Source: Erinaceus europaeus (lineage: Eukaryota > Chordata > Mammalia > Eulipotyphla > Erinaceidae). From it: DNA of 64,000 bases. The notes under the pieces are model-generated. The model was not told the origin of the DNA and did not search any database. It saw only the letters and a list, made by a program, of their open reading frames with translations. Location: positions 72,954,553 to 73,018,552 of the forward strand of contig NC_080168.1 of assembly GCF_950295315.1 (NCBI RefSeq). Reading direction: 5' to 3'. Made by a program: the position numbers and the translations under genes. Shown piece after piece: positions 1 to 64,000 of the stretch (positions are counted from its first letter, which is position 1; every line of letters begins with the position of its first letter).

Positions 1-125
1 AAAATTCAAATCCAGCCCCACACCACACTGGAGGCAGTTTCAGTGCTGTGCTGTCTTTCTTTTCCTCCCAGTGCACCTCCTCCCCACCCCACCCCCAATC
101 TGAAAAAGTTGACCTGCAGTGAAAA
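1..125 (+). repeat. Degenerate SINE-like fragment
   Basis: TTCAAATCCAGCCCCACACC followed by CAGTGCTGTGCTGTCTTTC resembles the B-box and pyrimidine part of SINE-C. The copy is cut by the window edge. Confidence 0.4.
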
Positions 126-129
126 AGCA

Positions 130-698
130 GCCAAATATATTTGTTCCTTTTTTTGTTATTTGTAAAGTATTGTTCATATGGCTCTAAATGAGTGCTTTAA
201 ACTTTAACATATACTGAATGTCTTCAGTAATTATACACATCTATTTATCTGGATGCTTCCTCCTTTATATTTTTTAATTGCAGTAATGTTGGTTTAGTAC
301 CGATGTACCTGCTGCGTCACATGTGTGACATTAGCTGGCAAAGAGAAAGAGGCTTGTCTACATCCAGTGTTGTGACCTGTGAGCAACTGGGTGGTTGATA
401 GTCTAACACTTAACAACAGGGATCCAGACGGGATGCTGATAGCATTGACAAATACATAGAAAAGTCTATTATATAATTTAATCCACAAGTATCTTATATT
501 CATTACTCAATGAATGCTGTGTAAGATTTTAAATCAATTCTTTTCTCTAATATGATAGAAAAAAAAAGAATGCATATGTTATGGGTGAAGCATTTCACTC
601 CTTTTCACATATATTCTTTCCATGCCTACTAAGAAAGAAGAGATTCATATCATTCTCTAAACAGCTTATATTTCACATTGATTATTAAAATATCCCTT
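130..698. other. VWA8: Intron sequence, no feature recognised
   Basis: AT-rich sequence downstream of the last visible VWA8 exon. I see no exon, RNA gene or dated repeat in it. Confidence 0.5.
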
Positions 699-712
699 AG
701 AAGTACGTTTTA

Positions 713-989
713 GGGAGTCAGGCGGTAGTGCAGTGGGTTAAACACACATGGCCCAAAGCACAAGGACCGGCTTAAGGATCCCAGTTCAAGCCCCAGGCTA
801 CCCACCTGTAGGGGACTTGCTTCACAGGTGGTGAAGCAGGTCTGCAAGTGTCTATCTTTCTTTGCCTCTCTGTCTTCCCCTCCTCTCTCCATTTCTCTCT
901 GTCCTATCCAGCAATGATGACAACAATAATAACTACAACAATAAAACAACAAGGGCAACAAAAGGAATAAATAAATAAATAATTAAAAA
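713..989 (+). mobile_element. SINE-A copy, near full length
   Basis: It starts GGGAGTCAGGCGGTAGTGCA (A-box region), has AGTTCAAGCCCCAGGC as B box, a pyrimidine block, a CAA/TAA tail and ATAAATAAATAA. The flanks AGAAGTACGTTTT (699-711) and AGAAGTAAGTTTT (990-1002) are a target-site duplication with one mismatch. Confidence 0.9.
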
Positions 990-1029
990 AGAAGTAAGTT
1001 TTTTGGGAAAAACCTTCAGGTACATTATC

Positions 1030-1115
1030 TAAATTAACTTTTTATTTATCATTTTATACTAGAGTATAAACTCTAGTTTATGGTATTGCCAGGGATTGAA
1101 CCTGTAACTTCTTTA
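1030..1115 (-). repeat. Short SINE-C-like remnant
   Basis: TTGCCAGGGATTGAACCTG is an antisense B-box motif of the SINE-C type, preceded by a T-rich end. Confidence 0.4.
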
Positions 1116-1119
1116 AAAA

Positions 1120-2290
1120 AAAAAGGTGGTGTATGAATGAAAATATTTACTCTGCGATTTAGGCAAATGGAAATACACTAAAAATATAATTTATGCTCAA
1201 AAGACAGATGGATTTCTCATTATTTTCCTTATTCATAATTTAAGAAACTAAGGGAAGTTACACTAAATTGCATTATTTATTACGTTCATTTTAGAAAGAA
1301 AGAAGATCTAGTCAGCAATTAAAATTTTACTTTGACCTAGGATTTATTTTTATTAATTAAAACATACATACAAAAGCAACTGAGGAAAATGTATCATAGT
1401 AACTTCAAACTTGTATCTCACAGGACAAACCTACTCAAATACAATGTGAAGAAAAGCCTTCCCTTTTCCTGCTGAACACCAAATTTAACTCTAACATAAA
1501 ACTAGTATTATTCATTTATTCATTAAATAATTATAAAACGTGTTAACACCACATGCTAATTTCAGTACCAGATAATGTATACACATAATTGGTGAAATCA
1601 TAAAAACCTTTGTCCAATACTAATACAAAAGTTAGAAGAAACAAAGAAAGGGAAAACACAATTCAAAACTTAGACTAGCTAAGGTCACTGCGGAGGAATC
1701 ACAGGAAAAAGAAAGGTAGGAATTGTAAGACTGGACAGGCCAATACCCCTGTGGAACTGGAAAATCTAAACCTAATATTCCTCTCTGTCCAGAGCCAAAG
1801 CCTCTAAAGGGGGAGGGGAGATGGGGTGAAAGGGCATTAGGGATTCACTGCACACCATTGGAGGAGCTGTCAGCTGGGTGTTAAGTAAGGGGTGGAGACA
1901 CCTATCATGGGGGAGATAAGAAACTGTACTCATGTGACAATTAATATACTGAAAATTATTACTTCCCCAACAATGTGAATAAACATATGTGTTGGGAAGT
2001 GCCTATTAACAGAGAAAAAAGAAAGTCATAATACAGAGCATGAGAAATGGAGTTAGTCGGAGAGGCCTTCTTGAGAAGGTTGTTGCTGAGTGAAAGTAGA
2101 TATCTGGGGATAAGGGTTTCAGGAATGGGATACACCAAGGCAGAGACCCTGTGACAAACATAGCTGGCACAGTGAAGGAGGAGTAAGAGAGCTGAGTGTA
2201 CAAGATAGAATGAATGATTTAGAGAGAAGTGCAGAGCAGTACAGGGAAGGAGGCAGATGAAAGGATGTGAAGACAATGTCTTATAAACAA
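1120..2290. other. VWA8: Intron sequence, possible ancient repeat
   Basis: No exon is seen. Part of 2040-2270 (GAGAAGG, GGCAGAGACCCTGTGAC, GAAGGAGG pattern) resembles an old mammal-wide repeat that I cannot name. The stretch near 1880-1975 is weakly like an L1 3' end. Confidence 0.3.
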
Positions 2291-2297
2291 TTTGCTG

Positions 2298-2455
2298 GGG
2301 GCCAGGAGGTGGAGTGGTCAAGTGAGGAATTAGACTCTCAAGTATGGGGTCCTGAGTTCGATTACAGTGTACATAGCCTTTGCAAGAGTGATGCTTTAGC
2401 TCTTTATCTCTCCCCCATTTTATCTTTATCTCTCTCCCATTTTATCTATAGACAG
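2298..2455 (+). mobile_element. SINE-C copy
   Basis: GGCCAGGAGGTGGAGTGG, then GACTCTCAAGTATGGGGTCC and TGAGTTCGATTACAG (B box), followed by the typical CTTTATCTCTCCC pyrimidine stretch. Confidence 0.75.
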
Positions 2456-2459
2456 ATAA

Positions 2460-3045
2460 CTTATTTCCCTGTGGTAGAGAAAGTAATCCTAACATTTTGA
2501 GTATATTGCTGTATAGGATATTAACCAGTTTCGACTAGATTAGCATATCTACGTTAATATTCTTTTGCCTGAGTTGCCGGTAATTATAAAACTGTCTTCA
2601 CATTTTCTTTTCAACTAATTTTAACATCTTACCCATTATTCATTAATCAATGGGTTGAATAAAGTTGGCTTGAAAAAAGTAAAAAAGAAAAGAAACTCTG
2701 TGTTTGTACAAGCATATGGTATATACATACTGTGCTGCCTCTTGCTTTTTAATTTATAATACAAATGGTAGATCATTATATCCACTATTATGACTTGTTG
2801 CTGCACTTAATATATTTTGAGAGTTTTTTAAATCAGTATGGAAGATGCTCCCCAGACCTTTTAATAATTGAAACATCCCAACATGTGGATATAATAGAAT
2901 TTCTTGATTCAGTCTTATTTGAATGGATATTTGGGAAGATTCAATGCTTTTTTTGCATTAAGTGATATTATATTGCCAGTTATTATAGTAAACATCACTA
3001 CGAAGGTATTATTTTCTTAGGCAAAAATTTTAATACTCCCAAGCC
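2460..3045. other. VWA8: Intron sequence, no feature recognised
   Basis: AT-rich and without recognisable motifs. The last 50 bases may be the decayed start of the Rep-E copy that follows. Confidence 0.4.
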
Positions 3046-3049
3046 AAAC

Positions 3050-3392
3050 TACAAAGTTGCAGATGTTACCATGATGCCAACCTTACTTCTCTGGGCAGAC
3101 AACCTCACCAAGTATCCTGGAACCCCACCTCTCCAGAGCCCTGCCCAACTAGGGAAAGACTGAAACAGGTTAGGGACATGGATTGACCTGTCAATGCCCA
3201 TGTCCAGCAGAGAAGCAACTACAGAAGCCAGACCTTCCACCTTCTGCACCTCATGATGATCCTGGGTGCAAACTCCTAGAGGGATAAATAATGCAGGGGA
3301 TGGGTTGTGGAATTCTGGTGGTGGGAATTGTGTGGAACTGTACCCCTCTTATCCTATTGTCTTATTGATCATTATTAAATGAATTAGAAAAA
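3050..3392 (+). mobile_element. Rep-E 3' module (E3) copy
   Basis: It contains ACCATGATGCCAACC, CTCTGGGCAGACAACC, GCCCTGCCCAACTAGG, CCACCTTCTGCACC and the end ACCCCTCTTATCCTATTG, then TATTAAATGAATTAGAAAAA. The same order of blocks recurs at 15.9, 20.0, 23.1, 41.7, 43.6 and 59.4 kb. Confidence 0.85.
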
Positions 3393-3639
3393 ATCCTACC
3401 TGGATCTTAAATGTGCCTCATGATTATTCTGAGAATCACAAGCATTCAGGATTGCCTTTTTGCGAAAGAGAAAAGTCCTTTTTTAAAAGGTTCCTGGTGG
3501 TTAACATCATGGTCTCTCTACTCAGTGTGAGCTAGTCTCAAACCCTTTATAAATTTAGGGAGATGCGACAAAAACTAAACACCAAAATCATTCCTTATTT
3601 TATATTTCATGCCCAGAGGCCCTAAACAACAAAGTATAG

Positions 3640-3900
3640 TCAAAGTGTTTAAGAAAATAATAGCCTGTGCTATTATGCAGAAAGTAAAGTCGAGCTCTAA
3701 TATTCATTAGCTAAGTGACCCTTGGAAAACAGTTTTTCAAAACTTCATATATTTTTCTTCTCTGAAATGAGGATAACAATAATAACAACAATAGTAACAA
3801 AAAACCGAGGTAAAAGAAAAGAAAAGTAAGAATAACATGCCCTCACAAGATGTTTGTGAGATGGTGTAGCACGCAGTAGCATTTGGTGCTAGCAGCTAAA
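3640..3900 (+). repeat. Probable MIR SINE remnant
   Basis: AGCTAAGTGACCCTTGG, TTCTCTGAAATGAGGATAAC, AATAATAAC and CACAAGATGTTTGTGAGA follow the order of the core and 3' part of the mammal-wide MIR consensus, at high divergence. Confidence 0.6.
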
Positions 3901-3948
3901 GACAGTATTGCACTCAGATGATATTACTATTTTCATTCCTGTTCTTAC

Positions 3949-4068
3949 CTAAAGTGCCGAAGAAATCATTGCCCAGGAAAGGAAACCCAGGCCTGTTGGC
4001 CAGAACAATCATCCTAAAATCAGGATGGATCACTATGATATTTTCTCTTCCATTCACATTAGCAGAAT
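3949..4068 (-). CDS. VWA8: VWA8 coding exon (after Walker B exon)
   Basis: This internal exon of 120 nt is read on the minus strand from 4068 to 3949. The acceptor is TTTTTTCTAG before 4068 and the donor is GTAAGA after 3949. It supplies two bases of a split Asn codon, then 39 codons starting SANVNGREN and containing HPDFRMIVLANRPGFPF and GNDFFGTL, and it ends with one base of the next codon (phase 1). As I recall human VWA8, this follows directly on the ADGRRIVAN stretch, and the split-codon phase agrees with the exon at 7794-7929. The VLANRPG stretch lies where AAA+ modules place their sensor-1 strand. VWA8 is a large, reportedly mitochondrial AAA+ ATPase with a C-terminal VWA domain. No frameshift or stop is seen. 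The next downstream exon lies beyond the left edge. Confidence 0.93.
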
Positions 4069-4140
4069 CTAGAAAAAAAAATCTAATTACTGATGTTTAT
4101 AAGTTCTCAAGAATAACAAACTACAACTTTTAAAGTAACA

Positions 4141-4325
4141 AGCTGTCTTAGCCACTCATCTATTGTTAGATACCTAGATTGCTTTCAAGTTCAGGCTACT
4201 ACAAATTGTGCTGCTGTGAACATAGATGTAACTCAGATCTTTTTGGATGAGTGCATTGGATTCCTTAGGATATATCCCCAGGAGATAACTACAGTAAGGA
4301 TTATATGTTGGTAGTCTCATAGCAG
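4141..4325 (-). mobile_element. L1 ORF2 3' fragment
   Basis: Read on the minus strand this matches the end of L1 ORF2: ATATATCCTAAGGAATCC, AAAAGATCTGAG, GCAGCACAATTTGTAGTAGC. The plus strand shows CTCATCTATTGTTAGATACC. It lies between the exon at 3949-4068 and the Jockey-like insertion. Confidence 0.8.
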
Positions 4326-4550
4326 AAAAAAAAAAAATGAAGCTGAGGTCTTAAAATCACTACTGAAATTGTCCCAGGTGCTCTCTGCCTATGAAAAGTG
4401 AAACTGACAAAGCTGGCTTCAAATATACTGACTTTTACTAATGATTGTCACTACAGACAACTTGATGATAGTGAACTTGGGTTTGTTGCCTGTAGATAGC
4501 CAGTGAAGTGCATGGCTTGATTCCAGATTCCAGAGCTATAAACACTGCTG

Positions 4551-7500
4551 TTCTTCTTCTAGCGTTTGCCCTTCTTCCGTAACCAGTCAACAGCGTCAGG
4601 TTGAGCCTGATGTAAAGTTTTGAGACCTCCTTTGAATCTGGAGAGTTGGCAGTCGTTGACTATGTGGGTCATAGTCTGTCTGTAGCCGCAGGGGCAGTTC
4701 AGGTCGTCTCTGGCTCCCCAGCGGTGGAACATAGCGGTGCACCGGCCATGGCCCGTTCGATAGCGATCAAGGAGGGCCCAATCATAACGAGCTAGGTCAA
4801 AGCCGGGTTGACGCTCGCAGGGGTCTGTGATGAGGTGTTTGTTCTTTACCTCAGCTGACTGCCAACTCTGTTTCCAAGAGTCTGGAACAGAGAAGTTCAG
4901 TGTAGGCATAGGGGACCAGATTGGATGACGAGACGTTGGACAGGGTGGGCGAAGATATCCACGTATATTGGCAGGTCCGGTCGAGCATAGACGTGGGAAA
5001 TGAACTTAGATGATGCCGCATCCCAACGAATATCTGGTGGGGCGATGTTGCTAAGAACTGGCAGCCATGGAAGCGGGGTGGAATGGATGGTTCCAGAAAT
5101 TATCCTCATGGAGGAATATAATTTGGAATCGACCAAGTGGACATGGGGGCTACGGAACCATACTGGGGCACAGTATTCTGCAGTGGAATAGCATAATGCC
5201 AGAGATGATGATCATAGTGTGGAAGCGCTCGCGCCCCATGAGGAGCTGGCCAGTCTTGCAATGATGTTATTCCTCGCGCCCACCTTTGCTGCAGTTTTTA
5301 TGAGATGTTCGTGAAATGACAGGGTGCGATCAAGAGTAACGCCAAGACAGACTGGCTGGGCTTCATGCCGGATTCTCATATCGTCAAGCTGCACATTAAG
5401 CTCACGCGAGGCCAAGGCATGGTGTAGATGGAAAACAGATGATACCGTTTTTGCAGTGCTAGGGATTAGTCACCATTTTTTACAGTAATCAGATATCAGA
5501 GACATGTCTTTCCTGTTTCCTCGAGGATGTCAAACTTGGATGCCTGAGTTGCACAGCAGATGTCATCGGCGTAGATGAACTTCCTTGAAGAAGTTTCTGG
5601 AAGGTCATTGATGTAAATATTAAATATCGTAGGTACCAGAACAGTGCCCTGGGGGAGGCCACTTGAGACAAGTCTCCATCTGCTAGACTTGTCACCCAGA
5701 TGCACCTGGAATCTTCTGTTTTGGAGAAGAAACGATATAGTGTTGGCCACCCATGGAGGCAGGCATCTTGAGATCTTGACTAGGAGACCACGGTGCCAGA
5801 CCGTGTCATAGGCTGCTGTGAGATCAACAAAGACAGCACCTGTCTTTAAATTATTCTGGAAACCATTTTCAATGTAAGTTGAGAGGGCCAGGGCTTGTTC
5901 GCAGGTAGATCTTCCTGGGCGGAAGCCAGCTTGGGCGGGTGATAGGAATTTCTCTGTAAGAGGAGAAATACGTGACAGAAGCAGCCACTAAGGAGTTTGT
6001 AACACACAGAGAGGAGAGAAATTGGTCTATAGCTGGCGGCCAGTGTTGGGTCTTTCTTTGGTTTCAAAACTGCTATTATCTTCGCATGACGCCAAATTTT
6101 GGGCATAGATTTGAATTCCAAGATGTGGGACAGGAATGTAGTGAGCCACTTCTTTGCCACGGGGCCCAAGTTAAGGATGAGTTCTGGGGTGATGTTATCA
6201 TAGCCAGCAGCCGTTCCCGGTTTAAGCCTCTACAAAGCGTCTTCCAGTTCAGACAGTGTAAAGGGAGAGAGTTTTGGAGATGGACAAGATAAACGGAAGT
6301 GGGATGACCACTCATGGGAAATTTCTCTTTTCCAGACTGGGTCGATCTTAGCACGTCCAACTTGAGTTAGGTGACTGGCCACTGAGTTTGGAGATACGGG
6401 AGGATGGGAGACGGGAGAGGGTTGGCTACCGGCACCCAGACTATGAAGAAGCTTCCAGGCCTTCCTTCTTGAGTGGGTGAAGTTCAGACTTTCCATGAGT
6501 TGTTGCCAGCAGGCTTGGCGTGCTGCATCCAGGGAGGCAATGAGATGGTCGGCCACATCTGGGTCGCCCAACTCATCATACTGCTTTAGTAGTTGCTCAC
6601 ATTCAGCATCTAGACAAGGCGTATAGTTAGCACGTCTCCCACGAGGAATAGCTTGGGAAGCTGCTTTGAAGATGGCTTGGCGGAAACGCCTGTAGGAATC
6701 TTCAGAGGGGATAGAGTTAATTGGAATTGCAGGAATAGATAGGTTGGTAAGATCACTGAACAGATGCCAGTTTGCTTTCCAAAAGTTCCATCTTAGTTTC
6801 TCCGAGCACAGAATCAGTGGGAGCTGGAGACCAATGTGGATGATAGCTGGGCGGTGATGACTGTGCGGGAAGATCTTGAGAACTTGTCTCGTAGCGGGAA
6901 AGGCTTGGCCGTTGACTGTGCTAATCCAGCACAGGTTGGGTGATGAGTCTTTATTCCATCTAGCACTGTGAAAAGAGCCTGGCTGTTTAGGATTGTATAA
7001 TAGGGAGAGGTCATTCGCTGAAGCCCAGTCGGCTAAGATAGAGCCTTCAGCACGAGTGGAGGAATATCCCCAGTCTTGGTGATGACTATTAAAGTCTCCA
7101 ACGTAAACAGCTGGGTGATTCGGGCTAGGCAGGACCTCATTATCCCATGAGGCACTGGGAGGCTTATATACGTTGACGAGCTGAATAGTTCCAATATAAT
7201 GGAGTCGTAGAAGGTCGAAGAGGCCGTATGGTAAACGTCCGCAAGATACGATTTAGTGTAGATGGCTCGGCTGTGTTTAGGATGGAGATTATAGCATATT
7301 AAATCGAATCCACTGATGGTGAATCGAGCAGCTTCATCGACTGCTATATGTGTTTCTTGTAGGCAGATAACATCTGCCTGATGCTGTATCGCCAATTGAC
7401 CAATAAGAACGCGTTTGGCAAAGGATAGCCCCTCAACATTAAGTTGGAGGACTCGAAGAGCAGGACCAACAGCTTGAAAGCTGACAGGAGCTGCTTGTTG

Positions 7501-7594
7501 CTGGCTTTGAAAGTGACTGGGATTCAGTAGGCTAGGAAGGATCGTCAGTTTCCCCAATGAATGGTTACTCATGGGATGCACCATGGGAAGGTCG
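4551..7594 (-). mobile_element. Jockey-superfamily non-LTR retrotransposon, truncated
   Basis: This minus-strand LINE of about 3.04 kb has an endonuclease and a reverse transcriptase. Its 3' end is unusual: the coding frame runs to the terminus and stops at the TAG at 4559-4561, immediately followed by a short (AAG)n tail. The 7-mer ACTGCTG lies on both sides (4544-4550 and 7595-7601), consistent with a target-site duplication. No upstream gag-like ORF is present, so it is probably 5'-truncated. The protein resembles Jockey-type elements I know from ticks, spiders and other invertebrates rather than mammalian L1, L2 or CR1. It lies in sense orientation in the VWA8 intron between exons 7794-7929 and 3949-4068 and supplies most of that intron's length. 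Confidence 0.88.
4559..7594 (-). pseudogene. Broken Jockey-like EN-RT polyprotein gene
   Basis: The coding region is split over several frames, so it is not functional. In order on the minus strand: an apurinic-type endonuclease N-half (about 7594-7033, with VLQLNVEG near the start and VICLQETH near 7360); a linker region (6571-6230, GDPDVADHLI); the reverse transcriptase opening (about 6169-5990, SYRPISLLSVCYKLL); the RT core (5750-5496, GLPQGTVL and FIYADDICC, with the catalytic YADD intact); a thumb region (5415-5212, LGVTLDRTLSFHEHL); and a C-terminal region (5136-4559) with CPCGYRQTMTHIV, a Cys/His motif typical of the family. Shifts between these blocks and several stops show decay. The intact-looking motifs suggest moderate age. 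Confidence 0.85.
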
Positions 7595-7601
7595 ACTGCT
7601 G

Positions 7602-7742
7602 TGAGGGTAGATAACACAGTGGTTATGTAAAGAGGCTCTCATGCCTGAGGCTCCAAAGCCCTAGGTTTCATCCTTCTTTACCACCATAAACCAGAGCTGA
7701 GCAGTGCTAAGGTAAAAAACAAAAAACAAAACAAAACAAGCA
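7602..7742 (+). mobile_element. SINE-D copy next to the Jockey-like element
   Basis: The sequence carries ATAACACAGTGGTTATGTAA, then CTCATGCCTGAGGCTCC, CCTAGGTTTCATCC and an A-rich tail of AAAAAC repeats. This is the SINE-D pattern. The Jockey-like insertion begins right at its 5' boundary, so the retrotransposon entered at or next to the SINE start. Confidence 0.75.
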
Positions 7743-7793
7743 AGCAAAATACATTCCGTGAACTAAAGGAAAAGTTGCATTGTTAATACTCAC

Positions 7794-7929
7794 TTGCAAT
7801 AATGCGTCTTCCATCTGCTAGAATCATTTCCCCACTTTCTACTAGAGTTTTTAAAATACAGGTAACGTTTGTTGGGGCTTTGTCTGCCTCATCAACTACA
7901 AGAATATGGCCCAGCTTTACTGCTTTAAC
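7794..7929 (-). CDS. VWA8: VWA8 coding exon with Walker B
   Basis: This exon of 136 nt is read from 7929 to 7794. The acceptor is CTGTCTTTCAAG and the donor is GTGAGTAT. It starts in phase 0 with VKAVKLGHILVVDEADKAP, continues NVTCILKTLVESGEMILADG, and ends RRIIA plus one base. The hydrophobic run ILVV followed by DEAD is the Walker B box, which coordinates magnesium and activates water for ATP hydrolysis. Compared with human VWA8 as I remember it, only a few conservative changes occur (for example ESGEM for ENGEM). The phase joins the exons at 9336-9411 and 3949-4068 exactly. The intron on its 3' side holds the Jockey-like insertion at 4551-7594. Confidence 0.96.
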
Positions 7930-7999
7930 CTTGAAAGACAGGACATTTATCATTAGAAAAATGAAAGTAAGCATCTTTAAAATGTAACCACTCACTGCA

Positions 8000-8990
8000 C
8001 TAAATTTATAATAGCTGGTTTTATTTTATAGCGATATTATCACAACACATTACAACAGGAGATAATTTATGGATCTTCACGAAAAGCTTCAGATAGTTAC
8101 TGATCTGCCCACTCTACAATAATCACTATATTTCACTTTGGCATCAGAACTATTCCTATAGTACTAACGTTCATAATATTTCATATCCTAAGACTGGGAA
8201 GACTTAAAACAAGTTTACAAATCATGAGATGTCATATCAATAATCGCTAACAGATGATTGTATTCATTATAGTTCTTCTTCTTCTAGCGTTCTAAGAGAT
8301 AGTTTAGATCAAAAGGGGGCTACTTTTATTAGTAAGTTGTTTGGGGACCTGATTTTAGGGGAGATGCCATGAAAAAAAAGTAATCAGCATTATACTGATT
8401 TAATGAGTTTTACTGAGATATAATCTAGTCTTGGAAACTAATGAGAAGAGGGAAAGAAAAACTAGAAAAGGGCCTTGGGCTACTAGATAAGAAGTGACAT
8501 TATGAAAAGAAAGGTAAAAGGTAGGAATGTTTATTTTTAAAAATAATTTTGGGGCATCAATTGAGAGGGGATACTCAATGAATTTAAATGTGAACCGAAA
8601 GACCTAAGTCACAAGAGATTTCTCATAATACAAAGTGAAGCATGTATATCCTCCTTGAATTGCATAGTTTGACAATTTCAGGAATTTACTAAGAAATAGA
8701 TGATTCCCTCTGTCAGAAATATCTTATTCCATTTCCATAAAAAAAAGTTTCTTTTTTTTTTTAATCACAGGGTCAGAATAAGTTTAAAAGGACAACATGT
8801 AGTCTGCAGTCCCATACACAATATCTCTGTTCAAGAACAGCAAGTCAGAGTCAACCTGGGTAAGTCAAAAGAACCCTCTAATCACTAGCATTGGGACAAC
8901 AGAGGCACTCATGATGGTTCATCTGTGCCACTGCTAAAAAGGATGTATCTACACAAAGGACATGCCTGGCAAGGTGGGCTCTCTTGGGTC
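8000..8990. other. VWA8: Intron sequence between two VWA8 exons
   Basis: No repeat family is recognised apart from the 16-bp motif at 8276-8291. The stretch 8960-9060 (TGGAAAGCTGGGGAGTATAC) is weakly like an L1 3' UTR. Confidence 0.4.
8276..8291 (-). other. 16-bp match to the Jockey-like 3' terminus
   Basis: TTCTTCTTCTAGCGTT is identical to the 3'-terminal bases of the retrotransposon at 4551-4566, including the stop codon and the start of the tail. It may be an extremely short 5'-truncated copy. Chance cannot be excluded because half of it is a TTC repeat. Confidence 0.35.
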
Positions 8991-9335
8991 TTATGTGGAA
9001 AGCTGGGGAGTATACTTTATCAATTGTCAAAATACTGGGCTAATATTTATTTATAAATTTTAACAATTCTTAGTTTTCAATTCCCGAACGAAGAAATAAA
9101 TCAGAGGACCAGTATCATTCCTCAGATTTTTTATTCACTTTCTCTGGAGAGCAGAGTGTAAAAAAAATTGTCAATTTTCTAGAAAAAAAAAAAAAACTCC
9201 TTGTATTTACATCACTCCCAGTTGAGACTGAATTGTGTTCGAATATCTGGGGTATTTCATCAGTCTTCAAATCTGAAATATAAACAGCATTCAAAAAGAT
9301 ACAATTCGGGATAATTGCAGGATTGAGCTACTGAC

Positions 9336-9411
9336 CAAAGGTGAGTCTTCATACACAATAAGTCCATCTTTAACAGAAGGCTGGAGAGTAAGAGTTTGTA
9401 CAGTGGTGTCC
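9336..9411 (-). CDS. VWA8: VWA8 coding exon between Walker A and B
   Basis: This exon of 76 nt is read from 9411 to 9336. The acceptor is TCTTAACTTCAAG and the donor is GTCAGT. It gives one base completing an Arg codon, then 25 codons: DTTVQTLTLQPSVKDGLIVY, then EDSPL. It ends in phase 0, which fits the next exon beginning VKAVK. In AAA+ proteins of this dynein/midasin-like type, the segment between Walker A and Walker B carries substrate- or neighbour-facing loops; what this stretch does in VWA8 is not known to me. The intron to the next exon is only 1.4 kb (7930-9335). Confidence 0.94.
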
Positions 9412-9724
9412 CTTGAAGTTAAGAGAACAGACACAGTTAGCAAAGAAAGAAGCTTGTTTGGTCATGAATAAAAATTAAATACAATAGAATGTCTTTTTTT
9501 TTTTTTCCAGCAGCAATGGAGAACAGCTTTGTTTTGAACAGTTCTGTTAACATCACAGCAAACCACATATTTTTCTGAACTTTACCTGTAAGTTTTTACC
9601 TTACCCTTTAGACTGGGGTCACCAGTAGTATTTAAAGTGAGCTATCCTGATGTTAAGCATCTCCTCACATACTGATATGTGTGAAGTTTACATCATCTAT
9701 GAATATTCCTGCCAAAAGTGGTGT

Positions 9725-9868
9725 GGAGGGTCAGAGAGAGAGTGCAGGAGAATTTCCTGGGACACGCACTCAAGAGGACCCAGGTTCGATTCCCAGCAGC
9801 AGCATATACCAGAGCTGAATGGTGCTTACTGTCGCTCACCCCACCCCGCTCTCAATGTGTGAACAAAA
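9725..9868 (+). mobile_element. SINE-C-like copy
   Basis: GTGTGGAGGGTCAGAGAG, then CACTCAAGAGGACCCAGG, GGTTCGATTCCCAGCAGC (good B box) and ACCAGAGCTGAATGGTGC. The tail is poor. Confidence 0.6.
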
Positions 9869-9924
9869 GTTGTAGGTGATAGGTAGGCCAATACACTTTT
9901 TTTCTAAAATTAACTTCTGTTTGT

Positions 9925-10135
9925 TTTTTTTCTTTATTTACTATTTTTACTTTATTTTTTATTTGGATAGAGACAAAGAAATTGAGGAGAAAAACACTGT
10001 TGGCATTGTTTCACTGCTTGTGAAGCTTCCCCTCTCCCCCAAAGGTGGGGCTGCTGGGGGGGGGGGTGGCTTGAATCTGGGTCCTTGTGGTTGGTAATGT
10101 GTGCACTCCATAGTTGTGCCATGACCCAGCCCCCT
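9925..10135 (-). mobile_element. SINE-B copy
   Basis: Antisense order: T-rich tail, AGACAAAGAAATTGAGGAG, TTCACTGCTTGTGAAGC, GGCTTGAATCTGGGTCC (B box) and GTGCCATGACCCAGCCCC (head). A G-run with one T break interrupts the middle (10057-10069). Confidence 0.75.
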
Positions 10136-10139
10136 CAAT

Positions 10140-11005
10140 ACATTTTTTAAAATATTCCAGCTTTCTATATTCACCTTCACATTCACACCATGTTTAAACT
10201 GAAAAAAAAAAAAAAATCCACAGCCACCTTGATCATGTCAAAGAATTGGCATTACTTTCAAAATGTGAGATGCATATCCTCACAAGGGCTCAAAATGAGC
10301 TTTTCAAGATGCCCTAACTCTTATTCAAAGCTAGATATGCAGGTGTAATAATTGTGGGGTCTTGACCATTTCCTATGTGGCAGATACTACTTGGAGGAGG
10401 GGGAGGTTCAGACAGTAGTGTTATAACAGACCTCTGAAACATCTACCCAAATTCTAAATTTTACCACATTCATTAGAAATTATCAAACATGAGGTGTTTT
10501 TTTTTCTTTTTAATAAACCAAAACTTAAAAAGATGTATTAGGAAGTACAGCCATATCAACAAGTACACACAGGACTAAATAGCCCAGGGCTGAAGGTGAG
10601 ATGGTTTAGGGCCACCGTGGACTCTGACTGGGCTGAATTTATATGTACCAGTGACGGTCATTATAGTAATTGCTCATCAGAGTCTTCACTTACCAGGGGC
10701 TGAGCATGGTTAGGGGCAATATAACCACTGACATTTACAATGTGTAGAAATACCAGCTTTATCCTCTAGCAGATTTAAAGGGAGCTGGTATCTTAAGTTA
10801 ATTGGAGTGGTGGGGGAAGGTGTATTGGACTAATTTGCCATTCCTGACTCCGATGTCCAGTCCCCACTCCAAGGAACTTGGTCTCCTAGGACAGGTGGCT
10901 GTGGCTTGGCCCATTGCTCCCTACAGCCTGGCATTATGCTTTACAAGCATTTCCTAATTACTATTTTATCTCTGCTAAGATATGAAAACATGCCTAAAAG
11001 AAATC
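10140..11005. other. VWA8: Start of large VWA8 intron, no clear feature
   Basis: No exon is recognised. The stretch 10560-10780 has a GGGGCTGAGCATGGTTAGGG segment that may be a worn SINE or MIR, but I cannot assign it. Confidence 0.35.
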
Positions 11006-11009
11006 CTTT

Positions 11010-11115
11010 AGGGTGGCCCTGGAGATGATGATGTAGATGAAAGTATCAGACTGTAGAACATAAGGTCCTAACGTTCGATATCCAGCACCACATGTACTGA
11101 TTCTATTGTAAATAA
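11010..11115 (+). mobile_element. SINE-C fragment
   Basis: AGGGTGGCCCTGGAGATG, TAAGGTCCTAACGTTCGATA and CCAGCACCACATGTACTG. The 3' pyrimidine part is missing. Confidence 0.55.
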
Positions 11116-11125
11116 ATTCTGTCTT

Positions 11126-11345
11126 GGGGCTGGGTGGTAGCACACCTGGTTCAGCATACATGCTACAGTGCACAAGGATCCAGGTTCAAGCCCTCAGTCT
11201 CTACCTGCAGGTGGGAAGCTTCACAAGTGGTGAAGCAGGGTTACAAGTATCTCTCTGTCTCTCTTCCTTTCTATCTTCCCCTTCCTCTCAATTTTGGGCT
11301 GTCTCTATTCAATAAATAAATAAAAAATAATAAAATAAAATAAAT
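11126..11345 (+). mobile_element. SINE-B copy
   Basis: GGGGCTGGGTGGTAGCACAC head, ATCCAGGTTCAAGCCC B box, CTACCTGCAGGTGGGAAGC, a CT-rich block ending TGTCTCTATTCAATAAATAA and a long AT-rich tail. Confidence 0.9.
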
Positions 11346-11389
11346 TCTATCTTGAATAAATAACAAATAGATAAATTCTATCTTTTTTA

Positions 11390-11530
11390 AAAAAGATTTT
11401 ATTTATTTATGAGAAAGTTAGGAGGAGAAAGAGCCAGACATCACTCTGGCACATGTGCTACGGGGGATTGAACTTGGGACCTCATGCTTAAGAGTCCAAA
11501 GCTTTCTCACTGTGCAATCTCCCGGACCAC
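11390..11530 (-). mobile_element. SINE-C copy
   Basis: Antisense order: ATTTTATTTATTTATGAG, AGCCAGACATCACTCTGG, GGGGGATTGAACTTGGG (B box), GACCTCATGCTTAAGAG and the head CTCCCGGACC. Confidence 0.9.
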
Positions 11531-11559
11531 AGATAAATTTTATCTTAATAATAAATTCA

Positions 11560-11715
11560 CATATGTCCTTGAGGATGTTAAGGAACATAAAAATATGTTG
11601 TGACTGGTTAGACTGTTATCTGAAAAACTGAAAAATTTTACACATGTACAAGCTACTGCATTTTACTGTTGACTGTAAACCATTAATCCCCCCAATAAAG
11701 AAAAAAAATTAAGTA
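11560..11715 (+). mobile_element. L1 3'-end fragment
   Basis: CTGTTGACTGTAAACCATTA and CCCCCAATAAAGAAAAAA match the 3' UTR end seen behind the L1 at 24.7-29.4 kb (TTAATTCCCCAATAATAAA). Confidence 0.65.
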
Positions 11716-12585
11716 AAAAGAAAATGTGACAACTTACTGGCACTCATAAAATTTAGTTATGAATAAAATGTTCCTTATGGGATGCAATGATATGCAATTA
11801 TAATCCCAATTTCAGTATTCCTGGGTCTTATAAGTTTATTGAAGGACATGCTTTATACTGTTGTCTGCAAAAAAGTTAGCTTTTAGGGTTATAGGCAGAT
11901 ATGGCCAGAATCTATAACTAGTCTCACTTAAATTCACTGTTAATATACTGGCAATACAGAAGGGGGTGGGTGAGGAAGAGAAAGAGAGGCGTTCACACCG
12001 ATTTTTATAGTAATCTAAGGAATTTCTCACCTCAGTTGCTATATATTTAATGGGCAACAACATGACACCTTCCAGAGCCAAGATGGGAAAAGAAACTTTT
12101 GTATCATTTGCCAGTACAAAGGCAATTCAGTTGTTACCTTAATAATTATAGTGTTTCTACAGAGGATTAAGAACAAGAAATTCAAATTGAATCCCATCAT
12201 TAAAAAGGCAAATGAAATTGCTCTATAACACTTGAATTTTGATAGCATATTATGTGACAGATTAAATTTCTTAAAAGACTTTTGTGCTAGAAATAAATAC
12301 TGTAGGTTTGAGAGAATAAGCATAAATCAAATACCTTCCAGAAAGGGATTATAGATAAGGATTAAAAACTTTCAACATAGCAGACTGTCAGAAAAAGTAA
12401 TTTATAGGATAAAAGTGGCTTTGTTCAGTTTTAATTATTGATTTTCCCATCCTACTCATCAAAAGAAAAGCAAAGGCTACCAAAGTATGTGAAGTGCATT
12501 TTGCATAGTACTCAATACAAAAGAAATAAAGCTTATTTCTCAAGATATCATATAAGCTTCTTTATCAAGAGAAAATATGACCACT
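11716..12585. other. VWA8: Intron sequence, no feature recognised
   Basis: AT-rich with only short chance ORFs. No repeat family is recognised. Confidence 0.4.
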
Positions 12586-12589
12586 TTTT

Positions 12590-12875
12590 TTGGTGGGTAA
12601 TTTTTTTAATTCATTCACTTATTTTCCCTTTTGTTGCCCCTGTTGTTTAACATTGTTGTGGTTATTGATGTCATTGTTGTTGGATAGGACAGAGAAATGG
12701 AGAGAGGAGGGGAAGACAGAGAGGGGGAGATAAAGACAGACACCTACAGACCTGCTTCACCACCTGTGAAGTGCAGGTGGGGAGCCGGGGGCTCGAACAG
12801 GGATCCTTATGCTGGTCCTTGCGCTTTGCGCCAAGTATGCTTAACCCGCAGTGCTACCGCCCGACTCCCGGTGGG
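12590..12875 (-). mobile_element. SINE-A copy
   Basis: Antisense order: TATTTTCCCTTTTGTTGCCC, TTGTTGGATAGGACAGAG, GAGCCGGGGGCTCGAAC (B box), GCTTAACCCGCAGTGCTACC and CGCCCGACTCCC head. The GGTGGGTAATTTTTT on both sides (12591-12605 and 12870-12884) is a likely target-site duplication. Confidence 0.92.
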
Positions 12876-12944
12876 TAATTTTTTAATTAACTCCTAGCAA
12901 TAATATAGAGTGTTCCTTTTAAAACAAAGTGTATTAAAAGCATT

Positions 12945-13120
12945 ATTTTTATCTATAAACATCTTGGATAACAAGGTCTTATATTTCCTTACAGATAAGC
13001 AATGTTCCTTAAAAACAAACAAACAAACAAAAACCCTGTATTTAAAAACATAATCTGGTATCTATGAACATCTTGGATAAAAAGGTATTACATTTCCTTA
13101 AAAGTAATCAGTGACCCAAT
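12945..13120 (+). repeat. Diverged direct duplication of about 60 bp
   Basis: ATCTATAAACATCTTGGATA (about 12950) recurs as ATCTATGAACATCTTGGATA (about 13062). Each is followed by AAGGT, TTA, ATTTCCTTA and a C-rich end. The repeats are separated by an AAAC-rich spacer. A 17-bp tandem unit containing CAATTGACTACAATTTC follows at 13119-13150. Confidence 0.6.
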
Positions 13121-13215
13121 TGACTACAATTTCAATTGACTACAATTTCAAATGTGTTATAATTTGTTTCCCTTAAGAACATCTTTGAAATAAAAGCTTA
13201 CAAAAGTTTAAATAG

Positions 13216-13555
13216 AGGGGGCTGGGTGGTGGTGCACTAGGTTATGCACATAAGTCACCATGCACAAGGACCAAGGTTGAAATCTTCTCCTCCCCCTTCC
13301 CTACCTGCAGGAGGGAAAGTTAACTTGCAGTGAAGCAGGTGTGTGTGTGTGTCTCCTCTCTTTCTCTCTCTCTCTCTGTCCTTTCCCTAACCACCCCTCC
13401 ACTCTCTCTCTCTCTCTTTAACTCCTTACCCTCTCCCCTCTGTTTCCCTCTGTCCTATAAAGTAGAAAAAAGAAAAAAAAAAAAAAAAACGGCCACCAGG
13501 AGGTGGACTCATCAAGCCCCAGTGATAACCCTGGAGACAATTAAAAATAAATGTA
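13216..13555 (+). mobile_element. SINE-B copy, long form
   Basis: GGGGCTGGGTGGTGGTGCAC head, a degraded B box, a long CT microsatellite (13340-13460), an A-run and a 3' end with CCCCAGTGATAACCCTGGAG. Confidence 0.8.
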
Positions 13556-13799
13556 AATAGAGCAGCAGTTCTGGAAAAAGAAAAGTTCAAGCACAGAAAC
13601 ATTTCCTTAGCCTGAGTTTCAATACACAAGAGCTTCCTAGTTACATTTGATGAATTAATCAGAATATGCAGATGACTACTAACTTTCATATTAGTACCAG
13701 TTATTCTTATTTCTTAGTATCTTACAAACTGAAACTGCCAATTAAAACCAGTGTAGATAAAGGGGTTACTCACAGAATTATGGTGCTAAACTTTATTTA

Positions 13800-14090
13800 A
13801 AACAGAAGTGATTGTGCGAAGAACAAGGACCAGAGTAAGGATCCCGGTTTGAGCCCCCGGCTCCCCACTTGCAGGGGGGTCACTCCACAGGCGGTGAAGC
13901 AGGTCTGCAGGTGTCTATCTTTCTCTCCCCCTCTCTGTCTTCCCCTCTTCTCTCCATTTCTCTCTGTTTTATTGTTAGAGTTATTGTTGTTGTTGATGTC
14001 ATTGTTGCCAACAACAATGACATCAACAACAACAATAACTCTAACAATAAAACAACAAGGGAAACAAAAGGGAAAAATAAATAAATATAA
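13800..14090 (+). mobile_element. SINE-A copy containing a perfect palindrome
   Basis: ATCCCGGTTTGAGCCCCCGG B box, a CT block and the (CAA)n region. The usual single (CAA/TAA) tail is replaced by two perfectly inverted arms, 13965-14007 and 14012-14054, around CCAA. The SINE head is damaged. Confidence 0.85.
13965..14054. repeat. Perfect inverted repeat, 43-bp arms, 4-nt loop
   Basis: The left arm ends GATGTCATTGTTG (to 14007) and the right arm begins CAACAATGACATC (from 14012). I checked pairing base by base outwards to T13965/A14054; the next pair (C/A) fails. Confidence 0.95.
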
Positions 14091-14605
14091 TAACACCCCC
14101 CCCCCAAAGAAACCCAGATAATTAAAAAAATAGAAGTTTCTGGTAATTCTTGCCAGTAAGAAGCAAACATAACACTGCTGATTGAAAAGTACAAACTATT
14201 GCAAGGTATTTTTCAAGTGAAGACGGGTTTCCACAAGGCTTATTCTAGAAGAAGTAATGAAATACAGTAAGGAGTAATAATTGTCACTAAACAAAACAGA
14301 ATGTGACTCAGATGTTAAAAACAAGTTTAAGAACTCACTGGTGTTTACAAACAGCCTCAGCACTCTGCTGAGGAGCAAGCAGTACACTACGTTTCTACTC
14401 CTTCCAAAAGCAACATGCTAGGGATGAAAGTGCCCAAGATGATTAAGCAGACACTGTCACTATTCAGGCATTTAATACATACAAATAAGGGAAAACAGGA
14501 ATTATTTCTGATTGCTATAATATTAGTTAAAACTCAGAACAGGATTAAATCCGAGTACTTCTTTGCTTGGATTTACTTAACTTTTTTTCTTTCCTTTTCT
14601 TTTCC
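14091..14605. other. VWA8: Intron sequence, no feature recognised
   Basis: No repeat family is recognised apart from a pyrimidine-rich run next to the LTR that follows. Confidence 0.4.
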
Positions 14606-14612
14606 CTTCTTC

Positions 14613-15043
14613 TGGATAGTATGCCAGCTCCCCCTGGCTTCTGCTTAACCATATGCCTATATAGGGATAGATTTAATCCCATTCAAAGCTTTGGTCTATT
14701 TACATAAATCACTTTTACATAAAGCACTGCCTCCAGGGCATTGGTGGTTCAGTGATAGGATTCTCGCCTGCTCCACCCCCTCCTTGTCACACTCTGATTT
14801 TCACCAGTCACTTTTCTCTCCACCCTCTCTATGTCACGTCCTGTTTCCCTACTTGGCAAGTATATATAAAGACAGCATTGTGAGTTTTGTAGTACTTGAG
14901 TTTAGCTTAACTCGTCTTAGATTGTGCTGCGTCCTGCATGAATAAAGAGATACTGCCTACAGCTCAACCATGAGTCCCTGGTCGTCTGTTACCCGTCCGT
15001 GAAGCCAGCCCGGCGAAAACAACATAACCCGTTGAAAACAACA
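14613..15043 (+). mobile_element. Solo LTR with embedded tRNA-Gly 5' half
   Basis: This LTR of about 430 bp has a TATA box (TATATATAAA, 14861-14870), a poly(A) signal AATAAA (14941-14946) and the end CCGTTGAAAACAACA. CCTTCT on both sides (14605-14610, 15044-15049) is a candidate 6-bp target-site duplication. The U3 includes a near-exact tRNA-Gly(GCC) 5' half (14738-14770). R and U5 match the LTR at 58642-59111; the U3 start matches the LTR at 54728-55199 (CTTAACCATATGCCTATATA). Confidence 0.85.
14738..14770 (+). promoter_or_regulatory. tRNA-Gly(GCC) 5'-half sequence in LTR U3
   Basis: 33 nt starting GCATTGGTGGTTCAGTGATA match the 5' half of tRNA-Gly(GCC) as I know it, with two differences (G18A, A22G). 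The match starts at the tRNA's first base and stops around the anticodon loop, where stress ribonucleases cut. It includes the pol III A box (TGGTTCAGTG). Confidence 0.8.
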
Positions 15044-15049
15044 CCTTCT

Positions 15050-15352
15050 CTTTTTAAATCCTTTTTGTTGTTTATCAACACCAGGGTCACTGCCAGGGCT
15101 GTACCTACATGCTAAGACTACCACTCATAGTGGCCATTTTTCTTTTCCTTCTTCTCCCCTTTCTTTTAATTCTATAAGACAAAGAAATGGAGACGGGAGA
15201 GGGAAACAGAGAGGAAGAGAGAGAAAGACACCTGTAGCACTGCTTCACTACTTGGGAAACTTGAACCTGCAGATGGAAATATAGGGTTTGAACCCTAGAT
15301 TCTTCTGCAAAGTAACTTGTGCACTTAACCCTGCGCACCACCATCTGGCCTC
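15050..15352 (-). mobile_element. SINE-B copy
   Basis: Antisense order: ACCAGGGTCACTGCCAGGGC 3' end, ATAAGACAAAGAAATGGAG, GCACTGCTTCACTACTTGGG, GGGTTTGAACCCTAG (B box) and CACCACCATCTGGCC head. Confidence 0.85.
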
Positions 15353-15364
15353 TTTGTTTAACTT

Positions 15365-15660
15365 CTTTTTTTATATATTTTATTTATTTTCCCTTTTGTT
15401 GCCCTTGTTTTTTATTGTTGTTGTAGTTATTACTGTTGTTGTTGATGCAGGTGTTGTTGGATAGGACAGAGAAAAATGGAGAAAGGAGGGGAAGACAGAG
15501 AGGGGGAGAGAAAGACAGACACCTGCAGACCTGCTTCACCGCCTGTGAAGGGACTCCCCTGCAGGTGGGGAGCCAGGGGCTCGGACAGGGACCCTTATGC
15601 TGGTCCTTGCGCTTTATACCATGTTCGCTCAACCCACTGCGCTACTGTCCGACTCCCTGT
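15365..15660 (-). mobile_element. SINE-A copy
   Basis: Antisense order: ATTTTCCCTTTTGTTGCCC, TTGTTGGATAGGACAGAG, GGAGCCAGGGGCTCGGAC and GCGCTACTGTCCGACTCCC. TTTAACTTCTT on both sides (15357-15367, 15660-15670) is a target-site duplication. Confidence 0.92.
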
Positions 15661-15859
15661 TTAACTTCTTAAAACAAAATTGTTCATCTCTACAGAAGGA
15701 ATTAAAATAGAATAAGGAAACATAATAAAGAATAAGATATCTTGGAGAGAAGAAATAGTTTTGCTATTATATGCTTTCACTATTCTTTGAGGAAAAAGTT
15801 CTTTTAATAAGATAAGCAAAATTATATTCCTGCCAAAGTGACTAAAAAGGCTCCAGACC

Positions 15860-16275
15860 CTTCTTACCTTTAGGTTTCAGATCAAACAATTTGTTTTGCT
15901 TTATATACTAATGCTTTTTCAGACACCAAGTTTCAGAGGCTACCATGACGCACACCTGACTTCACTGGGTAGATAACCTCACCAATGTGCCCTGGACCTC
16001 CACCTTTCCAGAGCCGTGCCCCACTAGGGAAAGACAGAAACAGGCAGGGAGTATGGATTGACCAGCCAATGCGCATATCCAGTGGAGAAGCAATTGTAGA
16101 AGCCAGACCTTCCACCTTCTGCACCCCATAATGATCCTGGGTCCATACTCCAAGAAGAATAAAGGATAGGAAAGCTTCCAATGGAGGGGAGGGCATATGG
16201 AATGTTGTTGGGAATTGTACCCCTTTTATCCTATGGTGTTGTCGATCACTATTAAATAAATTAAAAAAGAAAAAA
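15860..16275 (+). mobile_element. Rep-E 3' module (E3) copy
   Basis: It begins near CTTCTTACCTTTAGG and ATCAAACAATTTGTTTTGC, then CCATGACGCACACCTGAC, GGGAAAGACAGAAACAGG, CACCTTCTGCACCCCATAAT and the end CCCTTTTATCCTATGG plus an A-rich tail. Confidence 0.88.
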
Positions 16276-16299
16276 GAAAAGAAAGCAAAGGACTCCAGA

Positions 16300-16652
16300 T
16301 TTTTTTTAATTAATTTTTTTTTCTGCCTCCAGGGTTATTACTGGGGCTTGGTGCCTACACTTCGAATCCACTGCTCCTGGAGGCTATTTTTTCCCATTTT
16401 GTTGCCCTGTTGTTGTGCTTATTGTAGTTGTTATTGCTGTCATAGCTGCTGTTGTTGTTGGATAGGACAGAGAGAAATAGAGAGAGGAGGGGAAAACAGA
16501 CAGGAGGAGAGAAAGATAGACACATGCAGACCTGCTTCCTCACTTGTGAGCGACTTCCCTGCAGGTGGGGACACGGGGGCTCAAACTTGGATCCTTATGC
16601 TGGTCCTTGCGCCATGTGCGCTTAACCCACTGTGCTACAGCCCAACTCCCAG
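16300..16652 (-). mobile_element. SINE-A copy, full length with 3' extension
   Basis: It includes the long 3' end (CTGCCTCCAGGGTTATTACT, CTCCTGGAGGC antisense) as well as TTGTTGGATAGGACAGAG, a B box and CAGCCCAACTCCC head. GGACTCCAGATTTT on both sides (16290-16303, 16653-16666) is a clear target-site duplication. Confidence 0.95.
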
Positions 16653-16667
16653 GACTCCAGATTTTAA

Positions 16668-17100
16668 GATAAATGTTTTGGAGGATGGAGAGTTTATATG
16701 TGAACCAATCACTCATCACTAATATGTACAAATGCAAAAAATCCTAACGAACCATAAAGGGAAGGAAGACTTCAGAGAGAGTTTTTATGGAAGGATGTTT
16801 ACTAGTGGCAATATTTTTGCCTCTTAGAAGTAGGTTCTTCCTGGGAAGCAGCGGGTAGAAAAGAACCGCAGTAAAGGAGTCATCTAGTGAAAGCTAAACA
16901 TTTCAAAATATGTTGTTTCCAAACTCTACTTAACTTTTCCCCACATCTCCTGGCAATACATTAACACCACTTTAAAGGAAATTCCATCAAGGAGATAGCT
17001 CTGCTCTATAGAGGGCAGAACATTTAAGTCTGCGGCCCTCAGGTCAATCCATAGGTGAGTGGATTCTAGTGTTTCCTCCATAATAAGGACATGAACAAAC
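16668..17100. other. VWA8: Intron sequence, no feature recognised
   Basis: No recognisable repeat or exon. Confidence 0.4.
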
Positions 17101-17102
17101 AG

Positions 17103-17350
17103 TTTTATAAACTGAAGGTGCTGAAGGTGGCTCACCTAGCAGAATATGCACGTTACATGCTCAAGGACCCAGGTTCAGGCTCCCAGTCCCCACATGTGAG
17201 GGGAAGTTTCATAAGCTGTAGAGTTGTGCTGCAGGTATCTCCCTTTCTCTCCATCCCTTCCCCCAATCCTATATCAAAAAGAAAAGGGGAAACAGTGGAT
17301 CCATGCAAGCACACAGTCCCAGTGATAACTTTGGGGGGGGGGAAGGAAAT
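17103..17350 (+). mobile_element. SINE-B copy
   Basis: GGTGGCTCACCTAGCAG, ACCCAGGTTCAGGCTCCCAG (B box), CCCACATGTGAGGGGAAG and the 3' end CCCAGTGATAACTTTGG with an 8-9 G run. Confidence 0.75.
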
Positions 17351-17375
17351 AAACAGAAATTCCTCCAATATTCAA

Positions 17376-17548
17376 AGTTATGATGACAGAAAGAAATTGA
17401 GAGGGAGGGGATAGAGAGGGGGAGAGAAGGATAGACACCTACAGACCTGCTTCACCTCTTGTGAAGCAAACCCCCTGCAGGTGGGGAGCCAGGGATCAAA
17501 CTGGGATCCTTGCACCTTAACGTGGTGCACAACCACCCAGTGCCCCCC
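17376..17548 (-). mobile_element. SINE-A fragment
   Basis: Antisense: GACAGAAAGAAATTGAGAGG, CACCTACAGACCTGCTTCAC, GCAGGTGGGGAGCCAGG and a damaged head CAACCACCCAGTGCCCC. Confidence 0.75.
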
Positions 17549-17639
17549 CACAGCCAATTCTTTTTTTAAAAAACCTCTAAAAGCTTTTTAAGTTTTCTAG
17601 TCTTTAGATAAATGTTGGTACTATGTGTAAGCCTGATAG

Positions 17640-18275
17640 AGCTTAGGGAGAACCACCCCCATCCTTGGATGGAGGTCTGAGAAGATAACCTCTTGGTAAG
17701 TCTCTCTCAACCGAGGTGAGCATAAAGGGGGAAACTCAGACTTGGTTCTTTCCTTTCAGAAACCCCAATACTTCCCTCCATTAACTGCAGGCCACATGGC
17801 CGCAGATTCACTTATTCAAAGTCACCTTCTGATCATAGAAGAACACACCTTATCACACACTTCATCACACACCTCAGACCCCAGACAAGAGAAATTCCAA
17901 ACTATATGGCTTTTTGATATCCATCTTCTCTCTGTCTCACCCTATGGGTTTAACCCCTATGCTTCTCTCAAATACCTCTGGATAATTAAGTTGTTTGCAT
18001 CATGGAGAATAACTGTCTTGTATCTCATTAATTCCTGTCATACCAGCCCCCTACCTTAGGGGCATGCCGAACGTTAAGAAACCTGTAATTTCTGACATAT
18101 TTCAACAATAATTCCCTTCATTTGCTTTTCTATTTAACTCATGTCCACTTTGCAAATAAACGGATTCTAGGCACGCTAAGAGTCCCCTGGTGTCTTTTAC
18201 TTCGTGTCACCCCTGTCGTGAGCAAGAAAGAACCAGCCCGTTACCTTTCCCCTGGAGACCATCCCAAACCAGAGA
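17640..18275 (+). mobile_element. Probable second LTR (different family)
   Basis: A purine run GCATAAAGGGGGAAACTC (about 17720-17737) looks like a polypurine tract leading into an LTR-like block. That block has an AATAAA signal (18156-18161) in a short R-like region and a C-rich U5-like end before a GA microsatellite. No gag, pol or env is recognisable. Family and exact ends are uncertain. Confidence 0.5.
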
Positions 18276-18291
18276 GAGAGAGAGAGAGAGA
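18271..18291 (+). repeat. (GA)n microsatellite
   Basis: About ten AG units directly after the probable LTR. Confidence 0.9.
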
Positions 18292-18436
18292 CCCCAAAAG
18301 ATAAATACTGGAAAATTAACATTTTGTAAATCTCTTGGGAACTAGTAAATTTTTCATATCAGAACATTCCATACTCTGCCAATAAATATTTATTGAAAAT
18401 CTGCTAAAAGATGTTGCTTAGATTTGACACAGAGAG

Positions 18437-18437
18437 A

Positions 18438-18500
<63 letters not shown>

Positions 18501-18525
18501 TGTGTGACAGAGAAAGAGAGAGAGA
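18437..18525 (+). repeat. (TG)n microsatellite with GA end
   Basis: Roughly 33 TG units (one TATG break) followed by GACAGAGAAAGAGAGAGAG. It can form Z-DNA and is likely length-polymorphic. Confidence 0.97.
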
Positions 18526-18572
18526 GATTGAGTCCTCCTGGATGAGCTATATACCAAATCCAGTCCAACTTT

Positions 18573-18618
18573 CCCCTCCCTTCCTCCTTCCCTCCCTCCC
18601 TTTCTCTCTCTTTCTATC
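18573..18618. repeat. CCTT-rich polypyrimidine tract
   Basis: TCCCTTCCTCCTTCCCTCCC-type tract on the plus strand. Confidence 0.8.
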
Positions 18619-18619
18619 C

Positions 18620-19860
18620 TCAAGACAGAGAGAGACCGACACAGAGATAGAGTAGTACATGTAGTAGTACTGCATGAAGCACTCCCCAATGTCCTTCTAT
18701 TTCCCATGGAACAAAGACAGTGTGCCATCGCTGATACCCTATGAATTAAATCTTTTATGAAACTAAGATGCAAATTTATTTGCCCATATGCAAATCATAG
18801 TAAAGTTAAAATAAATGTGTTTTGATCATTAAGATCAAATGATAAACTAAGATCAAATGATAAACTAGCTTGCATCTATTTAAGTTACCAGTCATTCTGA
18901 AGCAGATTATGCATGTCTCTTGATTAATAGCCTCAACTTTTTAAATTGCATTATTTTTTAAATTTTACATAAAACAATCTAAAATGTACTATGTTAAGGT
19001 ACACTTTTCATATTATTTTGTGAACTATAATCTGAGAATTCTCATTTCTGTTTGTTCATCAGAAGGAAAAAAAATTCCAATGTTCTGGTTTTAAATTATG
19101 ACATTTTAACTATTGGAGCCAACAGAAAACTGCAGGAATCTAAGCATGATATATGAAGAACTCAAACTCTGTTTCTTTCTAATTATTTATCTTATTTAAC
19201 TATTTTATTTAGCTTTTATGAAAGAGTTCTTTTAAAAAAGGTCCCACTGTACCACAAGAAAAACAATTATACTATTTTTAGCAGCAAAAGTTGAAATTCT
19301 GTTTCCTCTCGAGTCTATTTTCTCAGTGTCATGTAATGGAAGTGGAGAAAGAACAAATACCTCCAAGGAGTCAGGAGGGCAGCAGGGACAACACAGCTTT
19401 TAAGTATAGTTCCTTGTCAAATTCTACTTTATCTTACAATTCAATAGAGGTTTTGAAAGCTGTTCCATAATATCTCCCATGTGTTTCAATACAGAGATGC
19501 CAAAGTTGCCATTAGGAAGGCAGGAACTAGGGGCTGTTTTGAGAAAGTACCTTCAGGAAACTGGCTTGAGCTGAAGACATCTAAGGCCACATAACAAGTA
19601 CAACATCTGGCTACCTTCTGTTCTAGTATCTATCACATTCATTCTTGGGCCAAAATGAAATGTGTGGGTTATAAATGGCAGGGTTTTTGTTTGTTTTTCA
19701 CAGATGTCTGAACTATATCAAAATGATCACTATGGAAAAGCTACAGAGTGACACTGAAAAGGTGGTATGTGTAGCGTTTTCTGACTTTTGCGGGAGGTCA
19801 ATTTTAACAACTGCCCCATTAGAAGATATTAGATAATAATTATCATATTTTAACTTATTT
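18620..19860. other. VWA8: Intron sequence, mostly unassigned
   Basis: No exon or repeat family is recognised. It contains one local tandem duplication, AAGATCAAATGATAAACT twice in a row (about 18832-18868). Confidence 0.4.
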
Positions 19861-19864
19861 ATTT

Positions 19865-20470
19865 TTATATTACAGAATTACATGTCGACAGGGGTTTGAA
19901 GCCACACCATTCCCACCACCAGAGTTCTTAATTCTTCAATCTCCCCACTGCAATCCACCACATTTCCCCTAAGGTTGTAGACATGAGCCAACCATCATCT
20001 TTAAAACTATCTGTCCACATTTATACATAGTTGCTCCTTTCTTTTCTGATTCACTCCTCTCTTCCCCTTCAAGCCACACATGACAACATAACTACCTCCA
20101 TATGTCCCTTTCCTTTTCCTTTTGTCTCTCTGGGTGCTGATGGAGCTGGAGTTCAGAGCCCTCTTCTTCTATCACGTCTCCCCTGTTGGGAGTATGGATC
20201 AAGGTTGTTTTTGGGGAGCAGAAGGTAGGAGTTCTGATTTCTGTAATTGCTTCTCTGCTGAGCATGGGTGTTGACAGGTCGACCCATATCCCCAGCCTGT
20301 TTCTATCTCTCTCTAATGGACCAGAGCTTTGGAGAGGTAAGGGTCCAGGACACATTGGTAGGGTCATCTGCCCAGAGAAGTCAAGGCTAATTTTGGTGTA
20401 TGGTGTTAATTGGGGGTTGAGTTTCACTTTTCTAATTGGCTGTCCAATTCTGCCAATACTATTGCCAAAT
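19865..20470 (-). mobile_element. Rep-E 3' module, longer 3' variant
   Basis: Read on the minus strand: CTTCTCTGGGCAGATGACCC, ACCAATGTGTCCTGGACCC, AGAAGCAATTACAGAAATC and CCTACCTTCTGCTCCCC as in other E3 copies, but about 200 bp extra (around 20000-20165) before the shared end GGTGGTGGGAATGGTGTGG and an A-rich tail. It marks a subfamily with an insertion or a different 3' part. Confidence 0.75.
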
Positions 20471-22985
20471 AGTACTATTGCCTAAAACTACTATTTGTTA
20501 AAGAGACTTTCTTTTTCCCAATGGGTATATTTGGCCGCTTTGTCATATGGACTCTCTGTCCTATTCCATTGATCCATATGACCATTTTTGTTCCAATACC
20601 ACACTGTTTTGATTACTACTGCTTTGTTGTATAACCTGAAGTCTGATATTATGATGCTTCCATTTTTCTTCTTTTTCCTTGAGTGCTTCTTGATTTTTTT
20701 AAGTTCCACACAAATTTTTGAATTATTTGTTCAATTTCCGTGAAATATGTCATTGGGATTTTAATAGGGATTGCATTGAACCTATAGGTTGCTTGTGGCA
20801 GAATTGCCATTTTAAGGATACTTATTCTCCTAATCCATGAAGAGGGAATGTTCTTCCATTTTGTTGTGTTATCCTCTATTTCTTTTAATAGTGTCTTATA
20901 GTTTTCTTTGAAAAGGTCCTTTACATCTTCTGGTAGATTTATTCCTAGGTATTTAATCTTCTTGGGTTCAATTGTAAATGGCATTGCTTCCTTCAGTTTC
21001 ATTTCTTCTGGCCCATCCTTTGTATAAAGAAATGCCACAGATTTATGGGTATTGATCTTGTAACCTGCTATCTTACTGAATTTATTGATAATTTCAGGTA
21101 GTTTCTTGGCAGTTTCCAGGGTCCTCTAGGTATACCAGCATATCATCTGTGAATAATGAGTTTAACTTCATCCTTTCCAAATGTCTGATTGTGATAGCAA
21201 GGACTTCTAGGACTATGTTGAATAAAAATGGTGAGAGTGGGCACCCTTGTCTAGTTTCTGATTTTAGGGGAAAGACTTTCAATTTTTCCCCAATGACTAT
21301 GACGTTAGCCATGGGCTTATCATATATAGCCTTTTATGTTAAGGAATTTTCCTTCCACTCCCAGTTTCTCGAGGACCTTTATCATAAATGGGTGTTGCAC
21401 CTTGTTGAATGTTTTTTCTGCATCAATTGATAAAATCATCATTTTTTTTCTTTTTGTTGATATAGTGGATTACATTTATTGATTTACAGCTGTTGAACCA
21501 TCTGTTTCCCCGGGATGAATCCCACTTGATCTTGGTGGATTATTCTCTTAATATGTTGTTGTATTTGACTGGCCAAGATTTTGTTGAGGATCTTTGCATC
21601 AATGTTCATCAGGGATATAGGTCTATATTTTTCTTTTTTGGTGGGGTCCTTTTCTGCTTTGGGGACCAGGATGATGTTAGCCTCATAGAATGTGTTTGGG
21701 AATGTTCCGTCTTCTATTTTCTGGAAGAGTTTGAGGAGGATGAGTGTTAGTTCTTCCTTGAATGTTTTGTAAAATTCATTAGTATAGCCATCGGGGCCTG
21801 GGATTTTGTTCTTGGGTAGGTTTTAGATTACTGATTCAATTTCTTTATTAGTAATTGGGCTGTTAAGTGTATCTACTTCCTCTTGTGTCAAGGATGGCAG
21901 TTGGCATGATAAGAATGTGTCCATTTCTTCTAAGTTGTCAAATTTGGTTCCATACAAATGTCCATAATATTCTTGCATAATCTTTTGACTCTGCCTCATC
22001 TGTTGTAATATCTCCTCTTTCATTTTTGAGTGATTTTACCATAGCAGTCTCTCTCTTTTTTTATTGATGAATGTAGCTAGTGGCTATTTTATTTTATTTA
22101 TCCTTCAAAGAACCAGCTCTGGGTTTCATTAATCTTCCTCATGGTCTTCTTGTTTTCTATTTCACTGATTTCTGCTCTGATTTTAACTATCTCCTGTCTC
22201 CTGCTGACTGTTGGGTCTTTTAGTTGCTCCATTTCTAGTTGGTTGAGGTGGGATGTTAGATAGTTTAGTAGTGTTTTCTCCCGTTTATTAATGCGGGCCT
22301 GTATCGCTATGAACTTCCCTCTCAGCACTGCTTTTGTTGCATCCCATAGGGTCTGGTAACTGGTTTCTTCATTTGCATTGGTATCGAGATATTTCTTAAT
22401 TTCTTTTTTGATCTCTTCAATGACCCATTTATTGTTCAGCAGGATATAGTTTAGTCTCCAGGCTTTGCGGAAATTTCTTTTCCTTTTTTGGTTGATTTCT
22501 AGTTACATGTTTTCGTGGTCTGAGAGGACGCATTCTATAATTTTAATATTTACATATTTGTTCAGACACTCTGTGTTGTCCAGCATATGGTCCATTCTTG
22601 TAAATGTTCCATGTGTACTTGAGAAGAATATGTATCCATTACTTTTGGGAAATAAAGTTCTGTATATATCTATTAGGTCCATTTCATCTATGGTTTCATT
22701 TAAATTCACTATTTCTCTACTGATTTTTTTTGTCCAGATGTTCTGTCTCTTGCTGAGTGGTGTACTGAAATCTCCTATTATTATTTTGTTGCTATCAATG
22801 TCTCCCTTGAGTTCAGTAAGTGTTTTTATATATTTGAGTGCTCCTAAGTTTGGGGCATATATACTTATGATGGTTATATCTTTTTGTTGAATTGATCCTT
22901 TAGCCATTATGTAATGTCCTTCTCTATTGCTGATTACTTTTTTCTGCCTGGAAGTCTACTTTATCAGAGAATAGGATACCTGTCC
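20471..22985 (-). mobile_element. L1 element, ORF2 remnant
   Basis: A 2.5-kb antisense L1. On the minus strand: endonuclease part (22907-22503, with IISIYAPN and IIGDFSTPLS), the helical linker (22328-22098), an RT block (21312-21094, [20 protein letters not shown], with FTDD in place of the catalytic FADD) and the ORF2 C-half (21038-20490). Multiple stops and shifts make it dead. Its 3' end is missing and it abuts a Rep-E copy in the same orientation. Confidence 0.93.
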
Positions 22986-23074
22986 CTGCCCCCCGCCCTT
23001 TTTTTAGTTATTAGCTGGAACATCTTGCTCCAACCTCTTATATTCAGTTTCTGTTTGTCTTTTCTTTGTTTATT

Positions 23075-24660
23075 TTATTTTATTTATTTATAAAATGGAA
23101 GCATTGACAAAACCATAGAATAAGAGGGGTAAAACTCCACACAATTCATACTACCAGGTCTCCATATTCCATCCCTTTGCCTGATAGCTTTCCTATTCTT
23201 TAGCCCTCTGAGAGTATGGACCCAAGGTCATTGTGGGAAGCAGAAGGTGAGAGGTCTGGGTTCTGTAATTGCTTCCCTGCTGAACATGGGCATTAACAGG
23301 TCAATCCATACTCCCAGCCTGCCTCTCTCTTTCCCTAGTAGGGTGGGTTTCTGGGGAAGCAGAGCTGCAGGACATATTAGTGGGGTTGTCTGTCTAGGAA
23401 AGTCTGCTCTGCATCATGTTAGCATATGGAACCTGGTGACAGAAAAGAGAGTTAACATGCAAAGCCAAACAAATTGTTGAAGAATCATGAACTTAATGGC
23501 TGGAATAGTGCAGATGAAGAGTTGGAGGGGGGGGTCTCCATTTTGTAGATAGCTATTAGTCATATTTTAGTTATATTCCAAAGGGCCTGTAGCTATACTA
23601 GTGGGTTTTTTTTTCTGTTTTTTTTTTTTTTTTCCCCTCCTGAGCCTGAAATCTGATATGCAGGTGGATCCAAGTTATTGCCTGGGGAGATGATGTCATG
23701 GCTGGAAAAAGGACCAGAAAGCTGGATCAGGGAAAAGAGTAGCTCCCTAATATGGGAAAGGGATATAAATATTGTTGACTGTAAACCCCATCGATCTGAT
23801 TTGGTCTGGGGCCCATATTCAGCTTAGGAGCCTATGTGACCTCTGCATCCCTGTAGATCTGAGCTAACATTCTGTGGTCATGAGTAGGAACATTCCAAGC
23901 TGCCCCAACATTGACCCATCTTCCTCAGGTGTAGCACAGAGTATGTTGTTCATCCTCCCTCTGGAGGATGGAACATTTTCTACCATTGTTGATCCAAGTT
24001 GAGGGTAAGGTACTATGGGAGGCCCACAAAGGGGTCTATTTTGTTATTACTGATAGAGATGACCTATAACACTGGAGAGAGGGATTTGAGGCCTAGGTCC
24101 ATCATGTCTATTTGGGAAGCTCAGGACCCCCCAAACAGGGACCCAGCTGATGGGGTGGCCTGATTAAAGTTATTAAAGTATGCCAGTCTCCTGCCCTTAT
24201 TCAGCTTTTGCAGTCTTTGCTTTGCTAAGGTTAGCTTTTGGAGTGAGTGAGAGAACTATAATAGGAAGTAGGTGAGGAGGGTATCTAAGTCTAATTAGAT
24301 ACTGTTGCATTAGGAATTTTATACTGACTTACTGCAGACTGTTGTGTACTTTTGCTTTCAGGTATATATTTTGCCCTAGTTTATGGATAAGTGTTAACAT
24401 ATGCTCTGTCTTATGGGAGCTGGTCTATATCTAGGTTTGGGGACTTTGTTAGGAAGTGAACTGCCTGGAATGGAATTAGAGAATCCTATGAAAGGAAAGG
24501 TCTCACCGGAGTAATGAGGGTGAAGGGTTGACATTCCATGCCTGACATCTCTGGACACAGTCTGAAGTGAAGCATGCTGAGGTGGTACTCATTGTGTTGA
24601 TTAGGTTGGGATCAGCAGATGCAATATAATTTCGTATGAATTGAGAGAAGGATGCAGGAA
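23075..24660 (-). mobile_element. Rep-E, longest copy (E5 plus E3)
   Basis: Read on the minus strand from 24660: the E5 module (TTTCCTGCATCCTTCTCTC, GACTGTGTCCAGAGATGTC, GAGACTGGCATACTTTAATA, CACCTGCATATCAGATTTC), an A-rich break near 23620, then the E3 module (GGCCCTTTGGAATATAAC, ACAATTTGTTTGGC, TCCTAGACAGACAACCC, CACCTTCTGCTTCCC) and a TATAAATAAATAAAAT tail. It shows that E5 and E3, elsewhere found apart, are one unit of about 1.6 kb. No ORF is convincing. Confidence 0.8.
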
Positions 24661-25233
24661 AGTGAGGACGAATTAGAGACAACTAAAAAAGAAGTAAGAG
24701 ATCTCAAAAATATATTAAGAGATGCTGAAAACAACAATAGAGACCTATGGGATGCCTTCAAAAGAAACAATATACACATTATTGGCTTACCAGAGGAAGA
24801 AAGAGAGGGAGAGGAAGAAAGCATTCTTCAGGCCATAATAGCTGAAAACTTCTCTAGTCTAGACAACATCAAAGACATACAGATTCAAGAAGCCCAGAGG
24901 CTCCCAAACAGAATTAACCCAGACCTAAAGACACCAAGACACATCATATTTAGAATGGAAAGGAATAAGGATAAAGAAAGGATCCTGAAGGCTGCAAGAG
25001 AAAAACAAAGAGTCACCTACAGAGGAAAACCCATAAGATTAGCAGCAGACTTCTCCACACAAACACTAAAGGCCAGAAGAGAATGGAAAGATATATACCG
25101 AGTTCTCAATGAGAAAGGCTTTCAACCAAGAATACTATATCCTGCTAGACTGTCATTCAGACTAGATGGAGGCATCAAAACCTTCTCAGACAAGCAACAG
25201 TTGAAGGAATCACTATCACCAAGCCTGCCCTGA
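24652..25233 (+). pseudogene. L1 ORF1 protein, C-terminal part
   Basis: 193 codons open, against roughly 330-380 for a full mammalian L1 ORF1. Visible are the end of the coiled coil (DELETTKKEVRDLKNILRD), the RNA-recognition domain (NIHIIGLPEEE) and the C-terminal domain (RHIIFRM, KERILKAAREKQRVTYRGK, FQPRILYPARLSF). The coiled-coil start and the N-terminus are missing, so it cannot make a normal ORF1p trimer. Confidence 0.92.
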
Positions 25234-25315
25234 AAGAAGTTCTGAAAGGTCTTCTATAAACAGTCAGACCATCATAAATAGGACATATATCAGAAGACTA
25301 TAAAACTCTACAAGA

Positions 25316-28300
25316 ATGGCATTAAAATATCTTAAATCTTTGATATCAATAAATGTCAATAGCCTGAATTCACCTATTAAAAGACACAGAGTAGGAAGAT
25401 GGATCAGAAAATACAACCCAACAATATGCTGTCTACAGGAAACCCACCTAACTCAACAAGACAAACATAGACTTACAGTGAAAGGATGGAAAACTATCAT
25501 ACAAGCCAATGGCCCACAAAAAAGGGCAGGGACAGCTATTCTCATATCTGACATGATAGACTTTAAAATAAATAAGATTTAAAAAGATAGGAATGGACAC
25601 TATTTAATGCTCAGAGGATCAGTCAATCAAGAGGAATTCACAATTATTAACATCTATGCACCCAATGAGAAGCCAACTAAATATATCAAATGTGTACTGA
25701 AAGAGCTAGAGCAATATATTAACAGCAACACAGTCATAGTAGGGGACTTCAACACCCCACTCTCTCAACTTGACAGATCATCCAGGCAGAAAAATCAATA
25801 AAGACTTGAGGGAGCTGAATGAAGAGATAAACTAGAACTATTGGACATTTTCAGAGTCATTCATCCCAAGAAACTGGAATACACATTTTACTCAAATCCA
25901 CATGGGTCATTCTCAAGGATAGACCATATGTTAGGCCACAAAGACAGCATCAGCCAATTCAAGAGCACTGAAATCATCCCAAGCATCTTCTCAGACCACA
26001 GTGTAATTAAACTAACACTTAACAATCAACAAAAGATTAGTAATAATCCCAAAATGTGGAAGATCAACAGTACACTTCTTAAAAACCTCTGGGTCAAAGA
26101 GGAAATCAAGGAAGAAATCAAAATGTTTTGAGAGTTCAATGAAAATGAAGACACAAGCTATCAAAATATTTGGGACACAGCTAAGGCAGTACTAAGAGGG
26201 AAGTTCATAGTTATACAAGCACACATTAGGAAACAAGAAAAAACACAAATAAAAAGCCTGATTGCACATCTTAAAGACCTAGAAGTAGAAGAACAAAGGA
26301 ACCCTAAAGCAACCAGAAGAACAGAACTCACTAAAGTTAGGGTAGAAATAAATAACATTGAGAATAAGAAAACCATACAAAAGATCAACAAATGTAAATG
26401 TTGCTTCTTTGAAAGATTGAACAAAATCGACAAACCTTTAGCCAGACTCACAAAACAAAAAAGGGAGAAGACCCAAATAAATCGGATAGTAAATGAAAGA
26501 GTAGATATCACAACAGACACCACAGAAATTCAACATATCATGCGAGGCTTCTATGAACAACTATATGCCACCAAGCTAGAGAACCTAGAAGAAATGGACA
26601 AGTTCCTAGATACCTACCAACTTCCAAAACTAAGTAAAGAAGAAGTGGATAGCATGAACAGGCCCATCACAGCCAGCAACAGTTAGCAAAAATCTCCCCA
26701 AAAATAGAAGTCCTGGACCAGATGGTTTTACAAATGAATTCTACAAAACCTTCAAAGAAGAACTAATACCTCTACTTTTAAAACTCTTCCAGAAGACTGA
26801 AGACACTGGAATACTCCCTGCCAGCTTCTATGAAGCTAACATCACTCTGATACCAAAAGCAGACAGGGACACAACCAAAAAAGAAAACCACAGACCAATA
26901 TCTTTGATGAACATAGAGGCTAAAATACTGAATAAAATTGTAGCCAACCGGATACAGCAGTATATTAAAAAGATTGTTCATCATGACCAAGTGGGGTTTA
27001 TCCCAGGCATGCAAGGTTGGTTTAATATATGTAAATCAATCAATGTGATCCACTACATCAACAAAAGCAAGACCAAAAACCACATGGTCATATCAATTGA
27101 TGCAGAGAAAGCCTTTGACAAAATACATCCTTTTATGATCAAAACACTAAAAAAAATGAGAATAGATGGAAAATTCCTGAAGATAGTGGTGTCTATATAT
27201 AGCAAACCTATAGCCAATATTATACTCAATGGTGAAAAACTGGAAGCATTTCCACTCAGATCAGGTACTAGACAGGGCTGCCCGCTATCACCATTACTAT
27301 TCAACATAGTGTTGGAAGTTCATGCCATAGCAATCAGGCAGGAGCAAGGAATTAAAGGGATACAGATTGGAAGAGAAGAAGTCAAATTCTCCCTATTTGC
27401 AGATGACATGATAATATACACAGAAAAACCTAAGGAATACAGCAAGAAGCTTTTGGAAATCATCAGGAAATACAGTAAGGTGTCAGGCTACAAAATTAAC
27501 ATTCAAAAGTCAGTGGCATTCCTCTATGCAAACACTAAGCTAGAAGAAAGTGAAATCCAGAAATCAATTTCTTTTACTATAGCCACAAAAACAATAAAAT
27601 ATCTAGGAGTAAACCTAACTAAAGAAGTGAAAGACTTGTATACTGAAAATTATGAGTTACTACTCAAGGAAATTTAAAAAGACACAAAGAAGTGGAAAGA
27701 TATTCCATGTTCATGGGTTGGTAGAATTAACATCATCAAAATGAATATACTACCCAGAGCCATATACAAATTTAATGTTATCCCCATAAAGATCACAAGC
27801 ACATTTTTTAGCAGAATAGAACAAATGCTACAAATGTATATCTGGAACCAGAAAAGACCTAGAATTGCCAAATCTATCTTGAGAAAAAAGAGCAGAACCG
27901 GAAGCATCACACTCCCAGATCTCAAACTGTATTATAGGGCCATTGTCATCAAAACTGTTTGGTACCGGAACATGAATAGACACACTGACCAGTGGAATAG
28001 AACTGAGAGCTCAAAAGTGAGCCCCCACACCTATGAACATCTAATCTTTGACAAAGGGGCTCAGACTATTAAATGGGGAAACCAGAGTCTGTTCAACAAA
28101 TGGTGTTGGAAGCAATGGGTTGAAACATGCAGAAGAATGAAACTGAACCACTGTATTTCACCAAATACAAAAGTAAATTCCAAGTGGATCAAGGACTTGG
28201 ATGTTAGACCACAAACTATCAAATACTTAGAAGAAAATATTGGCAGAAATCTTTTCCATATAAATTTTAAAGACATCTTCAATAAAACGAATCCAATTAC

Positions 28301-28970
28301 AAAGAAGACTAAGGCAAGTATAAACCTATGGGACTACATCAAATTAAAAAGTTTCTTCACAGCAAAAGAAACCACTACCCAAACCAAGAGACCCCTCACA
28401 GAATGGGAGAAGATCTTTACACACCATACATCAGACAAGAGTTTAATAACCAACATATATAAAGAGCTTGCCAGACTCAACAACAAGACAACAAATAACC
28501 CCATCCAAAAATGGGGGGAGGACTTGGACAGAATATTCAGCACAGAAGAGATCCAAAAGGCTGAGAAACACATGAAAAAATGCTCCAAGTCTCTGATTGT
28601 CAGAGAAATGCAAATAAAGACAACAACGAAATACCACTTCACTCCTGTGAGAATGTCATACAACAGAAAAGGGAACAGCAGCAAATGCTGGAGAGGTTGT
28701 GGGGTCAAAGGAACCCTCCTACACTGCTGGTGGGAATGTCAATTGGTCCAACCTCTGTGGAGAACAGTCTGGAGAACTATCAGAAGGCTAGAAATGGACC
28801 TACCCTATGATCCTGCAATTCCTCTCCTGGGGATATATCCTAAGGAACGCAACATATCCATCCAAAAAGATCTGTGTACACATAGGTTCTTGGCAGCACA
28901 ATTTGTAATAGCCAAAACCTGGAAGCAACACAGGTGTCCAACAACAGATGAGTGGCTGAGCAAGTTGTAA
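25316..28970 (+). pseudogene. L1 ORF2 (EN-RT-Cys), interrupted
   Basis: The frame starts MALKYLKSLISINVNSLNS. The endonuclease shows CCLQETHL, IINIYAPN, VIVGDFNTP, RIDHMLGHK and FSDHSVIKL, but is split by stops near 25580 and 25800. The reverse transcriptase (26904-27677) shows [29 protein letters not shown] and [13 protein letters not shown] with intact catalytic Asp pair. The C-terminal part (27741-28970) has a CX3CX7HX4C knuckle ([18 protein letters not shown]). Normal length is about 1,275 residues. It encodes no functional product. Confidence 0.95.
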
Positions 28971-29355
28971 TCTATATACACAATGGAATACTACTCAGCT
29001 GTAAAAAATGGTGACTTCACAGTTTTCAGCCGATCTTGGATAGACCTTGAAAAAATCATGTTGAGTGAAATAAGTCAGAAACAGAAGGATGAATATGGGA
29101 TGATCTCACTCTCAGGCCGAAGTTGAAAAACAAGATCAGAAAAGAAAACACAAGTAGAACCTGAAATGGAATTGGCGTATCGCACCAAAGTAAAAGAGTC
29201 TGGGTTGGGTGGGTGAGGAAAATACAGGTCCAAGAAGGATTCAGAGGACCTAGTGGGGGTTGTATTGTTATATGGGAAACTGGGGAATGTTATTTAAGTA
29301 CAAACCATTGTACTTTCTGTTTAATGTAAAATATTAATTCCCCAATAATAAAAAA

Positions 29356-29488
29356 AAAAGAATGGGAAAGCTATTAGGGGAGGAGATGAAATATAGAGAT
29401 CGGGTGGTGGGAACTGTATGGAGTTGTATAATTCCTATCCCACAATTTTGTTAATTTGTTAATGTCTCCTTTTAAAAAAAAATTTAAA
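29356..29488 (+). mobile_element. Short Rep-E 3' end after the L1 tail
   Basis: GGGAAAGCTATTAGGGGAGG, GGTGGTGGGAACTGTATGG and ATCCCACAATTTTG, then an A-rich tail. It follows the L1 poly(A) without a gap. It is either a separate short insertion or sequence carried along. Confidence 0.75.
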
Positions 29489-30870
29489 AAAAAGAAATGC
29501 CACTAATTTTTGTACATTGATATTGTAGCCTGATACCTTGCTATATTACCTAATAACTTCCAACAGTTTTCTGCCAGATTCTTTAGGTTTTTCTATGTAT
29601 ACTATCATATCATCTGCAAATAGTGAGAGCTTGACTTCTTCCCTTCCAATCTGTATTCCTTATATTCCTTTCTCTTGCCTGATTGCTATGGCAAGAACTT
29701 CCAATACTATACTGAAGAGTAATGGTGATAATGGACAGCCCTGTCTAGTCCCTGATTCGAGGGGGAATGATTTCAGCTTCTGTCCATTGAGTATGATGTT
29801 GGCTATAGGTCTGCTATATATGGATTCCACTAATTTGAGAAATTTCCCGACTATTCCCATTTTTTGTAGTGTTCTGAACATGAATGGGTGTTGGATTTTG
29901 TAAAAAGGCTTTCTCTGCATCTATTGAGATAATCATGTAGTTTTGGGGTTTGCTTTTATTGATGTGGTGAAAGACATTGATTGACTTATGTATGTTGAAC
30001 TAACCTTGCATTCCTGGGATAAATCCACTTGGTCGTGATGAACAATTTTTTTTTGATATACTGCTATATCCGGTTGGCCAGGATCTTGTTTAATATTTTG
30101 GCATCTATGTTCATCAGAGATATTGGTCTGTAATTTTCCTTTTTTGTTGTGTCCCTATCTGCTTTTGGTATCATGGTGATGTTGGCTTCATAGAAAGTGG
30201 AAGGGATTGTTCCTGTTTCTTTGATCTTGTGGAAAAGCTTTAGAAGTATAGGTATCGGGAGTCAGGCTGTAGCACAGCAGGTTAAGCGCAGGTGGTAAAA
30301 AGCAGAAGGACCGACATAAGGATCCCGGTTCGAGCCCCCGGCTCCCCACCTGCAGGGGAGTCGCTTCACAAGCGGTGAAGCAGGTCAGCAGGTGTCTATC
30401 TTTCTCTCCCCCTTTCTGTCTTCCCCACCTCTCTCCATTTCTCTTTGTCCTATCCAACAACTAGGACAACAATAATAACTACAACAATAAAACAAGGGCA
30501 ACAAAAGGGAATAAATAAATAAAATTAATATTTTACAAAAAAAGAAGTATAGGTATTAAGTGTTTCCTGATGGTTTTGGAGAAACTGTTTGTGAAGCCAT
30601 CTGGTCCAGGACTTTTGTTGTTAGGAAGATTCTTAATAACGGTTTGATTTCTTTCTCTGTGATTGGTGCATTTAGGTTTTGTAGTTCTACTTGGTTCAGT
30701 TTTATAAGGGCATATGTTTCTAGGAATTCTTCCATTTCTTCCAGATTCTCTAGGTTGGTTGTGTTTAGTTCTTTGTAGAAGTTTCACATGATTTTCTGGA
30801 TTTCTGTGGTGTCCTCTTGATTTATTATAATTAGAGAATTTGGTGTGTATGTGATACATTGAAATATCTT
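29489..30870 (-). mobile_element. L1 ORF2 fragment, split by a SINE
   Basis: Antisense RT region. Plus-strand TATCATATCATCTGCAAATA (about 29606) encodes FADDMIV on the minus strand, and 29920-29660 gives [20 protein letters not shown]. The upstream part (30543-30870) encodes [13 protein letters not shown]. No poly(T) at the left edge, so the true 3' end is missing. The pieces 29489-30255 and 30543-30870 were joined before the SINE entered. Confidence 0.92.
30256..30542 (+). mobile_element. SINE-A copy nested in L1
   Basis: Full SINE-A (GGGAGTCAGGCTGTAGCACA, CGGTTCGAGCCCCCGGC, CCTATCCAACAACTAGG tail). AGAAGTATAGGTAT occurs on both sides (30242-30255, 30543-30556), a perfect 14-bp target-site duplication. 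It is younger than the surrounding L1. Confidence 0.97.
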
Positions 30871-30876
30871 GCTTAG

Positions 30877-30950
30877 GGGGATAGGCAGTAGCATACCGGG
30901 TTAAGCACACATCGTACAAGTAAGTGCAAGGACCAGCTCAAGACCTAAGA
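30877..30950 (+). mobile_element. SINE-A head fragment
   Basis: GGGGGATAGGCAGTAGCATA, CCGGGTTAAGCACACAT and GTGCAAGGACCAGCTCAAG; the rest is lost. Confidence 0.7.
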
Positions 30951-31340
30951 CATTTCCAGAGACTGAACTTAATAGGAGCTCACTGCAGGTTTCCTGCAGG
31001 AAACACTGTTGGTATCTTCTCAAGATCTCCAGTGCTAGGCCCATGCCTCACCCCTGCAATACTGACTTCTGAAAATGCACAGACACTGGCTTTCTAAAGA
31101 ACTGCTTTCATTTATTAAAAGCTACCTCCTTCAGAAAGGCCTGGGAGGATGGAGGTCCCCTGCTCCATTGGAATTGCTGCAGGGACAAAAAAAGATGGTT
31201 CTTCACTAATTACAGTTGGCATAACTGAGCAGAATGGTTCATGTTCCAGAGTTCCCTGCGAAGAGACTGAGGTCAGAGTTCAACTAAAACCACTTCTTTT
31301 CCATGGCCTTATTCTGATTCCTTCACTTCTCTACCAGTAT
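30951..31340. other. VWA8: Intron sequence, no feature recognised
   Basis: No exon or repeat family is recognised. Confidence 0.4.
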
Positions 31341-31342
31341 TT

Positions 31343-31475
31343 GCCTATCAGGAGGCAGTGCAGTGGATAAAGGATTGGATTCTCAAACATGAGGTCCTGA
31401 GTTCGATCTTCGTCAGTGCATGCACCAGCTGGATGCTCTGGTTCTTTTTCTTTCCAGAAATAATTTTTGTGTTAA
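31343..31475 (+). mobile_element. SINE-C copy
   Basis: AGGAGGCAGTGCAGTGGATA, CTCAAACATGAGGTCCTGAG and TTCGATCTTCGTCAGTGC; short pyrimidine tail. Confidence 0.85.
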
Positions 31476-31838
31476 AAGCTCTCCTTCTGAAATCACTCAC
31501 ACAAATATTTCCTTCTATGGCTCTGCTTCTAGCTTAGCTGACCTAAATATCTGTTAACTGTGTGAATGAAGGAGTAATGTAAGATGCAGAAATAATTCTT
31601 AAATTTTCTAGCAATATTCCTAGTTCTTCTTGTCCAAGGCAGGTCTTGGTCCAGATAAACTCTGTAACAGGTTGTCAACTGAATTACCAAGACACATCTC
31701 TACTGCCTGAATATAGTGAAGACATCCCACACCATTTTTCTGCTACTGTCACTAGGGCCCCCATCAAAAGAGGATGGCTACAGCCAGGATCTACTTCACT
31801 TACACAGAAGAGCACTTTCAGAACTAAGGGACAGCTCC
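31476..31838. other. VWA8: Intron sequence, no feature recognised
   Basis: No repeat or exon is recognised. Confidence 0.4.
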
Positions 31839-31839
31839 T

Positions 31840-32010
31840 TCAGTATGACACACACCTTCCAATGATCTGAGTTCAAGCCCCGACACTACAGGGGAACACA
31901 ATGGATGGGACTGGAAGTCAGACAAGGATGGGAATGGTTCCATGGTGCTACCCTTTTCTCTCTCCTGGTCTCTACCTCTTTCCTTTCTCTCTCATGCAAA
32001 AAAAACAAAA
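31840..32010 (+). repeat. Degenerate SINE copy
   Basis: CTGAGTTCAAGCCCCGACAC B-box region followed by CTCTCTCCTGGTCTCTACC and a short A tail; the family is unclear. Confidence 0.5.
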
Positions 32011-32034
32011 CATTTGAAATATATAAGTTGGGTA

Positions 32035-32375
32035 GATTGTTTTGTTGTGGTGCAGTGCATGTATGAGTCCCTCATTTCCCAAGCCAGCATTTAAAAAAGC
32101 ATGGGGCGGGGGGGGGGGGGGACAGCACTTTCTAAATACTAGCACTACCTAGAAGCACTACAGATGGTGCTGAGAGAGCCCCATAAACAGTGGAATGGTA
32201 CGAGGGTAGCGGTCCTCTCTTTCTTTCCCTTCCTGAATAAAAAGAATGAAAAGGCTGGGCCTGGGAGGCTGTTCAGGCATACTACATGTGTGAGGCCCTG
32301 AGTTTATGCCCTAGGTCCTTAATGGTGCAAAAATAATTATACCCCCCCACACATATAATTTCAAGTAAAAAAAAA
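32035..32375 (+). repeat. Two degenerate SINE-C-like copies with a poly-G
   Basis: The first copy (about 32040-32245) has a run of 14 Gs after GGGGC (32103-32121). The second (about 32257-32370) has GGCCTGGGAGGCTGTTCAGG, GTGTGAGGCCCTGAGTTTAT and an A tail. Confidence 0.5.
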
Positions 32376-33165
32376 AAAAGACTAGAAATTATAAATTCAA
32401 TTAACAAAGACTGATGAATGAAGGGAGATGAGATCAAAGGCAGTAGTTAAAGGGAGTTTCAACTACTGCTGCAATGATTTATCTCTGTAATGGACCAGGG
32501 AGACTATCTGAAAAAACAAGACTAAATGAGAAAAACAAAGCAAGCTGTTAAATATGAGTGATGGGTTTGGGTATGTGTGATATCTTTTTGTTTACATTCT
32601 TGAGATTTTTCTAAGTTTTTCTCAAACTGAAAAAGTCCAAGACACTTGCAAAGGTTTTGGCTGGTCTCTAATGGCCAGGGGTTAGGGCACAGCACAGAAG
32701 AAATGCAGAATACCGCATTTGTGTTCTCAAGTGTGGTGAGCTTCTTTCTAATCTACTGGATTGCTGGAAAAGTCATGATGTGTTTTCCTATGTGTTTCTA
32801 CACAAAAATGCATCATGAGGTTTCCAACAGCCCAAAAGGAGAGGAAAAAGAACTCCATAGGATCCTTCTTTCTGGTTTACCAGAACAAACTACAGCATGC
32901 TGCCTGCTAGTATCTTCAGGTTCAGGAGTCTTGTCTCTAACTCCCAGGCCCTAGTTCTGTGGTCCACAGCTGTGTGGTAGATGGAAGGAAGGGAGCACAG
33001 TGGTGTGGTCTTCAGGGTTGGGTGGGGAGTACCATAGGATATAATGCAATGTGTGTTTTTACATAAATCACCTGGTGACATTTACTGACAATGTCCATGT
33101 GTGATCATGAAACCACTTGAAAAAGCCATCAAGAAACAAACAAACAAAAACAAAAACCAGAAAAC
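32376..33165. other. VWA8: Intron sequence, no feature recognised
   Basis: No exon or clear repeat is seen. Confidence 0.4.
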
Positions 33166-33171
33166 AAAATT

Positions 33172-33445
33172 TAGGAGGCTGATGGTGGTACAACTAGTAG
33201 AGTATACACATTATAGTGCGCAAAGACCAAGGTTCAAGTCCCTGGTCCCCACTTGCAGGAGGGAAGCTCTTTCTCTCTCCCTATCTACTATCCCTCTCAA
33301 TTACTTTGTCTCTATCAAAATCAAGGGGGAAAAAAAGGAAATAGAAAATGCCTTGAGTGGTAGCTTCACTGTGTACAGAGCCACAGAGATAACACTGGTA
33401 GCAATAAATATATTATTGACCATGGAAAAATGGGGGGGGGGGGTA
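33172..33445 (+). mobile_element. SINE-B copy
   Basis: TTAGGAGGCTGATGGTGGTA head, ACCAAGGTTCAAGTCCCTGG B box, a CT block and a 3' end with a 12-G run (33432-33443). Confidence 0.8.
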
Positions 33446-33496
33446 ACTGATGAAAGAAGAATCTGGGATCAAACTGAGCAAAGGTTAGAAATATAC

Positions 33497-33765
33497 TGGG
33501 GCCCTAGGTGGTGTCTTAGCCAGTAGAATGGAATTACTATGCACAGGAACCAGGTACAAGCCCCTAGTCCCACCTGCAGGAGGGAAACTTCACAAGCAGC
33601 AGAGAAGTGATACAGATATCTCTTCTTTCCTCTCTGTCTCCCACTCCCTATCAGAAACCAGAAAGGAGAAAGAAAAAAAATGGGGGGCACCAGAAATGGT
33701 CCAGCTATACAGATACCAAGTTCCAGAAATATCTCTGGTGGCAAAAAAAAAAGAGGGGGGGGCAG
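33497..33765 (+). mobile_element. SINE-B copy
   Basis: GGGGCCCTAGGTGGTGTC head, AACCAGGTACAAGCCCC B box, CCACCTGCAGGAGGGAAAC and the 3' end CCAGAAATATCTCTGGTGGC plus an A/G tail. Confidence 0.8.
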
Positions 33766-33799
33766 GGGAGGTAAAGAAACACAATGCTAGAAATGGTTT

Positions 33800-34018
33800 T
33801 AGGGCCAGGTGGTGGTGCATTTGGTTGAGTGAACATGTTAGAATGCAAAAGAAGCAGGGTTTGAGCCCTCAGTCTCCACCTGCAGGGGGAAAGCTTTGTG
33901 AGTTGTAAAGCAGGGCTGCAGGTGTCTCTGCCTCTCTTCCCCTCTATTTCCCTCCTCCCTCTTGATTTCTGACTGTCTCTATACAATAAAGAAAGATAAT
34001 AAAAATATTTTAAAATAA
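33800..34018 (+). mobile_element. SINE-B copy
   Basis: AGGGCCAGGTGGTGGTGCAT head, GCAGGGTTTGAGCCCTCAG B box, CTCCACCTGCAGGGGGAAAG and CTGTCTCTATACAATAAAG. Confidence 0.88.
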
Positions 34019-34019
34019 C

Positions 34020-34835
34020 TGATTTTTAAATTTAACTTATTATTCATTGACTGAAGTAGAAAATGCAAGTGAGGTCATCAGCATGAAAATACTATACTCT
34101 CAACACAACAAAGTTAAGAAGCAGTGGCTGCAGTGGTCAGAGCCCAGAGCCCAGGGCTGAAGGCAAACTGGATGAATGTTAACCCTCAGTGGCCACATTT
34201 GGCAAAAGGTGGACACCGAGTGCCCTCCCAGATAAGAGCAGTACCTGGCCCAGCTTAGCTGCTAGGATCATGCTTACTAAGTGCAAGGCCAAAAATGATT
34301 AAGAACTCTTAATGTACTGACCATCAAGAGAAGGAAAAGAAAGAGATCCTGGCAGAATTAATTTTGTAAGAGAGACAGTAGAGGGCATCCTTGGGGAGAA
34401 AATGAATGTCAGAGTGGTGGTAAAAATACTCCTGAAATAACCTTTTCAAATTCACAGTAGGGAAGATGAAGCAGGAGGGGTCCCCTACATGTGGGAGCAG
34501 AGGACCTCTAGCATGCTCTCAGTGTTCCATGACTCTTTGTCACTAGTAAGAGTGGCTTTACGTCTCCATCATCTTTCCCATAGATTTGTGCCCTCTGGGA
34601 CTTTGTGAGTTTCAAAATTTATACTGTCACATCCAATTTTCTTCAGCCTGAGGAAAGTTTTGTAGGTTGAACTATGCTGTGCTTCCGGATACATTAGGCT
34701 TATAACATAACCTACATTTTAGGTGTATACAGTTTTACAATTTTGCATCTGAAAACACATTATGAATTATCACCTAAAGCATAGTTTCCATTTATCATCA
34801 TACACTCAATCCTCTTCACCCATTATGCAGTGATT
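34020..34835. other. VWA8: Intron sequence, no clear feature
   Basis: No exon is recognised. The GC-richer part at 34115-34330 has no family I can name. Confidence 0.35.
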
Positions 34836-34839
34836 TTCA

Positions 34840-36240
34840 GAAAGGATGCTATCTGGATTGGAAGAATAAATAGCATTAAAAAGGATGTCCCACCAAAAGC
34901 AATCTATAGATTCAACGCAAGTCCTATCAAAGTTCCAATGACATAGTTCAAAGAAACTGAACAACTTCACTAAAAATTCATGTGGAATAATCAATGTTAC
35001 TCCTTAGGAAAAAGAAGAAAATGGAAGCACCACACTCCCTGACTTCAGTTCAGACCATAAAGAAATAGTAATTAAGATAGTGTGATGCTAAAACAAATGG
35101 AATGGTATAGAGAGCCCAGAACCTGGATATTAGACTAGAATACATAAAATATGTAAATTAACATACTAGTGAAACACTTCAGGATCTTAACCTCAAAGAT
35201 GTATTTGGAGACCCAACCCCACGGGCAAGGGAAACTAAAACAAAATTAAACAAATGGGACTACATCAAATTCAAAAGCTTCTACACATCAAAGAAAATTC
35301 CACAAGGATAAACAGCAACCCACAACTGCGAGAAGATATTTGTACATCACATATCTGACAAGGGGTTGCTAACAAACATCTATAAAAAACTCATACAGCT
35401 CAACAAGAACAACAAAATAATCCAATACAAAAAAGCAAAAGAACTGAATAGAGACAGTTCTCCAAAGAAGAGATACACATGGTCCATAGACATATGAGGA
35501 AATGTCCCAACTTACCCCTCATCAGTGAGATGGAAATTAGAACCATATTGAGATTCCACCTCACACATGAAAGAATGGACTACATCTAACAAAACAGGAA
35601 ATGACAAGTGTTGGCAAGGATGTGGAGAAAAGGAACTTTGTTACACTGATGATGGGATTACAAATTTGTACAGCTATTATAGAGAACAACAACACCAAGA
35701 CTTTTTAAGCAAATAAATATACCTTATGACCCAGCAATAACACTCTTATGCACTCTTTTATCCCAAATACATGAAAATACCAATTTGAAGGGACATATAT
35801 GTACTGTTCACAGCTGCCCACAATAACCAAAATGTGGAAGCAACCTAAATGCCCATTGGTAGATGACTGGGTAGTGAATGAAGTTACAGAACATATTTTC
35901 AATGGAGTACCACTAAGCAATTTTAAAAGGTCATACTGTGTCCTTTGGGACAAAGTGGAGAGAACAGAAGGTGGTTATGTTTAGCAAGTAAGGAAGAGAA
36001 AGGCAACTACTGGATGGTTTCACTTACATGTGGAATATAGAGAATTTAAATACACAAACTTAAAAAAAAATGTAGCCAAACTATCTATAAGACTTTCAGA
36101 GAATTATGGTGGATATCATTTGTTGGGGAATGAGGCACAAAACTTTGATGATGAAAGTGGTAAAGAATTATAAACCAAGTATTCTATAGTATTCTAAATC
36201 ACAAGTAAAAAATAAAATACAAATTAATTAAAAAGCATAG
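34840..36240 (+). mobile_element. Older L1, ORF2 3' end and 3' UTR
   Basis: CCAAAAGCAATCTATAGATT (about 34897), TGGGACTACATCAAATTC, CATCAGTGAGATGGAAATTA and GGAAGCAACCTAAATGCCCA follow the order of the L1 ORF2 end. The tail AAATACAAATTAATTAAAAA ends at about 36235. Divergence is higher than for the 24.7-kb copy, resembling older mammal-wide L1 subfamilies. Confidence 0.9.
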
Positions 36241-36920
36241 GAAATATAGCTAAAGAAGTTGATATGTCAAGTACCTTCTACAATGTAAATTTAATTTTAA
36301 AAATTAGTTGACAGAACCACACCAAAAATGCCCATTATGTAATTTATTTATCCCATAAAATTAATTATATCTGCCAATCTATAAGCCATGAATTAATTGT
36401 CCAGCTCTACTGATTCTATGAGGTCTGATCATCAAAGTGTAAGATGGTAATACTTAAAAGTACACTAGTTATGTTTTATTCCTGTATGCTTGATGATAGT
36501 TTTATTTATCAAGACGCTTCAAGTGGCTCATAACTAATTTTTCTGGAATGAAATTCAAAGACTAAATTGAGTGTGACATTATTTAGATGGTAGCATCATG
36601 AATCTATTTAAAGGGATCTAAAATAAGCAAAGTAAAGAGTGTAAGTAGGTCACCCATAGATCAGAAAAAGACCCAAACATTTTCTGGACTGCATATTTTC
36701 CTCTTAAGGGAGTTTAAATTTCATGGTAAATATTATCTTAAACTAGTATATAATAAAATATTCTTGCACTGAAATTTCTGTTTGGTTAATGGAAATTCCA
36801 TTATGTAATTATAAACAAGAAATTTGTTTTTTTTTCTAACTTCTCATTAGAAGAGATAGGGTCTCTTGTTAAAATTTATTTACAATAATACTGTCATTCA
36901 ATTACACATCAATGGAAGCT
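36241..36920. other. VWA8: Intron sequence, no feature recognised
   Basis: AT-rich; no exon or repeat family is recognised. Confidence 0.4.
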
Positions 36921-36929
36921 ACAAAATAA

Positions 36930-37045
36930 CAACACAGTCGTTACGCAAAAGGCTTTCATGTCTGAGACTCAGAGGTCACAGGTTCAGTCCCCAGCACCAG
37001 CATCATCATCAGCCAGCTTCTCTGACCCATTTCTGTCCCGTTGTC
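36930..37045 (+). mobile_element. SINE-D copy
   Basis: CAGTCGTTACGCAAAAGG, TCATGTCTGAGACTCAGAGG and CAGGTTCAGTCCCCAGCACC. Confidence 0.75.
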
Positions 37046-37049
37046 ATAA

Positions 37050-37715
37050 AATTTATCTGCTTGAAGAAGATTTTTCTCTTTCAATTTTTAACAATCTGAT
37101 CATAATGTATTTTGTTGTGATTTCCTGGTCATTGGGCAGACTGGTGATTTTTTTTTTTTTTCCAACTTCATAGCTTCAGATAGTATTCTGACACATATTT
37201 GCTCCTTCCTCTTTGAGACTCTAAGGCATACATGTGAGAATGTATTTTAGGTGTCCTTATTATGCCCGTTTTTTCTCCTTTTAAGTCTGGATCTATTTAC
37301 AGTGCTGTTTAATAGTCCTTGTCTGCTATTTCCATTATCTGTCTTTTGGGGGTCTTATAAATAAATGTCCCTTTATAAATATATTTATAAATAAATATAA
37401 ATGTATATTTCCACAGCTTTCTAATAAGTAGTTAATACTATAGACACTCTGTTGCTAAATGTCTGGAATTTGTACTCTTTCTTCATGGGATGGTAAGTTT
37501 GTTCAGTTAAGCAGGTAACTGATTTTTTTAAATCACCTTATTTTTAAGGTTTTCACTCCAACTCCAATGTTCAAGCCCTTAATTTTTAAAGTCATTTTGT
37601 ATGAGGAGAACTTCTAAAATAATGTTAAATGGCAAACATGCATATCTGCTTTTCAAACTTTTTAAGAGTGAGTGTAGTCTAGCTTTGACCTCTCAGGCCT
37701 ACTTTTATAACAGAA
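37050..37715. other. VWA8: Intron sequence, no feature recognised
   Basis: AT-rich. A TATAAATA-rich patch lies at 37368-37408. Confidence 0.4.
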
Positions 37716-37719
37716 AAAA

Positions 37720-37850
37720 AAAGCTTTCTTTTTATTGATATGAAGAGAGAGAACAAAACCAGAGCACAACTCTGATCTGGCATATACAATACCAGGGATC
37801 AAACTCAGGGTCTCAAGTGCGAATGTCCTTGGCAGGCACACAGGACTAAG
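37720..37850 (-). mobile_element. SINE-C copy
   Basis: Antisense: TTTTTATTGATATGAAGAGA, AGAGCACAACTCTGATCTGG, CCAGGGATCAAACTCAGGG (B box). Confidence 0.75.
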
Positions 37851-38214
37851 GCACAGGTTTTATAGGACATCTTCTGAATGCAGGAGTGTTCTGTGAAGGC
37901 CCCTACCCAAGTGGAAGTTCCAGTGGCTGATCTTTCCTGAGAGTCTGTGAATCATGTACACTTGTATAGTTCTTTACTATGGTACTGGTTACTCCATCTC
38001 AGCAGAGGCATAAACCTAAGAGGCAGCTGATTTTTTTTCTGTTCTGTTTTTATTATCACTCACAGATTTATTTTGGCCTTCTACTCTACTCTTTCTTCTT
38101 TGGTCCACCAATTTTGTATTTGTTTCTCCTTCGTTTTTCTCTCAAGTACATGTCATCATTCAGTGATAGGGTTCAAACCAGAAGCCTGTTAACTCAACCC
38201 AGTGCTTTCACCAT

Positions 38215-38400
38215 GGAGATTTATTTATTTGTTGGACAGAGACAGAGAGAAACTGAGAGGGAAGGAGAAGATAAAGAGGGAAAGAGAAAGGTGCCTGCAG
38301 CACTGCTTCAATGCTTGTGAAGGTTTCATCCTACAGATGAAGGCTCTTGAAACTTGGTCTTAGTGCATGGTAACATATGTGCTCAACCATGCGGGCCAAT
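38215..38400 (-). mobile_element. SINE-B copy
   Basis: Antisense: TTTATTTATTTGTTGGACAG, TGCCTGCAGCACTGCTTC and GTGCTCAACCATGCGGGCC head. Confidence 0.82.
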
Positions 38401-38529
38401 GCCTAGTCTCCACAAAGTAGTTTTTAGTGGCCCATTATTTGGCATGTCCTTGATCTCTCTCCTGGCCCCTACCTCAGCTTTCTCTTTCTCTCTGTCTATT
38501 TTCTGCTTAAGATTTTTTTTTTTAAAGTT

Positions 38530-38655
38530 CTGGGGCAGAGAGTAGATAGTATAATGGTTATGCAAAAGACTCTCATGCCTGAGGCTCCAAAATCCCAGGT
38601 TAAATCCCCTACACCACCAGAGCTAAGCAGTGCTCTGATTTAAAAAAAAAAAAAA
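38530..38655 (+). mobile_element. SINE-D copy
   Basis: GGGGCAGAGAGTAGATAGTA, TAATGGTTATGCAAAAGAC, CTCATGCCTGAGGCTCC and a poly(A) tail that runs into the purine tract. Confidence 0.9.
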
Positions 38656-39176
38656 AGTAAAGAAAGAAAGAAAAGAAAAGGAAGGAAAGGAGGGGGAAAG
38701 AAGAGAGAAGGAAGGAAGGAAGAAGGAAGGAGAAGAAGGGAGGGGAGGGGAGGGGAGGGGAGGGGAGGAGAGGGGAGGGGACGGGAGAGGAGAGGGGAGG
38801 GGACGGGAGAGGAGAGGGGAGGGGAGGGGAGGGGAGAGGGAAGGGGAGGGGAGAGGGGAGAGGGGAGGGGGAGAGGGGAGGGGAGGGGGGAGAGGGGAGA
38901 GGGGAGAGGGGAGGGGAGGGGAGGGGGGGAGGGGAGGGGGGAGAGGGGAGGGTGGAGAGGAGAGGAGAGGAGGGGAGGGGAGGGGGGAGAGGGGAGGGTG
39001 GAGAGGAGAGGAGAGGAGGGGAGGGGAGGGGAGGGGAGAGGGGAGGGGGAGAGGGGAGGGGGGGGAGAGGGGAGGGGAGGGGGGAGAGGGGAGGGTGGAG
39101 AGGAGAGGAGAGGAGGGGAGGGGAGGGGAGGGGAGGGGAGAGAGGAGAGGAGAGGAAGGAGAGGAAGGAAGGCAGG
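38656..39176 (+). repeat. (GGGGA)n / (GGAA)n purine tract, about 520 bp
   Basis: Almost pure A/G on the plus strand, starting as AAAG/GGAA units and becoming GGGGA units. Larger blocks containing GGGTGGAGAGGAGAGG recur at about 38951, 38997 and 39094, so part of it grew by longer duplications. All three minus-strand frames stay open for about 190-200 codons purely because of composition. It lies 1.8 kb downstream of the VWA8 Walker A exon; the pyrimidine strand is the VWA8 sense strand. Confidence 0.98.
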
Positions 39177-39181
39177 CTTTG

Positions 39182-39392
39182 GAGGCCAGGCAGTGGCACA
39201 CCTGGTTAAGTACACACACTACAATGCTCAAGGACCCAGGTTCAAGACCCTAGTCCCCATGTGCAGCAGGAAAGCTTCATGTGTGGTAAAGTAGAGCTGC
39301 AGTTCTCTCTCTCCCTCACTCCCTCTCTACTTTCTCATCCCCTTTCAATTTCTGTCTCTATCCAATAATAAGTAAATTAAATTTAAAAGTTC
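39182..39392 (+). mobile_element. SINE-B copy
   Basis: AGGCCAGGCAGTGGCACACC head, ACCCAGGTTCAAGACCC B box, CATGTGCAGCAGGAAAGC and CTGTCTCTATCCAATAATAA. Confidence 0.88.
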
Positions 39393-39394
39393 TG

Positions 39395-39866
39395 CAAGTG
39401 TTACTGGCAAGACTAAAATCAAGCCATATCAGGAAAATCTATCTGATTTTGATAAGCTGTTCTCTGAGTCATCATTCTAACCATGCAAACCAAAGTTCCC
39501 CACAGTGTGTTTTCAGGGAAGGCAAGGAGTCCAGTGACTTACCCCTTCCATATTTTTTGAGTTCTTTATCTCATATGTAAGATTGACAGTTTATTATTTC
39601 TCCTCCAGTGCTATTTCAGCTTCCTGTTATAGAGTGGGCTCAGCCTTGACATTTTGTCTTCTAATTTAAGAGCCCGTGTGTCGAAGAAATCTGCTTCTAG
39701 AATGCACTGTTCATCATTACTTATCCACTACATGTCTCTTAATTCATGTTCAGAAAGCATTAGTCACTTTCAAAATAAATTCAGCATAGTTTTACTACCT
39801 TTTAAGGAGAGGCAAGATAAGAGCAGGAGGAACAACAATGAAATGTGTTTGTAAAACAGGGCTTTA
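39395..39866. other. VWA8: Intron sequence, no feature recognised
   Basis: No exon or repeat family is recognised. Confidence 0.4.
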
Positions 39867-39879
39867 AGAAAGTAACCTT

Positions 39880-40232
39880 GGGGGTCGGGCGGTGGCGCAG
39901 TGGGTTAAGCGCATGTGGCGCAAAGCGCAGGGACCGGCATAAGGATCCCGGTTCGAGCCCCCGGCTCCCCACCTGCAGGGGAGTCGCTTCACAGGCGGTG
40001 AAGCAGGTCTGCAGGTGTCTATCTTTCCCCTTCTCTGTCTTCCCCTCCTCTCTCCATTTCTCTCTGTCCTATCCAACAACGAATTGCGTCAACAAGGGCA
40101 ATAATAATAACCACAACGAAGCTACAACAAGGACAACAAAAGGGGGATAAAAAAAATGGCCTCCAGGAGCGGTGAATTCATGGTGCAGGCACCGAGTCCA
40201 GCAATAACCCTGGAGGAGGGAAAAAAAAAAAA
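39880..40232 (+). mobile_element. SINE-A copy, young and full length
   Basis: GGGGGTCGGGCGGTGGCGCA head, CCCGGTTCGAGCCCCCGGC B box, CT block, CAA-rich region and the long 3' end GGCCTCCAGGAGCGGTGAAT, AATAACCCTGGAGGAGG plus poly(A). AAAGTAACCTT on both sides (39869-39879, 40233-40243) is its target-site duplication. CpGs are well kept. Confidence 0.96.
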
Positions 40233-40243
40233 AAAGTAACCTT

Positions 40244-40503
40244 AAGGATCCTGGCGGGAGCGCAGTGGGTTAAGCGCACGTAGTGCAAAGAGCAGGGACC
40301 GGCAGAAGGATCCCCACCTGCAGGGGAGTCGCTTCACAGGCAGTGAAGCAGGTCTGCAGGTGCTTGTCTTTCTCACCCCCTCTGTCTTCCCCTCCTCTCT
40401 CCATTTCTCTCTGTCCTATCCAACAACAACGACATCAACAACAACAACAACAATAATAACTACAACAACAATGAAAAACAAAAAAGGAAAATAAATAAAT
40501 ATT
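40244..40503 (+). mobile_element. SINE-A copy, adjacent
   Basis: GGCGGGAGCGCAGTGGGTTA head without the first bases; part of the B-box region is deleted (GGCAGAAGGATCCCCACC); CT block, (CAA)n and poly(A). The right flank AAAGTGACGTT (40511-40521) resembles the duplicated AAAGTAACCTT. Confidence 0.9.
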
Positions 40504-40522
40504 AAAAAAAGAAAGTGACGTT

Positions 40523-40662
40523 AGGAGACAGAGAGACACCAGCGATACTGCTTCACCACTTGCAGAGCTTTCCCTGTGGAGGTGCGGACCAAGGGCTTGA
40601 ACCCGGGTCCTTGTGCATGGGAACACATGCAGTTAACGAGGTGCACCACCACGTGGCCCCTA
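40523..40662 (-). mobile_element. SINE-B copy
   Basis: Antisense: GGAGACAGAGAGACACCAGC, GGGCTTGAACCCGGGTCC (B box) and GGTGCACCACCACGTGGCCC head; the tail part is absent. Confidence 0.85.
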
Positions 40663-40893
40663 GAAAACTTTTTTTTTTTAATAACCTTCCTGGGTCATGG
40701 GGAGGATAGTATAATGATCATTCAGTAATATGCCTCCTTTAGTCTCCAACATCTCTGAAAAATGAAGCCCTCTTGGAAAAAAAAACAAAACCCTTAAATT
40801 CAACAGATTAACAGTAGTTAAATTGTGTATAATTCAGTTAAAAGCTAATGTTTACTGTAGAAATAATAAATTTGTTTTGGTGAGCCTGAAAAA

Positions 40894-40895
<2 letters not shown>

Positions 40896-40926
<31 letters not shown>
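40896..40926 (+). repeat. (GA)n microsatellite
   Basis: About 14 AG units, 70 bp from the VWA8 exon donor at 40996. Confidence 0.9.
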
Positions 40927-40928
<2 letters not shown>

Positions 40929-40996
40929 TAAATCTCACTGAGAGAAATATCAATGACAAACCAGACTTAAAGAGGTGATGGGTCTGACCCTCTTAC

Positions 40997-41073
40997 CTGT
41001 GCAGCTGGATATATTCTCGGGGTCTGTTAAGCAGATGAAGGAATCTGTCAACAATCTTGTTTTTTCCTACACC
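40997..41073 (-). CDS. VWA8: VWA8 coding exon with Walker A end
   Basis: This exon of 77 nt is read from 41073 to 40997. The acceptor is TATAATTACAG and the donor is GTAAGAGG. It starts in phase 0 with GVGKNKIVDRFLHLLNRPRE, continues YIQLH, and leaves two bases (AG) of an Arg codon that the exon at 9411 completes. GVGKNK is the C-terminal part of a Walker A loop whose first residues (GNQ in human, from memory) would be in the preceding exon outside the window. The usual Ser/Thr after the P-loop Lys is Asn here. The next exon lies 31.6 kb away, an intron filled with repeats. Confidence 0.95.
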
Positions 41074-41309
41074 CTGTAATTATACAGAAAAGATGAAACA
41101 TAAAGCTGTTGTCTGGAGTGCAAAACAGAATCTGTTATCAAAATGGACTGGTCCAAAGTTGTACTGTTTCACCTTACTATTAATGCAAACCGAAGTAACA
41201 TAACTATGTCATGAAGGCTTTTTTTTTTTCACTTGCAAATATCCTACTTCTAAGTTTTTGTTTGTATCAGTAACATCACGTCTTTAGTGCCTGCATGAGT
41301 CCCAACAAG

Positions 41310-41500
41310 CATATTTTTGACAGTAGGTAAGAGAGAAATGGGACATTTGCAATACTTCTCCAGTGCTAGTGAAGCTTACTCTGGGTTATGGGAACCCACT
41401 CTCCAAGTAGAGACCAGGAGCTTGAAGCAGGGTCCTCAAGCATGGTGGTGCAGTATGTGCTCTACCAGGCAAGTCCCCACCCCCATTCCCACCCCAACTC
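41310..41500 (-). repeat. Degenerate SINE-B copy
   Basis: Antisense: CAATACTTCTCCAGTGCTAG, AGGAGCTTGAAGCAGGGTCC (worn B box) and CATGGTGGTGCAGTATGTGC. Confidence 0.6.
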
Positions 41501-41689
41501 CCAACCGGTCCCAACTCCTTTTAATTTAAAGAGAATTAAGAATTATTTTTACTCTCCTAAGAATTTTTTTTCCTGTTGTATGATTTTACAGTGAAGTTTA
41601 GGTAACACAGCAGAATATGAATAAGTTCGGGTTTGAAGGATGGTAGCAATGGTGATCATACAAACATAGAAATAATTTTTCCCAGGAAA

Positions 41690-42212
41690 AAACTAGTAAA
41701 ATCATGGGCCCCTTGGAATATACCTAAAATAGACCTATGAGCTTTTTCCAAGACGAAGACCCCAAATCTTCACCTGCAGTATTCTTACCTTTAGGTTCAT
41801 GCTTAGTCAACAATTTGTTCTGCTTTATTTCTTAACTTTTTTTCAGCCACCAGGTTCCAGATGACACCATGATGCCAACTGGTCTTCTCTGGGCAGACAA
41901 CCCCACCAATGTGTCCTGGAGCCCCGCTTCCCCAGAGCCCTGTCCCACCAGGAAAAGAGAGAGACAGGCTGGGAGTATGGATCGATCTGTCAATGCCCAT
42001 GTTCAGCGGGGAAGCAATTACAGAAGCCTTCCACCTTCTGCATCCCATAATGACACTGGGTACATACTCCCAGAGAGATAAAGAATAGGAAAGGTATCAG
42101 GGGAGGGAATGGGATATAGAGTTCTGGTGGTGAGAACTGTGTGGAAATGTACCCCTCTTATCCTATGGTCTTGTCAATATTTCCATTTTATAAATAAAAA
42201 TTATATAAATAA
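41690..42212 (+). mobile_element. Rep-E 3' module (E3), long copy
   Basis: It starts with GGGCCCCTTGGAATATACC, then TATTCTTACCTTTAGGTTC, CAACAATTTGTTCTGC, CCATGATGCCAACTGGTC, CAGACAACCCCACCAATG, GCCTTCCACCTTCTGCATCC and the end TCTTATCCTATGGTCTTG with a TATAAATAAAA tail. It shows the E3 unit extends about 520 bp. Confidence 0.88.
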
Positions 42213-42214
42213 AA

Positions 42215-43035
42215 AAGTGAATTTTTTTCCAATTTGTTTTCCAGAATTAATGTTTTCACTTAGAGAAAGATAAATTAAAGACTGTAATTCTCCTTTTTAA
42301 ATCATGTTCGTTTCTCTTCTTTTTAACCCATCGTTTGAAACCTTGCATGAGACCAGTGTCAAAAAACTAAACAAACAAACTTGAGAACCTGAAATTCTGA
42401 CTAAGATTTACCAGTTCATCTCAAGTATATATGCCTTCCCTAGAAACAACCTCATCTCCTTACCTACTGAAGCTGGGTGCTACTATATTTCATATAAAAC
42501 ACTTAAAAATGGAATCTACTCCTGTTTTAAAATTTTTCACTTAGAAGTGAAATTGACTTGGCTATAAATGTTTGAAGAAGTGGGTTATGGGAACAGGGGA
42601 AGGGGTTTAAAAGCTGAGTTCTCAGCACGTGTTATAACAATACGTTACACATACTGATTTCTTCTATTTTGTCAGACCTTATGCTAAGTATTTTATTTTT
42701 CTGTCTTTATAAGGAGAAATGTTTTATAAGACAGCTGCTGTCCCAAGGGTGCAACTTCACATCTGCCCAAAACATGTGTCAGCATATATCACCACCACTA
42801 ACATACCAGCTGCCTCCATCTCAAAGGATATTGCCTCCAACTCCCTCAAGGCCTCCACCCACCTCCCCACCAGTGTCCTCAGATCTGTTGTTACACACCA
42901 AAGAGATATTTGTGTTTCACTCCTGTTTGTGTCTTAAACTCCATACGTGAGTGAGATCATCAGTTTTGTTCCTTCTGGCTTATTTCAATTCTGTCTTCCA
43001 AGTACTTTTCCGTGTTCTTTGGCTAAACTACCAGA
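42215..43035. other. VWA8: Intron sequence, possible L1 3' UTR remnant
   Basis: No exon is seen. The stretch 42930-43010 (CCATACGTGAGTGAGATCAT, TTCTGGCTTATTTCAATTC) looks like an antisense old L1 3' end, at low confidence. Confidence 0.35.
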
Positions 43036-43039
43036 ACAG

Positions 43040-43165
43040 TCCCCTGAGGTGGGTATTGTGATTATCCCAACTTTATAGAGCCCAGAACCAGATCTCTGAG
43101 AAGTTATGTGACATGTTCAAGGTCACATGTTAGTATCAGCTGAGTCAGAATTAGATTTCCAAAGA
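43040..43165 (-). repeat. Probable MIR remnant
   Basis: GATTATCCCAACTTTATAGA, GAAGTTATGTGACATG and TTCAAGGTCACATGTTAGTA follow the antisense MIR core (TCTCATCTGT-like segment lost). Confidence 0.6.
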
Positions 43166-43516
43166 AAAAAGTTTTTAAATATGGCTGTATATGACCCTGA
43201 CACTCACCCTGTAGTCCCCCTAAGTACCTGCTTTGTGGGCTATGTTTTCAGTCTAAAACTGATTTTGGTATCCTGTTTTGGATGATCTCTTCCCTCACCT
43301 CTAGGACTCCATCCTAAAGGAAGAATCATGCAGACCATGGAGATATTTGGTGCCTGGCAGCAAAGCTAGAGTCCAGAAAAGAAGCAGGCCTTCTTAGTAT
43401 TATTTCTACCACACACTGAACTGTCTTGTGAAGAAAGGCATTCCACAGATATGGAGGATGGAAATGCAGGACAAGGAAGTGATATTTACTGAACGTCATC
43501 TTTATCTTAATATTGT

Positions 43517-43546
43517 GTGCTCGCTTCGGCAGCACATATACTAAAA
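43517..43546 (+). pseudogene. U6 snRNA pseudogene, first 30 nt only
   Basis: GTGCTCGCTTCGGCAGCACA, then TATACTAAAA, is identical to U6 positions 1-30. TATCTTAATATTGT lies immediately on both sides (43503-43516, 43547-43560), a perfect 14-bp target-site duplication. There is no A tail and no U6 upstream promoter elements, so it is a 3'-truncated retrocopy and cannot be a working U6 gene. Confidence 0.93.
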
Positions 43547-43644
43547 TATCTTAATATTGTATGGCCCCTATAAACTAAATTGATTCTCTAAGTAAATATA
43601 AGAAATTGCCCCTCACAATATTCAAAGCACAGTATAGAAAATAA

Positions 43645-44001
43645 GAGCCTTGATGCCAGCTGGACTTCCCTGGGCAGACAACCCCACCAATGTGTCCTGG
43701 AGCCCCACCTCCCCAGATCCCTACCCCAGTAGGAAGAGAGAGAGACAGATTGGGACTATGGATCGACGTGTCAATGCCCATGTTCAGCAGGGAAGCAATT
43801 CCAGATGCCAGACCTTCCACCTTCTGCAACCCATAATGACCTTGGATCCATGCTCCCAGAGGGATAAAGAATAGGAAAGCTATCAGGGGAGGGGATGAGA
43901 TACGGAGTTCTGGTGGTGGGAACTGTGTGGAATTATACCCCTCTTATCAGTCTTGTCAGTGTTTCTATTTTATAAATGAAAACTAAAAAAAAAAAAAAAA
44001 G
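43645..44001 (+). mobile_element. Rep-E 3' module (E3) copy
   Basis: TTGATGCCAGCTGGACTTCC, GGCAGACAACCCCACCAATG, CCACCTTCTGCAACCC, GGAAAGCTATCAGGGGAGG and TTATACCCCTCTTATC, ending in an 18-A tail. Confidence 0.9.
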
Positions 44002-44071
44002 GAAATAAGAGACTTAGAATCTCTCCCTTCTCTTTGGCCTATGAAATATACTGCCAGAGGCAGAGCCTCTG

Positions 44072-44073
<2 letters not shown>

Positions 44074-44119
<46 letters not shown>
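44074..44119 (+). repeat. (CA)n microsatellite
   Basis: About 22 CA units. Confidence 0.95.
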
Positions 44120-44122
<3 letters not shown>

Positions 44123-45005
44123 CCTTTCCCCCACCCCCCACCTGCACATTCCTGGCTATCTGGGGTTATACTATTGTTTGCTTTCATTCTTAGTCCCTGT
44201 CCATTCTCTCCTGATTTTTCCTAATAAACTTCTATTCATTTCACTGATGAAAAAGTATCACAATATAGTAGATGTAAGAAATATTAAGTAAACTGGCACA
44301 ACAACTGACTACTTAATAAGACAGAGGCCTGAGGCCCACTGAAACAGGGGTAGGCAGTTAAGGTCTATCCTACAGACAATCAATGAAGTCACTGCCTAAA
44401 GAAGTCCAGTGTGAGCTTATTTTGAAGTTCTAGCAGGGGAATGCAGCTATTCATATACCCTTGACTGAAGACCGGTCTGTCTCTATTTGGGGAAGGCCAT
44501 CCTCTTTGGCTGAGCACACAGCTTCAGGAGAGACACACATGGAGCAGTGAGGGAGGAAGGGGAGCAACTAATCCCCTAGAGTCAGAATAAGGCTAGGATA
44601 TGTAAGGAATAGTCAATGTTTTGAGTGGTGTGAGAGAGAAAATATCTAAGATGAAGAAATAGAAGCTGGATCTGAGAAAGCAAAATTCTACAAGTCAAGG
44701 TAAAGAAGCAGGATTTTATTACCTTGTGATGGGGGACCATCAAGAGATTTTCAGCAAAGAAGTGACATGAACTCATATATATCATAAGAGATGACTTTGG
44801 TTTAGGTGTGGAGAGTGAGTAACAGGAATAGTATGTGCAAAGGCTGTGGGTAACAATAACCCCAGATAGGCCAAATAGAAGGGAACAGGACAAAGGCTAC
44901 AGAGAGTGGGGGAAAGGGTGGGAAGAAATAAGGCCCAACTGATAAAGTCTAGCTCTGGCAAAACTTTGAAAGCTACTCAGAAGAGTCTGGGCCATTTTCT
45001 TTATA
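44120..45005. other. VWA8: Intron sequence, possible ancient repeat
   Basis: No exon is seen. 44690-44990 (AGCAGGATTTTATTACC, AAGAAGTGACATGAACTC, GAAAGGGTGGGAAG) resembles an old mammal-wide repeat that I cannot name. Confidence 0.35.
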
Positions 45006-45009
45006 AATC

Positions 45010-45205
45010 TGATTTCTTAAATATTTTTATTTATTTATTGGATAGAGAGACATTAAGATGAACTGGGGGGTGGGTGGGAGAGAGACCTGAAGCTCTGTTT
45101 CACTACTTGTGAAATTTCATCCCTGCAAGTGGGGACAGGGGCTTGAACCCAGATTCTTGAACATGGTAACATGTAAACTCTACTAGGTGTGCCACTGCCT
45201 GGCCC
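45010..45205 (-). mobile_element. SINE-B copy
   Basis: Antisense: TTTTTATTTATTTATTGGAT, CTGTTTCACTACTTGTGAAA, GGCTTGAACCCAGATTC (B box) and GTGTGCCACTGCCTGGCCC head. Confidence 0.88.
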
Positions 45206-45224
45206 TTTAGGCTGTCTTTTCCTT

Positions 45225-45420
45225 TATTTATTTATTTATTTGCCTCCAGGATTATCACTACAAATTCACTGCTTCTGGCAGCCATTTTTTCTTTTCTTTT
45301 CTTTTTTTGTTACTGGATAGGACAGAGAGAAATAGAGGAGGGGAGATACGGAGAGAGAAAGACAGACACCTGTAGGCCTTCTTTACCCCTTGTGAAGTGT
45401 TCCTACTGTAGGTGGAGGGC
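45225..45420 (-). mobile_element. SINE-A fragment
   Basis: Antisense: TGCCTCCAGGATTATCAC, CACTGCTTCTGGCAGCC, TACTGGATAGGACAGAGAG; the head is lost. Confidence 0.75.
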
Positions 45421-45555
45421 CATTTTCTAAAAGCACTAAGGAGTCACTGTAACAGAAGACCAGAGACTCGGATATTGGGAAAATTTCTCTCGCAGAATGG
45501 TCTGGCAAAGCCAGTGTGAAAGCAAAAGAAAGCTCTCTGGAAATTCCTTTTAAAA

Positions 45556-45775
45556 ATCGGGGGGGGGGGGGCGGTGGTGGCCGCACCTGGTTGAGCACAC
45601 TTGTTACAATGCACTAGGACCCAGGTTTGAGCCAACAGTCCCCACCTGCAGGGGGAAAGCTTTCTGAGTGGTAAAGCAGGGCTGTAGATGTCTCTCTGTC
45701 TCTCTCCCTCTCTCCCCTTCCCACTTGATTTCTGGCTGTCTCTATCCAATAAATAAATAAAGATAATTTAAAAAA
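45556..45775 (+). mobile_element. SINE-B copy with 13-G 5' end
   Basis: A run of 13 Gs (45559-45571) leads into CGGTGGTGGCCGCACCTGG, GACCCAGGTTTGAGCC B box, CCACCTGCAGGGGGAAAGC and CTGTCTCTATCCAATAAATA. Confidence 0.9.
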
Positions 45776-45779
45776 ATTA

Positions 45780-46240
45780 AAAGTCAGGAAGGGTTCCTAC
45801 CAGCAAGGGAAAGGCCTCAAGAGTAGTAGAGCAGTGTTACAGATGTCTCACCTATCTCTATTTTTTTTTTAAAAAAATAAAATCAGGAAGGAAATTACAG
45901 TGAGTTCAACTTAAGAGCAAAGAAGAATGAACTGCTTTAAGATCTGTTTGGAGGAAATCAGAGGCCAGGGCTTACTGGGGGGCTGAATGTAGAGGTGAAA
46001 ATATGAAGGAAAGATCCTATGGACAGAATATGTTGTGCCTTGCCCACCAGAGAGAGACCAGATGTGGATCTGCTGGGTGGGGGAAGGAGTTCAGTTGACA
46101 AAGATGGCTTAGTTTTAGACATGTTTACTGGGACATGTCTGCTTCCATTACCTGCTTCTCCTCCATTTCACTGTTAGGACTCAGGACCAGCTACCCCGCC
46201 TCCACTCTCCTCACACACACCCCCCAGACCCAGAAGGCCT
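45780..46240. other. VWA8: Intron sequence, worn SINE tail only
   Basis: 45800-45890 has AGAGCAGTGTTACAGATGTC and an A/T tail, the 3' part of a worn SINE. The rest is not recognised. Confidence 0.4.
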
Positions 46241-46244
46241 CAAG

Positions 46245-46530
46245 GATCTTCCACTCTGGGGTTATCACTGGGGCTGAGCTAGAACTACAAATTCACCACT
46301 CTTGGCAGCCTTTTCTTTTTTCTTTCCCTTTTCTATTTTATTTGATAGGACATTTAAATTAAGAGGGGTGGGGGAGGTAGAGAGGGATATATATATATAT
46401 GGAGAGAGAGAGAGAGAGACCTGCTTCACTGACTGAAGTTTCCCCTGCAGGTGAGGAGCAGGGGCTTGAACAAGGTCCTTGCACATGGTAATATGTTTGT
46501 TCAACCAGGTGCATCACTGCCTAGACCTTA
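46245..46530 (-). mobile_element. SINE-B copy, long form
   Basis: Antisense: TCTGGGGTTATCACTGGGGC 3' end, CACCACTCTTGGCAGCC, an internal TATATATATAT and GAGAGA microsatellite, GGGGCTTGAACAAGGTCC (B box) and CATCACTGCCTAGACC. Confidence 0.85.
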
Positions 46531-47280
46531 GTTACTTTTCTAAGACAGAGATTTCATTGGCTCATTTCAACATAGTTTCCTTTTCAAATTTTATTTGAAA
46601 GGTTCAGGTAGTTCCTCTAAGGAAATTTTCTGCAAAAGTATAGCTGGGAAAGAATCTTTGTACATAGCCTGAACCATATGAAACAGTTCTAGTGGCCTGT
46701 TTCTTCTAATCATAGTTTTCACCCAGAACAGAAAATCCTCAGGATTACTCTAACTGAGTAAACATACAAACAGTCTCTTATTTTTCCATTATAGGAGCTA
46801 CATGCCCAGATTTTCTCACTGGGAAATTTGGAAAACAAAACATTGCCTGATGTGCAATTACAAGAACACATCTGCTCCCATTTCTCCTTTGTTCCTATGC
46901 CTGCTCCTCTTTCCTCACTGTGTGTACAGTCTATATCCTTCACAAAAACTAGAAATTGTTTTTACATATTTGTTAACTCTTGATGAGAAAAGCAACAGGA
47001 AAGAAGAAACCCAAGAAATGACAAGATGCTAAGAAAAATACTATTCAAGAGAGTAGTTGACTGTTTAGATCCAGTGTGTTGTGATAGTGCGCTGGAAGAA
47101 AGATAGGACTCAGGTGCCCCAGAAGTATAGATTTAGGAGAATTAGAGGACATGTTAAGCCCACAGGAATCAACCCAGAGAGGAATTAAAGTTGCTTCCAA
47201 TTTCTATGAGAGAAAACAGGAGGGAGCATGACTTTAAGAGAGCTGAAGGGTTCTGGTGTTCTTTAATAAAAGAAAGAAAG
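46531..47280. other. VWA8: Intron sequence, no feature recognised
   Basis: No exon or repeat family is recognised. Confidence 0.4.
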
Positions 47281-47282
47281 AG

Positions 47283-47306
47283 ATGGGGGGGGGAGGAAGG
47301 AAGAAA

Positions 47307-47356
<50 letters not shown>

Positions 47357-47365
47357 GAAAAAGAC
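47283..47365 (+). repeat. (GAAA)n microsatellite
   Basis: GGAAGAAAGGAAGAAAG grading into more than ten AAAG units. Confidence 0.95.
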
Positions 47366-47374
47366 AGACTTATT

Positions 47375-47455
47375 GGGGCTGGCAGTGGCATATCTAAAGT
47401 GCACATATTTATTACCAAATGCAAGAATCCAGGTTTGAGCTCCTGCTCCCACCAT
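47375..47455 (+). mobile_element. SINE-B head fragment
   Basis: GGGGCTGGCAGTGGCATATC and ATCCAGGTTTGAGCTCC; it stops where the next SINE begins. Confidence 0.75.
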
Positions 47456-47600
47456 TATATTAATGAGAAAGAAAAAGGAGAAAGGGATAGAGAACACAGC
47501 AGAGCATCACTGTGGAACATAAGATGCTAGAGATCAAACTCAGGACCTTGTGGGCTTGAGAATCCAACGCTTAGTCCACTATACCATCTCCCAAGGCCAT
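47456..47600 (-). mobile_element. SINE-C copy
   Basis: Antisense: TAATGAGAAAGAAAAAGGAG, AGCATCACTGTGGAAC, GAGATCAAACTCAGGACC and CACTATACCATCTCCC head. Confidence 0.82.
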
Positions 47601-48050
47601 GGTTCTGATACACTTGTAACCTCCTCAAATTTATTGTTTTACTTAGCCTATTTCCTAAGAGAGATTTAGCAATAAAATCTTTTTTTCAAGAAAAAAAAAA
47701 AAAGGCTGTTGGGCTTATCTTTCTGGATAAAGATATACAGGAGCTTAGGAAATTCTATCCTTATTCTATTAAAGACAAGAAACCTCTAAGGATGGGTTAT
47801 GTAGGAGATGTGGGCTGAACAGAACTAAGAGAAAGGGAAGAGACAAATGGGTGTAAAAGGAGATTGGGACTAAACTTTGATTGGCTATGCTAAAGGATCA
47901 ATGACAGATCTTGAAGGAACTTTCAGAAGAAATGTGCAAACTTGTTTGATAGCCCCCTGCAGATCTTATACCATCAGGTATAATGTCTCTAAAAACTGCA
48001 TTCAAGGCCTTTCTTCTGACTAGATCATCCACATTTTTTAAACAAAAAAA
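47601..48050. other. VWA8: Intron sequence, no feature recognised
   Basis: No repeat family or exon is recognised. Confidence 0.4.
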
Positions 48051-48054
48051 TTTG

Positions 48055-48285
48055 GAGGGCTGAGCAGTAGTGCATCTGGTTAAGCACACACATTACCATG
48101 CACAAGCACCCCGGTTCAAGCCCCTGGTACTCCAGGGGAAAAGCTTCACAAGTGGTGAGACAGTGCTTTTCTTCAGGCATCTCTCTCCCTCTCCTTCTCT
48201 CTCTCTACCTCTCTATCTTCCTCTTCCCTCTCACCTTCTCTCTGCCTCTATCCAACAAATAGTAGATAAAAAAAATTTTTTTAAA
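48055..48285 (+). mobile_element. SINE-B copy
   Basis: GAGGGCTGAGCAGTAGTGCA head, ACCCCGGTTCAAGCCCCTGG B box, CT block and CTGCCTCTATCCAACAAATA. Confidence 0.88.
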
Positions 48286-48299
48286 AACTTTGTTTTATT

Positions 48300-48472
48300 T
48301 TGGTAATTTTATTTTTTTTTATCTTCTCATAGAGATGACACAGAAGACATACCTGCAGCACTGTTCCACTGCTCATGAAGTTTCCTCCCTGTAGACGGGG
48401 ACCAGGGCCATGAACTTGGGTCCTGGTGCATGGCAATGTGCACTCTACAGGATGTGCCATGCCCAACTAGCT
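48300..48472 (-). mobile_element. SINE-B copy, opposite orientation
   Basis: Antisense: TTTTTATCTTCTCATAGAG, ATACCTGCAGCACTGTTCC, CATGAACTTGGGTCCTGG and GGATGTGCCATGCCC. With the copy at 48055-48285 it forms a close inverted SINE pair. Confidence 0.82.
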
Positions 48473-48474
48473 CA

Positions 48475-49515
48475 TAATTCCTGTCATCCTGTGACTTTTC
48501 ACTCCTGCTTCAGTGTGTTTCACTGAAGCTTTGCCTGACTTTCCTCTTGTCATCTCTTCTTCAGTTCTCAACACCAGAATGTCTTCTTCCTTTGCAATCC
48601 TAAACCAAGGTCCTACAGCACTTAGCACACAGCACTTTAGCAAGGTGCCAGCAGTCTCAGCAGGAGGACAAAATCAACACTTTATTCCTGCCACTACCAT
48701 AGCAAACTCACTTAGAAGCTGTACATGACAACCATTAAAATTTGAGAAAAGCAAAGTTGTGTGATTTGCTATTTCTAAAGGAGATAGACATCTCTTCCAG
48801 AAAGTTTTGCTCAATTTGTGCAAATCAAGAGGAGGAAAGCCACATTTAGGAAGTGTGCCAGTCATATATGAGTGTGTGTGGGGGGGGGCTGCTTTGGAGA
48901 GAAGAAAACTGAAGTTCTAGGCAGCTTGGGGACGCTGCACAAGTGGGATTCTGAGGACAAGTTCTTTCTGTTGAGACAGACTGCGCTATTTTCTGTTTTA
49001 CCATACTGCATACCAGAATGTAGGGAGGTGGCCTCCCTCAAGTGATCTGCATGACAGTACGTTCTGATGTCAGGAAGTCTAAGAACAATTGCTCCCAGGC
49101 TGTCATGTAACCTAAAGCATGTGGTGCTTGGGGACTAGCTGCATGGTACCTATACTTCAGAGAGAGGCTGAGGATCTTTGCTTCTGAAGCAGTTTTCACA
49201 ACAGACTCCAAGAGAAATGACTGTTCAGCTTATCTTCCTACACTGAAATGTCTGCCTTCCTTCTAGTCCCCCCTCTCCTGCCCTCCCAAATTCTTTAATA
49301 ACTTCCATAGGGTTAGAGTCCTCTCTATCACATTTAGAAAAGTTTCTGCATAGAGCCCTAACTTGGAAATGTCACTGTGAAAGCCATTAACCAATGCCAG
49401 CTGCAGTCAAAGATAACAAAACAAACAAGAATTGAAGCTTCCCAGCTCAGTTATTTTTTTAAGTTATTAAATCTTTTTTTTCTATATCTTTCTTTGGGGA
49501 CTAGTTCATATAAAA
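48475..49515. other. VWA8: Intron sequence, no feature recognised
   Basis: No exon or repeat family is recognised. It is one of the longest stretches here that is free of SINEs. Confidence 0.4.
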
Positions 49516-49520
49516 ACTAA

Positions 49521-49641
49521 GGGGGCTGGGGAGACAGTATGATTTCTATGCAAAAAGAGTTTTATGCTTGAGATTCTGAAGTCCCAGGTTCAATCCCTAT
49601 AAGCCAGAGCTGAGCAGTCCTCTGGTAAAAAAAAAAAAAGT
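49521..49641 (+). mobile_element. SINE-D copy
   Basis: GGGGGCTGGGGAGACAGTAT, GATTTCTATGCAAAAAGAG, CCCAGGTTCAATCCCTATAA, AGCCAGAGCTGAGCAG and a 13-A tail. Confidence 0.9.
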
Positions 49642-49796
49642 AAATTAATGTAGCATAAATAAATATTAAAAATGATAAAATAAATAAGAATTACAAGAAA
49701 GAAAGTAATTATCAGGAAAAATGAATTGCAAGTATTTCCTTTTAGCTTTTAGATTTCCACTAGATGGTGTGCATGCTAGACGGTGGCTTAAAACTG

Positions 49797-49890
49797 GAAA
49801 CAGAGGCTGAGGCAGTAGTCCAGAGGCAGAGTGTGTAGTTGAGGCCCTGGGACCCTGCCTTGGCACCACATGCATTCAAGCAAGCCAAAA
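49797..49890 (+). repeat. Degenerate SINE-C-like copy
   Basis: AACAGAGGCTGAGGCAGTAG, TTGAGGCCCTGGGACCCTGC and CACCACATGCATTCAAGCAA; no tail. Confidence 0.5.
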
Positions 49891-50149
49891 ACAAAGCATC
49901 ATCAATAGCAGAATAGTGTTTTAGTCTCACTTATTCCCTCTTTCTTGTATATACCAGCTGAGCCTCAGCTTCCTCTTTTGAATAAAGAAGGCCTTGTCAA
50001 GCTGGTCTCTAAATATTATCAGTCTAATACTTTTTTTGCCCCGTAACAAAGTAAGACGTTGTCAATATAAGATCTCTGGAAATGTGACTTCTTCATTTTC
50101 CTAACTCCTCATAGAAAAGGTGCTCTACTTATATAATCAGAAAAAAAAA

Positions 50150-50350
50150 ATTGTTGGTGATCAAGTAGTGGCACACCTGGTGAAGCACACATGCTACCAT
50201 ATGCAGGGACCTGGGTTCAAGTCCCTGCTCCCCACCAGCATGAGGGAACCTTAAAGACAAGTAGTATTGTTCTCTCTCCTTTTTGTTTCTCTGTCCCTCC
50301 TTCCCTCTCAATTTCTCTGTCCTATCAACTTAAAAATGTTAAAAATAAAA
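50150..50350 (+). mobile_element. SINE-B copy
   Basis: GTGATCAAGTAGTGGCACAC, ACCTGGGTTCAAGTCCCTGC B box, CCCACCAGCATGAGGGAAC and a CT block with an AAAATGTTAAAAATAAAAA tail. Confidence 0.85.
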
Positions 50351-51360
50351 AAGCTGTCAAAGTGCAAAGTACAAAAAAAATCTTAAGACATTTACACAAA
50401 GGAATTCCCTATAACAGATATCAACTGTACTAGTAGCATACAGTACATGGCTCTAGAACACACAAGATTTCCTGCCAAAGTCATAACTTTTTCTTCAAAT
50501 GGGACTCACAGAACCCACATGCCTACAATTGTGAAACAGTGTAGTTTTAGATAGCAGAGACACAGATTGGATAGCTGGGTTACTATGGCTGAAGAAGCCA
50601 TGATAAATATCATAGAGTGGGAAACTGATGTGTCTGCATAAGCAAAATTTAGATTCAAAAACAATTGCAAACAAAACATATGTCCAGAAATACTAGCTGG
50701 GCAAATTAAATGGCTAAGAAAATGTGGCAAAATAGCCAAGGATTTCCAGGGTAGGTTTTAGGCAGTCTCATCAAGTGAGAGTTTGAGAATGGACATAAAA
50801 TAATATAATAAAAAGTCATAGCATAATATAAAGTCAAGGTTGGAGTAATTCTGATTGATGGAGCCAAGGAATCCCTAGTCTCAAAACTCCCAGGTCCCTG
50901 GAGCTCTCCTAGGCAAAACAGGCTTTGTTATCAGGTTCCCTGCTGCCACAGCTAGGGACCCAGGTGGGAAAAACCTGTGAACAAACTGTTCAGCATCTCC
51001 ACAGAGTTTGGACAATTATGCTGGCATAGCAACGTGGTAGCTTTCTAGTGTAGCACTGTCAGACTCTGCCAGGGCTCAGATTAAATGAGTAATCAGCAAA
51101 ATTCGCACGTTCCTTCATTTTTGCAATTAAATATTCACAGTTGCCTTAACAGTTAATCACTCAACAAATATTTACTCAGCCTTCACAAGGAGGAAAACTA
51201 AGTCCCTGGTAACAGCAAACCTGTGATTAAAGGATAAAATAAGGAACAAAGAATCCTACAGAATTGTGTAGAGACCATGGGCATTGATCCTGCCTAGGTG
51301 ACACTGACTCCTATAGTGTATGCAGACTATAGAATCAAATGCTATTAAAATTTGAGGGGG
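50351..51360. other. VWA8: Intron sequence, no feature recognised
   Basis: No exon or repeat family is recognised. Confidence 0.4.
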
Positions 51361-51364
51361 GGGC

Positions 51365-51540
51365 AATGTTCCTCCCCCAAAAAAGACTTGGAGATAGTTA
51401 TGCAAAAACAAAGAAACAACAAAACAAAACAAAATTTTAACCTGAGGCTCCAAGGTCCCATGTTCAATCCCCTGTACTACCATAAACCAGAGAGCAGTGC
51501 TCAGGAAAAAAAGAAAAAAGGAGGGGGGGAAAGGAGGAGG
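51365..51540 (+). mobile_element. SINE-D copy with an A-rich insertion
   Basis: TTGGAGATAGTTATGCAAAA, a CAAAACAAAACAAAATT insertion, CCTGAGGCTCCAAGGTCCC, TGTTCAATCCCCTGTAC and a GA-rich tail. The insertion splits the normally continuous TGCAAAAG-CTCATGCC stretch. Confidence 0.78.
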
Positions 51541-51739
51541 AGAAGGAAGAGATGATGACAAAAGGAAAGATACCATTATTTCTAGCCTGAAAAAAAATGG
51601 AAATGACTTAATTTGAACGGCGAAATTATAAAGAACATTTATCGGCTTAATAAAATTTACTGTAAAAAATATTGCTTATCTGAAGCAATTCAAGACTGAT
51701 AAAAATCAGATTAAAATATATTCATAAAACAGGTCAGTA

Positions 51740-51865
51740 CTGTTAGTTGGGGCAAAATGGACAGAATACTCAACCTGCAATTGTGAGGTCCTGAGTTCAG
51801 CCCCCTTGGCATTGCACACATTGAGTGGTGTGCTGGTTGTCTCTCTCATTAATAACTATATATTT
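51740..51865 (+). mobile_element. SINE-C-like copy
   Basis: TTGGGGCAAAATGGACAGAA, TTGTGAGGTCCTGAGTTCAG and CATTGCACACATTGAGTGG. Confidence 0.65.
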
Positions 51866-52190
51866 TAAAAATAGAACAAAAATCAGAAATAGCTAAGTAT
51901 CCCTTGGGAAAAAATTTATCAAAAGATTTTTTTTTTTTTTGGTTTTTCAAAAGACATGGGAAGCACATCTGCTAAATGCAATGATTAAGCTGTCTCAATG
52001 TTATTTGAAACAAACCAACTTTAAAATGACACTCTGTAGATAACTTTAAAAAATGAAAACAAGGTGGAGGGGTACACTAAGGGCTTGCTATTAACTGTAA
52101 TGATTGAAGTGTGATTCTATTAAAGATAAACACTAAGCTACTTAGAATAAAGTGGACTTTGTGAAAGAAAGACTTATTAAAGTATAACAT
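51866..52190. other. VWA8: Intron sequence, no feature recognised
   Basis: AT-rich; no feature is recognised. Confidence 0.4.
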
Positions 52191-52194
52191 TAAA

Positions 52195-53335
52195 AAGTGC
52201 TAAACACTAAGTCCGAAGAAGAGGATATTCAGCAATCACTCCTACTTACTGTCACAGCAAAATCAATAAAATATCTAGGAATAAACCTGACCAAAGAAGT
52301 GAAAGACATATACTAAAAACTATGAGTCACTATACAAAGAAATAGAAAATGATACAAAGAAATGGAAAGATATCCCAAAGAGACCCCTCACAGAAAAGGA
52401 GATCTTCACATGCCATATATCAAACAAGAGACTAATAACCAAGTTATATAAAGAGCTCACCAAACTTAGCAACAAAAAAGCAAATGATCCCATCCAAAAA
52501 TGGGCAAAGGATATGAACAGAATATTCACTATAGAAGAGATTCAAAAGGCTAACAAACACATGAAAAACTGCTCCACATCACTGATTGTCAGAGAAATGC
52601 AAATAAAGACAACACTGAGATACCACCTCATCCCTGTAAGAATGTCACACATCAAAAAACGACAGCAGCAACAAACGCTGAAGAGGTTGTGGGAACAAAG
52701 GAACTCTTCTACACTGCTGGTGGGAATGTAAATTAGTCCAGCCTCTGTGGAGAGCAGTCGGAAGAACTCTCAAAAAGCTAGAAATAGACCTCCCATATGA
52801 CCCAGTGATTCCTCTCCTAGGGACATATCCTAAGGACTCCATAACAGCCAACTAAAAAGATATGTGTACACCTATGTTCATAGCAGCACAATTTGTAATA
52901 GCTAAAACCTGGAAGCAACCCAGGTACCCAACAACAGATGAATGGCTGAGAAAGCTGCGGTATATATACACAATGGAATACTATGCAGCTATCAAGAACA
53001 ATGAACCCACCTTCTCTGACCCATCTTGGATGGGTCTAGAAGGAATTATGTTAAGTGAACTAAGTTAGAAAGACAAAGAGGAGTATGGGATGATCACACT
53101 CATAAGAAGAAGGTGAGAAAGAAGAACAGAAAGGGAAACTCAAAGCAGGATTTGACTGAGTTTATAGTAGGTCTCCAAAGTAAAAATCTTTGGGTAGAGG
53201 GTGAGCGTAGATGCTCAGCTTCATTGGGGGGGTAGGAAGGGGAGAGACACAGGCCTTTGGTGGTGGGAATGGTGTTAATATACACTACTACTAACTTACA
53301 GTCTCACAAATAACTATTTAATTTTTATGAGGGGA
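52195..53335 (+). mobile_element. L1 3' end with internal deletion
   Basis: 52250-52375 matches the end of the RT/connector region (AATATCTAGGAATAAACC) and jumps at about 52378 to AGACCCCTCACAG, which in the L1 at 24.7 kb lies about 690 bp further on. The rest runs to the ORF2 end (ATGGAATACTATGCAGCTAT) and a 3' UTR ending CTATTTAATTTTTATGAGG. The deletion removes the start of the C-terminal ORF2 region. The 3' UTR differs from that of the 24.7-kb L1. Confidence 0.92.
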
Positions 53336-53745
53336 GAAATGGATAGAATGTCTCGAAACTTTTTGATGCACAGACCATATGCTGAGTATACATTACTTTA
53401 ATCTAAGCATTTAAGACTTCAAATTGGTAATCAGATTGAATTTTAACATTGGGCTAAAATTGTTAATACATTTCTAATAATGACTTGTTCTTTGAAATAT
53501 TAAATCTCCTAAAAACTTAGACCAGGGAGAACAAAAGCAACTGGTGGTATTACCTTATAAGATACAGTTATATATAAATAGCTAAATATATATAAATAAC
53601 TATATATAAATAGTTAAATGTAAATAATCATTTACATATATAAATTATACAGCAAGTCCTAACAATGGGATTTTCAAAGTTAACCCAATGGCCAAATGAT
53701 TTGGTTAGAGCAATAAATATCTATTGCCTTCTTAAACTTTAACAC
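53336..53745. other. VWA8: AT-rich intron sequence
   Basis: It holds a TATATAAATA-rich patch (53567-53650) with several overlapping imperfect palindromes. Nothing else is recognised. Confidence 0.5.
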
Positions 53746-53749
53746 AGCA

Positions 53750-54610
53750 GGAACCTCCTGATTCCTCTATAAAGCCCATTATTTCCCCCAGTCCTGGAAC
53801 CTCTAGGGTGACGCTCACTTTCCTGCATGATTCTCTCAAGTCATACCAACTGATACTGTATCTGCTGATCCCAACCTAATCAATGCAACCAGTACCACCT
53901 CGGCTTGCTTCACTTCTGGACTGTGTCCAGAGACTTCAGGCATGGAATGTTAACAACCCTCCAGCTTCATTACTCTGGTGAGAATTTTCCCAGCTCATAG
54001 GACCACTTAATTCCATTTTGGGTGGTGCACTTCTTAACAAAACCTCAAAAACTTATGGATACATATGTATGTATCCATAAGTTAGGAGAAAATATATACC
54101 TTAAAGCAAAAGTGCACAATAATTTGCAGTGAGTCAACAGATGAAGCAAGCAAGTAGAGAGACCTAAAAAGACACCTTAAAATACCTAATGAAATAGTTT
54201 CAGGAGCTGGGCAGTAGCACAGCAGGTTAAGCATACGTGGCCCAAGAACTGGTGTAAGGATCCCAGTTCAAGCCTCCAGCTCCCCACCTGCAGAGGAGTC
54301 GCTTCACAGGCGGTGAAGCAGGTCTGCAGGTGTCTATCTTTCTCTCCCCCTCTGTCTTCCCCTCCTCTCTCCATTTCTCTCTGTCCTATCAACAATGACG
54401 ACATCAATAACAACAATAACTACAATAATAGTAAAAAAGGCAACAAAAGGGAAAATAAATATTTTTTTTAAAAAAATAGTTTCTACTTAGACCTAGATCC
54501 CCTCCTCACCTATCTCCTATTTCACACCCCTCAATCACTCCAAAGTTAACCTTATCAGACAAAGTAAGGATTACAAAAGCAGAATAAGGGCAAGAGATTG
54601 GCACACTTTT
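53750..54610 (+). mobile_element. Rep-E 5' module (E5), split by a SINE
   Basis: GCTCACTTTCCTGCATGATT, CTGCTGATCCCAACCTAATC, GACTGTGTCCAGAGACTTC and, after the SINE, CCTCCTCACCTATCTCCTAT and GAGATTGGCACAC. This corresponds to the reverse complement of 24660-24180. A short direct duplication (CTTATGGATACATA / TATGTATCCATAAG) at 54050-54080 forms a palindrome. Confidence 0.82.
54202..54473 (+). mobile_element. SINE-A copy nested in Rep-E
   Basis: AGGAGCTGGGCAGTAGCACA head, CCCAGTTCAAGCCTCCAGC B box, CT block, (CAA)n and T/A tail. AAATAGTTTC on both sides (54192-54201, 54474-54483) is the target-site duplication. Confidence 0.95.
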
Positions 54611-54727
54611 TTTCCCCCAGTGGTCACCAAATTTTATTTTGATTATGTTCAACAATCAGTTAAAATTTTGACTACACAAAAATAAAACAACAAAAATTGA
54701 ATTGTTTAAAGATTATAGGGAGAATAT

Positions 54728-55199
54728 TGAAACCTTTCCAGCATCACTATTGCCGGGATAGCCTGAGGGTACTTCTTCCCGAGCTAGTGCTCTCTGGGTT
54801 GGAGATCACTCAACTGGAGCTGATCTAGGCTGCTGTGTGGGAGAGGGATCAGGAACTCGTGCTGCACCAACTTCCGCAGGAGATACACTCTGGAACTCTC
54901 GGAGCTGGAAAGCAATTTCCAAGTGTCTTTAATCAGAAGAGCAGCTGTTTTTATACTCTCCAAGTAGGGTGGAAACAGGATGTGATATAGAGAGGGTGGA
55001 GAGAAAAGTGACTGGTGAAAATCAGAGTGTGACAAGGAGGGGGCGGAACAGGCGAGAATCCTATAACTGAACCACCAATGCCCTGGAGTGCTTTATGTAA
55101 AAGTGATTTATGTAAATAGACCAAAGCTTTGGATCAGTAAAATCCCTATATAGGCATATGGTTAAGCAGAAACCAGGGGGAGATGGCAACTACCCAACA
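54728..55199 (-). mobile_element. 3' LTR of minus-strand LTR element
   Basis: Read on the minus strand it starts TGTTGGGTAGTTGCC right after a polypurine tract (AAAAAGAAAGGGGGAGA, plus 55200-55216). It shares its U3 with the LTR at 14.6 kb, including the tRNA-Gly-like piece. It has TATAAAAA (54955-54948) and ATTAAA (54933-54928), then an R/U5 unlike the other two LTRs, ending in CA near 54728. Length is about 472 bp. Confidence 0.8.
55049..55081 (-). promoter_or_regulatory. tRNA-Gly(GCC) 5'-half sequence in LTR U3
   Basis: On the minus strand it starts GCATTGGTGGTTCAGTTATA and ends GGATTCTCGCCTG. That is about 30 of 33 matches to the tRNA-Gly(GCC) 5' half, with the same A22G change as the copy at 14738-14770. 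Confidence 0.8.
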
Positions 55200-56815
55200 T
55201 CTCCCCCTTTCTTTTTAACTTTTTGCCATAGTATCAGGAGTGCGGGGCACTTTGTGAGGCAGGGAGACTGATAAGAGGCACACCTTTTTTGGGGTTCTAC
55301 TGTCCCTCCTTGCTCAACCTCTCCGTGGAGAGAGAGACTAACAGGATTGACACACCCCTCAGGCTCAAGCCCTTCCAAGCTCAACCATATCCTCACAATT
55401 CCCCAACATCTTCCTCTTACTTAATGGCCATATATAACTGGGTCAATGTCTGTAAAAGGCTTCATCTCTGTCAGGGGAATAGCAGTGTAGGGGTGAACGG
55501 AAACCTGTTGGGAAGAAAGCAGAATGATAGTGTGTAAGTGTCTTCAAAAATAACTAGCACAAGACAGGGAGGGATAAGTAAGAGTAGCAAGAGACAGAGT
55601 GAGCCTGATGGGTGGAGGAGTGGGGGCCTGATAAGCCGAGGGGCTAGAGGGGTGATCTGGCATTGCAAAATCCCGAGTTAGCTGGCGGTAAGTTCTATGA
55701 ACTGCTACAGTCATTCTTCAAGAATCCAGGAGTATAAAAGGAGTGTCCAGCAAGTTCTATAGAAGCATCAGTCCAATGTCAACGGCCAGGAAATAAATGC
55801 CACACGTCTATCTTGATGGAGGAGGACGGCCACCGGAACTTTTCTTCTCTGTAGAGAGTGACCTGGAACCGCCAAAACATGATGGGAGAAACAGAAGCAG
55901 GAAGAGCAGACACCGATGGTTGAGAGAAAGGCAGTAGGAAAGTCTTGTCCTTTGGAGTCTGTGAATCAGGTTCTCCAGATCGTGTCAGGTCACATCATGG
56001 GTTTCGGGGGATGGCTGTAATTGTGGGTGATGTCAGAGGTCAGGGGTCCAAGATGGATTTCTGGGGATTCTATATGAGCAGATGCTTCTTTATGCGAAGG
56101 CTTGTCATAGCTGTAGTCAATTACTTATGAAAAAACTTTGTAACAAATTAGAAGTTTACTACAATTGATAACTCAATGATTATAACTGGTTTAGGTATCT
56201 TTATAATTTTGTGTAAAGGTCATCTTACGTGACCTCATGTAGCAGTCTTTATATAGCAAAGTTTTCATACCGAATTTAAGTTACATATATTGATTCTTAA
56301 CTATTTTTACATTGGGTTTTTAAGCAAACTCAGGTTACTAGAGTTAACACATTTTAGTGACAATTTTTTTTTTTTGGTACATTTACAATATCAGATTGAT
56401 GCCAAATTTGTTGTGGATTAATTTCCACAAGATAGCTTACAGGACATTTTTGGGGGCCCTCCAAAAATGTCCAGTATAGAGAATTTGTATTTTAACTTAG
56501 GAGATGATGAATTGTCACAGAATATTTACAGTTTTACCTTAAACACTCAGTTACTTAAATGAATTGATTTTACCTCTTTTCGTAAAAATGTAACTTCGAA
56601 GTTATGATTTAACTGTCAAGTTAATGTTTACCAAACTTGAAACACGCATATTAAACATATAGTTTATAACACACAGGAGGAGAAAAACTTGTAAATAAGA
56701 TATATCATTTCAAATGTGAATTTAGAACTACTGTCATAGTTGAACCATCTTTACTCACACAGTTTAAGACTAAACATTTCATATTGATATCAAGACTTAA
56801 AAAAGAAATCAAAAG
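55200..56815 (-). mobile_element. Internal region of minus-strand LTR element
   Basis: Minus-strand sequence collinear with the plus-strand copy: GTTATCAATTGTAGTAAAC / GTTATCAATTATAGTAAAC, CACGATCTGGAGAA, GATTCACAGACTCCAAAG, CACTCTCTACAGAGAAG. It has no gag, pro, pol or env that I can recognise, so the family is non-autonomous. The 5' LTR and primer-binding site are not found; the copy ends against the plus-strand copy near 56815. A 12-bp perfect hairpin lies at 56442-56472. Confidence 0.75.
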
Positions 56816-56872
56816 GGGGAATGAACAATTTTTGGAGTGTCGAAAACAACATAGCCCGTCTAAAACAACATA

Positions 56873-56892
56873 TGGCGCCTACAACGTGGGAC
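56873..56892 (+). promoter_or_regulatory. Primer-binding-site-like sequence
   Basis: TGGCGCCTACAACGTGGGAC resembles the tRNA-Lys(1,2) primer-binding site of betaretrovirus-like elements (TGGCGCCCAACGTGGGGC as I recall) with two extra bases (TA) and one change. It lies two bases after the LTR end AACAACA, the expected position. Confidence 0.7.
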
Positions 56893-56916
56893 CAGACCTG
56901 CGCAACTCCCAGATAA

Positions 56917-57513
56917 GTGAAGACTTTGCCTACCTATGCACTATGGTCTTCTCTTTCTACTTACGAAGAGGTTTGCCAAAGCCTCTACTGTTTCATCATG
57001 AGACAGTTACTCTGTCTCTGGAACATTTTGCTCTGGGCCAAACTTTGTTTCCCTGACTGGGAACTTTGGTTTCTTATGACCGGGATCATAGAGCTTGGGA
57101 GATGCACGGAGATTTCTCCTTGGACTTTCTGGATTCCCTCTCCCATGTTTCCTGAGGAAAAGGACTACATTTTGCTCCAGGCCACAGTTTGGTTCTTTAT
57201 GACCGTGATCGTAGACCTTGGGATATGCATGGGGATTTCCCCTGGGACTTTCTGGACTTCTTCTCGAATGTTTCCCATGGAGAAGGACTACTCTAGTTTG
57301 AGGAACATTCTCGAGTACCCTGGCAGTTCCCAAGTATGGAGACATGTGGTTAGTTCTACTCTCCTGATTGGATTCTTTCTTCAATGGGAAGACGCTTTTA
57401 AAAATGGGTGCCTGAAGCAATCCAGCAGGAACAGTCAGAAACACCCTAAATGGAATTTCGAGGACCTTTTTGGACTAGGTCGCCCTCCGGGGATTCTTAA
57501 TCCTACATGGTGA
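56917..57513 (+). other. Open frame over a 144-bp duplication
   Basis: A 198-codon open frame in the leader of the LTR element. A unit beginning ACATTTTGCTC (57023) repeats at 57167, period 144, so the predicted protein repeats MTGIIELGRCTEISPWTFW-like text as MTVIVDLGICMGISPGTFW. No similarity to a retroviral protein is recognised, and the opposite strand is also open (57444-57007), so coding is doubtful. Confidence 0.4.
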
Positions 57514-57729
57514 GATCTTGATAATCTGGTTCAAGTTGCGTTTCATAAGAGAATGATTTGAATGACTGAATTTTTGTTTGACATTGACTTAAAAAAAAAA
57601 ATGCTGGACGCAGCCATGATTTCTAGAGACATCCAGAAACAATGCAAAAAGTTGTTTTTTTCCTCCTTTGATTTCTCTTTTACGTCTTGACATGAATCTG
57701 AAACGTTTAATCCTGAAAACTGTATGAGT

Positions 57730-57792
57730 TATGGGTGGGGCAGATAGTGCAATGATTATGTTAATTATTCTCATGCCTGAGGCTTTTAACCG
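57730..57792 (+). mobile_element. SINE-D head fragment
   Basis: GGGTGGGGCAGATAGTGCAA, TGATTATGTTAATTATTCTC and ATGCCTGAGGCTTT, inserted in the LTR element's internal region. Confidence 0.65.
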
Positions 57793-58307
57793 TGGTTCTT
57801 CTGTTTACCTTTACACATTTTATTGAGTTTAAACTGTTTAAACAACCTTAAAATCATACTAGAAAGGACTTCCAATTATAATGGAGTTATCAATTATAGT
57901 AAACTTCTAATCTGCTACAAGTTTTGTTTGACAAGTAAGTGAATTTCAGCTGTCAAAGTCTTCACATGAAAAAGCATCTACTCAAATAGAATTCCTGGAA
58001 ATCCATTTGGATCCTGTTCTCTGACATCGCCCCCGGAAACCAATGATGAGACCTGGCACGACCTGAAGAAACAGATTCACAGACTCCAAAGATCACTCTC
58101 TACAGAAAAGCAGAATTCAGGTGGCCGACATTCCCCATCGAGACAGACGTACAGCATTTCATCCTCTGACATTTTCTTCTGTGGGCAGCTACTTTGGACT
58201 GACACCTCCATCGGACTTACTGGTACACGCTGCTGTGTTTCTCAAAGACTAACTTCAGCCAATTGCCTTGAGACTTTATAGACCATGTTCACTCGCCTGC
58301 AGGCTCT

Positions 58308-58501
58308 GTCCCAGAGGCAGAAAACTCCCCCTCCTTATTAGGTTATGCCCACAGAGGCATGAAGCGCCCCAAGAGGCAAGAGATGCCCACAGAGGCAGGA
58401 AACGCCCTTTGAGGCAAGAGATGCCCCCAGAGGCATGAAGCGTTCCCAGAGGCAAGAAATGCCCTTTCGCCTGCTAGGCCTTGCCCTTTGAGGCAAGAAA
58501 A
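58308..58501 (+). repeat. 19-bp tandem array in LTR element
   Basis: Units such as GCCCACAGAGGCATGAAGC (58347-58365), GCCCCAAGAGGCAAGAGAT, GCCCACAGAGGCAGGAAAC, GCCCTTTGAGGCAAGAGAT, GCCCCCAGAGGCATGAAGC and GTTCCCAGAGGCAAGAAAT run head to tail to 58460. A 22-bp spacer follows, then one more unit (58483-58501). Odd and even units alternate, hinting at a 38-bp higher unit. The related minus-strand copy lacks it. Confidence 0.92.
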
Positions 58502-58641
58502 GCTCCCCTTGGCATCACACTGGTTATTGCTGTTCGCCTATTTTGTTTTCCATGTCTTATGCCAGTTCTTTTGAAAACGCCTGTACGATATACGTTTCTG
58601 TTCACCCCACAATGGCCATTAGTTAAAAAGAAAGGGGGAAT

Positions 58642-59111
58642 TGTTGGTATGCATGAGACCCCTTCTGTTTCATTTGGTTTAAATCCCCCCTGCTTAACAC
58701 TATTCTATTTACATAACCACTTCATTCTATTTATATAACCGCTGTTAACAAGCACCTCCATCCAGGGCATTGGTTCAATCCCCACTGTTTCATGATATGT
58801 TTTTGCTCCACCCCCCCTCCTTGTCACACCCTGATCCTCTCCTTGTCACACTCTGATTGTCACCAGTCACTTTTCTCTCCACCCTCTCTATGTCACACCC
58901 TGTTTCCACCCTACTTGGCAAGTATATATAAAGACAGCATTGTGAGTTTTAGAGTACTTTACCTTGAGTTTAGCTTAGCTCGTCTTAGATTGTGCTGCGT
59001 CCTGCATGAATAAAGAGATACTGCCTACAGCTCAACTATGAGTCCCTGGTCGTCTGTTACCTGCCCATGAAGCCAGCCCGGCGAAAACAACCTAACCCGT
59101 CGAAAACAACA
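58642..59111 (+). mobile_element. 3' LTR of plus-strand element
   Basis: It starts TGTTGGTATGCATGAGACC and ends CCCGTCGAAAACAACA. TATATATAAA (58923-58932) and AATAAA (59009-59014) give promoter and poly(A) signals. R and U5 match the LTR at 14.6 kb closely, but the U3 differs: the tRNA-Gly-like piece is reduced to GGGCATTGGTTCAATCCCC. Confidence 0.88.
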
Positions 59112-59438
59112 CACTATCACGTACACACACACAAAAACACTGTTAATTGTAACTAGATCATGCATTTTCACTTTTAAAAAGCTTGGGTTAGTATTTCATG
59201 ATACAGTAATTACAAGTCTTGTTCTATGACCAGTTTATTTTGACAATTAATTTAAATGTTTATTATAGGTTTAAAATGTAATAATCCACAAAAAGGGGCA
59301 AACCTAAATAGGGAAATTGCATGATTAATTAAACCAAATTATGATGCATTTCAATACATCTAGTCAGTAAGCTAATTTTTTTATTAAAAACTACTAGCAA
59401 TTTATAATCTCCCAGACAACTATTAGTGTTGTTTTTAA
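59112..59438. other. VWA8: Intron sequence, no feature recognised
   Basis: AT-rich; nothing is recognised. Confidence 0.4.
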
Positions 59439-59439
59439 T

Positions 59440-59690
59440 TTTTTTTATTTATAAAAAGGAAACACTGACAAAACCATAGGATAAGAGGGGTACAACTCCA
59501 CACAATTCCCACCATTAGACCTCTGTATACCATCCCCTCCACTGATAACTTTCCAATTCTTTAACCCTCTGGGAGTATGGACCCAAGATCATTGTGGGAT
59601 ACAGAAGGTTGAAGGTCTGGCTTCTGTAATTGATTCCCCGGTGAACATGGGCGATGACAGGTTGATCCATACTCCCTGGAGACTGGCATA
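59440..59690 (-). mobile_element. Rep-E 3' module, 3' part of an inverted copy
   Basis: Plus strand: TTTTTATTTATAAAAAGGAA, GGATAAGAGGGGTACAACTC, ACCCAAGATCATTGTGGG, GGTTGATCCATACTCC, the antisense E3 end. It stops abruptly at the E5 block that follows in the opposite orientation. Confidence 0.88.
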
Positions 59691-60095
59691 CTTAAATGAT
59701 GACTCTTTAGTCACTACCAGGCCACCTCATCACCTGAGGCCCTAGTCAAGGATCCCTTAAGATTCCTACACAGATATGATGGGCCTAGACCTCTAACAGA
59801 TCCCTCTCATCACTGTCACTGGTCATCTCCATAAGGAACAACATAATGGACCCCTTTGTGGTGTCCCATAGGACCTCGCCCCCAATGTGGATCAACAATG
59901 GTAGGGAATGTTCCACTCTCTGAAGGGAGGTTGGACAACATACTCTACCTATTATCCAAGGAAGATGAGTCCTAAAATTAGCGCAGCCTGAAATGTTGCT
60001 TGCCATGACTACAGAATGTGTGCTCAGACCTACAGGGATGCAGAGGTTACATAGGCTCCTGTGCTGAATATGAGCCCCAGGCCAAATTGGTCAAT
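59691..60095 (+). mobile_element. Rep-E 5' module, inverted against E3
   Basis: GGAGACTGGCATACTTAAAT, GATCAACAATGGTAGGGAAT, CAGACCTACAGGGATGCAG and ATAGGCTCCTGTGCTGAATA correspond to the minus strand of 24195-23790, but here E5 is plus while the joined E3 is minus. That is the layout produced by 5' inversion during target-primed integration. Confidence 0.85.
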
Positions 60096-60295
60096 TGTTG
60101 TTATTGATGTCGTTGTTGGATAGGTTAAGACAGAGGGGGAGAGAAAGATAGACACCTGCAGACCTGCTTCACCTCTTGTGAAGTGACTCCCCTGCAGGTA
60201 GGGAGCCGGGGGCTCGAAAAGGGATCCTTATGCTGGTCCTTGTACTTTGCGCCACCTACACTTAACCCGCTGCGCTACCACCAGATTCCCAATGT
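60096..60295 (-). mobile_element. SINE-A copy, 3' part deleted
   Basis: Antisense: TTGTTGTTATTGATGTCGTT, GACAGAGGGGGAGAGAAAG, GGGAGCCGGGGGCTCGAAA (B box) and CGCTACCACCAGATTCCC head. Confidence 0.88.
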
Positions 60296-60718
60296 TATGA
60301 TTTTTAATGCTTTCTCACAAGAAACTTGTAATCCAATTACAGATGAAATTTAAAAAAGCATTACAACTTTAAAGAAAAAAATCAGTACTATAAAATACCA
60401 TGAGGAACCTAAAAGTTAAGGATAGAGAGAGTTTTCTAAATTCAAGTCATGATTATTTCACAAGAAAGATCATTTTGATTAAGGGAAAAAAATCATCATT
60501 TCTCAATAAGGTGATCTGATAAAATAATTTGATAAAATGCAGCTCTACCTTGAAGCATAACATTTTTACACAAAACCAGAAGATTATTCTTAGGGAGTTT
60601 AGTGGCACAAATAAATTATGTGCCTGTAATGTGATTCTGTTAGCCATTATTTTCATGACAAATATTTCAGATAGCAAATAGGCTTTAATTCTACAAATCA
60701 AATGAAATCAAAACACTA
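60296..60718. other. VWA8: Intron sequence, no feature recognised
   Basis: AT-rich; no feature is recognised. Confidence 0.4.
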
Positions 60719-60721
60719 GAA

Positions 60722-60896
60722 AGGGGGACAGGCAGTAGAGCAGCGGGTTAAGCACACATGGTGCAAAGCACAAGAACTGGTATAGGATTCCAGTTCCAGC
60801 ACCCCCTTCCCACCTGTATGGGGGCGTCACTTCATGGGAGGTGAAGCTGGTCTGCAGGTGTCTATCTTTCTCTCCCTTGTCTTACCCTCCTCTCTC
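60722..60896 (+). mobile_element. SINE-A copy, 3'-truncated
   Basis: GGGGGACAGGCAGTAGAGCA head, ATTCCAGTTCCAGCACCCCC worn B box, a CT block ending CTCTCTCAT; tail missing. Confidence 0.82.
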
Positions 60897-60912
60897 ATAA
60901 ACCCTGAGTTAC

Positions 60913-61077
60913 CTCAAAATCAACTTTTATGTCCTTTAATTTCCTCATTGGAAAAGTTGCCACTGCTCTAAGAACAATCTTTTGAAGTACTTCTACACTT
61001 ATAACTTTGCTGAAAACCTTCTTCCGTGAATTGTTGTCAAGTTCCACTGATAGTTTGCAAACAGATGGTTGGGTAGA
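60913..61077 (-). other. Exon-like open segment, identity unknown
   Basis: On the minus strand 55 codons stay open between an AG (CTACAGGTAG before 61077) and a GT (GAG then GTAACT after 60913). The text starts STQPSVCKLSVELDNNSRKK and reads like a beta-rich protein. It does not match any part of VWA8 I know and has no neighbours. It may be a chance frame or a piece of an old processed copy cut by the SINE at 60722-60896. Confidence 0.25.
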
Positions 61078-61478
61078 CTACCTGTAGACAGTTAGTATTA
61101 CGAGCACTCATTACTCCTTATTGTTCCACTAACCCACTGCTAGCTTTTCCACCAATGATCCATAGATCTTCATTGCTAGTTGACTTTTTTTTTTCCAGTA
61201 GTGGTCATGTAACATTTTAGAAATGGAAAAAGAGAAGGAGCCTGAAAAGATGCTATAATTTGTTTACTTCATCTTAAACTAAATCATGATATTAAAATGG
61301 GCATTTTCCCTTAAGGCTGTCACTTTGCATTTGGGTGAGAACACTGCTCCCTGCAAGTGGAGAATGAGTTGCCCTCAATCTACTAAATGAACCTCAGAAC
61401 ATTATTTCTCTTTATTTACATTGTTTTGATCCAAACATTGGAAATAAGAGTGATGAGAGAAGGCAATATCTATACAGA
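61078..61478. other. VWA8: Intron sequence, no feature recognised
   Basis: Nothing is recognised. Confidence 0.4.
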
Positions 61479-61482
61479 AAGC

Positions 61483-61620
61483 AGCCTGGGAGGTAGCACA
61501 GTAGATAAAGTACTGGACTATTAAGCATGAGGTCCAGAGTACAAGCCCTAGCATTGCATGTGCCAGAGGAATGCTCTGGCTCACCCCCTCTATCTTTTCT
61601 CAAATAAATATCTTTAAAAA
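61483..61620 (+). mobile_element. SINE-C copy
   Basis: CCTGGGAGGTAGCACAGTAG, CTATTAAGCATGAGGTCC, GAGTACAAGCCCTAGC and CTCAAATAAATATC tail. Confidence 0.9.
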
Positions 61621-61639
61621 ATATACAAGATCTTTTATG

Positions 61640-61720
61640 AACAGAGGTGCAGTGAATAATGCACTGGACTCTCAAGCATGAGGTCCAAGGTTTGAGCCCC
61701 AGAGTGATACTTTGATTTTT
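61640..61720 (+). mobile_element. SINE-C fragment
   Basis: AACAGAGGTGCAGTGAATAA, GGACTCTCAAGCATGAGGTC and CAAGGTTTGAGCCCCAG, in tandem after the previous copy. Confidence 0.82.
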
Positions 61721-62855
61721 TTTTTAACTCTGCTACTAGTAAAATAATCTTTAAAAGTGAATAAAGTATTGAGAAACCTTAAAATACCATTGGTAAAGTA
61801 TAGCATTTTTCAAGCTATTCCTGAAGGACCTGAGTTGGATGAAACCAGTAGCTTTGGTCTAACTAGTATTTCTTGAGCTGGGTAGTGTATGCAAGAGTAG
61901 ACTTGTACCTCATTTAATTAACTAAATACTAATCAGTATTTCTTTTCTGTTAGATATGTTTCAATACTTAGCATTCCACTATTCCATCCTAGTGAGAAAG
62001 CTGCCAGTCTCTGTGCCTTATGAAAGTTAATGAGCTACTTAACTATTTACTCTGGTAAGTGGGCAGCTCTAGATTCCACCCAATTTATTTTCTTCAGTAA
62101 CAGTTACAAACATACAAAATAAGAAATTGTCATCTTATCTTAGAATCTCCTGGAAACAATCCATGTAAGAGAGGATTTTAAATTCAGATCATTTCTGGGT
62201 CACTTTGATATTAATGAAAGTTTTATTCAAGGTGGCCTATAAAATCCACTAATGTGTTCAGCAAATATTCTGGACTGCCTATTAAGCAGAATATATCAGG
62301 TAGGATGGAAAAGTAACCAAAACTCAAGGTGCTCTATCTCTCTTTCTTTAGTAGAGAGAGGGCAAACAGATGTCTAAGTCTAAGAGGAGGTAAAAGCTAT
62401 AAATGACTTGTGTTAACAGTTCAGAGAACAGAATAATGCCTTCACACTGAAAGTTTCAGGAAGCCTTGACTAAAGAAGCATATTAAGGACTACTATAGAC
62501 AGAGGAACCATAGAAAATATTTATTCCAAGTGAGCCACATTAGAGGTAAGAAAAAAGCAAAAACCAAAGGCCTTTAAGGAAGAACAGCAATCTACTCAAC
62601 ATCACAGAGAGAGCTGAAAAATCTGGACTCCCAACTTTCTGCTTCTTCACTATCACCACTTCTAGGTTGAAGGATTTCAACAAGCAAAGATGGAGAATGA
62701 AGAGGTCTAACAAGCAAAGATCACAGGTGGGTATATACAACTGGAAAGAAGACATGTTTGGGACAAGAGTTTTGAGAAGAGGAATGAGTGACTACATGAG
62801 CAGAGGGGAGTCAGATAAGGAAGAACATCTAATGACAGTCTGTGTGAAGTAAGAA
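61721..62855. other. VWA8: Intron sequence, no feature recognised
   Basis: No exon or repeat family is recognised. Confidence 0.4.
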
Positions 62856-62859
62856 CTAT

Positions 62860-63867
62860 AGCGGAGAATGGGACTTTCTGAGGTATGGCTACGAACTAAC
62901 AGTGAACAGCAAAAACTCTCTCCCCCCAAACAACAAATGTTGATAACCATCAAATCTACAAACCTCACTAAAATGTAGCTGGGACATCCACAGAAACTGA
63001 TGCCTCAGGTGGGTGCTGGTGTGCATGGTCAGGGTGATAGGAGGTTCAGGACTGAAACCAAGCACTTGGAGGTTGGGAGCTTTGGCAACATATGGCACCA
63101 TTTTGCCTCTGAGTAACAGCAATCAAGGCTGTGCATGGGGCTGACTATGAGAGGAAGTAACCTCTGGGATTTGGCCGATGGCCTCAGGTCAGGGATGAGA
63201 GTCTGCTGAACTGGTGGCGAAGGTCACACCATAGTTGCAGAGGATTTGCCGGATCAGTCAGGTCTGCAACCCAAACCAAGGCAGACAAACAGAAATGTAA
63301 TTTAAGACAGCTGACAGCTAAAAGGTAGTAGTAGGTGGCAGCTAACGATCAAATGATAAACTGAACCCTGCTTCTTTGAACACAACTGCTACCTAGCAGC
63401 AAATCCCTGTAGCTTGAATACAGACTGAAATGCCACAGAAAAGCCATATGTAAACACTATATAGAGTATAAAACATCCTAAGGAAATAACAAGAAACATA
63501 ACTCCAACCCCCACCATCTAATATATAAACAAATTAAAATCTACTAATTATAAGGATAGCACCACCTGTTGCTTTAGCAATAACCAACACAACAAATGTG
63601 GAAATAGCAGAGAAACAGCAAAAACAAACTTCAGAATGTGAGAACTCAGAAAGACAGAAATGAATCAGAAGGACTCCAGAAAAAATTCTGACATAGAGGG
63701 ACTATCAGAGAAAGACTATAGAAAATTCATTATGAAGTCTCTCAAAGAATCTAACAGCATTGAGAAGCAAGTTGAAAGAATATTTCATTAAAGAGTTAGG
63801 GAACACAAAAGAAGAATTTAAAACAGAGTTCTCCAAGAAATTAGAAAACATAAAAGAAGACTCAATG
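62860..63867 (+). mobile_element. L1 5' end: probable 5' UTR and ORF1 start
   Basis: 63700-63867 encodes KDYRKFIMKSLKESNSIEKQ and, in a shifted frame, NTKEEFKTEFSKKLENIKED. These are typical of the L1 ORF1 N-terminal region and coiled coil. The GC-richer block 62990-63290 upstream may be its 5' UTR. The element is interrupted by the SINE at the window end; its remainder would lie outside. Confidence 0.55.
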
Positions 63868-64000
63868 AGGGGGGTGGCACACTGGATTAAGTGCACATAG
63901 TATGCAGTGCAAGGATCCTGGTTCAAGCTGCTGTTCCCCACCTGCAGGGGGGGATTGCCACACAAGGGGTGAAACAGGTCTGCATGTGTCTATCTTTCTC
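63868..64000 (+). mobile_element. SINE-A copy, cut by window edge
   Basis: GGGGGGTGGCACACTGGATT head, ATCCTGGTTCAAGCTGCTG B box, CCCACCTGCAGGGGGGGATT and TGTCTATCTTTCTC. Confidence 0.85.

What the first reader, a model, noticed from the sequence alone, without database searches (positions are those of the whole stretch)
4551..7594. Arthropod-type Jockey LINE inside a mammalian gene
Mammals are not known for Jockey-superfamily elements of this type, yet a 3-kb EN-RT copy sits between two VWA8 exons. The motif set (FIYADDICC, SSWGAS, CPCGYRQTM, the stop-then-(AAG)n end) matches elements I recall from ticks and other arthropods. Hedgehogs carry heavy tick loads, so horizontal transfer is plausible. 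The surrounding VWA8 exons and hedgehog SINEs argue against contamination.
Basis: partly seen in the sequence, partly recalled or inferred. Interest (0 to 1): 0.87.

Follow-up and report, generated by a model that had tools for sequence, protein, structure and literature searches.

The report
Known hedgehog Vingi retrotransposon, broken copy
This is a broken, nearly full-length copy of a jumping gene whose end sequence occurs about 30,000 times in the European hedgehog genome; it is most likely the Vingi family reported in hedgehogs in 2011, whose likely arrival from another animal is already proposed in print, so it is real but not new.

Summary
Window 4552-7594 (minus strand) is a 3.04-kb non-LTR retrotransposon with endonuclease and reverse-transcriptase domains, flanked by a perfect 8-bp repeat (ACTGCTGT). 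It ends in a stop-then-(AAG)n tail and lies in an intron between two exons of an AAA-domain gene (VWA8 by recognition). It is not contamination: the host is Erinaceus europaeus (a protein from the same contig matches that species at 100%), and the family's 16-base 3' end occurs 29,835 times in the 2.72-Gb assembly (reversed control 0). The copy is dead: four frame changes, three stops. Sampled copies differ by about 3.5%; internally deleted derivatives are frequent.

The anatomy fits the hedgehog Vingi family of Kojima, Kapitonov and Jurka (2011), which a later paper lists among likely horizontal transfers. There is no room for a Jockey-type ORF1 and no RNase H match. Alignment to Repbase Vingi-1_EE was not possible. 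Named relatives (39-42% identity) are a pseudoscorpion, an aphid, a sandfly and a sea squirt. Verdict: ordinary and already known.

The parts
4552..7594 (-). Nearly full-length (by inference about 14-17 bases short at the 5' end), inactivated Vingi-type LINE, 3,043 bases
   Evidence: EN and RT Pfam matches; flush 8-bp repeat; 40 scored genomic candidates whose main match is 94-100% identical, the window copy itself included
7595..7602 (.). Target-site duplication copy at the element's 5' end, ACTGCTGT on + strand
4544..4551 (.). Target-site duplication copy at the element's 3' end, ACTGCTGT on + strand
7033..7638 (-). Stop-to-stop frame that runs in from the flank and holds the start of the element's protein and the first part of the endonuclease (ALRVLQLNVEGLS...)
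   Evidence: Exo_endo_phos 2.4e-4, 21.4 bits, below its curated cut-off of 24.5; translation
6230..7252 (-). Longest open frame, 340 aa: rest of endonuclease and linker
   Evidence: Exo_endo_phos_2 1.7e-11
5846..6229 (-). Frame after an in-frame stop: linker and start of RT (RLKPGTAAGYDN... to SYRPISLLSVCYKL)
   Evidence: no Pfam match alone; aligns with P0024
5496..5987 (-). Reverse transcriptase core with FIYADDICC
   Evidence: RVT_1 1.2e-21
5212..5469 (-). Region after the RT core with SSWGAS
   Evidence: no Pfam match alone; aligns with P0024
4559..5005 (-). C-terminal region with the CPCGYRQTM...C cysteine motif, ends in a stop; no RNase H match
4552..4569 (-). Conserved 3' end: stop codon followed by an AAG-repeat tail
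   Evidence: TAGAAGAAG end seen in the 24 end-mapped copies; 16-mer CAAACGCTAGAAGAAG 29,835 times genome-wide
7783..8025 (-). Stop-to-stop frame holding the upstream flanking exon (AAA_5; VWA8 by recognition); the exon ends before GTGAGT
   Evidence: AAA_5 2.8e-5, sequence
3914..4096 (-). Stop-to-stop frame holding the downstream flanking exon (ENIIVIHPDFRMIVLANRPGFPFLGNDFFGTL)
   Evidence: no Pfam match alone; joined to the previous exon AAA_5 rises to 31.1 bits

Best explanation
The sequence is a dead, nearly full-length copy of an endonuclease-reverse transcriptase LINE family whose 3' end occurs 29,835 times in the Erinaceus europaeus assembly; it is most likely the hedgehog family published as Vingi-1_EE and would have been inserted into this intron by target-primed reverse transcription. 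Shown here: endonuclease then RT, carried in one protein of about 1,000 aa in the relatives, no RNase H match, a common 3' end with an AAG tail, short repeats across the ends of part of the copies, variable 5' truncation, and frequent internally deleted derivatives. Inferred: the endonuclease nicks the target, the RT primes at the element RNA's 3' end, and short derivatives are mobilised in trans by full-length ones. Taken from print: the family probably entered a hedgehog ancestor horizontally.
For: Domains. Flush 8-bp repeat. Genome search with the RT piece: 11,938 first-look candidates, 150 scored, identity 93-100%, the window copy included. DNA search: 10,470 candidates, 40 scored; the main match of each is 94-100% identical, 32 of the 40 start at query base 1, and five extra short pieces are 87-97%. 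Of 24 copies with mapped ends, 11 share an exact repeat of 7-12 bases between the two ends, 10 of them close to both ends and 9 above the control maximum; 552 mismatched pairs give mean 4.8, 95th percentile 6, maximum 8. Pairwise substitutions: window copy against the 24 others mean 4.2% (3.5-4.7), others among themselves mean 3.5% (2.4-4.6). Five of the 8 loci align only by a piece within bases 1-128 (66-128 bases) and the last 40-63 bases; I take these to be the kind of derivative that PMC3183009 lists for hedgehog as Vingi-1N3_EE. Tree: window copy, four genomic copies and P0024 form one clade at 100/100. Host identity. Published hedgehog Vingi: reference entries and passages in PMC3183009, PMC3391268, PMC5753468, PMC3747384.
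Against: No Repbase or Dfam sequence was available, so identity with Vingi-1_EE rests on host, anatomy, derivatives and copy number, not on alignment. The 2011 paper itself is not held; its abstract is recalled. The tree has no labelled Jockey, Ingi, I or R1 reference, so the clade name is not proven here. In one search, 13 of 24 copies share no exact repeat longer than 6 bases, within the control range; some have a mis-set or N-filled 5' end, others have no such excuse. The window's own 8-bp repeat only equals the control maximum; its weight comes from lying flush at both ends.
Confidence: 0.93

Rival explanations
1. It is a Jockey-clade element acquired from ticks or another ectoparasite, distinct from the published hedgehog Vingi family.
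For: Most named relatives are arthropods (pseudoscorpion, sandfly, aphid). The African hedgehog repeat table has an 'I-Jockey' class of 4,476 copies and 2.232 Mb and does not use the word Vingi (PMC12026660 Table 1), so at least one annotation uses a Jockey label in hedgehogs.
Against: No tick is named among the 120 listed relatives or, though both lists are capped and mostly unnamed. An ascidian is equally close (40%). No room for a separate ORF1. With 29,835 3' ends and short internally deleted derivatives, a second unpublished family with the traits of the published one is improbable.
Confidence: 0.04
2. The family is an old mammalian Vingi lineage inherited vertically that re-expanded in hedgehogs, with no horizontal transfer.
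For: A Vingi fossil, X12_LINE, is listed in human and one pre-amniote Vingi protein fossil is reported (PMC5753468; PMC9004415). Low divergence among copies dates the amplification, not the arrival.
Against: PMC3183009 names hedgehog Vingi as a likely horizontal transfer; I recall from the 2011 abstract that no related elements were found in the other mammalian genomes searched. I could not search other mammals.
Confidence: 0.15
3. Contamination or a mis-assembly placed a foreign sequence in the hedgehog assembly.
For: Only the base composition: 49.0% GC in the element against 39.4% in the rest of the window; other 1-kb windows of the same sequence also reach 47-50%.
Against: 29,835 exact 3' ends across the assembly, control 0; flush target-site duplication; diverged copies at many chromosomal places.
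Confidence: 0.005

Closest known systems
Vingi-1_EE, hedgehog Vingi family (Kojima, Kapitonov and Jurka 2011; paper not held, seen as reference entries)
   Same: Same host, EN-RT, no RNase H, short non-autonomous derivatives, low divergence among copies (family traits partly recalled)
   Different: Nothing found that differs, but no letter-by-letter comparison was possible
Ingi clade (recalled)
   Same: EN-RT non-LTR element; the 2011 title calls Vingi Ingi-related
   Different: Ingi carries RNase H (recalled); none matched here
Jockey clade (recalled)
   Same: APE-type endonuclease and RT, short duplications, 5' truncation
   Different: Jockey has a separate gag-like ORF1 (recalled); the hedgehog element has no room for one
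RTE/BovB, another horizontally spread LINE of mammals (recalled; PMC6036668 seen only as a listing)
   Same: EN-RT element with proposed horizontal spread
   Different: A different clade and a separate case; not compared by sequence here

Membership tests
Non-LTR retrotransposon mobilised by target-primed reverse transcription | Endonuclease followed by reverse transcriptase | tested here: met
   PF14529 and PF00078 in the window and in one protein in relatives P0001, P0002, P0034
Non-LTR retrotransposon mobilised by target-primed reverse transcription | Short target-site duplications, fixed 3' end, variable 5' truncation | tested here: met
   Flush 8 bp in the window; 11 of 24 end-mapped copies with 7-12 bp against a control maximum of 8, the other 13 within the control range; common 3' end, many 5' starts
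Vingi | No RNase H domain after the RT (recalled) | tested here: met
   No RNase H match in the 6 element ORFs at E 0.01 nor in P0001, P0002, P0024, P0034 at E 1
Vingi | Hedgehog host with non-autonomous internally deleted derivatives (partly recalled) | tested here: met
   Host Erinaceus europaeus; 5 of 8 loci are internal-deletion derivatives; Vingi-1N3_EE listed in print
Vingi | RT tree position in Vingi, related to Ingi | not testable with these tools
   No labelled Repbase references held; the tree only groups it with unnamed relatives (91/94, not starred) apart from L1
Vingi | High identity to Repbase Vingi-1_EE | not testable with these tools
   Repbase not available
Jockey | Separate gag-like ORF1 before the EN-RT ORF (recalled) | tested here: not met
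   Copies L041 and L043 have repeats abutting a start 15-17 bases upstream of window-copy base 1, and the endonuclease match begins about base 146 of the window copy
Jockey | RT tree position inside Jockey | not testable with these tools
   No labelled Jockey reference

The most novel reading that the evidence does not exclude
The hedgehog family jumped recently from an arthropod or other invertebrate lineage that is not yet sampled under a name: its nearest full-length relatives, 53-55% identical over the whole protein, occur only on short contigs without a named host in the two searches made, so the donor group could now be found.
Probability: 0.3. Interest if true: 0.35.

Novelty: already known. 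Interest (0 to 1): 0.12.

Why it matters
The open point that remains is the donor, which this finding does not solve.

Tried and rejected
Tick origin: looked for in the names (120 rows listed of 500 and of 618 hits, most without a host name); no row names a tick. This is weak evidence of absence.

Naming the host of the 53-55% relatives: a second search from P0002 again returned named hosts only at 43-47% identity to P0002 (pseudoscorpion, aphid, psyllid, ascidian).

Clade test by tree: 25 rows, namely 18 chosen by me of the 143 proteins then held (one of them, P0035, cut into two rows), four genomic copies, the window RT and a window L1. The trimming step did not cut rows to the RT core, the L1 and P0035 N-terminal rows have very long branches, and the root is only a midpoint. 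It supports one hedgehog clade and nothing finer.

End mapping: 24 of the 35 loci L010-L044, chosen by hand. Dropped: five cut by the locus end (L010, L015, L018, L019, L032), five split or only partly aligned (L017, L027, L029, L031, L033), and L022, which I left out without reason; a look at L022 shows AGTGCCTG near both ends, so leaving it out did not favour my reading. One of the 11 repeats of at least 7 bases (L042) is not close to both ends.

Age: each copy is about 1.7-2.5% from a common source if the pairwise figures are split. With recalled mammalian rates of roughly 2-4 per thousand million per site and year that is a few to about twelve million years. This is inference, and the sample is biased to copies most like the window copy.

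A very short second tail at 8278-8289 was noted but not resolved.

Full report
What is there. The region 4552-7594, read on the minus strand, is a 3,043-base non-LTR retrotransposon. Pfam finds an endonuclease of the Exo_endo_phos_2 kind on the ORF at 6230-7252 (1.7e-11) and a reverse transcriptase on the ORF at 5496-5987 (1.2e-21). The copy is inactive. Aligned with a 944-aa frame of another genomic copy (L039), its coding region changes frame four times and has three in-frame stops; P0024 and P0001 give the same picture where they cover it.

Its ends. A perfect 8-base direct repeat, ACTGCTGT, abuts both ends of the element (4544-4551 and 7595-7602). The 3' end is the stop codon followed by AAG units. 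The flanks are two exons of an AAA-domain gene in the same orientation as the element. The first ends at a GTGAGT donor, and joining the two raises the AAA_5 score from 24.6 to 31.1 bits. The name VWA8 is recognised from memory, not from a call.

Host. A taste-receptor ORF on the same contig, C85, is 100% identical over 305 aa to an Erinaceus europaeus protein, and that protein's listed contig length (134,025,529) is close to that of C85 (134,020,778). Every other listed hit is 62% identical or less, so the host is the European hedgehog or something very near it.

Family. A search of the 2.72-Gb assembly with the RT piece gave 11,938 first-look candidates. The 150 that were scored, the window copy included, lie at 93-100% identity, with open frames of up to 944 aa. 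A DNA search with the whole element gave 10,470 candidates, 40 scored. The main match of each of the 40, the window copy included, is 94-100% identical; 32 of the 40 begin at query base 1, and 8 run on to the 3' end in one piece. Five further short pieces are 87-97% identical. The 16-base 3' end CAAACGCTAGAAGAAG occurs 29,835 times exactly (14,908 + 14,927), against 0 for the reversed pattern. That count includes truncated copies and derivatives. Contamination is excluded.

Copy anatomy. I mapped the ends of 24 copies, chosen by hand from the 35 loci L010-L044 (the dropped rows are listed under Tried and rejected). They share the 3' end and have many different 5' starts. Eleven of the 24 have an exact shared repeat of 7-12 bases between the two ends, ten of these close to both ends. 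In 552 mismatched pairs the mean is 4.8, the 95th percentile 6 and the maximum 8, so nine of the 24 exceed every control pair. The other 13 copies show 2-6 bases, within the control range. Copies L041 and L043 show repeats abutting a start 15-17 bases upstream of the first base of the window copy, so I take the window copy to be nearly full length. The endonuclease match begins about base 146, which leaves no room for a separate first ORF.

Divergence. Substitutions between the window copy and the 24 others average 4.2% (3.5-4.7), and the others differ among themselves by 3.5% on average (2.4-4.6). The sample is biased towards copies like the window copy. It fits amplification within the last several million years, by inference with recalled rates.

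Derivatives. Of the first eight loci found by the tail 17-mer, five (L002-L006) align only by a piece within the first 128 bases (66-128 bases long) and by the last 40-63 bases, two (L001, L007) are 5'-truncated copies, and one (L008) gave no alignment at E 1e-5. Short derivatives are listed for hedgehog as Vingi-1N3_EE, with 311 copies under 1% divergence, in a table of PMC3183009 (passage). That its N families arise by internal deletion is recalled from the 2011 abstract.

Literature. [quoted passage not shown] I saw it as a reference entry in PMC3183009, PMC3391268, PMC5753468 and PMC3747384. PMC3183009 names Vingi in hedgehogs as a likely horizontal transfer (passage). [quoted passage not shown] PMC9004415 counts one pre-amniote Vingi fossil in human (passage). 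PMC7561263 finds Vingi rare and mostly fixed in the green anole (passage). PMC12026660 gives 4,476 'I-Jockey' copies for the African hedgehog (table); the word Vingi was not found in its main text. That the Vingi clade lacks RNase H, and that no other mammal of those searched carried it, I recall from the 2011 abstract.

Relatives. One search returned 500 proteins, 120 listed. Apart from P0024 (87% over 53% of the query), the best full-length ones, P0001 to P0014, are 53-55% identical over 96-99% of the query and have no named host. Named hosts are Cordylochernes scorpioides (39-42%), Phlebotomus papatasi (41%), Uroleucon formosanum (40-41%) and the ascidian Phallusia mammillata (40%). One search, from P0002, added Diaphorina citri (43% to P0002). 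No listed name is a tick. In the tree the window copy, four genomic copies and P0024 form one clade at 100/100. The link to the unnamed 49-55% group has support of 91/94, below the starred level.

Mechanism. Shown: endonuclease and RT domains, short repeats at the ends of part of the copies, a common 3' end, 5' truncation, and derivatives that keep both ends. Inferred from established LINE biology: target-primed reverse transcription made this insertion, and full-length copies drive the short ones in trans. The direction and the donor of the horizontal transfer are not shown here.

Verdict. This is a degraded member of what is most likely a published hedgehog LINE family. The Jockey label and the tick source are not supported by what I could test.

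Noticed in passing
window 8278-8289 (about 8271-8291): A second copy of the Vingi 3' end (CTTCTTCTAGCGTT preceded by more CTT units) lies 3.7 kb from the first with no element body found by BLAST: either an extremely truncated insertion or chance.
   Followed up: partly
window 44346-44584 (-) and 277-410 (+): Rfam matches: a 7SK copy at 90.2 bits and a SNORA17 copy at 56 bits; whether they are pseudogenes was not tested.
   Followed up: no
window 20000-29000: Strong opposite AT skews and ORFs that I recognise as L1-like: two copies in opposite orientation, the right-hand one with 339- and 430-aa frames (no family search made).
   Followed up: no
window 38600-39300: Long GA/CT-rich simple-sequence tract (GC skew +0.44 in 38001-39000) that opens long frames on both strands.
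   Followed up: no
G000:C96:43121872-43125130: An internally deleted derivative appears to be inserted inside a longer copy of the same family.
   Followed up: no
G000:C102:41703142-41706105: A copy split into two pieces in opposite orientation (bases 1-1967 and 2080-3043), like the inversions that twin priming leaves in L1 (reading by analogy). G000:C4:133520260-133522307 hints at the same with only a 37-base second piece.
   Followed up: no
P0035 (Cordylochernes scorpioides, 1282 aa): An annotated pseudoscorpion protein whose first 330 aa or so are a different RT fused to a Vingi-like EN-RT, perhaps a gene-model artefact over adjacent elements.
   Followed up: no
P0024: A 582-aa frame on a short ENA contig falls inside the hedgehog clade (100/100): hedgehog DNA in a sample, or another host with a nearly identical element; the host could not be looked up.
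   Followed up: partly
window 56917-57513: Overlapping open frames on both strands containing an imperfect tandem duplication of about 41 codons, unidentified.
   Followed up: no
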